The notes beneath the pieces are model-generated. The model worked only from the letters and a program-made list of their open reading frames with translations, was not told the origin of the DNA and made no database searches. Below, in pieces: positions 1-64,000 of a DNA stretch of 64,000 bases (the first letter of the stretch is position 1; every line of letters begins with the position of its first letter). The translations under genes were made by a program, and so were the position numbers. The DNA is from Mytilus galloprovincialis (lineage: Eukaryota; Mollusca; Bivalvia; Mytilida; Mytilidae): the NCBI RefSeq assembly GCF_965363235.1, contig NC_134841.1:34749440-34813439 (forward strand), written 5' to 3'.

Positions 1-650
1 CTAAACACATTTATTTCTAAAAAAACAGTTGTTGGCATGACACGGGTTATGTTCTTCTCATATATTTTATGATAGTATGATACTAAACCCCTAACGGGAG
101 GGATTGTACCTGATATTCATATGATGAAGACATAATCTTTCAATCAGTTTAATTGAGGTCTGGAGCTGGCATGTCAGTTAACTGCTAGTAGTCTGTTGTT
201 ATTTATGTATTATTGTCATTTTATTTATTTTCTTTTGTTACATCTTTTGACATCAGACTCGGACTTCTCTTGAACTGAATTTTAATGTGCGTATTGTTAT
301 TCTTTTACTTTTCTACATTGGCTAGAGGTATAGGGGGAGGGTTGAGATCTCATAAACATGTTTAACCCCGCCGCAATTTTGCGCCTGTCCCAAGTCAGGA
401 GCCTCTGGCCTTTGTTAGTCTTGTATGATTTTAAATTTTAGTTTCTTGTGTATAATTCGGAGTTCAGTATGACGTCCATTATCACTGTACTATTATGCAT
501 ATTTTAGGGGCCAGCTGAAGGACACCTACGGGTGCGGGAATTCTCGCTACATTGAAGACCCATTGGTTGCCTTCGGCTGTTGTTTGCTCTATGGTCGGGT
601 GGTTGTCGCTTTGACATATTCACCATTTCCTTTCTCAATTTTAGTAATAG
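1..650 (+). repeat. Interspersed mussel-type repeat, probably truncated on the left
   Basis: This matches from memory a very common mussel repeat. It contains CCTGTCCCAAGTCAGGAGCC, then a stretch ending GGTCGGGTGGTTGTCGCTTT before 'ATATTCACCATTTCC'. Short pieces of the same end recur at 30,770-30,840 and 33,675-33,775 (plus) and 49,655-49,740 (minus). No coding frame or terminal repeats are visible, and its class is unknown to me. The rest of the stretch to 2,330 shows no further structure. Confidence 0.6.
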
Positions 651-2330
651 TAGCTAACCTGTCGTGTTGTTAGGGAGGCCAGTGCCTAAGGAAAGATTTA
701 GAACAAGTTCCAATCTTTCCAAAAATGTGTGCAGTTTGTTGTCTCATACATGTAAATGACCTTCAGAAATTTTTAATGTTGTTGTTCTCAAAAGATCGAC
801 TACAATGAAAACCTTTATTACCTTTGCCATTTGTCTGGACAGTTGAAATGGTTATCAGACCGTTGTTGTCCGGACAGGAAAACTGTAAGCTGTAAACAAC
901 CATACATAATCATTAAATACTTTTTCTCAATAAATGCCATTTATATTTTATTGCAACTATTCCTGGACCCACTTGCTTTTAATTTTTCAGTTTGATTTGA
1001 TGAAGGGAGATATATTTATATCATAAAAAATAAATCAGTTACAATTAACAGGAATAAATGTATCTGTTTACCGTCGCAGTTGTCTATTCTAAATTGTTTG
1101 GTTGCTGTCCTATTCAAGTTTACCTAACACCTTTCATTCATTGCAACATCACAGCAATTCTACCCAATGTTCTATTACTATTTTAATTTACGCAATATAA
1201 ACATGCAATTTTATTTTTGTAATTACCTTAGTGTCAGGATATATGCATGATGATTAATATTTTAATCTTTTAGATGTATTTCGAAGACAAAATAGTATGA
1301 AAGCTCATTCAAAGTTCATTTGCTGAAATTTATAAACTACCGTTTCATTCCCCTATTTTCGTGATTTAACTGATGCATACACAATTGCAATCCTATCCAA
1401 AGAAAGATAACTGTTGCCATTTAACTAAATAGCTCCACTATGTGAATAAAATAATATTGTTGTACTGTCAAAAAAGATATAAAGACTTTATAGAAACAAC
1501 TTGAGAAATAGCCCTTGAAAACACATGTGATAAGACATTCAAGCAACTATATTCAAAATAGTGATCACCTGGTGCAAAGAATGTACAATATAAAAGACAT
1601 ATATCCATATCTATATAAATAAGGTGATGTTGAATGATTGCCAATAAGGTATTTATCCACAAGATTGCTTGAAAAGCATTACTAGAAATGAAAAGACATA
1701 CACAAATGTCCATAGAATTTCACAGGTACTCCTATTTGAAAGAAACTTATCATTATTGGTAGTTTAATAAATGAACATTGAATAACCAAAAAAAACTATG
1801 GCCACACATTTTTTTTAATGAATGGCACTTTTTAAAAAGCTGAAATTATCAGTAATTTGTGGGCTTCTAAATTTTACTTCCAATGTTCTGTTGGATAATA
1901 AAAATTCAAAGTATCTTTAAACAGGAAGTGACTATCCCTTGGATCTGAAAACATTAAAGTTCTTTTATTAAAGTTCTTATTAAAATATGTAACAAATTTA
2001 AAGATGGACCGACATCACTCTTTACAGTATTTAAAAAAAGAACCATAGTATTAAAAGGAAACTGTTCCCTAAAATTATAGCAAAACGTTTATATTAAATC
2101 CCATGGTGATATCAGATCCTAGGGAAGTCTAAATTTCATCTCATAGAGACATAACTTGGGAATGTAACCAGTATAAATACATATTGTTGCAGTGAAAATT
2201 GACTTCTGAGGTAAGCACAAAGTGAAGGTAGGGGTAGTACAGAATTTGAGTACATGTTTAAACTCTTACTACTTCAGGAAATATGAATGTTGAAACCATT
2301 CCAAACAGCCCTATATTTTGACCTTTGAAT
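651..2330. other. HLCS intron 6 DNA without recognised features
   Basis: AT-rich sequence with no exon-like open frame on the minus strand, no conserved biotin-ligase motif and no repeat I recognise. Confidence 0.5.
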
Positions 2331-2539
2331 TACTGTAAATTCAGAAATTATTGCGTGCATTTATTATTGCAATTTTGTCATTCAGACTTAAATGTGATTT
2401 AAAGTTTTACAATTTTGAGAAAAAATCCTGTTTTATTCATATAAAATATTTCAAAATGAGAGTTTTAATTTTTGCGTTTCAACTCTGTCGCATTTTTTGC
2501 AATAATAAAAACCTCACAATAATTTCTGAATTTACAGTA
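2331..2539. mobile_element. Short inverted-repeat element (MITE), TACTGTAAATTC family
   Basis: 209 bp ending in inverted repeats: TACTGTAAATTCAGAAATTA on the left and its near complement TTTCTGAATTTACAGTA on the right. The inner motif TTATTATTGC is also mirrored. The terminal TA may be the target duplication. A sister copy lies at 10,810-11,004 and a half copy at 13,850-13,935. No coding capacity. Confidence 0.8.
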
Positions 2540-2990
2540 GGTCCGAGAACACAATTAATTCGTAGTGCATTTCTTTTAGAACATAAATGAAAATTAAAAA
2601 AATCCCACCTGCGCTTTCTCAATGAAATGTTTACAGTGTGTTGTACTACTTTTGGGACAAATTATATCAAAATTATAGAAAACTTCATCGCCTCAAACTC
2701 AAAATATGGACAATTTTGTGTTTAGGGTGTCTTGAAATCTTTTGACAGCTTCCGAAGTGCTAATTTTTAACCTTTTTCAGCTGGACCGAATCACTACTTT
2801 CCTGTAAAATTCTGGACCCAAATTTTTTTACAGTGTAATTTCACCCCCCTACTTACAATTTGAGGCATTAAACATGGAGAAATAAATTTGGAAGGGGTAT
2901 AAAAATTATTGGCAAGTAACCCACTGTTAACACTAGGGACTATATTCGTGAACAACGAAAATCAAGGGACGACAATTGTGGTCTCGGACC
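2540..2990 (+). repeat. 451-bp repeat, copy 1 (with 17-bp inverted tips)
   Basis: It begins GGTCCGAGAACACAATT and ends AATTGTGGTCTCGGACC, which are inverted complements with one mismatch. By eye it is identical over its whole length to copy 2 at 4,287-4,737, in the same orientation. It directly abuts the short inverted-repeat element ending at 2,539. Confidence 0.85.
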
Positions 2991-4286
2991 TAATAGGATA
3001 GAAAGAGTTGACAAATCTTAAAAAAACTTGGTATGACCAAAGCTTAATTAATTATAACACTGCTTGCAAAGTTTCATAACAATAGGATATATATTATAGA
3101 CAATATGTTAAATTCAATACTCATCTTTGCGTGTTAAATTTTGACGTTAAAATTGAATAATTTCAACTATCAACATTATGGGCTTTGGAAATTTAAATAT
3201 TGCAAAAAAATACTTTTTAAATGCCCTAATATATCATTTATTATGTACTGAAAGCAATAGAGTACTCATTTGATTTATCAGACTTAGCATAATTATTCAA
3301 AAGTGAAATTTATATCAGCCTGGGCCTAAAAATTGAGGTTTTTCAATGAAAGGGGGCCTTACATGAAGATGTAATATTTTCCAGCAATTTTAAATTTGTG
3401 GAGCTTTTTGGTTATAAATAATCCTTACATATGTATTGAATGTACTTTAAATGGAAAGAAAAGTCACAAATAACATATCATATTAGTTTAAAAGGGTCTT
3501 AAGCCAAGTAAGACTGGAAAAAAATAAGGGTCAATTTAGGCCGTGCCACATATTTACATTTAAAAATGCATATTGAGGCTATAAGAAATAAAAAATTGTG
3601 TCTTTTTTATCATTTCTATACTCATGTGACATGATACAACAAATCTGAGCACAAGAAGGCTCTTGCAATTAACTTTTCTTACAGAGAGTATGGTCTGATA
3701 CAAAGATTTTTGCCTTTTTAATGAAATACTTGAATGCAATTTTAGTCTCAACAGGCTTATATTTAAACCACTTGCTATCCTACAGAAGAAAAAAAGATAT
3801 TATGTGAGATGGAACAGGTACAATAGACATTGTAAAGTGCTTTGGATACAAATTTAGTGAGGTCTTAATTGTGGACTTCAAATTTTATGTACCAAGAACC
3901 CCACTTTTGACTTCATCCAAACAGGGCGTTAGACAAGGGTCATTTATACAACACATTTTGTACATATTGTCTGAGATAATCTTCTTTTCTGTAGATTCTG
4001 AGTTCATAAACAAGTAAAAGAACTAGATAAAGGCATAGAAACACAAGTATTGACACATGAAAACCTGTCAGATAGAAAGTCAGGATGCCATGTATGCATC
4101 AATATTGAAAAAGCCTTAAAATGCCTATTTTGACCATAAAATGCCAAAATTGGTAATTTTTGCAGAAATTCTATAAAATAAAAGTTTAAATCCTTTAGTT
4201 TCATGCTATTTGACAAATTGACACCACCAAATCATTTAGGGAAGTTGCCAAATTACAGATTCTATTTTTACAGACTTCACCTCTTA

Positions 4287-4737
4287 GGTCCGAGAACACA
4301 ATTAATTCGTAGTGCATTTCTTTTAGAACATAAATGAAAATTAAAAAAATCCCACCTGCGCTTTCTCAATGAAATGTTTACAGTGTGTTGTACTACTTTT
4401 GGGACAAATTATATCAAAATTATAGAAAACTTCATCGCCTCAAACTCAAAATATGGACAATTTTGTGTTTAGGGTGTCTTGAAATCTTTTGACAGCTTCC
4501 GAAGTGCTAATTTTTAACCTTTTTCAGCTGGACCGAATCACTACTTTCCTGTAAAATTCTGGACCCAAATTTTTTTACAGTGTAATTTCACCCCCCTACT
4601 TACAATTTGAGGCATTAAACATGGAGAAATAAATTTGGAAGGGGTATAAAAATTATTGGCAAGTAACCCACTGTTAACACTAGGGACTATATTCGTGAAC
4701 AACGAAAATCAAGGGACGACAATTGTGGTCTCGGACC
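4287..4737 (+). repeat. 451-bp repeat, copy 2
   Basis: Identical to copy 1. Read as a unit, 2,540-4,737 is flanked by AGTA on both sides (2,536-2,539 and 4,738-4,741), as if the pair with its 1.3-kb interior had moved together, in the manner of a small terminal-direct-repeat element. The ends are GG...CC rather than the TG...CA usual for LTRs, and the interior (2,991-4,286) has no coding content. Two independent insertions of a short element remain possible. Identity of the copies implies a recent event. Confidence 0.75.
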
Positions 4738-4957
4738 AGTAGATAGTATTGCATATCAACTTTCCATTCTAGGATATAATTCTTTTATGAAACTTCATGG
4801 TAAAGTGGCAGTTTTAGCCACAAAGGGAGTTCCCATGGAAAATTGCATTGTCTATATTTACAGAAATGCAACCTATAGTAATGCCTTAATGGCAATTAAC
4901 ATCTATGCACCACAGAGCTTGCAAACAACACAAAAATCTATTAAAGAAAAAAGATAC

Positions 4958-5217
4958 CTTTCTAAAACAGGCATTGTAGAATGTATAACATCTGTATAAA
5001 ACACAGTGTTTCCCAATCTTTTTGTTGACAAATTCTTCCAGTACAAAGCCTCGTTGAATGGAATTTTCCCTGAGTCACTGGAAACAACAGGAAGTAAATC
5101 CTTTGTTGCCATAACAACCTCTCCTGGTGAGATGAATTTCAAGGTCAAACTTGTAGATTTAAGTTTTCCTTCAGTCAGACGCTTCTCAATACTTGACATG
5201 ATGGAAGACTTAAGATC
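4958..5217 (-). CDS. HLCS: Holocarboxylase synthetase, coding exon 6 (just before the ligase core)
   Basis: The exon is 260 bases with a strong acceptor (CCCTTTCTGTAG|GATCTT) and donor AAAG|GTATCT, leaving in phase 2. It encodes DLKSSIMSSIEKRLTEGKLK and then LTLKFISPGEV, FNEALYWKNLSTKRLGNTVF and DVIHSTMPVLE. This matches the human stretch leading into the biotin ligase domain ([21 protein letters not shown]...). The next exon should start with one base and reach the GRGR biotinyl-AMP-binding motif. I find no such sequence between 1 and 4,957, so the catalytic exons lie past the left edge and the gene is partial here. Confidence 0.92.
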
Positions 5218-5920
5218 CTACAGAAAGGGAAGAGATTTTTTCTTTATTTTCCAAACTTATTTTTCATTTTCCAAGCTTTAGTCGTAGATGAATTTACAAA
5301 TGTCATACTAGTTTTTGGCTATTCTATTAGGTTCTTTGGTATTTGTTCTCATTAAGGAGGTATGAATATTTCTATTTCTTATTATGAAGCATTCTAGTTT
5401 ATAAATTTGCACTTCATGTATTTTCAGCTTCAAGATAGATTGATATGAGATTGAGTATATTTCAATGAAAAGATATGAATGAAAATTTAACAAATTTTAA
5501 AGAAAGAATAGAAAAATAAATAAAGATGAAAATTAAACAAAATATCAAATACATTTAGTGTATGGAGTAAATAAAAACATCGGAAGATCATAATGAGTAT
5601 AAGTTCACATCATAAGGGGTGAAGCTATAAGGAAACAGGTAACTTTATCAATTTAAAAGCTGGAATTAAAAAAGAATCAAATACCAAGATGACACTCTCA
5701 GACACAATCTGATTTACTTCCATTTAACCACGACTGATATGAGTGTTGTCAATCTTAATCTTAATATTAGGTGTTTGAGATTACCAGGTATTCTTTTTTT
5801 TTTCAAAATCTTAGTTCATAGTGAAAGCTACATAATGTTTAAGGGATGATGGTATGAGATCTCTTCAGTTTTGACTAGTTTGAAGGCTGGTGATGTCTGA
5901 TCGACCAATTAATTTTATTA

Positions 5921-6194
5921 CAGCCAAATGACTTGAGTGTGTAGATAAAGGTTAAAGCTTTAGTGAGCTTGCTTGCTAGCTGACACATGAAATCATCATT
6001 AGGTTAGGTATACTACCCTCATTTAAGAGTAGACTAATTGGACAGATAACCAATCTTTCTGTGTGTAGGACTAAAGAACTCCGAAAGGAGGGTAGTTTGC
6101 TTAAATGTAATAATGATTTCACAGTTCAGATAGCAAACAAGCTAGCCAAAGATATAACCTTTACCTACACGCTAGATCTCAAGTCATTTTGCTG
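5921..6194. mobile_element. Short inverted-repeat element in HLCS intron 5
   Basis: Imperfect palindrome. Left arm CAGCCAAATGACTTGAG... and right arm ...CTCAAGTCATTTTGCTG mirror each other over about 110 bases, including matching AAGGTTA, CTAGC and ACTACCCTC blocks. The ends are CAG/CTG. The centre reads ACTAATTGGACAGATAACC. Non-coding. Confidence 0.7.
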
Positions 6195-6897
6195 TAAAAA
6201 CTGGGTAGTATTACATAAATTTGTTTAAACTAAAAGGTAGGCTGGCATGTGTTATAACGCAAAATTAACTAGAAAATATTTGTTGAATAATGTTTTTCAA
6301 TAGATGTAGGTTTGGTATATGCTTTTGTGAGGTTTACTTTGGTTGTACCTAAGAATAAAGCTGGTAAAGGGTTTGTTTCAGTGTTAGCAAGAAATAGAAA
6401 AGATGACTTTAATTTAAATATTATCAAGGAAATAAGATGGTATAAAACTTACAGGGATTTTAGGCCAAGAGGCAGGTTGCTGAGGGATTTATCTAGGATT
6501 AGTATAGCCTAGTGTGAGGTGTGCCTTATATTTTGCAGGATGTAGGCTAATGTGAGAGTAACTTCAGTTTTAGAAAGAAGGTAGAAGGTAGGCAAAGATT
6601 AACAATATTTCTAGTCAGAAAGTATGCTAGCATTTTATTATAATTTAGCTAGATGGTACAGTATCGGCAGGTGATAATGTATTCTACGTTGTATTATGAG
6701 ATACAAATGAGGCTATCAGATGTAGATTGATGAAAGATTTTTGGCTGGTGAGAATATACATTAACTATAGTGATTAAGTATGCTGGTATATGATTTCTCT
6801 TTATTAGTTTTAACCAAAAGGCAGTAAGATTTAAATTTTGGTTCTTATTGATCAGGTATGATGGTGTGAGGTTAACCTTAATCAAAGCAAAAACATA

Positions 6898-7071
6898 CAC
6901 TGTAACCTGTCTAATCCAACACACTGGGGTCCAGAAAAGAATGTCGGATTAAGCAGGGCGTCAGAATAATCAGGTTTTTCTGAAAGGATAGGTATATTTT
7001 GGGACCATAAAATGTGTCGGTTAAAGCAGGGTGTTGGAATACTCAGGTGTCAGATTAGGCAAGTTACACTG
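6898..7071. mobile_element. 174-bp inverted-repeat element (MITE), CACTGTAAC ends
   Basis: Left end CACTGTAACCTGTCTAATCC and right end AGATTAGGCAAGTTACACTG are inverted complements with few mismatches. TA flanks both sides (6,896-6,897 and 7,072-7,073), fitting a TA target duplication. It lies inside the decayed exon-5 array. Confidence 0.8.
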
Positions 7072-7530
7072 TAGTACTTTAATCAGTTCTAGCTAGAAGA
7101 TAGTATGATTAGTGACTTTACGAAAGGACAGCTAGTTGTTAGGATTGTATAGTTCTAAATTAGTTTGAAGGGAGGATGGTATGAGATTTACCATATTTTT
7201 GTAACAGAAGTAGGCCACTATGAGATCTGCCATCGTTTTTGCTTTTTAACTGAGAGGTAGAGTGTTGAAAGATTTAACTTTGGTTAAGCTAGGAGGTAGG
7301 CAGATATTTGATGTACCTTATTTTAGCTAGGGGGTAGGATAGCAAATAAGTTATCATAGTTTATTACCAGTTAGGCTGATGTGAAAGATACCTTAGTTTT
7401 AGCTAGGAGGTAGAGCAAGTTTTACCTTTGGTTAAGCTAGGTGGTAGAGGAAGTTTTACCTTTGGTTAAGCTAGGAGGTAGAGGAAGTTTTAACCTTTGG
7501 TTTAGCTATGAGGTAGGTTGCTGTAAGATG

Positions 7531-7733
7531 TACTGTAAACCAACTTATTTTCCCGACTTTCACAAGTAGAAAAATAAGTGAAAATAGATCGTCGCTTATA
7601 TGCAAAACTCAGATCTTTTACTATTAAACCACCCCGATAAGTTAGAAAATCACAAAATTAAATAGCCGTAAAGTGGACTACAACAGGTCAAATGTGAAAT
7701 ATAGTATCCGCAAAAATAAGTTGGTTTACAGTA
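7531..7733. mobile_element. 203-bp inverted-repeat element (MITE), TACTGTAAACC ends
   Basis: The ends TACTGTAAACCAACTTATTT and AAATAAGTTGGTTTACAGTA are complementary. The TACTGTAAA tip is shared with the 2,331 and 10,810 elements, suggesting the same transposase group. It sits 77 bases past the HLCS exon 5 donor. Confidence 0.85.
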
Positions 7734-7809
7734 CCTGAATTTAAGCTTGGAGGTAGGATAGCGAATGTGTTACCATAGTTTACTAGCAGAAAGATAAACT
7801 GAAATTTAC

Positions 7810-7989
7810 CTTAGTTTTAGTTAAGAGGTAGGCTTGTGTAAATATAGGTGTCTGGTCTCTATCACAATTATATCCCATTCTCTTCAGTAAAGACGACAAC
7901 ATCTCTAATCTGACTGAATTAGATTCCTTCAGAACGTTAAACATCTCTACAGTAGCAGCTATATCAGTGGGATCTTGGTCTAGTAAAAC
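7810..7989 (-). CDS. HLCS: Holocarboxylase synthetase, coding exon 5
   Basis: The exon is 180 bases (60 codons), phase 0 at both ends, with acceptor ATATTTTTAG|GTTTTA and donor CTAAG|GTAAAT. It encodes MFNVLKESNSVRLEMLSSLL, then a block with GYNCDRDQTP and AYLL. This aligns with the human HLCS linker ([20 protein letters not shown]...) and its PLYLL end. It joins exon 4 across a 4.5-kb intron and exon 6 across a 2.6-kb intron, both in phase. Its 3' end and donor have decayed tandem copies in the following intron. Confidence 0.92.
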
Positions 7990-7999
7990 CTAAAAATAT

Positions 8000-10809
8000 A
8001 ACATTACCGGGTCATATAAAGTAAGTTTTACTGGTATAGCATGAAAATAGTTTAGTGAATATAAAAGATTTTATTTATTAATGTATTTTTGTTGTGATGT
8101 TTACTATTCATACAGTACCATTCAAAAGGACCAACTCTCTCACACCCTACACCAAGAAAAATGTCGGAGTCACTCCGAAAAACTCCGATATTCCTCCCAA
8201 AATGTTGGGAGGAAATTGGGAGTAATCTCTCCCAAAATCAGGTAAATGTTAATTATGATAGTGAGTTCACTCTCTACACTGAGGAATTAATTGCCCTTAT
8301 CATACTTTGATCTCTACCGGCACACGACTGATAGGGTAATTGGATTACATGACAGGTAAAGGTTGAAGTAATTAAGAATTATATTTCCGGTCTAATGTAT
8401 CAGTTTTAGTGTCAAACAGGTGTATAAATTTAAATGTCTTTTAATACTAATTAAGTTTAATTTGTGGTAATAATGAGTCAAAATATTTTCGTATTTTTTG
8501 TTTTCTTATCTAAAAATATCTTTACCTTAACAAATGCTTAATGTACTTGCTTTTAAAAAAAAAAGGATTATAAAATATTGTGGAAGACGTGAAAAACCCA
8601 ATATTCTACATCAAAGTTAAAGTCTATATTTGAAAATTATGTGTCTAAAAGTTTTGTATATATGCAAGTAAAAAGGAAAATGTATTCACCATTTATTAGG
8701 CATAATAATATGCAAGTCTACGGCATTTTCTTTTTACAATTATCTTATTGCTGGAATGAATAAAAGATTGTTAATTTTTTCAATTGCATTTAAGTTTTAT
8801 AAAAAATATAAACTACTTAATTTTGACCTCGATGTCTTCACCAGTAAATTAATATTTTATTTACGAAATGGACATACTTGTGTAAAAATAACCGGAAACT
8901 TCTGATAAATTAATGAGAGCAGTTTAAAGAAAATCATAAGAATTACGTGTCTCAAAGTTTTGTTTATGCAAGTAAAAAGGAAAATATTATTCACCATTCG
9001 TTATGCTTAATAATTACGGCATTTTCGATTTACGATTTGTTGGCAGTACTGTAGGATAATACATGTAATACATTTCGGTTACAACAGGAAAACTTCCCCA
9101 GCTGCATTAACTCGTCTTTGTATAATATTTATTTTCGCAAAATGAATGTAAATTTGTGTATTTTGAACAGTGATCTTAAAAGATTTTAAAAACAATTATT
9201 TGCCGTGTGAAGACAATTCCACGATACACATCTCAGTTATCAACAGTTTGGACTGAACTTGAACTTGACTTACTTAACAATGTTAAATACTAAAAATAGT
9301 TGACATTAATTTAATTCACAGCACGAGTTTTTTAAAGGGCGGGAAATAATATCGCGTACCAGTAAACTCAGGTGACGTTTCTAGACGACCGTGGGAAAAA
9401 TTCATTCAAGGTTTCTAAAGTTGCAGAACGACATTTTTGTGCAATCTTATTGAGGTTCCAGAAGGTCCTTTTACAATTGAATCGGAATCTAAAATATAAT
9501 TCTTTTTTGAATAAACGAGAACACATCTTTGGCTATTTGAATTTTAATGTTTTATCTTTCAAAAAAGGACGTAGACCTGAACATTAGTTATACGTCCATG
9601 GTCAATAATATAAATTTATGGTCGATGAAATATTGAAATTATGATGGAAATTGTCCCGGGTGATCAATTGTGTTCAAATGACAACAATACTATAAAGAAC
9701 TGCCAATTGTAGGCGGTTGGGAAAATTTGAAAATAAAATGATGACTGATTTAACTGGAATAGAATATTATGATGGGCAATTATGAGGTTTGGTAATAATT
9801 AAAGGATTAGTGACCTATCGGATAGCGAGAAGCGGATTACTTATCATCACAACTTTTAACATCTTTTGTAAACGTAAAATTATTGAGTGCATAAACTTGT
9901 CAAAGACATGAAGACAGGTAGAATTATAGTAATTTAATGTGAAAATATTTTAACACTTTCCAAATTTAAATGACGAAATTGATATAAATACTTTCGTCAA
10001 TTTGAAAACCGTTTTGTAAAATACGAAAATGACGAGCGCTATCAATATCACTTGAAGTTTCTTTTCGTAATTTAAATTATTCAAGTATGTTATGTACCGA
10101 AATATTTTACATTGCTCAATAAATTAAGTTTACATGTTGATGAATCATGTTACCGTAAAAACAACATGATTTTATTAGCCAGTTGATTTTTAAATAATGG
10201 ACAATTAATGCACCGATATTGCTGATTGCGTAAGTCATAAAAGATTCTAATTGTGTCAAAATTGTCTTTGTTGAAAGAACACAATGTATGACCTTACCGG
10301 AATGTAATAGAAACACAAAATAACAAGTATTTTCTCCTACTTTTTCGTATGTACATTTTATTTTAAAGATAATAGCATAGGACAAAAACATATAAGATAA
10401 TAATTATCTTCTTCTAAATGATAATGTCACATCTTTATCTGTCAAAGAAAGGAAAACATTTGTTCAATTTTTAATACCGTGGTTTTAAAGCACACCTGTG
10501 CAATCAAGATTGATTAAATGTACATAGGTAAATTATCTGGGTAATCCGATTATGTTGTCACGTGTCATTAATTTTTAATACATCCGATGGGCAATAAATC
10601 AATTAACAGCCACGCAGTGTTGGGAAAGAATCTTTGGAGGACTTTGGGAGTGAAATCCGCGGTACTCGGTGTGATTCCGAGAAAGACAGAAATCGGAAAA
10701 AAACGATATCAAATCGATCCGTTTGAATGGTATTGTATGCGTTTTAATGTTTATCAAAACAAATCTTAAAAGGCTTAGCAGTAAAGATTCTAATAAATCA
10801 TCTTTAAAA
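8000..10809. other. HLCS intron 4, left part
   Basis: AT-rich DNA without exons. Two diverged tandem copies of about 130 bases are visible at 8,629-8,760 and 8,940-9,060; both contain GCAAGTAAAAAGGAAAAT and ACGGCATTTTC. A small region of higher complexity at 8,150-8,240, with repeated GGGAG/CTCCC words, has no clear role. Confidence 0.5.
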
Positions 10810-11004
10810 TACTATAAATTCATAAATTATTGCACTGTTTTTATTATTGCCAAAAATGTGACAGGGTTAAAATTCCAATTATTAAAACTTGCATTTTTTA
10901 AATTTTATAAATCAATTAAACAGGATTTTTCTCAATATCACAAAAATTAAAATTACATTTTAGTCTAAAATGACAAAATCGCAATAATTTGAGAATTTAC
11001 AGTA
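10810..11004. mobile_element. Short inverted-repeat element (MITE), sister of 2,331-2,539
   Basis: Left end TACTATAAATTCATAAATTA and right end AATTTGAGAATTTACAGTA form imperfect inverted repeats, with TTATTATTGC inside as in the sister copy. Its right tip runs without a gap into the 61-bp array, whose units carry a similar TACTGTAA/TTACAGTA tip. Confidence 0.75.
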
Positions 11005-12520
11005 CATGTATACTGTAACTAAAACAAACCTGTGATAGTATAGCTCTCCCCTGACCCTTACAGTACATGTATACTGTTACTAAAACAAACCTGTGACAGT
11101 ATAGCTCTTCCTTGACCCTTACATTACATGTATACTGTAACTAAAACAAACCTGTGACAGTATAGCTCTCCCCTGACCCTTACAGTACATGTATACAGTA
11201 ACTAAAACAAACCTGTGACAGTATAGCTCTTCCTTGACCCTTACAGTACATGTATACTGTTACTAAAACAAACCTGTGACAGTATAGCTCTCCCTTGACC
11301 CTTACAGTACATGTATACAGTAACTAAAACAAACCTGTGACAGTATAGCTCTCCCCTGACCCTTACAGTACATGTATACTGTTACTAAAACAAACCTGTG
11401 ACAGTATAGCTCTTCCTTGACCCTTACAGTACATGTATACAGTAACTAAAACAAACCTGTGACAGTATAGCTCTCCCTTGACCCTTACAGTACATGTATA
11501 CTGTTACTAAAACAAACCTGTGACAGTATAGCTCTCCCTTGACCCTTACAGTACATGTATACAGTAACTAAAACAAACCTGTGACAGTATAGCTCTCCCT
11601 TGACCCTTACATTACATGTATACAGTAACTAAAACAAACCTGTGACAGTATAGCTCTCCCCTGACCCTTACAGTACATGTATACAGTAACTAAAACAAAC
11701 CTGTGACAGTATAGCTCTCCCTTGACCCTTACAGTACATGTATACTGTAACTAAAACAAACCTGTGACAGTATAGCTCTCCCTTGACCCTTACAGTACAT
11801 GTATACTGTTACTAAAACAAACCTGTGACAGTATAGCTCTCCCCTGACCCTTACAGTACATGTATACTGTTACTAAAACAAACCTGTGACAGTATAGCTC
11901 TCCCTTGACCCTTACAGTACATGTATACAGTTACTAAAACAAACCTGTGATAGTATAGCTCTTCCTTGACCCTTACATTACATGTATACTGTAACTAAAA
12001 CAAACCTGTGACAGTATAGCTCTTCCTTGACCCTTACATCACATGTATACTGTAACTAAAACAAACCTGTGACAGTATAGCTCTCCCTTGACCCTTACAT
12101 TACATGTATACAGTAACTAAAACAAACCTGTGACAGTATAGCTCTCCCCTGACCCTTACAGTACATGTATACAGTAACTAAAACAAACCTGTGATAGTAT
12201 AGCTCTCCCTTGACCCTTACAGTACATGTATACAGTAACTAAAACAAACCTGTGACAGTATAGCTCTTCCTTGACCCTTACATTACATGTATACTGTAAC
12301 TAAAACAAACCTGTGACAGTATAGCTCTTCCTTGACCCTTACATTACATGTATACTGTAACTAAAACAAACATGTGACAGTATAGCTCTCCCTTGACCCT
12401 TACATTACATGTATACAGTAACTAAAACAAACCTGTGACAGTATAGCTCTCCCCTGACCCTTACAGTACATGTATACAGTAACTAAAACAAACCTGTGAT
12501 AGTATAGCTCTTCCTTGACC
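11005..12520 (-). repeat. 61-bp tandem array, ~25 copies, carrying HLCS exon 4 end and splice donor
   Basis: About 25 head-to-tail copies with a 61-bp period. Read on the minus strand, each unit is 27 bases equal to the last nine codons of HLCS exon 4 (GQGRAILSQ), the donor CAG|GTTTGT, and 34 bases containing the near-palindrome TTACAGTA...TACTGTAA. The unit nearest the gene is the real exon end. The far end abuts a short inverted-repeat element at 11,004. Variation in the 27-base part falls almost wholly at third codon positions (CAA/CAG, GGA/GGG, CTG/CTA). One copy near 12,371 has CAG changed to CAT, which damages the donor. This is a minisatellite, not CRISPR: there are no unique spacers. 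Confidence 0.95.
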
Positions 12521-13296
12521 CTCAGCCTTTGGTTTGATGTCAACAATCATAGCTTGCCCATCTTTATCTTGACATAGGGACTGAATACACATCAAATCTT
12601 TTACAGATTCCTGAGGCAAATAACAATAGCGCCCACATAATAGCGTAACCTTCTTCCATTTCTCATAATCTACGACAGAAATATCAGGATGAGTACGAAG
12701 TTCTCTTCTTGGCACAAAATCAGAATCTAATGAACTTCCAAAGCTTATTACTTTACCGCCCTGCTCAATAAACTGGAGAAAAGCAGCATCTACTCTGTCA
12801 TACAAATTGTCACATGATACAACAAGTAAAGCGCAGTTATCTGCCCATGGAATTGAGGCCACCTGGTCATGTTTCAAATGATACAGGATGTAGCAGTCTG
12901 TATTTATACATTGTTCAAATACTGATTTAATATTTTGAAATTTTCTTGCTGAGTCTTTCTTTCCAGCATACACTAATACATTTGGGGGTTTGGATGTATG
13001 ACTTTGGTCGGGAGGAATAAAAACAGCTGGCATGGGGATCATTTCACTTAACGCTTCGCCATAACCACTCTCTCCCATCATCCTTTGCAAATCATCTTCA
13101 TTTGTTGCTATAGAGTCAACTTCATCATTGTCAGCCCCATCTAAAACCTCTTCCATGTTACCAACACTTCTTGATGATGCCATTGATTCGTTTGAACATC
13201 TTCCAACCTCTGTAGCCTCATCAAAATTATTCATCATACTACATTCCTCATCAGTTTTCTGTACCAAGTTACTGGCATGGCCTTCTACATCTATAC
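12494..13296 (-). CDS. HLCS: Holocarboxylase synthetase, coding exon 4 (BPL N-terminal domain)
   Basis: The exon is 803 bases with acceptor ATATTTCAG|GTATAG and donor CACAG|GTTTGT, ending in phase 0. After an acidic, low-complexity start it carries the glutamine-amidotransferase-like BPL N-terminal domain. Recognisable blocks are PPNVLVYAGKK, TDCYILYHL, PWADNCALLVV and QGGKVISFGSS, all close to human HLCS as I recall it. The exon closes with GRAILSQ, matching the human segment just before QVHLEL. Its last 27 bases and donor are the founder of the 61-bp tandem array that starts at once in the following intron. Reading through the donor meets a stop after about ten codons. Confidence 0.93.
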
Positions 13297-14164
13297 CTGA
13301 AATATTAAAAATTTTAAATGACTTTTTTTTTAATGTTGAGAAATACATTATCAATACTAAAGAATTAAAATTAGAATTGTTTTCAATAAATAACAGTATC
13401 TATAAAAAGCTGTTTATAACTTTTGTATGAACTGTTTTTATGAACAATTTTGCCTATATCTATCAATCACATTCTGTAAATTACAAAAATACTGTTAATT
13501 ATATATCCTTTTTGTTGTTTTTACTGTTTTTATCTTAATTCAATCATCCAACATTTATATACAATAGATACTGTATTTTACATATTACACAAAAATATTC
13601 ACAAAACAATGTTTTGAAGTAAAATATATAATCAGCACAATAATTAAGAATTAAATGCTATGACACCTTCAGTCTCTTGCACCAGAATATTGTTCTTCAA
13701 AAAATGTTTCTCAAAAACATTTCTCATGCATCTAACACCACACAAGTATTCATACAAGTAAATTATATAATAATACATCTGGGTGAGTATTGCAATTAGA
13801 ACTTGCATTCAAACATCTGATACATATATCTTTAATGCACTTTTCCTAAAACAGCAATAATTTGTCTCAAATGTTTTGCTCATTCTTCAAAATTTGTAAT
13901 AATAAACGTGCGCAATAATTAATGAATTTACAGTATTTGACATTCAATAACTAGTGTTAAATGCTGAAAGAGTTGGAATATCAATTTTTCATGAAGAGGC
14001 AATTTTAAGGGGAGATAACAAATGTTTAAGGAATTTAAACAAGAATGGAAACACCTTGAAACAGTGGTCCTACCAGTTTATCATATACTCAAGCCACATA
14101 AAATAGAGTAAAACTGTCATTCCCATTGGAAAAACTTTAAACATCAAAGGTCACTTACAATGTA

Positions 14165-14935
14165 CGGTTGTTTGCTGCTTTGGGCCAACTAAAATAATAT
14201 GCGCGGCTCAAGTATTTATACCTACCCTCCTCTTTTAAATATTTTTTTTTTATATTTTTAGTAAACAATGCATTATTGGTAAATTCTATATAAACAAGAA
14301 TGTGTCCAAAGTACACGGATGCCCCACTCGCACTATCCTTTACCATGTTCCATGGACCGTGAAATTTGGTAATAATCTAATTTGGCATTAAAATTAGAAA
14401 GATTATACTATAGGGAACATATGTACTTAGTTTCAAGTTGATTGGACTTCAATTTTATCAAAAACTACCTTGACCAAAAACTTTAACCTGAAACTCCCAC
14501 TTTCATTTTCTATGTTTAGTGGACCGTGAAATTGGGGTCAAAAGTCTAATTTGGCTTGCTTTAAAATTAAAAAGATCATATCATAAGCAACAAGTTTACT
14601 AAGTTTCAAGTTGATTGGACTTCAGCTTCATCAAAAACTACCTTGACCAAAAACTTTAACCTGAAACTCCCACTTTCATTTTCTATGTTCAGTGGACGGT
14701 GAAATTGGGGTAAAAAGTCTAATTTGGCTTTAAAATTAGAAAGATCATATTATAAGCAACAAGTGTACTAAGTTTCAAGTTGATTGGATTCAGCTTCATC
14801 GAAAACTACCTTGACCAAAAACTTTTACCTGAACGGACGGACGAACGGAAGCACAGACGGACGGACGAACGGAGCCACAGACCAGAAAACATAATGCCCC
14901 TCTTCAATCGTAGGTGGGGCATAAAAATATCTAAA
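14165..14935 (-). repeat. Bivalve-type repeat with internal ~170-bp tandem units
   Basis: Three successive units contain TGGACCGTGAAATT (about 14,353, 14,520 and 14,693) and TCAAGTTGATTGGA. They are followed by a GGACGGACGAACGGA tract and a TAGGTGGGGCATAA end. Related partial copies lie at 15,621-15,665, 37,980-38,010, 47,970-48,210 and (inverted) 61,560-61,725. I recognise this as a widespread bivalve repeat; its class is unclear. It lies in HLCS intron 3. Confidence 0.7.
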
Positions 14936-15055
14936 GAATATTTTTTTTAAGAGATTTAAATCAAAAAAGAGGAAAGAGGAATATTGGGTCACTGGGCAAC
15001 AATCTTACTGTAAATCTATTTAATTACTATATCATTTAATACCAATAATACATAC

Positions 15056-15209
15056 TGAGTACTTTCTGTACAATGAGATCTTCATCTGTAGACAAGGCTA
15101 AGTCTGAAAATGCCACACACATGGCTACAAAATTCTCTTGAGAACATTTCATTATTATACCAAATGGAGGTCCTGTTTTCCATGCTATTGGTCTGCCTAG
15201 GTCCAACAT
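15056..15209 (-). CDS. HLCS: Holocarboxylase synthetase, coding exon 3
   Basis: The exon is 154 bases, entering in phase 0 and leaving in phase 1. The acceptor is CTATAATTTTAG|ATG and the donor is CTCA|GTATGT. It encodes MLDLGRPIAWKTGPPFGI, then a conserved-looking block ending STDEDLIVQKVL. The single leftover base completes a serine codon with exon 4, which starts with two bases, so the frame runs through. This agreement of phase on both sides is the main support. The function of this extension segment is not clear. Confidence 0.7.
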
Positions 15210-16018
15210 CTAAAATTATAGGAACAAAAGCTATACATTTAGAAAAGTTTCTAGGTATATGTATACTTCTTGGGACCACCATTATACAGCATACAGTGTG
15301 CCAACTTATGATAATAAACAATGCATGTCCAAGATGACAATTTACAGATTGATTAAAGTTTCATTGCAAAAATATTCATGGCTAGACATAGGTTCTGGTT
15401 TCTATGCTTGCAAAAACTTAAATATGTTTGTTCTTTGAATATATCATATGCCTAATTATATAACTATCAATCAACCTTAATGTATTTGACTTCCAACATG
15501 TCCAATGTCCTTGTAAATGATCAGATACCAAATAACAAATCTGATTTTTAAGATTTTAATATCAATATCAATGGTTACTTGCAATGACTTAACAAATCAT
15601 TACTTTGAAAAAATTAAAGAAGAATGTGTCCAGGGGACAGATGTCCCCACTTGTAAACATGCAAAAGTAAATTTTCATATTTAAACCTACTGACGTTTTC
15701 TTTTCCTTGAAACTTAATAACATTTGATTCCGTATTTTGTCATTAAAGATTGTTCAGGAGTTTGAGTGCTTTCACATTGTTAAATAACAAACAGAAATGG
15801 TAGAACTCGAGAACAGTAAAAGGGATGAAACCAAAATCTAATCTGTGATTACTGTAAAAATCATTGTTATGTGTATAAGATTCATAAAATTTGGTTGAGG
15901 CAAAATAAAGTCAATAAGTTTGGAAACAGCATATTCACCAAATTTTCCATCTTTAAAGGGACATAACTCAAAAACGGTGAAATTTCTTGAATTTGTCCTA
16001 AATTCATCTTTCTCTTAC

Positions 16019-16177
16019 ATTAGTTTTCATGTTTTTTGCTTCCTCCTCCTCCATATATTCTTGAGCATCTTCAGGTCTGATAGATTCCACTAATACCCAA
16101 ACATCTTCTGATGATTTATCATACTGATGGGGTTCTAAGGCAAAGTAGGTAGTCCATTCAGTCAAGTTTATTTTTAC
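16019..16177 (-). CDS. HLCS: Holocarboxylase synthetase, coding exon 2
   Basis: The exon is 159 bases (53 codons), phase 0 at both ends. It is bounded by an acceptor reading CTACAG|GTAAAA and a donor AAT|GTAAGA. It encodes VKINLTEWTTYF and then an acidic stretch ending EEEEAKNMKTN. It belongs to the long N-terminal extension of animal HLCS, which lies outside the ligase core and is poorly conserved. Assignment rests on an open frame, good splice signals, the matching phase with exon 1 and position in the gene rather than on strong sequence similarity. Confidence 0.7.
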
Positions 16178-16231
16178 CTGTAGGTATAGAATAAAATTTC
16201 ATTACGTTTCTTCTTAGAAAAAATTCTAAAT

Positions 16232-16430
16232 ACAGTCAGCAGTGGCAGATCCAGAAGGGGGGTCCTGGGCTTGGAACCCCCCTTCTATTTTGACAATCAA
16301 TGCATTTGAATGGGGACATATGATTAGAACCTCCCCCCCCCTTTATCCTGGGTAAGGAACCCCACCTTTTCAAAAAGGATGAATCCCCCTCCTGGTCAAT
16401 AAGATACCATTGAAATTCCACTGTGTACTA
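16232..16430. repeat. C/G-run interspersed repeat in HLCS intron 1
   Basis: Starts CAGTGGCAGATCCAGAAGGG and contains paired GGGGTTCC/GGAACCCC blocks and a C-run. I recognise it as a common mussel repeat ending in GGATCCGCCA-like tips. Related 'agatccgt/ggatccg' repeats occur at 57,955-58,175 and 61,120-61,262. Open frames across it are chance. Confidence 0.55.
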
Positions 16431-17035
16431 ATATAACACTAGTGTAGTATCTCATACTGTGAAACAGAAGTGTGGGTTGTCATGTAGTTCTGGATCATAA
16501 ATGATAACTTTGCATAATTTCTATAACCTAAGTAGAGCCCAAAAATTGATATGGCCATCATGGCCCTAATTGTACCAACCATACCAGGTTCTTAACGTTT
16601 GTTTAGATAAAAAAGAAAGGTGATATAGATGCCCTGTGACAGAAAAACACCAAAAATCTTCAATTTTGGACCTATATATTACATGAATATAGTGGTGAAA
16701 TACTATTGAAATACAATGTAGATAACCAAGCAAAAGTTCAAGCATTAACAGCACTATTAAATTTAGCCAAAAATGTTAAGCATTTACTGGATATAAATAA
16801 AAATCCAATAGAGAAAAACACAATTTTTTTTTAACTGATAATATAGTTTTAGCCACTGGTTCTAGGCTTCTAGCTATAGAACATTTCACCTCACTGATTC
16901 ATAAACTGGTTATTGAAGTTGTCCACCAGACAAAGATGATTAACAAGGATTTGATAACACTAGCTTTTAGATATGAGATGTATCATAAGTGTAAGCAACA
17001 TCATGGTTTTATAATTTGACCAATGTCAAACTTAC

Positions 17036-17272
17036 CTTCGGAGTTATTTCTGATAGTATAATCCTGGAATCACGGATGTGATTGACCCGCTGAATGTAAG
17101 ACACATTTTTCAGTAGTTGGTCAGTGAGCGTGTCAAAAGTGCCATATTTATGGGCTAATACTGAACCTCGTTGGAAAATGTCAGTGATTGTCTTTCTATA
17201 CAGTGTATGTTTACGTGTCCTACGTAACCAGTGGACTGCATATAAATACAGATATCCGGCTGTTATGAACAT
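17036..17272 (-). CDS. HLCS: Holocarboxylase synthetase, coding exon 1 (start codon)
   Basis: First coding exon of biotin-protein ligase, the enzyme that makes biotinyl-AMP and attaches biotin to the carboxylases. The exon gives 79 residues. The start MFITAGYLYLYAVHWLRR resembles the N-terminus of the long human HLCS isoform as I remember it (MLITLCYLYL...), which supports this ATG. An in-frame TGA lies 15 bases upstream. The exon ends GAAG|GTAAGT, a strong donor, in phase 0. A possible acceptor (CTTTGTAG) at about 17,313 would begin a 5' untranslated part at 17,312, so further untranslated exons may lie to the right. The hydrophobic start could act in targeting; that is inference. Confidence 0.8.
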
Positions 17273-17312
17273 CTTATTATCTTGTCATGTAGCATTCAAC
17301 ATCCATTTCATT

Positions 17313-18185
17313 CTACAAAGATACAACATAATGAAGAATTAGTGTGGCTACATTATTTTATATTGTTTGGAGTTGTTAACATAATCAAAACTGTAATCTT
17401 TGTTTGCTTATCATGGTGTAAGCTATAAATGAGTTCAGACAGTAACACGAGGATAAAAATAACCATTTAAGCTTGTATGCTGGAGACTTATTCCCACATT
17501 ACCTTGTAAAACAATCTTGACACTATGTAGTTATGCCTTACCAATATATTCAATCATAAATTAACCACATCTTTAAATTTAAAATGAGATGTCTCATTGG
17601 CAAACATACCACATCTCCTTATTTTATACTAATAAAATCTCTTAATTGCTTTATTTAAAAATATCTGTTGAGGCCAAAAACTGTACATTCTGTATGAAGT
17701 TGTGTATTGAATAGGCTATTTGCCAATTCCCGTAATTGACCCTGTAATTAGAGATACCTTTTTTAATTGTCTCCCTTATGAAGGACATTAATTTTTATTT
17801 ACTTTTATTTATTTTATTTATTTTTATTTATAATATAATCCCATGTAATCAGTAATCATGGTAATCATGCATTTTCTGATTACAAGTAATCACAGTGTAA
17901 TTGATTACAGTCTTTGTCAAATATTTTAGAAACATGATAGATATCTTTTACACAGAAAAGGACACTTGTCTTTGCAATCAAATTTTACACGTTACACTGT
18001 TCAGCCATCTAAAATTAAGGATATAAAAAAAATCACCAAAAGTTGCCTTTTTAATGACGATTAAAAGTTTATTAGAAATTATTTAATATTACAATATACA
18101 TTGTAATCATAGTTACCCAAAGTAATCATGATTACTTTAACATATTTAATTAACAGGTCAGAAGTCATTGGAAGTAATCTAATTG
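17313..18185. other. Upstream of HLCS: GTAATC-rich repeat DNA
   Basis: A partial 'TCTCATTGGCAAACATACCA' repeat tail lies at 17,590-17,620. From about 17,838 to 18,185, and continuing at 18,865-18,975, the words GTAATC/GATTAC recur in both orientations; the two parts were probably one repeat split by the 18,186-18,864 element. No promoter signal can be supported. Confidence 0.5.
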
Positions 18186-18864
18186 CAGTTAGGGGTACTA
18201 CTTGTACAAGTGTATTTTATTTACTTGAAGAAGTAAAAAAAAATATACACATATAAGTAAATAAATAATGTTTGAATAATCTCCCCTTAATTTTCTAAAA
18301 AATTTACTTGTATAAGTAAATTTTTCTTACAATCCCACAAAAATCCTCAAGTTTTGAAATGTAAAATCATGCCTTTAATGATTTTTCCCAGGTTTGCTCA
18401 AATTTTTTCATTAAAGTTCAATGTTTCATCTCATTAATTCATCAAAGAAACTGATTGAGCAAAGATCTTGTATATTTGCGCAAGGCAATCAAAAATTGCT
18501 CCTTTGGGGCTTGTAAATGAGCAGTGTTATGAAGATAACAGACAAATGGGATTTTCTTTGTCCATGAAATAACACTTAAATGATTAGTAAAGACATCTGT
18601 AAAGGGTACACAATTTAAAATTCTATTAGAGCAAAGAAATCTTAAAAATTCAAGAAAAGAAGAAAGGATGATTTTTTTACTTACACAAGTAAAAAATTCT
18701 GAATGCCTAAGGGACATAACTAACTAAGCCAATTTTTTTTTTTACCTATACAAGTAAATAAAATTCACTTGTATAAGTATCCTACAAATTTACTTATATG
18801 TGTATATTTTTTTTTACTTCTTCAAGTAAATAAAATAAACTTGTACAAGTAGTACCCCTGACTG
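18186..18864. mobile_element. 0.68-kb element with ~75-bp inverted ends
   Basis: Left end CAGTTAGGGGTACTACTTGT and right end ACAAGTAGTACCCCTGACTG are inverted copies over about 75 bases, up to ATACACATATAAGTAAAT. Inside, the motif ACTTGTATAAGTAAAT and variants recur in both orientations (near 18,305, 18,680, 18,745 and 18,768). CAG...CTG tips would suit a hAT-type element, but no clean 8-bp duplication is seen. It splits a GTAATC-rich repeat. Non-coding. Confidence 0.8.
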
Positions 18865-20529
18865 TAATGTAATCCATTACATTTTAATTTCAGTCATTCA
18901 GTGTAATTGTATTATGATTACAATAAATAAGAAAAGTAATTGTAATTCAATTGATTACATATTAAAGTAATCTACCCCATCCCTGTAACATTACATGTAT
19001 GTCAAAAGGCAATAATTCTACTAAAATATCAATGGTTGAACACAGTCTTTTTAATATCAAAATTGACTATGTTTACCATGTTTACTCCAAGAGAACCTAC
19101 ACACTTTATTGTGCAACTCAATAATATTCAATGCATGGTAGTACCTAAGTATATAAGGAGTCAGTGGAAAGTTAGAAGCATTGCTTAAACTAGTAACGTT
19201 TAAGTAATAAGTTAAATATAAGGTCTTCAATTTGAATTTCTTTCAAATTGTGGTTTAGCACTTGAGAGGTTCTAAATGGTCATTTTTGTGTACTTAAAAG
19301 CAATTTTATCTTTGAAATCGGAACATTATGTACACAATTTAGTCTCATATGGCATTTCTGCATTGTCATTAAGCAATATAAGAAGATTATATAAGATATA
19401 TGTAAAATACTTTGTAGGGGGTGCAAACTTGTCTGTACGGGATTATCGTTCCTAATTTTATTTAAACGTTTTCATGACTATGAATTTTAGCTTTAAAAAG
19501 ATGTACTTACGTACCGTAATCAGTCTTTTTATTCCGTTACAAATTATATTTTTTTAAGAAAAAAAAAAATAATGTATGAAATCATTGTTTATTACATCTG
19601 CTTGCATAATAATATTGAAGTTGAAACTAACAACGATCACGTGTATCCTGTCAACCCCTGAAAAACATAATATTGTCTTCTTGACTACTTCCGCAAACCG
19701 TGGTCTGGTAAAATGATATATTGTTATAGTGTATGTTAATCATCAATATGTTCAAAAATATTTCCTTGGATTTTATAGAATATCAAAAGAAACAAATAAA
19801 TCTTAAAATGAAATAAGAGGTATGTTATAAAAAAAATCATTATTTAGAGCCTGAAAATGCATTCTTCTAGTAAAATTCTAAATCCTTCGAAATTATGCTA
19901 CTCAGTTAATATTTCTATTGATAAATTAATACAGTTTGGATCAGTTTGAGTTCAAACAAGTTTCGACATATATAAAATCAGCTCAAATTGTTTAAAAAAA
20001 CACAATTTCAATGAAAAATTAGTTTTAGTAATGATTTGTCGTTATTCTTGATTGATTTACGGATTTCTCCAGTAAATATAGAAGGATTATAGATATTCAT
20101 GGGCATTTTACATAGACTGCCATAGAATAACGGCTAGGTCGGTTCCATCTGTAAAATATTCAGTATGTTTCCGAAACATAAATTCGATCAAGATCATTTA
20201 TTGTTATATAATTTACATATAATGATGGCTTTTACGAGACATTTCAGTCGAATTAATCCTCCATTGTATGATGCATAATCACTGGCCGGGTTGACATGCC
20301 TCATTCGGTATCTAACAAGAGCAGCACTACACTGTTGTAACAGGAACTGGCTGCCACTCACTCTACTTACCATTCAGGGGCACATGAAGTCACCTCCGTC
20401 GATTTTTTTTTAAGTTCTTATTGTTAAATGGAAAATTGCTTGTATTTATTTGGGTGTTTTTTAGCCATTGACCAGTTGTGGTCTGTTTGGTTTTTTGGGT
20501 TTTTTTTTTTCGAATTATGGTTTTTTATA
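18865..20529. other. Intergenic DNA without genes
   Basis: AT-rich sequence. Apart from the GTAATC-rich remnant to about 18,975, I see no coding frame, structured RNA or recognisable repeat. It may contain untranslated exons or the promoter of HLCS, but no motif supports a position. Confidence 0.4.
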
Positions 20530-20735
20530 GCTCCTTGTAGGATTTCCCCAGGCAAAGATTACCTTAGCCGTATTTGGCACAACTTTTTGGAATTTGGATC
20601 CTCAATGCTCTCTAACTTTTTACTTGTTTGGCTTAATAAATATTTTGATATGAGCGTCACTGATGAGTCTTTGTAGACCGGCGAAACGTGCGTCTGTCGT
20701 ACTAAATTATAATCCTGGTACCTTTGATAGCTATT
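20530..20735 (+). repeat. Mussel repeat carrying a hammerhead ribozyme motif
   Basis: The segment matches a mussel repeat I remember (GATTACCTTAGCCGTATTTG, then GGATCCTCAATGCTCT). It contains CTGATGAGTC, a short loop, GAC and then GAAACGTGCGTC at 20,660-20,694. This is the hammerhead core CUGAUGA, a stem II of GUC/GAC, GAAA and a GUC cleavage triplet after a very short stem III. Hammerheads of this shape are known from Penelope-like elements and retrozymes. This copy has extra bases between stem II and GAAA, and stem I pairs weakly, so it may be inactive. Confidence 0.65.
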
Positions 20736-21335
20736 TCAAACTCTTTGTATAAGCCTATGTTTTACCGAAACAAACTAAAAATTACATATGTTTTCATCTT
20801 GTATCGTTTTTGGTATTGCATTAGCCTATCTCTAAATATTAATGAGGCCAAAATCAACGTGTGACAAGATCTCGTGAGGCTATTTTGTCCGTTTTGTAAT
20901 TAAGTCAAATAATTGTGGTTCCTTGACGCAAATATATTAGTCACAAAACATCTGAAAGTTGTAAAGTCAGCCATAATTCATAAAACTTATCGATTTTCAA
21001 ATCATTATAAGTTGATGAAAACACGACCTACCATATCTATATTTTGGATATTTTGTACCAGAAAAGCTCAACAGCCAGGAAGTGCCAGTGAATTTCTACT
21101 TGCTTAACCATTCGGTTGAGATTAAATGGTTTACCAGTCGTGAATCTGATTCCTAAAAATTCTAAAGATCAACTGCAACTTCTTCCATCACAATCTTTAC
21201 AATTTTGCAGTGTTTCAAAACTTTTGATTTTTGACCATTTACACTACTTCCCCCCCAAGCCCATGATAAATGGAAAAATGGAATACCTCGTCTTATTAAG
21301 TAGAACTCTTTTACTTAAAATATAGAAGATCCTAG

Positions 21336-21598
21336 GGCAGCAACCATTTGATTTTCTGGGGGGGGGGGGGGGGGGGGGCTATGGTTTTTTTTTCTGGACA
21401 AATTTTTTTTTAAAAAACAATCTATTTTTTTTCGCGACAAGTCGAAAACAATTTTTTTCTTTCAATTTTAGCATTACATGTAGTGGCAGCTGAGGGTGAA
21501 ACAAACAATTTTTTTTATCTCAGAATCAAAAAAAAATTATTTTTTTCTCCAAACACCCCCCCCCCCCCCCCCCCCCAGAAAATCGAATGGTTGCTGCC
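21336..21598. mobile_element. G-run palindromic element, copy 1
   Basis: Ends GGCAGCAACCATTTGATTTT and AAATCGAATGGTTGCTGCC are inverted complements. Each is followed inward by a run of about 20 G (or C) and then A/T-run blocks. The centre includes TGGCAGCTGAGGGTGAAACA. A second copy in the opposite orientation lies at 45,110-45,374. Non-coding; the open frames across it are low-complexity. Confidence 0.8.
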
Positions 21599-23030
21599 TA
21601 AACGTTTCTATGTAATTAAATATCCCTGGCTTCTGAATGTTCAGGTGAAAGGGTTCCTTGGAAAAGTAATTCCGAATTTTGTACGCACAAACTTTATACA
21701 GTGTTACACAGTGAGTAAAACCATAATATGAACAATGATATCATATACCAAAGAAATCAATCTGCCGACATGAAAACTTGCTCGTTTATATCAGCCGCTA
21801 TTTGCAATAACTTCCCCGCCATATTTTGTCATAATGAGACAATAAAAACATTGATTTTCCATTTGAATCATGTGCAATTCTACATTTTGAAATAAGGAAT
21901 TGTCAAATTCAAACAAATATAATTTTTTATATGGAAAAAATTCTTTCAAAAGAAAGAATGAAGTCATTAAAAAACAAGAACCAAACGCAAATTAAGATAC
22001 AATGAATTTTAAATGTCATGAAAATTACAGCATCGAGCGACATTATGTCATATAGATCAACCGTGAGAAATCGGAAATCAAAATAAAATTTTATGTCGAC
22101 GATGTCTATACATGCATATAAAGACGTATTAACATATAAACTAAATGACTTATTGTTGGCACTCAAATCAAAACAGTTGGAAAGTCAAATCAAAAACGTA
22201 GTTGAAGAGCCTTGATTAGAAACCAAAAAAAAACATGTACCAAAACTGGCAAGGGTCGTCTATGCCTGGGGTATAAGAGTTTTGAATAGTTCTGCGTTTT
22301 ATAAACATTTATATTTTGAATATCAATGATATAACATAGTCACAATCAAGTGCTTATAACTAGCCTGGTGAATTATATCTTCCACCTTTCGAGTTGGACA
22401 TTAGGAGGTACAAAATATGCCTTACTAATTTTAAAAAGTCGACAAGAGACAAGACAATTTTATTCTTTAAAACACATTGGTACAAAGAATGAAATAATAA
22501 TACATGGTATGCAAAATAAATGGTGTACATGACAAGATAAGAATGTTACAATTATTATACAAGATCATTTAGTTATCATAATAGAAAAACAAAAGACAAA
22601 GGCTAAACAGGGAGACCTGCTAGTGAATTTATAACCTTTATAAATTTACATATATTTTAACTTATTTCTATGTGTTGTTTGTAATAATTTACAAAATTTG
22701 ATTACATTTACTATAACAATTTAAAAAAAAAAAGTTTTCTCGAGTCGTCGAGGGATCTTAAATTCAAAATGAAAGTTAGGTTCGTCACCTAATTCTTGAA
22801 ACTGACTAAATTAGACATTCTTTCTCTATCTAAACCTATCCATCTTCCAGTTTCATGATGACCAGTTCTAAATCTATATATATATATAATATCAAACATA
22901 TAACCCTATCTGTGGGACTGTTATACTATATAGTTCCAGCCTATCTCTATCTGGTAATAGATCTAAATATTTTTCGAATTCAAACTTATCCTTATAAAAT
23001 CTATATGATTAAAAAAGTAAAAATTATATA
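21599..23030. other. Intergenic DNA without genes
   Basis: AT-rich sequence with a short TA-repeat near 22,880. Nothing coding or repeated is recognised. Confidence 0.4.
23007..23025 (-). terminator. Pol III T-run terminator of tRNA-Arg
   Basis: On the minus strand TTTTTACTTTTTT begins about ten bases after the tRNA discriminator base, a standard RNA polymerase III stop. Confidence 0.7.
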
Positions 23031-23033
23031 CGT

Positions 23034-23106
23034 CATCCACGGTGGGATTCGAACCCACGACCTCCGGATTAGAAGTCCGGCGCGCTATCCCCTGCGCTAC
23101 GCGGAC
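23034..23106 (-). tRNA. tRNA-Arg (anticodon UCU)
   Basis: 73 nt without an intron. On the minus strand it folds as a full cloverleaf. The acceptor stem GTCCGCG pairs with CGTGGAT and the discriminator is G. The D arm is GCGC/GCGC. The anticodon stem is CCGGA/TCCGG around the loop CTTCTAA, giving anticodon TCT. The T arm is GTGGG/CCCAC around TTCGAAT. The A-box and B-box (GGTTCGAATCC) are intact. A T-run (TTTTTACTTTTTT) follows within about 25 bases, as expected for RNA polymerase III termination. It looks functional. Confidence 0.95.
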
Positions 23107-23273
23107 ATAATAAATATTTGGCTTATTTAAATAGTACTACCTGACTTGTAAATAAACAACATAACCCCATTGAGCACTAAACTTTTTATAAAGAGTCGAT
23201 AAACATTTTTTGGTGCAAGAATGAAGAAATTTTTAAGTTTTTGTTGGCTTTTACTTATTGTCCTTTTTGTTGT

Positions 23274-24767
23274 CAGTGGCGTAGCTAGGCGGAAGCTCGG
23301 AAGCCAAGGCTTCAACATCGTTTAGTCAAAAACAAAAAATCATAATAAAAATAATAAAAAATAAAAACGAGCTAGAGGTATGAGAGAGAGGGAGGAGACT
23401 CCGAGTGAAAGAAAGTGAAGGGGAAAATAAATGGGCACTGTGCGGTTAAATAAACAAAAAGTTGTAGAAGTCAACGAGTCGATATCACTTCTCAGACTCT
23501 CGGCGTTCGTTCCCATCACCAGCGCTTTATTTCCCCTCTTTTTATAGCAGACGAATATTGTGTCTGCAGGGTGTTCTGCTATTTACAATGCAACGCAGAA
23601 TTGACAATGCCTGTGACCAATTTCACCGCTGAATCAACGCAGTTTCAGTGTCATGTGCCGGGTTAAAACATATCTGCGTTATACGATGACAACCGAACGA
23701 CTTTCGGGGCTATAGATGTATCCTTCACGCGTACAAGGAGACGTCCATTGATAAAGTAATTGACATTAGGGTTGCTTTTTTGTTGGTGAGAGAGATTGAC
23801 TCTGACCAGGGACAGTCTATACTAGTTAGTATAGAAAGTCCCTGCTTTGACTCTTTTAATAATTCATATCCACACAAACAATTCAAACGAGAAAACTAAC
23901 GGCCTGATTCATGTACAAAATAATGAAAGAAAAACAAATATGATACAGCAACAAACGACAACCATTACACTGAATTACATGCTCCTGACTTGGGACAGGC
24001 ACATACCGAATGTGGCGGGGCTAAACTAATTTGAAGGCATCATCCTGCCCTAACCTGGGTACCCATTATATTAACCTGAATATATTGTTTACATCTCATC
24101 ACCAAACAATTTTTAATGGTGTGGTTTTTGTCGAGCCTGCGACTTTTGTCACAAACGCGATCTTTACATTCCGTCGTCGTCGGCGGCGGCGGCGGCGTCC
24201 AGAAATATTCACTGTGTGGTTAAAGTTTTTGAAATTTTAATAACTTTCTTAAACAACCCTGGATTTCTACCAAACTTGGACAGAAGCTTGAATATGATCA
24301 AAAGCTAGTATCTAGAAGGAAATTAAAAAAATATATATTTCCTGTTTTTCCGTATATTACTTATATATGGACTTAGTTTTTCATCCAGTTACATACAGTC
24401 TGCAGTTAAAGTTCTTAAAACATTTATTAGATTCTTAAAGCAGGCGAGACACTGGTCTTAGCAAATATAACCTTTTTATCCCACTGGAATCTCCTGGTTT
24501 TTACAGTTTCTTTGAGGAACAATATATATTTTTTCACAAAATTATCTGACTTGTATCAAACAAAAATGCTTTTGACTACACCTTAACATTCAATATTTTC
24601 AGTTAATATTTGTGGGTCTAAAACCCTAAAATCCCGGAGCTTCCGGGGGCTTCGCTCCCTGGTCCCCTATCAGGGCTTTGCCCTGGACCCACTGGGGGCC
24701 TTAAGCGGCCCCCAGACCCCCTGCCTATTTTGGCTTCACCTTCAACATTTGTCTAGCTACGCCACTG
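23274..24767. mobile_element. hAT-like non-autonomous element (CAGTGGCGTAGCTAG ends)
   Basis: Perfect 15-bp inverted ends, CAGTGGCGTAGCTAG and CTAGCTACGCCACTG, bound 1.49 kb. Ends of this form are typical of hAT elements. The flanks share GTTGT but not a clean 8-bp duplication. The interior is a mosaic: a 'CTTGGGACAGGCACATACC' mussel repeat piece (23,985-24,020), a CGG-tract bivalve repeat (24,131-24,240, matching inverted DNA at 32,095-32,180) and a G/C-rich block (24,630-24,725). No transposase frame is present. Confidence 0.65.
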
Positions 24768-25147
24768 GTTGTGGGGATGTAGAAATTACAAAGCCCATGT
24801 ATGTATGTATGTATGTACTCGAGATTCCGCCAATTTTGACGCACCCCTTGATCTGTTGATTGACTGCAAGGGTACAGCGGATCCATGTACACTCCCGAAG
24901 GATTAATGACATTAATGGAGATATGTCCTTTACAATATTATCCCACCACCAGAATAATCCCCACCCAACACCGCCCAAGGGAGCGTGTAGGACACCGGGA
25001 AGTCTGTTATTATGGTGGAGGAAGCCGAAACTTAATTAAATCTTTGGAATGGGAAAATTTAGAAATAAGAAGGAAAAAAGCTAGCCATGATTAACTATAT
25101 GCTGTATAAAATAAATTGGGGTTAGTTGAAGTTCCTAAAGACAATTT
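24768..25147. repeat. Repeat remnant with ATGT microsatellite
   Basis: A short (ATGT)n run at about 24,797-24,818 is followed by a segment I recognise as a mussel repeat (AGGACACCGGGAAGTCTGTT). Confidence 0.5.
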
Positions 25148-27610
25148 CACTGGGGTAAATGTGATCTCCGTAACTGCAGTTACGTATATCAAAAGATGGC
25201 GGAGGATGTTTCTGGTCAATATTTCTTTTGTCAACTTTGTAATAGTAATGTATAACTAAATTTGAAACTGAAATACTAAGTGTTTTATTCATAATTCGAC
25301 CGCTAAATGGAAAAAACAGCCATCTAAAATATCGTGTTGATATGGGTAACTGAAGTAAATAAATTTTTAATGATATCCGTAACTGGAAATTTTGATATCC
25401 GTAACTGATTTTATTTCTAAACAATTCAATCATGTTTGGTATGAAATATAAATGTCTCTGGTTATTAAAAGTGTAATATATTTTAATCAGAAATGTTCTT
25501 CGAAGACTTAAAATTATATATGTGAAAATATTGATCAGGCTTCCAATTCTGTATTTCTATATAGATATAGGTAGATGTCGTGTCAGTGTCAATGAGTGCC
25601 TCTCCATCCAAATAACAATTTAAAAAAGTAAACCATTATAGGTCAATGTGCGGCCTTCAACACCGAGCCTTTGCTCTCACCGAACAACACGCTGTAAAGG
25701 GTCCCAAAATTACTAGTGTAAAACCTTTCAAACTGGAAAACCAACCGTCGAATTTATATAAAAAAAAACCGAGAAACGAGAAACACGTATAAATTACATA
25801 AACAAACGACAACTACTGTACATCAGATTCCTGACTTAGGACAGGTGCAAACATTTGCGGCGGGATTAAACGTTTTAATGGTAACTATATAGTCAGTAGC
25901 ATGAATTGTGAGATAGAGGGCGGAAATTTGGTAGCTTTTAATAGATGAAATATAAGCAAAATTGAGAACGGACAGTCAGCCTTAAACAAAAACAAATATC
26001 AAAATCTCAAACAAATTTATTACAACTGTCATATTCTTGATTTGGCACAAGCATTTCCTAATGTAAAAAACTGGTAGATTAAAGCTGGTTCTATAGCTAG
26101 CTAAACTTGTATGAGTCAGATCAGATGACAAACAGCAAGTATATAAACACTAAATTTCAAGACCCCCAAGAGTGTCTCGGGATTGGAAGAATGGTCTCCA
26201 TTGGTCTACCTTCCCCTAAACAATGGCCAAAGTGGGGCGTCCGTTTTGCTGTCCAGGATGCACAAGTACGCATCCACGTTCGGTCAGAATGGGAACATTT
26301 TTTTAATCAGATGCCTCGTGTAGAGAGAAATCCGTGCTTTTTTGTACGTTAATAATCCTTGTAACATCTCTTTGAGGGGTCCATAAACGGCATGTGGCAA
26401 AGACAAACTTTTTTCCCTATTCAATCTGCCATTCCCGTGGCAGTCCAATATTATTCGAACTTCATCCAGGACGGCCTCTCATGCAAGACTTACCTACTGT
26501 ATCTATGTTTTTGCTCGTCCTGAACATATATATAATAAAAAAAAGTAATGTGGTACGAGTGTAAAGAGACTCTCCTTAAAAGAGACTCCTCAAAAGAGAC
26601 TCTCCTTAAAGCTCATACCACATAGTCTGCTATAAAAGGCACTGAAAGGACAATGTGACACAATTCAAACAAATCAACTAATAGCCTTATTTTTTATAAA
26701 AAAATAACGAAAAACACAGCAACAAAAGACAACCACTGAATTGCAGGCTTCTAATTTGTGTCAGGCCTGGGCAAATACAGGATGTGGCGACGATAAACAT
26801 GTTACCTGGTGTCCAATCCTCCCCTAACCTGTGACAGTGGTGTAACGGAACAACATAAGAGCGGACTTAAAAATCAGTTGAAAAGGCTTAATCTTCATGT
26901 GAATGCAAATAAAAATATCTTTTACACAAAAAAGGCGAACGTGGGAGGGTACTTGTACATAAAAAAACCAAGCAGACTCTAAACAAAGATCTGTGAGTAA
27001 TCGCAAGTACTGAAAGCTAGTTCAAAGCAAAAAAAAACTATTAAAAAATCATGCATCTATAACTAATTTTTCAGTTATAACACATCCAACATCCAAAGGA
27101 CTAAGTGTGAAGAAGTCTTAAACAGTGGGTTTTTTCTAATGTTGTTATAACATTGTGGGCATATTATTTTTTATCCCGATGATTTCATATATTTTGACGA
27201 ATTTATGACAGTTTTATTTCAGAAATAAATGATTGTCCGAACTATTAAATCGAGGATAATGAATGAAGCAGAGACACAATTCAACAGTTACGGATATCAT
27301 TCTCTAAATATTTGTTACAGTTACGGATATCATTCTCTAAATATTTGTTACAGTTACGGTTATCAGTTTATACAGTTACCCATATCTTCGGGATGTTTTG
27401 AAATGATAATTTTACCATTTAGCGGTTGAACTATGAAAAGAGGCTTTGTATTTAAGTTTCAAACTTATTAATACTTTAGATAAGACAAGAACTACCGAAA
27501 AATAATTCAGAATTATTACACAATTGACAAAAGTAACATTGAACAGAAACATCGTCCGCCATCTTGGGATATGCGTAACTGCAGTTAGGGAGATCACATT
27601 TACCCTAGTG
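25148..27610. mobile_element. 2.46-kb long-TIR element, CACTGGGGTAAATG ends
   Basis: The ends CACTGGGGTAAATGTGATCT and AGATCACATTTACCCTAGTG are the tips of inverted arms of about 260-330 bases (25,148-25,410 and 27,280-27,610). AATTT flanks both sides (25,143-25,147 and 27,611-27,615). The inner end of each arm carries repeated GATATCCGTAACTG words: two to three on the left, three to four on the right. The interior holds mussel repeats (25,600-25,870 and 26,680-26,830) and an unassigned open stretch at 26,107-26,352. No transposase frame is seen, so it looks non-autonomous. Confidence 0.85.
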
Positions 27611-28206
27611 AATTTAACAATATCTGATAGACGTACTAGGGGGAAACATAAACTTAGGCAAATATCTACAAACAAAGATTTCTATTAATTTTCATTCTAT
27701 CCTCGCACTATTTCGGACTGGAACTCACTACCTGAAGCAATAGGTATGTCTGACACCCTGGAATCCCTTCAAAAGTGGCATATCCACTCTAACACTTGAA
27801 GGATCCACAACAACTTATTAAACTACAAAGCCACTGTACATAATGTATATATGTTATTGTTAACGATTTTTCTTTGTCATATTATTTTTAAATTAAGTCC
27901 ATATGTACATAGCACACAAGTTCCGGGAAGTTTTCAATTTCTATAACAATAATATATGAATACTATTTCGAAAGACAGATAATAATAGATCACACTTTAT
28001 GCGGAAAATTTATAAAATGTAAAACTTCAAAAGACATGTTTTACAAAAACAATATTATTGTAAAATGAAAAATGTAATTTTTTATTAAACAACTTTAATT
28101 TCTCAGATAAATACAGCCCGTAACAGAGAAGTGATCGAATTGATGTTTCTTTACCGTCAAAATTAGCTACGTTATCGACAAACTTAATTGAGTAGTGACC
28201 GAACTA
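27611..28206. other. Intergenic DNA with dispersed homology
   Basis: 27,947-28,105 resembles 55,084-55,240 in the same orientation. 28,095-28,206 resembles, inverted, 47,013-47,116. These are pieces of an unidentified repeat into which the next element inserted. Confidence 0.5.
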
Positions 28207-28321
28207 CAGTAGGACAACCGGATGTGCCTTTTTGGCCAAAATGTGATTCGGCGGCGCTCAGTAGTCCTACGCCGAAAATTGGACTATTTTGCGTCGGCCG
28301 ACGTCAGCTGAAAAATGGCGC

Positions 28322-30179
28322 GCTTTTGTAAAAAAAAATCATTCGTTTATAGCAAAGTACCGGCGGTAAATGCTGTTGATTGTAAGCACATTTATAAGAG
28401 AAAAATATACGAGTTTACTTATTATTTTCATGTTTGAACAAAAAAATAAAAGAAAATCTTATTTTTTCACATCTGAACATAGAATTTCGGATTTCGATTT
28501 TCTGCACTGTAGAATTAAATAGCGATATTAAAAAGGGGTACAAAAAAAAGCCTATCCTTCAATTACCCTAAAATTTTTACATCGTAATTTCGCTAGTTTT
28601 TCACATCGAAATCCGTAAAGAAAAGGGGTGTCCAAATTAGGGCAAAAAATTGTACCCATTTTAAAGTAGGGGTCTCAATTTTTTATAGGTTTTTCCTTGC
28701 ATTGCCGGTAGAATTAGAAATTGGGAAAGATTCTGTTTTTAAAGTTAATATTCATTCAACTATCAAGAAAAGCTGAATCCTTATATATGTAACCCCTATA
28801 CAAATATCAATATGTGTCAATAAATTGTGAAATTATAGATTTTTTTTCGAAATTGAAGAAGGCGCCATTTTTGGATATTTCTCTATTACGTCTATTGGTC
28901 TGCTATAATTATTAGATGATTCTAAAAAATTTCCGCCTCGATTTTTTTTATACTTTCATTTTATAATCTTTGGTACATAATGCAGATGTTATGAAAAAAT
29001 TAGGCACTTCTATCGAGTAGAAATGGAGAACGGTCATTGTTATTTTGTATGTCCCCACCATGGGGGCGTGGTCCTCCTTTCCCCTTGTTTCTGAAGTACA
29101 CGATAGCTATTCATCTCTCGAAATTAATTATCAACTAAATATCATTGAAACAAAATGAATATATTTTAAGACATCAATAAATTTTAAGTGCTACTGATTT
29201 TTTTAATAGAATATGCTGGAATCGACCCCATCCGATGTTGTGTCAATACATAGATCAACGTTGTTAATTTCCGGCGCCGAAAATGTCAACGTAAAAACGT
29301 AAAATGTCAGTAAAAGTTGGAATCTTTTCTTCTTTGTATCAAATTGTTTATCTTAATGTCAAGAAAGTCATGCAATATGTTGAATATGTTGTTATACCAA
29401 AACAGGCTTTACTTGGTAAACTAATAGTTTAAGGCCTACATCATCATGAGATTGACTTGTTGACATCGTACTTATAGTTGATCAAGATTCATTTCGTGCA
29501 TATTGTTACCGGCCGCCGAGTTCTTAACAGGAACAACTTATCTGTTTGGTCATATCGATTTCTTTCATAATTTTCCTTTCGTTCGTTCGTTCGTTAATGC
29601 AGTTATCGGTATGTGTTTTGTTTTGTTTCTTTTTTTTGGGGTCAAAAGTGGTGGGGGGGGGGGGGGGGCTCTTTTAATTTTATCAAAGGCATGCGTAATT
29701 TTTAGGGGCTTATGGTTCTCAATTTTTGGTTTGCAGTGAAGGTTCAATCTCTTCATGACTTTACATATTTCAAATCTGCAGTTTATTAGGTCAATGATTA
29801 TTTATAATTACTGTATTAGTATTACATATATATAGTAATATATCTATGCAAAAAGGGGGGGGGGGTGGCGACCATTTGCTATTCTAGGTATGACTAGGTG
29901 GTGGGAATTCGAAGAGAATCCTGGTGTGTTTGTACTAGTACTTGTCTGTCCTAGGTGCTTTACCTTTATCTCCATTCAACGGTACCTGTTCATCTTTTTT
30001 TTTGTTATTTTGTTTAATGTAAATTATTTGAATGAAGTATGTAAAAGTTTGTTGCCAACTTTTTTTGATAAACCGCATAAATCATAACATTGGAGATCTA
30101 TAGTATGATTTTTTTTCTGGATTGACTATTTATTAATTTGCATCCATTGCATCATATGCTTTTATTTTTAATTATATTT
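28322..30179. other. Interior of the 6.9-kb element, left part
   Basis: AT-rich, non-coding. It holds a (CGTT)n run near 29,578, G-runs at about 29,652 and 29,858, and no recognised repeat family. Confidence 0.4.
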
Positions 30180-30375
30180 CACTTTTGCATACAGACGCAG
30201 AATATTCCTTTTCAGGTCGTCTTGTGTCATGTTCTTTAGGGGTCTTTTATATATGTAGCTTACTGTACATTATTGGTTCTGCTAAAATAAATGTTGAAGG
30301 CTGTCAGAGATCTATATTTAGTCATTTGGTATCTGGTGAAGAGTTGTCTCATTGGCAATCATACCCCAACTTCTG
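30180..30375 (+). repeat. Mussel repeat with 'GTTGTCTCATTGGCAATC' tail
   Basis: The tail GAGTTGTCTCATTGGCAATC marks a common mussel repeat. Other copies or tails are at 38,690-38,830, 48,528-48,682, 52,020-52,155, 58,700-58,865 and 59,130-59,290 (all plus) and 25,600-25,870 (minus). Confidence 0.6.
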
Positions 30376-31107
30376 ATTTTCATATTAGAACTGTAATCAA
30401 GCCTTAAGCAGGCAAACTGAAAGGGAACTGTAGTACCTTTAATAAATAACTTCTTACAAAAAACTGTTCCACTTAAAAAAAATCAATGAAGTATTTCAAA
30501 TGATACAATGTAGCTAGCCATATGGAATATGTTTTGTATGCTGTGCATCTCTTTTCTCCTTTCAGTCACAGGGGCTATGTTGCATGGTTGTTTGTATCAT
30601 ACATTTGTAACTGGTGGAAGGATATACATGTAGTAATGCAGTGTTGATTAGTGATTCCCATCTCCCTAAATTGATAGGGATAAAATAATTAAATTATTTC
30701 ACTAAATCTCAATAATAGGGCAAAAGTGAAGGAAATCAATCTAAGCACACTATTGGTTCTGCTCTGTCAGACATGTTATCTGCTCTTTGGTTGGGTTGTC
30801 TCTTTAAAACCTTGCCCATTTCCATTTTCAATTTAATAGATTATTTAAGTATGTGATATGTGATAAATATCCAAAAGTGAGCTTATTTGATCAAATTCAT
30901 CCTTGTGATTCAATTCTTGAAAAAATATCATAGCAAAATTGAGTTTTACAACATATGGGTAAAAGGTAAAAGTCTAATTTACCATGAAAAAAGTCAAATA
31001 ATTCTGGAATGGTAAAAGGTAAAAGTGAGCTTTCTTTAAATTACACACATGCAAAATAAAAGGGAAGAGTCCAGAGGGATGATATATTCATTTTTCAGAA
31101 GTATACA

Positions 31108-32180
31108 ATACAAGAGTGCACACGCTGAAATGTCTCGCCTTCTTTACTAATCATTGATATTATGTTGATAGTCCAAAATATAAAGCTTTATTACAACTGT
31201 CACACAAATTTAACATTAACCAAGTAAACATTGACCAATGAACCATGAAAATGAGGTCAAGGTCAGATGAACTGTTCCAGGCAGTCATGTACAGCAAGCA
31301 AATCTTCCATACAACAATAGTTGACCTATTGCTCATAGTTTAAGAAAACAGACCAAAACAAAAACTTAACATTGAGCAATGAACTGTGAAAATGAGGTCA
31401 AGTTCAAATAAAACCTGTGTGACTGACATAGATCATAAAATATTTCCATACACCAAATATAGTTGACCAATTGCATATAGTATTAGAAAAAAGACCAAAA
31501 CTCAAAAACTTAACTTTTACCACTGAACCATGAAAATGAGGTCAAGGTGAGATGACACCTGCCAGCTAGACATGTACACCTTACAATCATTCAATACACC
31601 AAATAAAGTAGACCTATTGCATACAGTATATTAAGAAAAACAGACAAAAACTTAACTATAACCACTGAACCATGAAAACAAGGTCAAGGTCAGATGACAC
31701 CTGTAAGTTTGACATGTATACCTTACAGTCCTTCCATATACCAAATATCCTAGACCTATTGCTTATAGTATCTGAGATATGGACTTGACCACCAAAACTT
31801 AACATTGTTCACTGATCCATGAAATGAGGTCGAGGTCAAGTGAAAACTGTCTGATGGGCATGAGGACCTTGCAAGGGATGACATACCAAATATAGTTATC
31901 CTATTACTTATAATGAGAGAGAATTTAACATTACAAAAAATCTTAACTTTTTTTTCAAGAAGTCACTGAACCATGAAAATGAGGTCAAGGACATTGGACA
32001 TGTCACTGACAGAAACTTCTTAACATGAGGCATCTATTTACCAAGATGAAGCATCCAGGTCTTCACCTTCTTAAATATAAAGCTTTTTAGTAGTTAGCTA
32101 ACGCCGCTTCCATAGCGGCCGGATCACTATCCCTTTGTAGAGCTTTCTGCAACAAAAGTCGCAGGCTCGACAAAAACGAG
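31108..32180 (+). repeat. Bivalve-type repeat with six ~150-bp internal units
   Basis: Units containing CCATGAAAATGAGGTCAAGG recur at about 31,243, 31,387, 31,529, 31,671, 31,815 and 31,972. The element ends with CGCCGCTTCCATAGCGGCCG and GCAGGCTCGACAAAAACG. The last part appears inverted at 24,131-24,200, beside a CGG tract. It is a widespread bivalve repeat in my recollection; no coding frame. Confidence 0.75.
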
Positions 32181-34085
32181 GAATCTTATTAATTATACAA
32201 CAGTGATATAATATTAGTTTGGAACTTTTTTTAATGAAAATAACGGAGTCAATAATCTGAATTGTTTTACTAAATATGGTGACATAAAGTCACATTTCAC
32301 TTGTGCACATTTTAATGTTGATGAATCTTGCATATTTCAAAATCCTCTTTTTACTACACATTGAGCCCATAGTCAGCTTAAGTTTCATTTATTCAATCCT
32401 GCATAAGTTCAACAAAAATGTCTGCTAATAAACACTTGAACCACCTTGGTTACCATTCTGTACATGAATATATCTCTCATAACAAATTTCATATACATTG
32501 CTGATTCAAGGTATCAAAATTTTCATCCTCCAGTAAAATTATTCTTCTGACAGTGTACTGAAAATTGAAAAAAATATTTTGTTATTAAATTAAGTTTGTT
32601 GATTCAATTAAAAAGTAATGATGAATGATAATTTTAATATAATATATTTCATTGTTATGGGCATCGATGACCCAAATATGGTCTGCTTAAGTCATTCTCT
32701 TATTTGAAAAAAATGCTTGTTTTCAAAATTCCAATAGGGAACATACTATATATAATTGTATAAATAAACCAATTTTTCAAGACGTTTCGGCCATTGGCCT
32801 TCTTCAGTTCTTTATTTTTTGAAAAAAAATGGTCAAGTTTATTATAAAAACTTCTGACATTCTCACGGATATTATGCACATCATGTAAGAGTTAATTCCC
32901 TTATATTGTTTTTAATCTAAATATAAATGAATTTTAAATTACTGTACTCTTCATTCTTGAAATTAGGTTTTAAATCCAAATGAAACTATCTTGAAATTAT
33001 ACAGCATAGATGACACATCATGTAGTATAAAATCTTTAAACTATTAAAAGTACACCATTTGGCCTTAAAGTCTGTGTATGATTCTTGGACCTATAAACTA
33101 TAAATTTTAACTTGCATTACAAATTTATTCCATTGGCAATTTTCTTGTCTGACTGTTAAATGTAAAATATTTTCAGTCTATTTTCTTATCAAAATAGTGT
33201 TAATTCATAATGTCTATCATGTTTTGTTTCATATTTGTGGGATTGAAATCATAGTGCATTGTAAATAACCCACTGGTGTTACACTGAACAGACACATTTG
33301 GATTACTTACCCTTAATCATGTTAATATATTCTAGTCATATTGTTTTCTATTTTAAACAAAATAATTTTGCTTTCAAAATTACTCTTCTTTGACATTCCA
33401 TTTGATTACTGTTTTCTTGCTGTATGTTTATCATATATGTGCATGTTCTGCAAGTGTTTTTGTTGATACATAAAAGTCCTCTGTTTTGAATTTTTGGTTC
33501 ATAGTGAACATCTTTCTCCATCCTGTGAACATAAAGCAAATGTACATATAATTACTAAATCTATTATACTAAATTTTTCAAAGCAAAATTAATTTTGCAT
33601 TGTTATTACATGTATCAACACATGAATACAAATTTGCCAAATAAATTATAAAGAAAATAAAATATTTTCTTGCTCCAATGAAGACCCATTGGTGGCTGTC
33701 GACTGTTGTCTGCTCTTTGGTTGGGTTGCTGTTTCTTTGACACATTACCCATTTTCATTCTCAATTTTATATATCTATTATGTGTTATAAATGATTATGC
33801 CTCTAGCATTTCTGCTCAATACATAAAAGTTTCAGACAAAGAAAGTGTACATAAATATTTGTAATAATTCCTGGTCATGAGATACATTTTAATGCATGTG
33901 TAAGATCTGAAATGGGTGGGTGATTCAGTGGTTAATTTCAATGTGTAAATTTCTTTTAAAATATGAGATATGGATTGAGAGGATGCATATTGTATATGGG
34001 AAAGAGGAGCCTGTGCCTGTAATCGCTTTCCTTTTGTATTTTATGTTTAATATGAAAGATTAAATTCTTATGAATATTACATTTT
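32181..34085. other. AT-rich interior with a hammerhead-like motif
   Basis: Non-coding. 32,766-32,812 holds a minus-strand hammerhead-like motif (separate entry) and 33,675-33,775 a fragment of the repeat seen at 1-650. Nothing else is recognised. Confidence 0.4.
32766..32812 (-). ncRNA. Hammerhead-ribozyme-like motif (stem III minimal)
   Basis: On the minus strand the order is CTGAAGA, stem II AGGCC-AAT-GGCC, then GAAACGTC. This is the hammerhead core CUGANGA...GAAA with a GUC cleavage triplet and a stem III of at most two base pairs. That shape is known from Penelope-like elements, where dimers are active. Position 7 of the core is A instead of the usual U, which hammerheads tolerate. Stem I has only about two pairs here, so activity is doubtful. 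Confidence 0.55.
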
Positions 34086-34289
34086 GGAGGGGGGATAGGA
34101 CCTTTATCGGGACTCCGAGGTCGGCTGTTTTTAAGCTCGGGATTTCGGGATTGACCCTTTCGGGATCCGGGAATTCTTTTTTTTTGGATTTCGGGATGCC
34201 GGGATTTACTTTATTTAATTTCGGGACCTCAGGATTTAGTGTTTTTAAGCCTAGGATTTCGGGATCAGGACCCCTCCTATCCCCCCTCA
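34086..34289. mobile_element. 204-bp palindromic element with repeated TTTCGGGA words
   Basis: Ends GGAGGGGGGATAGGACC and GGACCCCTCCTATCCCCCC are inverted complements. The inside repeats GGATTTCGGGAT-like words (34,138, 34,180, 34,190 and 34,255). Frames of 93-95 codons are open on both strands only because the repeat lacks stops. Confidence 0.7.
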
Positions 34290-35098
34290 TTTTGATGTAC
34301 ATATATGACATGTATGAAATCAGGGACACACATATTTTTTTTTCCAAATGAAATATTATACCAGGTATAAAATAGCCAACAGTAAAAGTGGGTCCACTTT
34401 TGAGTTATAACCGAGACGTTCATCAAAATTCGTGTAGCCTCAGTAGCCTATATTTTGCAATTTTTGGGGCCTTGAAATTACCCCCCTTTTTAGAGAACTT
34501 GCAATCGGCATGAAACGTGAACATACGTGCTTTCGAATTAGATTCATTTTGGTCAGTATTTGCAGTTAGAGGTTAACAATGTTCTATTATCTGAGCAAAA
34601 AGTGAAAGCGTGAATATTTTCCATGGAGATCGTGAAGAACACCTTGACCAGTTAAAAACGGATGTTGACAACTTGTGTGGGTATAATATTTCTGGAGACA
34701 AGTGCGGATACCTTAGACCGAAATCCGAATGTATTTCACCAGTAAAAAATTGATTCAATACTAGTATATGGAAAGGAAATGACGATATATTGGATTTCAA
34801 TTTTCATGTTTGATATAATTTTACATTTTATTTTTGCCGTTTAAATCATTTCTTTGGATCCGACTTATTTGATAATAATTAACTGAAATATCTGGAATAA
34901 ACCTTTACCTTTTGTGTTGTTTAGCATAAAGTTTAAGCATCCAAGAATGTCATAAATGTAACTTTTCAGCATGGAATGCCAAATCCAACGTCAAATAATG
35001 GCCGCCATTACGTGTTGACAACGTCGTCTAGTGAACCGTATCACTGAGCGCCGAAATCCTTACTCAGGCGCTTCCGGTTGTCCTACTGCTATAAGTAC

Positions 35099-36904
35099 TT
35101 TAACGTTAAAGAGATTGACAATGCTGACAAACTTTCGTGTGTCGATAATCAAATTTAATACCGAAAATATTGAAAATAATTCTAATAATATGAAACAAAA
35201 TATGTCCATGCACCATTTGGATTGGGCGAAAAGTAGTCATTTCTTCAAAGTCAGACCAGAAAAAAAAAATTATGGAAGGACGTCTGATAGTATTATTTCC
35301 TTTACAATTTTACCCAAAACTATAAGAAATATACTGGTAAACAATTAAAAAGGTGTTTGATAGGAATATAGTCCTTTATTATACACCGTATGTGTGATGG
35401 ATTTGAATTCAATCAATAACTTTGAAATGTTTTCTCATATGTATACACAAAAGGGAGGACTGGTATTTGTACTTCTGTTAGAATATGTCTTTTCGTTTCA
35501 CATGTCAAGTTTTTTTTCTAGTACAGTATAGACGGGAAAATTTTGTTGATATTTTTTTTTTCATATTTACTTAATATTAAATAGTTAAAAATTATTACTG
35601 AAAGCCTGTTCAGAGTTTCTTTCTTGTGTATGATTATATAATTTTTCACATGCCTGAACTCATTGACGATAATGTAAGGTGCTCTATTAGAAAAAAAAAT
35701 GGATTTCTAGTTTGGGTGTGAAAAAGAAATTTCGCCTTTTCTTGAGCCTGTTTTGTACATTCAGTTTAACATGTTTAACAGATATGATCCAAAGGAAATT
35801 TTCACATGGAACATTCGGTAAATAGAAAATGAAAAGATATGCGGTAATTTACAGAGACCACACTCCATCCATGAGGAAAACGGAGGGAATTTAAAAATCT
35901 AGAGGTCTCCACAAGGCTTTCAACAAGGATGGAATCTCACTCCTTCTGAAAAGCTCTAAATCGCCCCAACGTGTACCTACGTTTGGTCATCAAGAGATTC
36001 TGGTTTCTCTTTTTGTCTGTCAGAAACATTCAATTCGGATTTGAATTTAATTTACCGAAAGATTTCCGTACATTAAATCTTAGGACGGTCAGAACATTTT
36101 AAGGACGCCACAGATCGAAGTACAATTTTAAGTAGTACATAGATGTGCAATAGTTCAGCTTCCTGTACATGTTCGTGAAGTTCTAAATTTTGAATGTTGA
36201 TTTCTTTAAGAAACACCATGGTTTTACAATAGAAAATCTCAAAATGTCCGTTAACAATGAAAAAGTTTGACCATGAAAAATCACATATCTAAGAAAAGCA
36301 GTCGTTTAATTGATTATAAGAAAGTTTCAGTATATCATATCAAATTTCTTTAATTTGAGAGTTTTCCTTTAGTAACAAATGTAGCTCCATGTCCGATGGT
36401 GAAATAAAAATGAATGTCTCAGAAAGTGGTGAATTAGTTTCCATAAATGACAGATGAATCGGACCACGCTTAGTAACTTACAGTAAACAGACTACTGTAA
36501 CATTGACGCACTCGTCGAACTGTTTAAAAGATCTGTGTTTATGACCAAAAATTTATATACAACTTCATTTATAAATTAATCTGAATTTCATAGCGCGTCG
36601 TCACAATAATGAAAGTTATAAAAACAATCTATAACCAGCAGATTTATACTTCTATAAAGAAAGTATTCTTGTACAAATAGGTATTTATTATAAAATTTGC
36701 AAGGGTTCCGCGGAACCCAGTGTCTCGCCTACTTTTGCTGTTTATCACACACTCAACAAAAATGATGAACAAATCAATAAAAATGTTCTTCTCGATACTA
36801 CAGAGAAGTGATCGAATTCGGGTTTCTTTACCGTCAGAATAAATTACGTTATCGACAAACTTATTTCAGAAGTGACATAAATATAGATTCTTACACTGCA
36901 ACAA
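35099..36904. other. Intergenic DNA with dispersed repeat pieces
   Basis: 35,099-35,300 is the right flank of the 6.9-kb element and matches inverted 46,840-47,012. 35,815-35,965 (TCTCCACAAGGCTTTCAACA) is shared with 46,255-46,390 (same strand) and with 40,110-40,240 (inverted). 36,795-36,870 resembles 28,110-28,195. Confidence 0.5.
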
Positions 36905-37024
36905 GTGTATTACGATATTTCTCCACTCGAGACAGTTAAATTCTATTATTTAAAGCGCGAGGCTTGCCGAGCCCTTTAAATAATAAAATTTAACTGTCGA
37001 GAGTGGAGAAATATCGTAATACAC
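36905..37024. repeat. 120-bp near-perfect palindrome
   Basis: GTGTATTACGATATTTCTCC at the left is mirrored by GGAGAAATATCGTAATACAC at the right. The arms of about 50 bases meet over CGCGAGGCTTGCCGAGCC. It could form a long hairpin or cruciform. Likely a short inverted-repeat element; class unknown. Confidence 0.8.
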
Positions 37025-40000
37025 GAGTTATAGTGTCGGAATCTGTTTCTCTAATGCTTTTTTATCGTTCTTTTTCAAAGATTTTCAGAAAATTGTGCTC
37101 TTTATATGCGACGTCATCAGGCAAGATCGCCTTTTTTCATGACGTCACAATAGGAAAATTGAGAAGAAAACAAAACATTTTGACGTCATAATCAAATTTC
37201 GACTAATCATTTGCCGAGAACAGATTTTTCACTAGTGAGGAGAAATATTTTTCTCACACCAGTCAGGAAATGTGAAAATAGCACAAAAATTAGAGAATTC
37301 AATTTTCTTCATCGACAAAATATTTCATGTCCAACGTGTAAGTTTTCATTGTTTAAGTCGAAGTTTTTTTAACACAGTAACATTTCTTATAATCAACCTC
37401 TGTCATTGGCATTTTCATTTTAACGGGAAAGGAGCAAATACGGGATCTATCATTTGTTACGAGGAAATCATTATTCAATCGAGCATATGTTTTTTTCATG
37501 AAACATATTATGAAATACAAAGGAGTTGATATGATCAAATACTTTCGAACTGACGGAAACAAAAATACATAATCTAAAATGTGTGTTCTGTCATAAACAA
37601 TGGCTTCGTCGTGCGAATCGGCAAGATCACGTTACATGTAACTGATCTTAGCTGTAGAAACAGTTAGTGCGACCTCAATAAAATCTTTACCTAACTACGC
37701 GTGAAGTATGAGTACAGAATCGTCCCATACAGGACATTTTCTATGTTATCCTAGTATATAATCCGACAGTTAAGAATAGAATCTGGTCAAATTTTGAAGT
37801 TGAACATGTGGGAATTTTTTATTTTTGCCACGGACCATTTAAGTTTCATGGAGGAACGGGCCTGGTAGTCTTGAGAAAACAATATTCTGACCCTGATTTT
37901 GACTTAAAAAATCTGCTGCCTCAATATTTTGTCATATGAAAAAAAAATTGTCAACAAAATTTTCCTGTATAAACTTTAATAGAAAATGTGTCTATGAGAC
38001 ACAGATGCCCCCGCCAAACAGGAATTAGACAAATGACATACCTGAAAACGGGAGACACGGTACTTTTCACCTTGATAAAGCTTCAGACCAAATATCAAAC
38101 GAATCCGACATACACAAGCCGATATATATTTGACAAAAAATGTATAGACCGGACGTAAAGACAAGGGTAAATCTTAATGTCACATCGCCTAAAGACGTGG
38201 GCATACAAATCTGACCAGTGAAGCGGTTATTAAAATATCCTGAGATATATAACTATATATCCCCCCCCTTTTCCTCTCCTGAAAATCAAATGTTTCGTGC
38301 CTTAGCAGATGTGTGTTAGCACTAAGTTGTTCAATTAACGCGGTTAAGAGGAAATGTATATGTGTATTTCGACAAAAAATTGGTAAATTAACACCAGAGA
38401 TTCCTTCGTTTGATCGAAGAGTTTTCTTGCTTCAAGCTGAATAATTCACACCGTTCTACATGAAAAAAACGATTTAAAAACCAAAGTTACGGCGGGCTTT
38501 TTCACGTCCTAAATTTCGAGACCTGACAATCCGGGACATTAAAATTCCACTTTACCAACAAAAAGATAATCCCAGCTTTATTTCTTGATAAAGGGTCTCT
38601 GGTAATAATGATACGAAGTCAGAATTAACTCAGGTTTTAAGAAAAGCATACGTAAGCTTTCTCGTTTGAATTGTTTTACATTGTCTTATCGGGGCCTTTT
38701 ATAGCGGACTATGCGGTATGGGCTTTGCTCATTGTTGAAGGCCGTACGGTTACCTATAGTTGTTAATGTTTGTGTCATTTTGGTCTTTTGTGGATAGTTG
38801 TCTCATTGGCAATAATACCACATCTTACTTTTTATATGTGTACATTCTGGATTTCAAAAGTAAGAATTTTTGACAACATATTTGGTCTTGGATAGTGCCT
38901 TTTTTTCAGAAAAGAAGGTCAGATGTTAAACTAAGCTGCCTAATGGCAATCGTCTTGGTTGAGGATCGAAGTCGCCGGATTCAACGTTTGAAGGAGACTA
39001 ATCAAGTGTAATTTCAGCAGATATGTCGAGATTTGGCAAGTGGCTTAAAAAAGGACTTTTGCAAAATTTTATTTCAGCGTGGCGACCAAACATTTGCAAG
39101 AACTCGCTGGAAACGATCAAGATTCTTTCAAAATTTGGTTCCTATTTAATCAGTTGTTTCATTTACACAAGCACGGTGGGCCGTGGAAGTATAAATGCAA
39201 AATGTTCACACTTCTTTGTCAGCTATAGAGTACATTTTTCATTAGAAATACCGCGTCTAAAATGAATTAATAGTACTCGGTATACAATGCCATGAATTAT
39301 TCCAAACATTTAACAAGTATTCATATCTTCAAAATTTCTGTGCATGAAAATACCAAACTGTATACTATTATTGAGAGGACTGCACTTGTTTAATGAAATA
39401 CATGTTTTGTTTGTAGCCAAAACTTCCTACATCAAAGACATGGGAGTGCGATCCCCTGACACCTGTTTTTAAGCAATGAAAATGTTTCGTTCTAACGATA
39501 TAGCTTTGACTTTACGAATGTAAAGTTTGGTCTACCCCACATGTACAGCTTCCCCCCAGCCAATCCCAATTTTCGTTCTTGTTCCTATTCTTGCCAATGA
39601 AAATCTGATGTCAGTTTGCAATGCTAAATATAAGTCATAAAAGTACAAGACCTAAATTTAGTATGCAAGACTCGCGTTTTTTTTTTATTTAAGACTCGTC
39701 AGTGACGCTCGAATCAAGATAATTGAAAAGGTTTTCCTACTGGGTAATGTTTTTAGGTGTATTTGGTGTATTTACTTTTGTGATATATAATTGCGTGCAG
39801 TCTAACCATCCATGTATTTAAACGAATATTCAGTTAGAAATGACAAATAGCTGTTAACCCATATTTCTTTACCAAAAATCAGATTGGGTGAATTTCTGTG
39901 TGATTTTTGTAATTCGTCTGTTACTGCTTTTGTTTTTATTGATGTTTCCTTTGACCACTTGTTGGAGAGGGTTGGCATACCACTAAACTAGTTCAACTCC

Positions 40001-40480
40001 TGTGCCTGTCCCAAGTCAGGAATTGTGGTTATAGGTTTGTCTTCGTTGTTTTGAGTTGAATGTTTTGTTACATGTACAGCAGGTAAGAGCAGGTAAATTT
40101 TAGGCATACACGTTTATTTATTTCAGACGATTTAGAGCTTTTCACAAGGATTGGAATTCCAACCTTGTTGAAGGTTTTGTGGAGACTTTAAGATTTGATT
40201 TTTTTTCTCGTGGTCAGAGTGTGATCTGACATTTACCCCATATTTTTTCTCTTTCATGTTCAAGAAGAAATAAACAGCCATTTAACAATATATTCTTCCT
40301 AAACAAAAGTGATCAATTTTCAAAAAAAATAAAATCACATATTAATTTTCAAATTATTCTTTAAACTCTTGCAGAATATGTCACCGGTCACTCCCGGTGA
40401 ATTAATACACATTAAAAAATCAAAAAATCAAATAAAAAATCCTTCGACGATCATTATTTTTCCACGGCACGTTAGGTAAT
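37025..40480. other. Intergenic stretch without genes
   Basis: Contains a mussel repeat copy at 38,690-38,830, a fragment of the hammerhead repeat on the minus strand near 39,690-39,715 (core CTGACGAGTC only), a CCTGTCCCAAGTCAGGA repeat piece near 40,000 and a repeat shared with 35,840 at 40,110-40,240. The last lies just downstream of the next gene. Nothing else is recognised. Confidence 0.45.
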
Positions 40481-41821
40481 TCAAAGATGATAATAAACCT
40501 TTTCTTCAGGCCAAACATTGTTCTGATTTCCACAACTTCTTTCCTCAAAGTTTGAATTGGGCACAGTCGAATTTTGAGAACCCTGAGCCTGGTAGCCATA
40601 CATGTAAGCAAAGTTTGTGTCATTTGGAGTATGTGGTGGGTTATAAAAACCAGTAGGAGGGTTACAATTATCAGGTGTTCTACCATTACTTGGATCAGGA
40701 TTTTCCGGATTGGGAAAAGTGTGAGATGTAGGCGCCTGTCGTGTATTAGCTGAATTGTAGCATTCGTCACCAAACTTCGGAAACTTTACATTAAACGTTG
40801 GATTTTCCTGAAGTCTTTTCCTAACTGGGTCATTTTGTCGAACGTCTTTTTTTCCTAGTCTCTTGAACTTATTAAAGTATTCTTCGATGATTTGGGGGAA
40901 ATTTTTTCGCTCCCTTTCCAGATCCAACGGAATTTTCCCTTTGTAATGTTGCTCAAGGATGTAGCTGTGACAATTTATCTTTTGAGACTTCAAGAGTCTT
41001 CCGTTTTCTCTATTACTTCTGAAAGTGTAATCATCAGGGTTGGAATTGACTAAATGTGGTGTGATGACACTTATAAAAGATGACGACACTTGCTTCTCTA
41101 GCAGCTGTTTAGCCTTTAAATCGGTCTGAAATTTGCTGAGATCCTTTTCTATCTGTCTTTTACTTTCGACAGCGTCGTTTACTTGTATCTTCTCTTGTGG
41201 ATGCTTATCTATGTCGTTGCACTGCATTGCCGATACACACGGTCCCTGAGGACAATTTCTTTTAGTATGTCCACTACGCATGTGACACAATCCGCATTGC
41301 TGTCGGCTCCTGTCCCCATTAATAAGAGGGTTACTAAATTTTGCAGTAAGTGATTCCAGAAATTCCGTGGCACTCTCTAATTCAACTTGTTTAACACGAG
41401 TTTCGTCTTCTAAAGTAGCCATTTCTTCCTGAAGTGGGGTTTTGTAAACGAAAGTGTTTTCGTCTTCACATTTGGTATCCACGGCATATTGACCAAGGCC
41501 ATATAGGCTGTTATCATTCACTGGCGCGAATAATGCCTTCTTTGTCTTCACCGTCTCTCGGTCTTTGAAAATGTCACAGTCTAGTCCGAGGTGAGAGTTT
41601 GGAGTTCTCTGCTTTGCTGCCATATTTAGTAGATTTCTCTTGTGTGCCTCGGGAACAGTTGACGCAAATTCATTAATATCCTTTTCTTGAAAAAACTTCA
41701 TGTAGTATGAAGTTGTGAATCCAAGCCTCCTTAAATCTGGAACATACTGAAGGAGATCAGTATTTACGGAAGACAAAAAATCCTCAATGGACAAGCGTTT
41801 TGGCGTTCTCACGGTATCCAT
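40481..41821 (-). CDS. SAM-like and zinc-knuckle protein, single exon, 446 aa
   Basis: Uninterrupted 446-codon frame. Residues about 8-70 are helical with SAM-domain-like spacing (LSIEDFLSSV, LRRLGF, YYMKFFQEKDI, LLNMAAK). Residues 176-190 form a zinc-knuckle-like CX2CX5HX4C (CGLCHMRSGHTKRNC). Residues about 128-158 and 215-250 look coiled-coil; the C-terminal 90 residues are rich in Pro, Asn and Thr. A TATATAA box lies about 75 bases upstream. The zinc knuckle, lack of introns and flanking repeats suggest origin from a mobile-element nucleic-acid-binding protein, possibly kept by the host, but no polymerase or integrase lies beside it. A host SAM/zinc-finger gene is the alternative. Function not known. 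Confidence 0.6.
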   Translation of the reverse strand: MDTVRTPKRLSIEDFLSSVNTDLLQYVPDLRRLGFTTSYYMKFFQEKDINEFASTVPEAHKRNLLNMAAKQRTPNSHLGLDCDIFKDRETVKTKKALFAPVNDNSLYGLGQYAVDTKCEDENTFVYKTPLQEEMATLEDETRVKQVELESATEFLESLTAKFSNPLINGDRSRQQCGLCHMRSGHTKRNCPQGPCVSAMQCNDIDKHPQEKIQVNDAVESKRQIEKDLSKFQTDLKAKQLLEKQVSSSFISVITPHLVNSNPDDYTFRSNRENGRLLKSQKINCHSYILEQHYKGKIPLDLERERKNFPQIIEEYFNKFKRLGKKDVRQNDPVRKRLQENPTFNVKFPKFGDECYNSANTRQAPTSHTFPNPENPDPSNGRTPDNCNPPTGFYNPPHTPNDTNFAYMYGYQAQGSQNSTVPNSNFEERSCGNQNNVWPEEKVYYHL

Positions 41822-41893
41822 CGTGTCGTAACTTAAAGTGAACAGATGTTAAGTTAGCGGTGTCTAGCCCCTTTGAAGTCAGTAGAACAGTCC

Positions 41894-41901
41894 ATTATAT
41901 A
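41894..41901 (-). promoter_or_regulatory. TATA box upstream of the SAM-like/zinc-knuckle gene
   Basis: TATATAAT on the minus strand, 73 bases before the ATG. This leaves room for a start site 25-30 bases downstream and a short leader. Position and sequence are the only evidence. Confidence 0.45.
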
Positions 41902-43923
41902 GACGTGGGGGTGTTTATTTAAATGAATTGAATTGATAGAGAAAAAAAATCAAATATGGATATCTTTTGGCGATGCAAGATACAATTAGATTTTCTGTTG
42001 GCTGTTTAGAATTTTGATCAGACGTTTCCCCGACTGAAATCAATTTTCTTATACTCGGGGTATAAATTTCCACATAAGTACTGGAGGTTGATGGTAGCAG
42101 TATTGTACAGGTCACATGAAAATAGTGGTAACCAATCCCATCCCCTCCAAGGAAAAAAAAACTGTTACATAAAGTTTTTTTGTCAATTTGTGTCCAGAAT
42201 AAGAAAAAACATGGGATTTAAAAGGTATAGGGAGGTCCTTCTTGTAGGCCTCTGTTGACTATTATAGTTTGAGACTTCATCCATTTCTTTTTAATCCAGT
42301 TCAAGATAGGAGAAAATATACCCGGCCCTTGTGAGAAAGTCGAATGGTTGTCATCGTCCTTCGGTTATGTTCAATTCTTAACCAGAGATTGACCATTTAA
42401 TTGAAAAGGGTTAAGGGGGGAGGGGCTTGATTTGTTGTCGAAAGAGAATATTTTTTTGAGAGTAGCGCGCGAAAATTTTTGTACTCTTTTAACTGCGCGG
42501 CAAATAATTTTTTTTCTTCAAAATATAACATTAGTTTTTTTGAGTTACATGGTGGAAATCTTGCTTCATATATTTTTTAGGAAAATACCAAGCCCCCCCC
42601 CCCCTTAGGTTATTAGTAATTTCCCATAGGGTCCTATATATGAATCAAAGTTCGGACATGGCGGCAATCCTTATTGGTGGGCGGGATCACCGGATACAAA
42701 ATCAGAGGTACCCATCCTATAGTCATTCCACAAAAGTTTTGTTTCAATTAAGAAAATAAATCTAGACAATAAAATTTTTTAACGAATTTCAAAAGGTATC
42801 TACATGTATGTTAAGCTAGGATTCGACAGTAGTGGCCGTCCAGTTGGGTGTGCAAGGTCGTCGAATACAATTCTTATTAGCACCTACCAAATGATCATTA
42901 CACCTGAGATTAGTTCTAATTTATTAAAAATTTCCAGATAAAAAGATTTTTTTAATGAAAAACCCACATGGTCCTATGTTAAACAAAGTTCGGACGTTGC
43001 GACTATCTTGGTTGGCAGAAAGTTTTTATTTGAATTTGATGTTGAAGGACTTTTAAGAAAATCACAACAGCACAGGCCACTGTAGAGTCTTTAATAAATT
43101 TGTGAATTTATGAAATTTTTAATTGTCTTAATATGTTATTTTTTTTTTTATTTTATGTATCCGAGTACAAAATTATCAAATCACAAACATTAAAACTATT
43201 AGATGCGATTTCTTTAATAAATCTTCAAATGAGTAGATTCGGTAAGGCCACATTTTGGTCCCATATTTTTGTGGTATTTACAAAGTGCCTCAAAATCGCC
43301 ATATGAGAGTCAAATCAAAGAAAATATATTACTCAACAGAAAAATAGTCTTTGCTGGTTAAGACATTGTTTCTTTGTTGTGTTTTGAATTCTGTGAATTT
43401 ACAAAACTCATGGAAAATATGTAAATTTGACAGCTCCATTTTAGCGAACTTAGCAAATTTTATCAACAAACTTATATTGATCTTTATAAAGTAACATTTG
43501 AGTATTGAATCAGCACAGTTTCGGTTTTCTCTTAATCAGTTCAATTTTGGGGCCGACATCAATTCTTTTCGAATCATGTCCTTTCCTGGAACATGTACAT
43601 GTATTTTGATCATCAAATTTGCCGTCCAGATCGACGTGATTTGATTTTATCTTACCCAATTATTAAATAAGAATTACAAATATTGCTTACAAAACATGCA
43701 AACACACATTGATTCAGAATGTGCATCGCCAAACAAAGTTGAGTTTAAAACAATGCCGTCGGACAAGGTCCTACAATTGAAAACCTTTTAAGATATTTGT
43801 TTGCAAAAAATCCTGATGCTCTAAGGCAACTTCCATGCATTAGACGATTGCTATTACTATTTTTTTGGTTAAGCTTTGTCCGGTCGTTTTTTAAGTATTG
43901 TTTTCTCCCCCTAAACGAAATAA
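41902..43923. other. Intergenic DNA before the transposase gene
   Basis: AT-rich and non-coding. AAAGTTCGGAC occurs twice in similar context (about 42,647 and 42,986) with 'ATGGTCCTAT'-like words nearby. These might be subterminal repeats of the element that carries the transposase gene, but terminal inverted repeats were not found by eye. Confidence 0.4.
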
Positions 43924-45084
43924 ATGGTTCATTCCGGACACAGATTTTTTAGCGCCTTATTGATTTGGTCATTAATTCTTTATTTGATAGTTTACTTTTT
44001 ACATTTGCGCCTTGCCATGGAGAGACAAAACAAATACGGAAGGAGATTTAAACAAGGGTTTAAATTATCAGATGACTTTCGAACACTGACTATTGACAAA
44101 TGTTTAGAATATGGTGGTAATTCGGATAACCAAACAATACCAAGGGGTACATTTTCAAAAGTGTCGGAGGAATTAAAGGTGACGGACTTTTTCGTGAGAA
44201 AAATGTGGAAACAGTTCTGTATAGATAAAGAAATGAAGTGTAAACCGCACAAAGGACTGCAACCGAAATTATCAAATCCTGATAAAGAATACATTCTTGC
44301 AAAGAAGATGGAAAAACCAACTATTAGTTTGTCGGAATTGAGAGAAAAACTTCTTCACAACTCTGTTGTGCCCAATAATAATGTTTCCCGAATGACAATC
44401 TGCAGAGTAATTAAAAAAGATCTGCATATGACGTTCAAAAAGGTGTCTCGGCCTAAGGCAGAGAGATTTACTGCTGCAAATTTACGTTACACACAAGCTT
44501 TCATCGATCATATACAAACTTTAGATGCAAATAGGATTCTTTTTATGGATGAATCGGGTTATGTGGTCACAGTTGCTAATCGAACTAGAGGCCATTCGGA
44601 AGTTGGAACAAGATGTGTGGAGGTGGAAAGATACCATCCGAATCCTAATGTCACCTTGAATTTGATCGTCGGACTAAATGGGAGAATGTATCATAACTTT
44701 GTAGACGGAACATCCGATACAAACACATACTTACAATTTATGGGAGAAGCATCGCATGCCAATACGGAAAATGGAATCTCCGTTATTTCTCCTGGGGATA
44801 CGATAATCGTTGATAATTCACCTCTACACAGGAACCGGGCAGAGGTAACTCTTGCAAATTTCTTCGCGCCGATGGGTGTAACACTGATTTTTATGCCAGT
44901 TTATTCGCCTGATCTCAGCGCGGCAGAGCCAGTTTTCATGAAGTCGAAAATAGTTTTGAAACAAGAACGATTTCAAACTATCATTAAGGAAAATCTGAAA
45001 TTTGCTGTTTCTCTAAGTTTGGGGGAAGTAACCACATCAGATACGAGAGAGTTCTTCAATGGGACAGGAATGTTCAATGTTTGA
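43924..45084 (+). CDS. Tc1/mariner (IS630-like) DDE transposase, apparently intact
   Basis: 386-codon uninterrupted frame. Residues about 50-175 form helix-turn-helix DNA-binding segments (IPRGTFSKVSEELKV, then VSRMTICRVIKKDL). The catalytic triad is D209 in FMDESG, D297 in IIVDNSPLH and E335 in YSPDLSAAEPVF. With 37 residues between the second Asp and the Glu this is a DD37E type. Residues 1-31 are strongly hydrophobic and unlike a transposase start; M32 (44,017) followed by ERQNKYGRR is the likelier start. Such enzymes cut and paste their element at TA sites. No flanking TIRs were identified; a G-run palindromic element begins 25 bases after the stop. A domesticated gene is possible. Confidence 0.85.
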   Translation: MVHSGHRFFSALLIWSLILYLIVYFLHLRLAMERQNKYGRRFKQGFKLSDDFRTLTIDKCLEYGGNSDNQTIPRGTFSKVSEELKVTDFFVRKMWKQFCIDKEMKCKPHKGLQPKLSNPDKEYILAKKMEKPTISLSELREKLLHNSVVPNNNVSRMTICRVIKKDLHMTFKKVSRPKAERFTAANLRYTQAFIDHIQTLDANRILFMDESGYVVTVANRTRGHSEVGTRCVEVERYHPNPNVTLNLIVGLNGRMYHNFVDGTSDTNTYLQFMGEASHANTENGISVISPGDTIIVDNSPLHRNRAEVTLANFFAPMGVTLIFMPVYSPDLSAAEPVFMKSKIVLKQERFQTIIKENLKFAVSLSLGEVTTSDTREFFNGTGMFNV

Positions 45085-45109
45085 TTTATTGGTAATTGTC
45101 AGTGACTAA

Positions 45110-45374
45110 GGCAGCAACCATTTGATTTTCTGGGGGGGGGGGGGGGGCTATGGTTTTTTTTTGGAAAAAAAAGTTTGTTTCCAGTTTTTGGAGAAAAAAA
45201 TAATTTGTTTTTGATTCTGAGAAAAAAAAATTGTTTGTTTCACCCTCAGCTGCCACTATATGTAATGCTAAAATTAAAAGAAAAAAATTGTTTTCGACTT
45301 GTCGCGAAAAAAATTTGTCCAGAAAAAAAAACCATAGCCCCCCCCCCCCCCCGAAAATCAAATGGTTGCTGCCT
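45110..45374. mobile_element. G-run palindromic element, copy 2
   Basis: Same family as 21,336-21,598, opposite orientation. The ends GGCAGCAACCATTTGATTTT and AAAATCAAATGGTTGCTGCC enclose G- and C-runs and A/T-run blocks. It begins right after the transposase gene. Confidence 0.8.
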
Positions 45375-47336
45375 AAAAAGAAAACCTAAAAAGAAAATAA
45401 AAGCGTTCATAAATTCTTTATATCGTCTGTAATCTCTATACTTTCGTTTCCATGAAAAGGCAAATATAGCTTATACGTTTACATACATGTACAACATAAG
45501 AACGAATTGCACTGTACATGCTGTAGTTTATACATTGTTTCTTTGAAAGTTGTTATAAAGAATTATTTGCATCACTGTATCCAGGTTCATTTAATTTTAG
45601 AAATCACCGATTATTGGCAGTGCGAATCGATTTTATGTTTACTACCACAGAAACAAGGACTGCGACTCAGATAAATTCATTATGAATACTGAATAGCATA
45701 AATACTCATTGATTGAATAACATTGATCATGACTTTATCGGGGTTGCATCCATCGTTTCTACAATAAACATGACCTCATCGATTTGCTCAATGTAGATAT
45801 TATATACTGCTTGCACTGTGAATATTTATTGGATTCAACACTAATAGTTTTTCTTTCGTCTGATACAGAATACCCCATATCTTTTCTTTTTCATACCTAT
45901 CTGTTTATTATGTCCCCGGGATTATGTCAATCATACATTGTTGCAATACCGACATGCTTGTACTTTGTCACAGAAAAATCTGAAATAAATTTCCTTCAAA
46001 TCGAAGTAAAAATACAAATGTACCCTTTAACATTTGAAATGTTGAAGACAAATTGCTCTATATCTTAAGTTATTGACGAATATTTGAAATTTAAACCTCT
46101 ATAAGATGTGATGTACGGCATTTCATTTTATCATTGGTAATGATCCATATCCGACAGAGAAGAAATATTCATAATGCTCAGAAAGTTTTTGTAAATATTG
46201 TTAGATACCACTAATCGTTCCAACAATCAAGACAACAGAGACAAACAGGGGAAAAATATGAAAATGAAAAGATATGACTTTAGTGTTAGCAAGTTCAGGA
46301 AGACGGCACTCAATTTACAAAAAGATAATTGATGTTTTAAGGAACTGTAGAGGTCTCCACATGTTTTCAACAAGGGTAGAATTCAAAACCTTGAATATGA
46401 AAGCCTCGAAATCCATGATACTTTTTCTGTGCGGTAGTTATCTCTACAAAATCCAATCATGTACACGACATATAATACATGTATATTCATACATGTTTAT
46501 TTAGAAACTGGGAATTTATTTTTGTTTCCAAACAGAATTATAAGGTTATGTATAAGTGCCTCCGTTCACTGCACAATTGTAAGTTGTCTTCCTAAAGACC
46601 AGCAAAAATAAATGGCACAAGTTCACGTAGTCATAAAAAAAAGTCGTATAATTTACATTATCGAACAAAAAATCAGAAATATATACGGAATATTATATGT
46701 GAATGGTTAGGAAATCCGTTTCCCTTACATGTTTTAAAAGTCAAAGAAAAATGTTTTCCCTGATACAAACGTTTTAAGAACCAGCTTTGTGTAACCTATA
46801 GACAAATACTATCAAGACGTCCTTCTATAAATCTTTTTTTTCTGTTCTGACTTTGAAGAAATGACTACTTTTCGCCCAATCCAAATGGTGCATGGACATA
46901 TTTTGTTTCATATTATTAGAATTATTTTCAATATTATCGGTATTAAACTTGAATATCGACACATGAAAGTTTGTCAGCATTGTCAATCTTTTTAACGTTA
47001 AAGTACCAATAGTTCGGTCACTACCTCATTAATTTTATCGATAACGTAGCTAATTTTGACGGTAAAGAAACATCAATTCGATCACTTCTCTGTTACGGGC
47101 TGTATTTATCTAATCAAAATTAAAAGAGTTACACATAATAAATCAGCAAATAAAGCAGTACTATACATGTACAGTAGATAAATGAAGGGGGTAAAAAGCA
47201 GGAGTTTGGTTTAATTCAAAACTAAGCATTAAATTCCTGATAAGCATAGACATTAAAACAGTCAAAATTTTAGTTTTATAAAAAGATATAAACAACACTT
47301 TCGATGTAGCATCGTACATAATCATTCACTGGGGTA
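45375..47336. other. Intergenic DNA with an inverted relative of the 28-kb/35-kb flanks
   Basis: 46,255-46,390 is a repeat piece shared with 35,840. 46,840-47,116 is the inverted, uninterrupted relative of the DNA flanking the 6.9-kb element. 47,150-47,260 resembles 55,300-55,400. No genes are seen. Confidence 0.5.
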
Positions 47337-47969
47337 AAGCTGATGACCGTAACTGCATTCACGGTCATCCCAAGATGTCGGATGAAAAATTAGGTCAGTT
47401 TCTGTATTGTCTGTTTAAGTGTTTCTATATCATTTTCTTTACAAATCATACATTGAAACGATGTAAATTTATAAAAGAATCACTCGAAAATCACTAATTA
47501 CTTCCGAGAAATGTGCATGAAACGGGAAATTCGATTTGAAAAAATCGTTAAGATGACCGTAAATCATAATCAAAATATTTTCAAGATGACCGTAACATAA
47601 AACAAGGATGACCGTGATTGGTAAAAAGATGACCGTAACTTGTAAAGGATGACCGTAATTTGTAAAGACTGACTGTAATGTATATAGGACGATCGTAACT
47701 TTTATAGGATGACCATCAATTCTCAGAAATATCCGTATTGTATTCAAAGCTTTTTTGTTGAGTTTGTCGATCTCAATAGGGGCACGGTTAGCGGATATAA
47801 ATATGTTTCATAAATATGTTTTTTTAAACTATAATATAATTGGCCATATTTAGGATTTATAACAATGATAGTAAATTGCATATTTCTCGTAAACAATGAA
47901 ATATTTATTGATATCGACGTTAAAATTTTAACACAAATTGACAGCGATACGACGAAAATTTGAAGAAAC

Positions 47970-48210
47970 ATGAATGTGTCCCTAGTACACGGATGCCTCA
48001 TCTACATTATCATTTTCTATGTTTAGTGGACTATGAAAATGGGATAAAACTGTATTTTGGCATTAGAATTAAAAAGATCATACTTTAGGGAAAATGTGTA
48101 CTAAGTTTCAATTTTATTTAACTTGAAGCTGGACAAACAAACAGACGAACGGACGAACGTACGCACAGACCAGAAAAACATAATGCCAATAAATGGAGCA
48201 TTAAAAACAT
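47970..48210 (+). repeat. Partial copy of the GGACGAACG-tract bivalve repeat
   Basis: Contains AATGTGTCCCTAGTACACGG, ATTTTCTATGTTTAGTGGAC and the GAACGGACGAACG tract, as in 14,165-14,935. Confidence 0.6.
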
Positions 48211-48792
48211 TAATAATACATACGAATATTTGGTAATCGAGCCCATGTGTATGGTTCCAGAGGAAGCAGATTACAATCTTATTTTGTCTTGGTATATGCA
48301 GGCGGAAACACTTTTGAAATAGAACAAAAGAATCGAAGCTCTGTGTGTATCGAGAAAGCGATAAATGTTAACTGTAATGTTTGATATAGTAACAAAATCT
48401 AAAAAGTTAATAGAAACAAATAAAACGACAATTTTCTTATTTTAAAAACACCATTTGCATAAGTTTTCAATGTATCTATTACATAGTAATGCAAAACAAT
48501 AAGATATCAAGTCGACGACATGGTTCTTATCGGGGCCTTTTATAGCTGATTATTCGGTATGGGCTTTGCTCATTGTTGAAGGCCTTACGGTTACCTATAA
48601 TTGTTAATGTTTGTGTCATTTTGGTCTTTTCTGGATAGTTGTCTCATTGGCAATAATACCACATCTTCTTTTTTATATATAGTATCTATAAGTTGGATGT
48701 AGAAAATGCATAACCTCCGATTTTTTTTTATCACGGACGGAAAACATATCAATCTTATAGTTCAGAAATTTTCGTGTCTGCCCTTCCATTAT

Positions 48793-51700
48793 CACTGTGT
48801 ATCATCGCCACCGGAAATTGGGTACTAACGAAGCGGAGAGAAATAGAAAAAAAAAGTAAACAAGTTAAGAATTCATTCAATTTAAAGCATTTCCACTCAT
48901 TTGATGAGGGTGCCGCTTAAGAAATGATTTTCTGATATACAATTCTTTAAATTATTAGGCAGATAAGTACAAAATTGATACATGATTTTGTGTAATACTC
49001 CAAAACTTGCCACTTAGTACCGGAAAATTTCGAGGCCGATCGTCCTCTGTCGCCCCATTCTCAAGATATTGAACTGTTTTTCATTATTTTTCCAGACACG
49101 TTTTTAGATTATTATAGTGTGGCATCATATTTACTGAAATTTGTTGTCAAAAAGATGTATTTTAAAGAATATAGACCATGAAAAATAAAGTCTAGTGTAC
49201 GGCAACTTGCCCGTGTTGACAAATTTACTGTATCGCAACTTGTTTTTAACTGTATGGCAACTTGCTAATTTTAGAATAGTTATTTACCGTCCTTTCAAAG
49301 AAAATAAAGTATTAAGTTCAAATCTTTAAGGGGTGTGTGGGGTGGTGGGGTTACCCTTTTATGTTAAACTGTTTTTGTCTTTTTCAAGGTTTTAATTTGT
49401 TTAAAACTGTTATTTGACTGATAAATTTGTCTGTAATCTGTTTTGTTAAAATTTGCAATGTTGTTAACTGTTTATTTGAAATTGAACAGTTTTAATTTTA
49501 CTTAATACTTAAAGTGTTCACTGTTTTTGACATTATTTTCTCTGTTAACTGATCTTAACTGTTATTTACAAGAATCACATGAAAATTTGCTGTCCATTCC
49601 TTTTTTTACGTTGCTTCCGCAAAGTAAAAAATCTTTGAGTATAGTAAATCCTTGATAAAATTGAGAATGGAAATGAGGAAAATGTCGAAGAAACAGAAGC
49701 CCGACCAAATAGAAGAAACTACCCAACGCAACGAGAAGATTATAAACTAGGATGGGGTGTCAATTCACAGACAGGAAAAAAATAGAATTGACACTCATAA
49801 TTTTTAAACACCCTCTTTCCCTTCCTTCCTAATAAATAAGGCTTACTATTTGAGTTATGCATGTGTATATTTATGGAAAGAGAATCGTCCATAGATTTGA
49901 TTTCCAATAGTAATAATGGTGAAATATAATCTTTTTTGTGTAACCATGGCAACAATCAGCATTTATTTGATACCAAATATTGCAAGATAGGGGGTTGAAC
50001 ATGTCACAAAGATCTCAAAAATTTGGTCCAAAGGAAAATGTCAATCAATAAGAGTGAAACCTTTCCTGAAACCATAGATATATATCTATCAAAAGGTAAA
50101 AAAATATATGCATTTCTGCTGGTTTTTTTCCATAAAATTGAATTGAAAAGATCGAGCGTCAAATCTTTGTTGAAAAACAATACAAAATTTTTAAATCTAT
50201 GGCGGTACGGATAGGAACGTATGGACGTTCAAACTGAAAAATGGCTTCTAAAACATGTTAAAAACAATCTAAATGTTCATATAAACTCACTAGGAAGGCT
50301 ATATTATTATTCAACTATCTAAAAATCAATTCAATTGTATAAAAACTTTCATATTTAGAAAATTCACCATGGCTATAATGCGAAACTAAACTTGTAACTG
50401 TGTATTGATATACCCGAAGCTGTCTCCTAAGTGATCAATCATTTAACTACAAAAACGGGGTAGAAGTTCAATGTTTGTTTCTTGAAACATGTAAATGAAC
50501 CAAAATTTAAAAAATAAAATAAATACAAGACTATATACAAATGTAGCAAAGGTTACAGACTCAAGTTGGGTCATGCAGGTGCCACAAATGCGGCAGTGTT
50601 AAACATGTTTAGGGATATCTCATACCCCTCTTTATACGTCTAACCAATGTAGTGATATCTGCCTTCTATTTATTATGTATCAAAAACGTTAAAAGGAAAG
50701 GCCACTTCTTATCCAGCTAAAACCCTGGTCAGTCCTATGATGAAAATAATTCAGAAGTATGTGGAATGTTTGATAAGTTATATTGACCCTTAGTACCTTT
50801 TCATTTTGCAATTCGTAAAATAACTGAACAGTGTGGCCTGGTAGAAGAGGCCGAAAAATGAGAACTTGGTTCTCAAATTGATGTCAAATTTGCTAGTCTA
50901 AGACTTCAGAAATGTAATAAAGATGGACCAAGGCTTTTTTATATCAGCTCAGAGTTCTTAATTGGGACTTGGAGATGAAAGAGCGCTTCAACTTGTGACA
51001 CCTTACATGTTACTTTCTGATTTATACACTGGTTTTGATGATTTAAAATAAAAATGAGTAAACCTTCGTAATTCCTTTTAATAAAATCATGTAAGCAATG
51101 AGTCGTATGAATACTCTGACTGAGATGTAACCATAATTTAAAAGAGCTCCCGCCATAAAAAAAGATAATGTTCACGCCCTATAGTATTCACTCATTCTAA
51201 CTGTTTGTTACACTTTCCTACGTCATGACGATAACCCAAGTTTATTACGACTGATTGACATAAAACATTTACTCAACAATAAACATAACCAGAAGAAGCC
51301 TCCCTTTTGCTGTTTGAAGCATTTTCGATTATTCATGACATAGTCCTTTTTCTTGGAGTCGATCACTCCGTCTGCTTTTCCATCCGTTCAATTGTCTGTC
51401 CATGTGTCAATAAAAAAAATATGGTACTTGCGTGTGCCTTCTGAAAATTAGTCAGCTTTATAAAAGATTCCTTATGGAGCTTGGCATTTCTGCGACTTTG
51501 TACAGTGGTTTTCAAACTTTTGAATACATTGAAGATAATTTTGCACTTCCCCTTTTCATTGCTTTCGGGTTCGTTTGGAAAAAATGGTAATTAAAGTTGC
51601 TGTTAACTCTTATCAATATTTAATAAAATTTGTTGTTAACTGTTTTTGCCAAAATCGAGTTGTTGTTAACTTGTTAACGGACCCCCTTTCCCCAATCTAA

Positions 51701-52973
51701 TTATGCATTAGATAAAATGGTTAATGCATTTGATAGAAATACCATTTGCTTGACAGCATTTAAGATGTATATAAATTATATATTTTCAAAACGAAACTGA
51801 CAAGAAAATGAATTCGAAATGCAATTCACGATTTGTTTTTCCTTACTTTCGATGAAAACAAAGTATTTTCTTAATTTTGTCTGTCCGAATTCTCGATCCT
51901 GTGATTCGGTGGTTGTCGTTGCTTCATCTCTATCTTATTTGTTGTTTTCATAAATTGTTTTGTTACACTGTATATAAGTTAGGCCGTTAGTTTTATTGTT
52001 GAGTCCTTCCATATTTTTCTGTCGGTGATTTTTATAGCCGACTATAAGGTACGAGTTTTCGTTGTTGAAGGCCGTACGATAGCATAATTGCTTGCATACA
52101 CTTTATTTTATCCTGATGAATAGTTATCTTATTTGCTATCATACCACATCTCCACTGTTTTTATTCATAAAAAAAGCTAGCACCAACAAAAGATGAATGG
52201 ACGGTTTATTTTATTGAACTTACACAATTCAACCTAACAACAAATAAGACAACAGTCGTTAGTAGTATAACGATATATAAATGTATTTAGGATAATATGG
52301 TTGAAAAAAACCTTTTGTACAAAATCTAAAAGCGGTACGCAACGAGGCCTTCTGAACTGAATTAACGGCATATATTTAATAATATTTGATAAGTAAAACA
52401 TTTTGTATATTTGTAAGCCTGTAAAGCTTTGATATCAACAAAATATCGTCACTTGATATTATTTAAACAGTGATTAATTTCCTCTTAAAATTATAATATA
52501 TTGCAAGACGCCGTACAGACAAAAGTTGTTATTTTGCAATTCGCCGTACAACGTCCTGCAATTCGCCGTACAACAAACAAACAATGTTTTTGTCCATATT
52601 CTTTAAAAAACATGTTTTGACAACAAATGTCAGTAAATATGATGCCACACTATAATAATCTAAAAACGTGTCTGGAAAAATAATGAAAAACAGTTCAATA
52701 TCTTGAAAATGGGGCGACAGAGGACGATGGACCTCGAAATTTTCCGGTACTAAGTGGCAAGTTTTGGAGTATTACACACAATCTTGTATTAATTTTGTAC
52801 TTATCTGCCTAATAATTTAAAGAAATATATATCAGAAAATCATTTCTTAAGCGGCACCTTCATCCAATGAGTGGAAATGCTTTAAATTGAATGAATTCTT
52901 AACTTGTTTACTTTTTTTTCTATTTCTCTCCGCTTCGTTAGTACCCAATTTCCGGTGGCGATGATACACAGTG
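48793..52973. mobile_element. 4.2-kb long-TIR element nested in the 7.3-kb element, CACTGTG ends
   Basis: The ends CACTGTGTATCATCGCCACC and GGTGGCGATGATACACAGTG begin inverted arms of about 470 bases (48,793-49,270 and 52,500-52,973) that are about 95% alike by eye. ATTAT flanks both sides (48,788-48,792 and 52,974-52,978). The inner arm ends carry repeated GTACGGCRANTTGC words, three on each side. The CACTGTG/CACAGTG tip equals the heptamer of Transib/RAG-type transposon ends, which also make 5-bp duplications, but no transposase is present, so the class is open. Confidence 0.88.
49271..52499. other. Interior of the 4.2-kb element
   Basis: Non-coding. Clusters of GTTAACTGTTTTT-like words occur at 49,350-49,565 and 51,595-51,680. 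An inverted fragment of the 1-650 repeat lies at 49,655-49,740 and a diverged 'TTATAGCCGACTATAAGG' repeat at 52,020-52,155. The rest, 49,760-51,590, shows nothing I recognise. Confidence 0.4.
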
Positions 52974-52978
52974 ATTAT

Positions 52979-54274
52979 GTGAATCAAGAAAAAATTCCCC
53001 AAAACAGGTAACGATTGTATCGAAAAGAGAAAAATCGAGTGCACCTTTTTATGTTAGGGCATGTTTGGGTGTATATTTTGTCTTTAAAACGTACAAAGCA
53101 AGAGTATTTTATATAGCATCTCGCTTCAGATTCTATCATTATTATATATCAAAGCTACAGGTTGACTTTATAACGTAAAAAAATGACAGTACGAAAAGAT
53201 GAAATATATGGGTCAAGTGAGATACCTATCTAATGAATCATAAAAACAGAGTAGGTGTGTTCGAATAGCTATTTTTTTCTAAAAGTACTTGACGACAGTC
53301 TTTTAATTTGGATGATGAAAATGGATATCTTCGAAAAAATATGATTTTCTTGTGTGTGATAACTAGGGTTTATAATTTTCAACCACTAAAATTGTTTAGT
53401 CTGCCCTTCCACGAAATATTTACTTAGAATTTTTTTAAATGCTTAAGAGTTTTCAAAAATTCCATCTGACATCCGAACAGACAATATTTTTTAAGTTGAA
53501 TCAATGCAGACAAGATCATTAACTAATGCTCATTAGCTAGTAGATACATTTGTCTTTTAAAATATAACTGACATATAACGATCGATCGTAATGGTGCTAT
53601 GTGGATAAATTTATCAGTTTTCAAGAGCAAAATTGGCAGAGCGTCATCCCTATGGCTTCCATTTCTACGATTGTGAGCATGAACTGGCGTAATAGGGAGA
53701 TAATTTTGAAGAAGTAGAATCCTGACTGTATGAATAACATTTCTGTATACATTGTATATACAAATTGACAACGTTCCGCCTTGTGATACGCTTTTTGTAC
53801 AATACTATTTTAAGGATCTACTTTGCTGGAGCTCACCTTCACTAGTTTATTCGAATGATATTTTCAAAATATTTCTGTTATTTTATTTGCACGACAAAAT
53901 GAAAGACGATATAATATCAATGGGTGTACATGCATTTTTTTGGGCATTTTTAAAAATGTGTATTTATTATATGTCATTAAAAGGAATCCCAGAAACAAAA
54001 ACAAATCTTATGTCGAGCAGTTGAACTGTGCACCGCATTTTTTTCATTATGCTTGTAAGGTGTCATTTTATCGCGCTTTTGTAGCATGTTTTCCCTTCCT
54101 GTTCATTTGCATGTCTTTTGGCAAATTCATTTTAAAAATTAAACACTCTACTGTAAAAAAGATACATATGGTAATCTTTGCTTTTGAAGCACGTCTTATT
54201 TTCTTCTACCTATAGGATAAAACTCTCATATTAATATGTGTATACCAACACGATTAATCATTTGATACAAAAAG
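52979..54274. other. Interior of the 7.3-kb element, right part
   Basis: AT-rich. Short open frames at 53,752-54,215 have no recognisable motif and no conserved neighbour; they are most likely chance. Confidence 0.4.
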
Positions 54275-54734
54275 ATAGTTATATAAATACGGATATTTCT
54301 TAGAATTGAGGGTCATCCATTAAAAGTTACGGTCATCATTTACAAATTACGGTCATCTTAAAAGCAGTTACGGTCAGCCTTGTTATGAATCGCTGATTCT
54401 GTTACGGTCATCTCGATTGTGATTTACGGTCATCTTGGCGATTTTTTCAAATCGAATTTCCCGTTTCATGCACATTTTTCAGAAGTAATTAGTGATTTCC
54501 GAGTGATTCTTTTATAAATTTACATGGTTTCAATGTATGATTTGTAAAGAAAATGATATAGAAACACTTGAACAGACAATACAGAAACTGACCTAATTTT
54601 TCATCCGACATCTTGGGATGACCGTGAATGCAGTTACGGTCATCAGCTTTACCCCAGTGATCATTGTTAATATTAAGGACAAAACAAGCAAATTTTTTTT
54701 TAAGGAAAAAAATTATTCATATAAAATGTTATTA

Positions 54735-54868
54735 TTTTATTCTCCCGGGCGCTAATTTTCCTTCCCCGGGCGCTTTTTCTTTTCCCCGGGCGCTATTTCT
54801 TTTCCCGGGCGCTCTCGGGCGCTCCCGGTCGCTTTTTAGTAGGGTCGCTCCCGGGCGCTTTTTAGTAG
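54735..54868 (+). mobile_element. Element end with CCCGGGCGCT tandem words
   Basis: Six or more copies of CCCGGGCGCTTTTTC-like words finish in GCGCTTTTTAGTAG, equal to the right end of the adjacent element (54,873-55,949). It looks like the tip of a related element lying back to back with its neighbour, separated by GGTC. Confidence 0.6.
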
Positions 54869-54872
54869 GGTC

Positions 54873-55949
54873 CTACTAAAAAAACGCCCGGGGAAAAGAA
54901 AAGGCGACCGGGGGAAAGAAAGGCGCCCGGGGGAAATAAATAGAAATTGTATTGGCATGAGACAACTTTGTGTCGATGAAATAAGTTATGCACATTGATT
55001 TTTTTTTTAATTTTAGACAAGTATTTTGCAAATTCAGATAATAAACATTAGTAATAAAGCACAAAACAAGTATGAATGTTTCAGTTTAATTAATAATATA
55101 TGAATACATTTTTGAAAGACAGATAATAATGGATCACAGCTTATGCTGAAGATTTATAAAATGTTAGACATCAAAATACGTGTTTTTCAAAGACCATATC
55201 AAAATGAAAAATGCCATAACAACTGAAAATTTACAGATAAATATTAATTTTATAAAATTAAGAGTAACACATTATTTAAGAACGATAAAAGTGACACGCA
55301 CATGTATATCAGCATCAGCAAATAAAACAATTATACTGCATGTTAAAAGCAGGTGTTTGGTATAAAACAAAGTAACATTGAATCACCGATAGGCAGTCGC
55401 GGTTTAAACAGTTTTGGTTTTAGTAAAAAAGAAATAAAAAAAAAAAAAAAAAAAAATACAATTTTAACTGCACATTCCACAAGTTCAGAATGTCATATTT
55501 GCTCAAGCAGTGGGGTTGACTTTTCTTAGTGACAGGCATGTTGAAACCCTTCCACTATCTTCCAATGTCAATTCAAGCTGAAGTGTGTTTAATAAAATAC
55601 AAAACTTTGAAGAGTTGTTATGAATATTAGACCTCGGACACTGATTTTTTTTTAATAACGAAACATACGTTTTGACCGAGGACAATTTCATTCATGATTT
55701 TTCTATTTCCTCTTGTTTATATTTACGGCTTACTTACTTATATACAATTTTGAAATTTAAAATGTAAAACGGTGCAACAACACTTTCTTCACACTTTAGA
55801 CAATACAAGCAATGATTTTTTTTTTATTCAGGAAAACATTTATTGTTATAAAATATTTTTATTTTCTTCCCACGGGCGCTTTGTTTTCTTCCCCGGGCGC
55901 TTTTTCTTTTCCCGGGCGCTATCGGGTGCTCCCGGGCGCTTTTTAGTAG
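54873..55949. mobile_element. 1.08-kb inverted-repeat element with GGGCGCT arrays
   Basis: Starts CTACTAAAAAAACGCCCGGG and ends CCCGGGCGCTTTTTAGTAG. Subterminal arrays of CCGGGCGC words point inward at both ends (54,885-54,945 and 55,870-55,940). The interior includes 55,084-55,400, which resembles 27,947-28,105 and 47,150-47,260. Non-coding. Confidence 0.65.
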
Positions 55950-56600
55950 CACCGGAAATTTCGAGAAGCAATCTGCCTTTTGTTGTTTTGTAATAACTAT
56001 GTACTTTTAAAACTGGATATTCTCACATACTGATCATAATGTTGAACCATTTTGACAGACAGTTTTATTTTGTCGTAAATTTGTCGGTGTAATTAGTTAA
56101 ATTGGAATATGTATTGACCTTTCATATGTCTTCTCGGTTAAATGTCTTTCCCGATCCGTTACCAGAACTTTCAAGATCCGTTACCAGAACTTTCACGATC
56201 GTCTCTCAATACTTGACCGCCGCGTTAGATATTCTTTCACGATTATTTCTCTCGTTAAACCGAATGACACCCGTGAATACAGTAAGGCAGTTTTGTTGTG
56301 GTATGAAAGTGTATTATAGTAATTAAAAATTGCTGTTGATTAACAAAAATTAAGAAATAAACAAACGAATGATAAATGTTGAACATAATAACATATTATG
56401 TTCAATGAAACATAGTTTTAGAATTCAATTAGGACAAATAGGCCTTATAAATTTTGGTCTTTTTTTTAACATACGGACTGACCATTTACACTTAGGACTT
56501 AGGTGTCATTGATGTATATGAAGGCAGTATAGATGTATAAAAAGTGTAGCATTTTAATCTAGCCGATTATATTGCTAGAAGCAAGATTAGCGTTTTTGGT
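55950..56600. other. Intergenic DNA
   Basis: A 22-bp direct repeat (GATCCGTTACCAGAACTTTC) occurs twice at 56,153-56,195. Nothing else is recognised. Confidence 0.4.
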
Positions 56601-57184
56601 AAAGGAGTAGGTTCAGTAATACCCTTTTTTGGCCCCAAATATAGCAGTTAAAATTGTTAAAATGTAAACCTTTATTTATTTATTTATTGGACAGTAGAAT
56701 GCTTCAGTTACATAAATATGGGCTGTTTTTGACAATACAATGCACATATATCCGGTACTAGCACCATTAAGTCATGCTAAATTACTGAAATCCTCATAAT
56801 TTTTGCATTTTAGTTAAATTTTAGACGGTTTTCGTGTAAAACGAAAATGGCTGCATTCGTGTTCATCCTTAATACTGAAATGTAAGTTGTATTTTATGAT
56901 AATACATAACATATATAAAGGTTGAGGATGAACACGGATGCGGCCACTTTCATTTTTACCAAAAACCATCTGAAAAGTGACATTTTTCGGCATATTAGGT
57001 AGATTTTTCATATTTGAGCTTGAATCGGATCGTTTTTTAATGACTAAATCTGTTAAAATCTTTCACATAAACTAATTAATTCAAATAAAATAGACACTTA
57101 AGTGTTTAAAAAGTGGTCAAAATCTTTCGTCAGATGAACCTGAAATTTGAGGCCAAAATCGGTCCTTACCGGACCTACTCCTTT
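56601..57184. mobile_element. 0.58-kb TIR element, AAAGGAGTAGGT ends
   Basis: Left AAAGGAGTAGGTTCAGTAAT and right TTACCGGACCTACTCCTTT are inverted complements with few changes, and a second mirrored block (TTTTTGGCC / GGCCAAAA) lies within 30 bases. Inside, two GAACACGAATGCAGCCA-like blocks near 56,850 and 56,940 are also mirrored. Non-coding. Confidence 0.7.
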
Positions 57185-59326
57185 GTGTTTTTTTTAATTT
57201 GGCTAATGAACAAAAATGTTTGATTAAAATCTAAATAAAATGCTATTATCTCCCTATTGCTTACATTCTACATATAATGGATACTACTTCGATAATTCCT
57301 TGTACACGAGAGTTGTCTGTCAAATCTTTATTTCACAAAGAATGAATTGCATAACAATGAACTGAGCTCAAAGCAAAGTACTTTAAAAATACACTTAGAC
57401 AAAGAGCTAAATCCAATGATATACTTTGTACTTCAGGTCCTTCATGAACATCCATCGACCAAAACCATATCTCAATTACATGCCATACTACATGGTTGGA
57501 TCAGAAGTCCTGCATGAAATTTAAAGACATGTCTGTGAATTTTATTATTGTATGTTAAGTATATATACCGGTTAATCAATATCTCAATCAGGGGTCGATT
57601 CAGGCGGTAGCATGCATGCCTCCCCCTAAAATTTACAAAACATGGGTTGTCCTAAGCTTATTAAAGTATATGAGGAGATCATTTCGATCAAAAATCATTT
57701 TCGCCTCGCTCCGCTCGCCGATAATTTAAGTTTGTGCCCCCTAACCTAAAATCCTGGACCCGCCTATCACTACTAACACTATTGTAATGCACATGTAATG
57801 ACCTTAAACAATTAGAAGTATTGACAAATCATACACGCCTAATATACGTTTTGCAAATAGTATACTAATAGGTTCATTGGTCTCATTTTTTAATAACATA
57901 AAAAACATATTTGTATCCACCAACCATTCATTTATTCTTCTTTTGTTTTAAGTGAGGGGGAAGTCATAGGACACACATTTCTTCTCGACTCATATAAAAC
58001 GATCTTACTTGCCCATCAAAAACCATAGGCGAATCCAGCCACCCCCATTTGTGTGAAAATTTTGGTTGAGTATATAGGGAATCAGTGAAGTTTGACTGGA
58101 GCGGACCCTCTCGTATGGCAGTCAATGCCCCCTCCCCCCCCCCCGAACCTTTTATAAAAATTTCTAGATCCGTCAGTGACAACAAGAGTGAGAATCAATA
58201 CAATATTTTTAAGAATGATTGCTTCAAAATGTTTATATACTTTTTTTACTGGCGCTTTGTTGGATTCACCATTTTTCAAAGTTAGAGAGAGGTTGAGCGC
58301 TCAAACATATAAAACCATACCAAATAATTTGTATGCATATCACAAGTCCGAATGGCTGCTTGTTGTTTAATTGTTACAGTACATCTGTTTTCCGTTTTGT
58401 CACTAATCAACTCTCCCCCCTTTTTATATATGTTAAAGTTTGTCATGTTTGCTCATTGCTTAACGCCACCGTTCAGTGACCTGTAACTATATAGGATAGT
58501 ACATTGAGGTATAGATTGACATTTCACCCAACATCAGGAAAGAAGTAGACTGTGAATATATGATTTCAAGTTATGCCTTCATCGGTCAAGCTATGTTATT
58601 TTTACTAAAAATTTGTTTCGATTCGCATACTTAATTAGATGGGTCTCAAAAACATACTATTTAAAATTTTTACAAGGAATTGTGATATAACAGAAGTGAA
58701 TCCTAGGGCCATTTATAGCTGAGTGGCTGTCTATTCGTATGCAGTTCTTGATAGTGCTTGTAAAAATAATATGCATTTATCATATATGTTACTTTATGTT
58801 TCGTTTGGTCTCTTGTGGAGCGTCTCGTTGGCAATCATAGTACCACATCTTCTTTTTTTTATATTTAATTTATTTCATCGTAGTATACATTTCTCATTAA
58901 GCACGTTCACGTTCTGAATATAATATCTGGCTAGCTAAATACCCACCCATGAAAGTTATAAAAAAAGGTTTATGAAAAGTAAATATAATGCCTGCAAATG
59001 TTTGCAACTGTCCTAAGTCAGGAATCTGATGTACAGTAGTTGTCGTTTGTTTATGTAATTTATACGCGTTTCTCGTTTCTCGTTTTTCTTAATTTTATAT
59101 AGATTAGACCGTTGGTTTTCCCGTTTGAATGGTTTTACACTAGTAATTTTGGGGCCCTTTATAGCTTGTTGTTCGGTGTGAGCCAAGGCTCCGTGTTGAA
59201 GGCCGTACATTGACCTATAATGGTTTACTTTTTTTTAAATTGTTATTTGGATGGAGAGTTGTCTCATTGGCACTCACACCACATCTTCCTATATCTGTAT
59301 ATCAAAAAGTGAAGAATTGATCGTTA
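57185..59326. other. Repeat-rich intergenic DNA
   Basis: Contains a CTCGCTCCGCTCG-bearing repeat (57,595-57,772), a C-run repeat (57,955-58,175), and two copies of the 'TCTCATTGGCAATCA' repeat family (58,700-58,865 and 58,985-59,290). The last is an inverted relative of 25,600-25,870. No genes. Confidence 0.5.
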
Positions 59327-59337
59327 ACTTTGTTTAT

Positions 59338-59414
59338 TTTAAATGTTCTCCTGGGTCCCTGGTGGTGGTATTTCCGGAGCTGTTGCAATTACCCTCTTAC
59401 AGTTGGTTCCTGCA
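59338..59414 (-). CDS. Possible 3'-terminal exon of an unidentified gene
   Basis: On the minus strand an acceptor-like TTGTCATTGCAG is followed by a short open stretch ending APEIPPPGTQENI and TAA, with AATAAA overlapping the stop region. This is a compact terminal-exon layout. The frame does not join exon 59,770-59,881 in phase at this acceptor; an alternative AG about 16 bases inside would. The protein is not recognised and the pairing is tentative. Confidence 0.3.
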
Positions 59415-59769
59415 ATGACAATACAAAAACTTATTTGTACAAAAAGTTAAATTGTAATTATTCTAGGTCAAACATTAATGCAAATAAATACTAGATCTAT
59501 GTAGCTGTGTGTAAGACGTGGCTTTCCAAATCTCCTTGAAAAATACATAAACCACATAATTATATATTCAGTTAAATTTAATGTTACCCTTTATTGTCCC
59601 AAAAGAGTATCTTGATCTTCACAATGCTAGTTACAAATGCATATCTCTACTGATAACAATTTCGTACTGAATTAAAAAAAAAACAACAACATAGAATACA
59701 AACAATAATAATTTTGGGAAATATTCCAATATAGGTTGCACTATACGGGGGAAATAAGGGTATTCTTAC

Positions 59770-59881
59770 CTTATAGCGTGTTCCGCCTGGTTTTGGGGTG
59801 TATGTTTTAGGGTTTCCCCAATCAATTCTTCAATATCTGATGTCCTTGCTGAGGGGTACATGTAGTTCTTCATGTAAGACT
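59770..59881 (-). CDS. Possible internal exon of the same unidentified gene
   Basis: 112 bases, acceptor TCAATTTTTGTAG and donor ATAAG|GTAAGA on the minus strand, with only one open frame: SYMKNYMYPSARTSDIEE, then LIGETLKHTPQNQAEHAI. Good splice sites and a soluble, hydrophilic peptide support an exon. I do not recognise the family. Further exons would lie to the right, but none could be fixed. Confidence 0.4.
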
Positions 59882-61119
59882 CTACAAAAATTGACATTGA
59901 TAAAATTTGCATAGCGATATTAAATATAATTTAAAAATAAACTGTAGACTCGTCAGGGAGCAACAATTTAACTTCAAGGAGGGTCATGGTTTTTGCTTAA
60001 GTCAGTGAAGCGCAAACAATTTTATTTAATTTTTCAACGATATCAATCAATTTTTTTTTTAAATTTAACACTATAAGGTATGGGTGGAATCTGGATTCAG
60101 AATATTTTTTGTCCTGTACTCGAACAGAATATTTTGTTTCATCAATTTGGAAATCTTAAGAAAAAACTCCATGAATTATGGTATAGCTATTTATAGCTCG
60201 CTTTTAATCGAGATATTATAATCAGATCATAATTACTGTTTCACCGGCAAATAAGCCACTGCCAAAATATAAAAAAAATATATAATTGAAAATTATGATC
60301 AATAAATATATGTTTTACATTTACAAATTTGCCATATATATGTTCAAGACCATATTCACCGTACGCATATCCCTATTCACGGTAAACTGGTCCGCCATTC
60401 CATCTATAGCGTCCGATAAGTGAACACAACAGGGGTCCAGTTTATATTCACGGTTCATTAAGCCGCTTTCGGTTAATTGGTTGATGTATTTGGCGGGAAA
60501 TTATGTGGAGGCCGGAAGTCATGACCTAACACTGGAACTGCTAGAAAATTAACACCTACCTACTTAATAACTTGATCGCTTTGTGTTTGGAAATTCATTA
60601 TGTTATCAGTCAGGTCAGTCTTATTGTTTCTTTAATGACACAAAATGGCCCTGCCACTGTGTAATTTAATGTTAACCGATAATATAATGAATGCTTAGCT
60701 TGATTCGAATGACGAGAACGAGTAAATAAAGATATTCATATGATATACCTCTTGTTAATGGCTAGATTATGTCTTATTGTTACCAGTCCAGATATTCATC
60801 TTAAGTCATAACTCCTGCCAATGAAAGTTAAATGATCAAATATGCGAAAATTTAAGTTGACATATTTAAATGAGCTAAATTAATATGGGAATCGAGTAGA
60901 CCGGTATACATGTAAATGGTATTAAAAGTGTATTTAAATCGACAAGTGTAAATAATTATAACGAAGAAATAAAATCAGTTCACTCTATTAATTTGTAGAA
61001 TAATTCATTATTTTTATAATCAACTGAGCAATACAAATGGCAATTTGTACTACCTAAAGACTGCAGCAAATTTTATTTAATAAACAAACATTCTGTGAAC
61101 ATAGCATGGTCAGTTACCA
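59882..61119. other. Intergenic or intronic DNA
   Basis: AT-rich, with no supported exon, RNA or repeat. 60,355-60,475 repeats TTCACGGT and CCAGTTTA-like words without a clear unit. Confidence 0.35.
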
Positions 61120-62790
61120 TAGGTGGATCCAGGGGCGCCCCCCCCCCTTTTCGTGGGAACAATTTGGTGGATTATATAGGGAATCACTGAAGCACGACTC
61201 GAGCGTGGCCCCCTTAGGTCAGTCAGCGGGCCCCCTCTTTTGAAAAGTTCTGGATCCGCTACTGGTTACTGGTTAAAAATTCATTGTTTTGATGTTATAT
61301 GCATATGTAAATTTTTCAGAAAACAAAATACTTAATATATGTAATACCTGGATTTTAATGTGCATTTTTTTCCAATCTGTAGAAGATAACAAAGTAGACA
61401 AACACACGAGTTTCATTTGATATGGTCCACCCAGTTACACAGTTTAAATTTATCAAACCTCTTTCCCAACTTAGATTGTTTGGCATCTTCTGCAGGTATG
61501 GAAAAAAATGAATAGCAAAGTCTTGAAAAGTGTATCATTTTCTAGAACGTCAAATGCATTTGAAATTTAATTATGTTGTTCATGCCATGTACTTAATACA
61601 TATAATATCATCTTTCTAATTTTAATGCCAACTCAAGAGTTTTCACCCCAATTTTTTTTCAGTCCACTGAAATAGACAATGACAGTGCTAGTGGGGCCTA
61701 CTAATGACTAATTCTTGTTTTATATATTTTCATGTGTATGCATGGTTGTATATATATTTATATTTCATTTCAGAGTAAAGTTGCTTCAAAGAAATAAAAA
61801 ATTGGTTGATCAATTTATTTTTAGTTCGCCAAGCTCATCTCATGCATTTGGCGTCCGTCATCGTTGTCCTTTAACTTTTACATAAATCTTCTCCTCTGAA
61901 ACTACTGGGCCAAAAAAAACTAAACCTGGCCTAAATCATCCTTATGGTGTCTAGTTTAAAAAATGTATCTGATGACCCGCCTGCCATCAACCAGATGGCT
62001 GCCATGGCTCAAAATAGAACATAGGGGTAAAATGCAGTTTATGGCTTATGTCTCTGAAAAGCATGTAGAGTAAATCTGACAAAAGGTAGAAATGATCATT
62101 AGGTGAAGATCTATATGTCTATTCGGCAGTAAGGTTGATCTATATCATTTAGTATATTTTTATGTGTTTGGTAGTCAAAGATATTTGGTATGTAGTTGTA
62201 TAAGTATTGGCACATCTCATTACCATGGAGATTATTTTGCTCCGCCCGTCTTCTCAGTTATGGTTTATTGACTTTGAAATTTTGCTTAGTTTATGTATTA
62301 GTTTGTGTTAAGGTTTGTTAAAGAGAACTTCTTATTTCAAGATGTATTTTTCATGTGTATGGTTGCATATATATATTATTGTCTCACTTGACAGGGTCTA
62401 AAAGTGAGACAAAGGTATGCTGTTTCTGTCATCCACCACAGCGGCAGCAATGTATTTTAAAATTTGTGATTAGATCTAGTTAATGTGGTGAACTACAAGT
62501 TGTAGATCAATCATATTTGGTATGCAGTCCTTTATTTTAGTCCTATTAGTATTGGCACATCTCATTTCCATAGAGATTATAAGACCCTGCCCCCTCAATC
62601 ATGGTCTATTGACTTTGAAGCTTTTCCTTATTTTACATGGATTTGTTTGTGATTAGGTCAGTTTATTGGGAACTATTGGGAACAACAAGTGGTCAGTCAA
62701 TTAAATTTGGTATGCAGTTGTATAAGCTTTTTTGAATCGTTTTCACAGCGATTATTTGGCTCTGCCTTTTTAGTCATGGTCTATTGTCTT
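61120..62790. repeat. Cluster of bivalve-type repeats
   Basis: 61,120-61,262 is a C-run repeat with GGATCC tips. 61,560-61,725 is an inverted piece of the 14,165-14,935 family. 61,825-62,100 contains CTTCTCCTCTGAAACTACTG, a common bivalve repeat. 62,165-62,780 has three diverged units with ATTTGGTATGCAGTTGTATA and CATGGTCTATTGACTTTGAA. Confidence 0.6.
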
Positions 62791-62875
62791 TTTTGCTAAG
62801 TGAACATGTTTTAGTTTCCAATTCTATCAAGGAGGACGAAGGAAAAATAAAATAAAAAGACATGGAAAATTCATA

Positions 62876-64000
62876 ATGTCAAACTTACTTGGTCTACAAC
62901 AAAGAAACCCTTTTACTTGATTGCTGTTCATCATATACAAGTTTACAGACAAGTCCTTTAACAATGAGAAAATGTTTAAAAAAAATTGTGCTTAAAAATG
63001 TTTTGATTTGTGTACATTAATCTGAATAATAATGACTTTCTTTTATTTCCAATTCTACCAAAGAGGACAGAAGAAGCAGCCCAAAGTGACAGACTTGAAG
63101 AAATATAGGCAATGTAAGTAGGATTAAGTGATTTTGCTGTTTGTGGCGTTTCCTCGAAGTAGCTGGTTACCTCCAAATGGGACGACAGTCATGGATGTTG
63201 AGATGGCCTACGTCGCAGACTCGCGAGGACGGGCGGCTGGGATGTTCTTTAGCGACCTACGACAGCTACAGGTTTACTGCCTATGCCTGTAGAAGGGGAC
63301 TTTGAGATGTCATGCTGAAGTTTTCTGGAGATTATCTGGTTTCATTTTTGGGAAGCAGTCCACATGGAAAAATGATGCAGCCAAACTAAAGATATGCTTG
63401 ATTGGTTCTTTCCAATGTCCCTGTTATTAAGAAGCAGGAAAAATTGAAGAATAAGAGAGGGAAAATGTCAAATTTACTTGGTCTACAACAAAGAAACCCT
63501 TTTATTTGATTGCTGTTCATCATATACAAGTTCACAGACAAGTCCTTCAACAATGAGAAAATGTTTAAAAAAAATTGTGCTTAAAAATGTTTTGATTTGT
63601 GTACATTAATCTGAATAATAATGACTTTCTTTTATTTCCAATTCTACCAAAGAGGACAGAAGAAGCAGCCCAAAGTGAAAGACTTGAAGAAATATAGGCA
63701 ATGTAAGTAGGATTAAGTGAGTTTGCTGTTTGTGGTGTTTCCTCGAAGTAGCTGGTTACCTCCAAATGGGACGACAGTCATGGATGTTGAGATGGCCTAC
63801 GTCGCAGATTCGCGAGGACGGGCGGCTGGGATGTTCGCTAGCGACCTACGACAGCTACAGGCTTACTGCCTATGCCTGTAGAAGGGGACTTTGAGATGTC
63901 ATGCTGAAGTTTTCTGGAGATTATCTGGTTTCATTTTTGGGAAGCAGTCCACATGGAAAAATGATGCAGCCAAACTAAAGATATGCTCGATTAGTTCTTT
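62876..64000 (+). repeat. 589-bp tandem duplication (two units, second runs off the window)
   Basis: Unit 1 (about 62,876-63,464) and unit 2 (63,465 to the edge) are about 97-98% alike by eye. Each contains a possible plus-strand exon: TTCCAATTCTACCAAAG acceptor, an open stretch GQKKQPKVTDLKKYRQ (T to K in unit 2) and donor AAT|GTAAGT. It is followed by a GC-richer block (GGCCTACGTCGCAGA...). A diverged echo of the acceptor lies near 62,820. The class is unknown; it may be an expanding tandem repeat or part of a duplicated gene. Confidence 0.7.

Follow-up and report, generated by a model that had tools for sequence, protein, structure and literature searches.

A splice-donor minisatellite behind an exon of the presumed HLCS gene of Mytilus galloprovincialis, with further arrays at splice junctions of the same genome

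In a window of 64,000 nucleotides from Mytilus galloprovincialis (contig NC_134841.1, positions 34,749,440 to 34,813,439), the end of an exon of a gene that we take to be HLCS is repeated, together with its splice donor and the start of the intron, in 25 head-to-tail units of 61 bp. We interpret this array, with a probability of about 0.62, as a minisatellite seeded on the exon-intron junction, of the kind represented by the human CBS VNTR and tolerated because of its position; it would be nearly neutral, and any loss of HLCS mRNA would be modest and depend on array length. This interpretation draws on the anatomy of the unit, the stop contained in each unit, the seamless ends of the array, its single place in a genome search, a decayed second array in the next intron and arrays found in control genes. 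Most probably, the copies arose as by-products of genome instability and are tolerated, and similar arrays at the splice sites of other genes may represent a recurring way of multiplying splice sites.

Results

The HLCS exons and the 25-unit array

Coordinates are those of the window, and exon borders are our reading of frame and splice signals.

12494-13296, minus strand: HLCS exon (exon 4 of the original prediction), with an open frame at 13399-12461, acceptor AG at 13298-13297 and Pfam BPL_N; its last 28 nt are array unit 1
12492-12493, minus strand: natural donor GT of this exon (unit 1), with 24 more GTs at 61-bp steps
10997-12521, minus strand: splice-donor array, 25 x 61 bp, the unit consisting of 28 nt of exon end, 27 nt of intron and a 6-nt MITE tip
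7810-7989, minus strand: next HLCS exon, an open frame of 60 codons with phase 0 at both ends, an acceptor TTTTTAG ending at 7990 and a donor AAG|GTAAAT

The exon at 13296-12494 matches Pfam BPL_N with an E value of 3.1e-05 (23.4 bits, slightly below the 24.2 cut-off), and BPL_LplA_LipB, the catalytic domain, is matched above the cut-off (E 7.6e-08) by an exon that lies 42 kb further downstream on this strand. The gene name, the exon numbering and the resemblance to human HLCS are presumed here, in part following the original prediction. Both exons listed above join in phase 0 (...LSQ|VLLDQ...); the one at 7989-7810 has no Pfam match of its own that counts.

TRF, run on the window, delimited the array as 61 bp x 25.0 at 10997-12522 with 95% matches and 0% indels, and division of the minus strand gave 25 units from 12521 down to 10997 with zero indels. 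The array had been placed at 11005-12520 by the original prediction; its existence is confirmed by both procedures, but its ends move by a few bases, to 10997-12521. The unit split also bears out the claim that every unit carries the exon end and a donor, giving 25 near-identical donors. The exonic part of the unit equals the last 28 nt of the exon and encodes GQGRAILSQ, the remaining 33 nt being intronic; the division into 27 exonic and 34 intronic bases proposed earlier is the same unit as 28 + 33, cut one base later.

The GT is intact in all 25 units, and the donor reads CAG|GTTTGT in 24 of them, unit 3 having CAT|GTTTGT. Beyond the donor, the read-through frame continues as V-C-F-S-[YN]-[CS]-I-H-V-[LM] and then runs into TAA in 25/25 units, as expected from the claim that an in-frame stop lies behind distal donors. 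Both ends of the array are seamless: the exon continues into unit 1, which extends upstream into 775 nt of open exon, and unit 25 passes likewise into the adjoining MITE. With a unit that spans exon end, donor and intron start, and with head-to-tail copies contiguous with the real exon, the array has the structure of an exon-intron-boundary minisatellite. Comparison of a 242-base array query with the 1.385-Gb genome, in a search that skips very common words, gave one candidate place at first look, and all 25 matches were located there rather than at several places, as copies of a dispersed satellite family would be.

A MITE tip in the unit and the probable origin of the array

10812-11002, minus strand: MITE-like element of 191 bp abutting the array, with terminal inverted repeats identical at 19/22 positions and TA on both sides

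A genome search with this element gave at least 44 matches, its own place included (40 scored of 2359 first-look candidates). In an alignment with 19 other copies, the flanks of most turn unlike just before TACTGTAAATTC, and CTGTAAATTC is exact in 16 of these 19 loci; TA flanks were checked by script for the copy at 10812-11002 and by eye in the alignment for the other 19. The element is thus a MITE by its short length, terminal inverted repeats, TA flanks and many dispersed copies with unlike flanks, and its TA target presumably points to a Tc1/mariner-like transposase.

The outer six bases of the MITE, CTGTAA, are the last six bases of the array unit (in 17 units; ATGTAA in 8). It follows that the MITE already sat in the intron, 27 bp downstream of the donor, when duplication began, that the array is younger than this insertion, and that the in-frame TAA stop derives from the MITE. 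The tip in the unit also gives a relative date for the origin of the array and illustrates how an array can take up part of an element inserted close to a donor.

The ends of the element show that a TA-flanked MITE first inserted 27 bp downstream of the donor. The next step, shown by the sequence, was a tandem duplication of the segment running from the last 28 exonic bases via the donor to the first six MITE bases; the resulting unit join, GTAA|GGG, has at most one base (A) in common with the exon side. This duplication perhaps occurred at a break or stall near TTACAGTA/TACTGTAA, an 8-bp inverted repeat to which the MITE tip gave rise. The later increase to 25 units would be due to duplication of blocks and to exchange among units, as suggested by the likeness of units five apart and by reassorted variants.

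Variation among the units

The array comprises 16 distinct unit types with a mean pairwise divergence of 4.4%. Among 12 lags tested, likeness between units exceeds that of shuffled arrangements only at lag 5 (P = 0.0018); at lag 2 it is not above chance (P = 0.51), so that no dimer pattern was found. All four combinations were observed in 12 of 15 pairs of variable sites in a four-gamete test. The lag-5 likeness and the four-gamete pairs fit block duplication as well as exchange or conversion between units.

Eight of the 61 unit columns are variable. The exonic ones among them (columns 7, 10, 22 and 28) are all third codon positions, for which the chance probability is 0.007, and they comprise three synonymous changes and one non-synonymous change (CAG to CAT, in unit 3). 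The original prediction had stressed that variation in the exonic part is almost only synonymous. This holds for three of the four sites, but its strength does not: the chance of at least three of four is 0.05-0.08, only four sites are involved, and a comparable array in a myosin gene (see below) shows four changes of each kind. The synonymous pattern is therefore marginal and a hint of function at most. If the real exon end takes part in concerted exchange, the variants spread by it would likewise be mostly synonymous, and part of the third-position pattern may thus have arisen without function.

Donors and the expected fate of transcripts

Splice sites were scored with a weight matrix that is a poor guide in this genome, where it puts two real HLCS acceptors no higher than ranks 109 and 127. 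By this matrix, the natural donor, CAG|GTTTGT, comes 36th among 709 GTs, which is not a strong score. As an additional observation, MITE tip and exon piece together create a donor-like GTAAGG at 24 unit joins (window 11058-12521), scoring 1.5 to 2.9 by the same matrix vs 1.6 for the natural donor.

As the copies lie on the intron side, use of the exon-proximal donor would still give normal mRNA. A distal donor would add an in-frame TAA within eleven codons, and such mRNA would probably be removed by nonsense-mediated decay. In HLCS and in the myosin gene alike, the TAA that closes unit 1 would be included whichever distal donor is used. The array is expected to be nearly neutral because exon-proximal splicing gives normal mRNA and distal-donor mRNAs, carrying a stop, should decay.

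Folding was considered as an explanation and dismissed at two levels: as RNA, the exon end with units 1 and 2 is no more stably folded than shuffled sequence (z +1.24), and as DNA a single unit gives z -0.70.

A second, older array in the next intron

6200-7840, minus strand: decayed array from the end and donor of the 7989-7810 exon, taking up a large part of the following intron; outer limit approximate

The 7989-7810 exon ends ...CTAAAACTAAG|GTAAAT, and its last 27 bases together with 12 intronic bases recur through the following intron. In this intron the 39-base query of exon tail and donor has 20 matches (score at least 22) with a summed score of 590, a sum reached by 0/400 random 39-mers; seven of these 400, which were unfiltered picks that could fall in the intron itself, have a single best match of at least 48. 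Across 119 other segments the same query averages 1.9 matches, and the single outlier (19 matches, sum 418) is the opposite strand of the first HLCS array. Dinucleotide shuffles of the intron (n = 100) give at most 14 matches vs 26 observed, one of which is the donor itself. When the query is slid along the exon, likeness begins near the exon tail and hardly earlier.

TRF detects only the best stretch of this array (7389-7516, 34 bp x 3.7). A 351-base piece of it matched, besides itself, only 7831-7731, that is the exon tail plus first intron bases (78% over 101 bases, E 9e-13), and genome searches with pieces of the array found none elsewhere. Judged by its sequence, the array at 6200-7840 is older than the 25-unit array and decayed in comparison. 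The same process would have struck the next HLCS intron earlier, as well as other genes of this genome.

Junction arrays in control genes

Control stretches contained exons of two multi-exon families taken from Pfam match lists. Stretches L063-L065 were picked regardless of repeats; L067 and L068 were on the first pick list, L067 then being taken as a paralogue of the array-bearing myosin gene, and L066 was added to complete that array, both choices postdating its discovery.

C10:38843698-38844596 (L066:1199 to L063:597): myosin array, 60 bp x 15 (TRF), with 51 exonic and 9 intronic bases per unit
L065:6137-6426: acceptor-type array of an SLC6-type gene, 58 bp x 5, with nearly identical copies
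L065:2150-2221: decayed acceptor-type copy, exon starting GLGYAMVIVSW at 2271; score 84 vs at most 34 in 200 shuffles
L068:1007-1276, minus strand: array in another SLC6-type gene (Pfam SNF), 42 bp x 6.2, ending about 32 bases before the acceptor of the GYSKFADN exon

The myosin array follows an exon with a Pfam Myosin_head match that ends ASVLHNLRARYSNSLIY|GTAAGT; the neighbouring myosin paralogue in L067 has no such array. Three myosin copies (units 4, 9 and 11) have lost the GT, and units 1-13 show four synonymous and four non-synonymous changes, which together argue against a general constraint on intronic copies. In L065, the exon starting GGIYLLNIVDF is preceded by four extra copies of intron end plus exon start, and the far flank of the L068 array carries a copy of the acceptor of the GYSKFADN exon (score 46 vs at most 32 in 200 shuffles). 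No TRF array of this size was found in L064 or L067. All junction arrays observed have their copies on the intron side and leave the complete exon with a site of its own.

Counts at and away from junctions

In the 42,805 bases of control loci L063-L068, three of the five TRF arrays (period at least 20, copies at least 3, score at least 100) lie at a splice junction, one at a donor and two at acceptors. By a hand estimate, about 28 exons (a rough count) provide 56 junctions which, at 60 bp each in 42.8 kb, cover about 8%; the probability of at least three of five would then be about 0.004, a post hoc figure from a small sample.

Two scans point the other way. In the first, which covered 14 exon ends of L063-L065, no end had more than three downstream matches, the best summed score being 96 vs 1784 and 436 for the two HLCS exons; the control arrays found later belong to exons or acceptor sides outside these 14 ends. 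A position-wise scan showed no excess, a score of 80 being reached at 5/58 junctions vs 22/300 random positions. The 58 include two exons (four junctions) added because of the arrays that TRF had shown there, as well as the ends of HLCS exons 4 and 5, which were known beforehand; the fifth scoring junction, the GLGYAM exon start, was listed from the outset, its decayed copies having already been seen by eye, so that all five were noticed before the scan. Because 13 of the 22 scoring random positions lie in or at the edge of junction-born arrays (nine in L063, four in the HLCS exon-4 array), the position-wise comparison is blunt.

Within 104 kb around HLCS, two of 12 arrays are junction-born by exon homology, both of them in HLCS. 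The largest non-junction array by copies in these 104 kb, 53 bp x 15, adjoins no exon in frames read by eye. This minisatellite (L031, window coordinates -23108 to -22332, C4:34726331-34727107) belongs to the same gene region, some 33 kb past the first array, and its unit also contains a TACTGTA-like palindrome. Minisatellites number 17 in 146,805 bases of gene regions and five in 60,524 bases around MITE copies, a density at which many junction arrays are expected by chance alone.

Discussion

Minisatellites spanning exon-intron boundaries are already known as a kind. Those that multiply splice sites are known from a few human genes and affect splicing there; here, one invertebrate gene has two, of different ages, and more occur, at donors and acceptors, in control genes whose selection took no account of repeats. 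A minisatellite described by Turri in 1995 reportedly provides, according to its title, several splice donors to a transcript; its units, said to measure 12 bp, carry a splice donor as the HLCS units do. The closest likeness in structure is with the human CBS gene, where the 31-bp VNTR c.1444_1467+7(16_21) occurs in 16-21 copies and varies among people (PMC2630376); the division of its unit into 24 exonic and 7 intronic nt is our reading of the variant name. The CBS VNTR and the HLCS array share units made of last exonic bases plus intron start, a metabolic enzyme as host gene, many donors in a row and single-base differences between units. They differ in that the CBS unit has 31 bp (24 + 7) and the HLCS unit 61 bp (28 + 33), and the excerpted CBS description names no transposon tip (PMC2630376). 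CBS also harbours 844ins68, which duplicates an intron-exon junction and in which the exon-proximal copy is favoured ("exon-proximal" being our reading of "more distal"). Like the HLCS array it is a tandem duplication of a splice junction, and it is tolerated as splicing drops the extra copy, but it consists of one 68-bp duplication and forms no array (PMC2630376).

Other described cases are more distant. In human segmental duplications, variable internal tandem repeats at exon-intron boundaries alter splicing, and 27 intron modifications were counted (PMC2812944); those repeats belong to recent primate duplicates and lie within exons or form new introns, whereas the HLCS copies are on the intron side. 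In minisatellites derived from transposable elements (PMC3389668), the array contains part of an element, as in HLCS, but the HLCS unit has only the outer six bases of its element, all other bases coming from exon and intron. Splice-site sequence is likewise multiplied when introns are gained by tandem genomic duplication (PMC3443670). There, however, an AGGT-bearing exonic segment is duplicated to give a new intron, whereas in HLCS the donor and the intron that receives its copies were both present beforehand; the HLCS copies lie between two exons and not in a former exon, so that the array does not represent intron gain of this type. Intronic minisatellites described from earthworm metallothionein genes (PMC12783039) and from C. 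elegans (PMC4039745) have other arrangements. Among the listed Mytilus and bivalve papers, drawn mainly from open-access literature, titles and abstract openings contained no report of splice-junction minisatellites in mussels. New are the HLCS member of this kind, the MITE tip in its unit, the older array in the following intron, and the finding that such arrays recur in control genes of the same genome, at donors as well as at acceptors.

The tolerance reading assumes that only donor 1 of HLCS is used. Against a neutral array count the GT kept in all 25 HLCS units and the four exonic variants that all fall at third positions (chance 0.007), and two junction arrays in neighbouring introns of one gene are more than a simple by-product model predicts; most exon ends, in addition, show no such array. 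A possible, if doubtful, alternative is a splicing switch: donors might compete for U1 so that some transcripts use distal donors and are lost via the TAA, array length thereby setting HLCS output. Since the CBS VNTR has the same anatomy and is reportedly linked, by the title of a 2001 study from Lievers, with reduced CBS activity, such an effect of array length would be a fair hypothesis. A length-dependent switch of this kind would accord with the CBS-like anatomy c.1444_1467+7(16_21) (PMC2630376), with the TAA behind each of the 25 donors, and with a natural donor that is not strong (rank 36 of 709) beside 24 joins with a comparable GTAAGG, by the matrix used above; the three myosin units without GT speak against it, as if those donors were irrelevant.

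The remaining explanations are far less probable. An expansion error of the assembly is very unlikely: repeats are error-prone in assemblies, but the 1.5-kb array lies within a 104.9-Mb contig and has 16 distinct unit types, and a decayed second array cannot arise as an artefact of this kind. The original prediction had also proposed that units could be spliced in as nine-codon exons lengthening the protein. The geometry for this is present, with an AG before 27 nt, a GT after them and the frame preserved, but the acceptor GTAAG|G has no polypyrimidine tract and scores -4.7 or lower (rank 298-417 among 660 AGs by the same matrix, which places two real HLCS acceptors only at 109 and 127), and adjacent units leave 34 nt between them, less than a usual intron needs; an in-frame micro-exon array is thus highly improbable. 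A dispersed satellite that landed here and happened to supply the exon end is more improbable still, as the MITE adjoining the array contributes only six of 61 bases, unit 1 runs into 775 nt of open exon, and the array occupies a single genomic place in a search skipping very common words.

The recurrence of splice-junction arrays in this genome is an observation; that splice junctions are preferred birthplaces of minisatellites here is a tentative proposal. If they were, thousands of donors and acceptors, a number obtained by extrapolation, might be multiplied on the intron side in young and decayed form, as a genome-wide, fast-changing reservoir of decoy sites that could tune expression gene by gene; HLCS, with arrays of unlike age in successive introns, would be one case. 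Should this apply genome-wide, bivalve genomes would provide numerous natural experiments on spliceosomal choice between adjacent sites of identical sequence, and on whether the output of a gene is set by array length.

Apart from these arrays, tandem clusters of near-identical protein-kinase matches were noted at C1:45763305-45812657 (17 matches) and C3:92336287-92352768 (10 matches).
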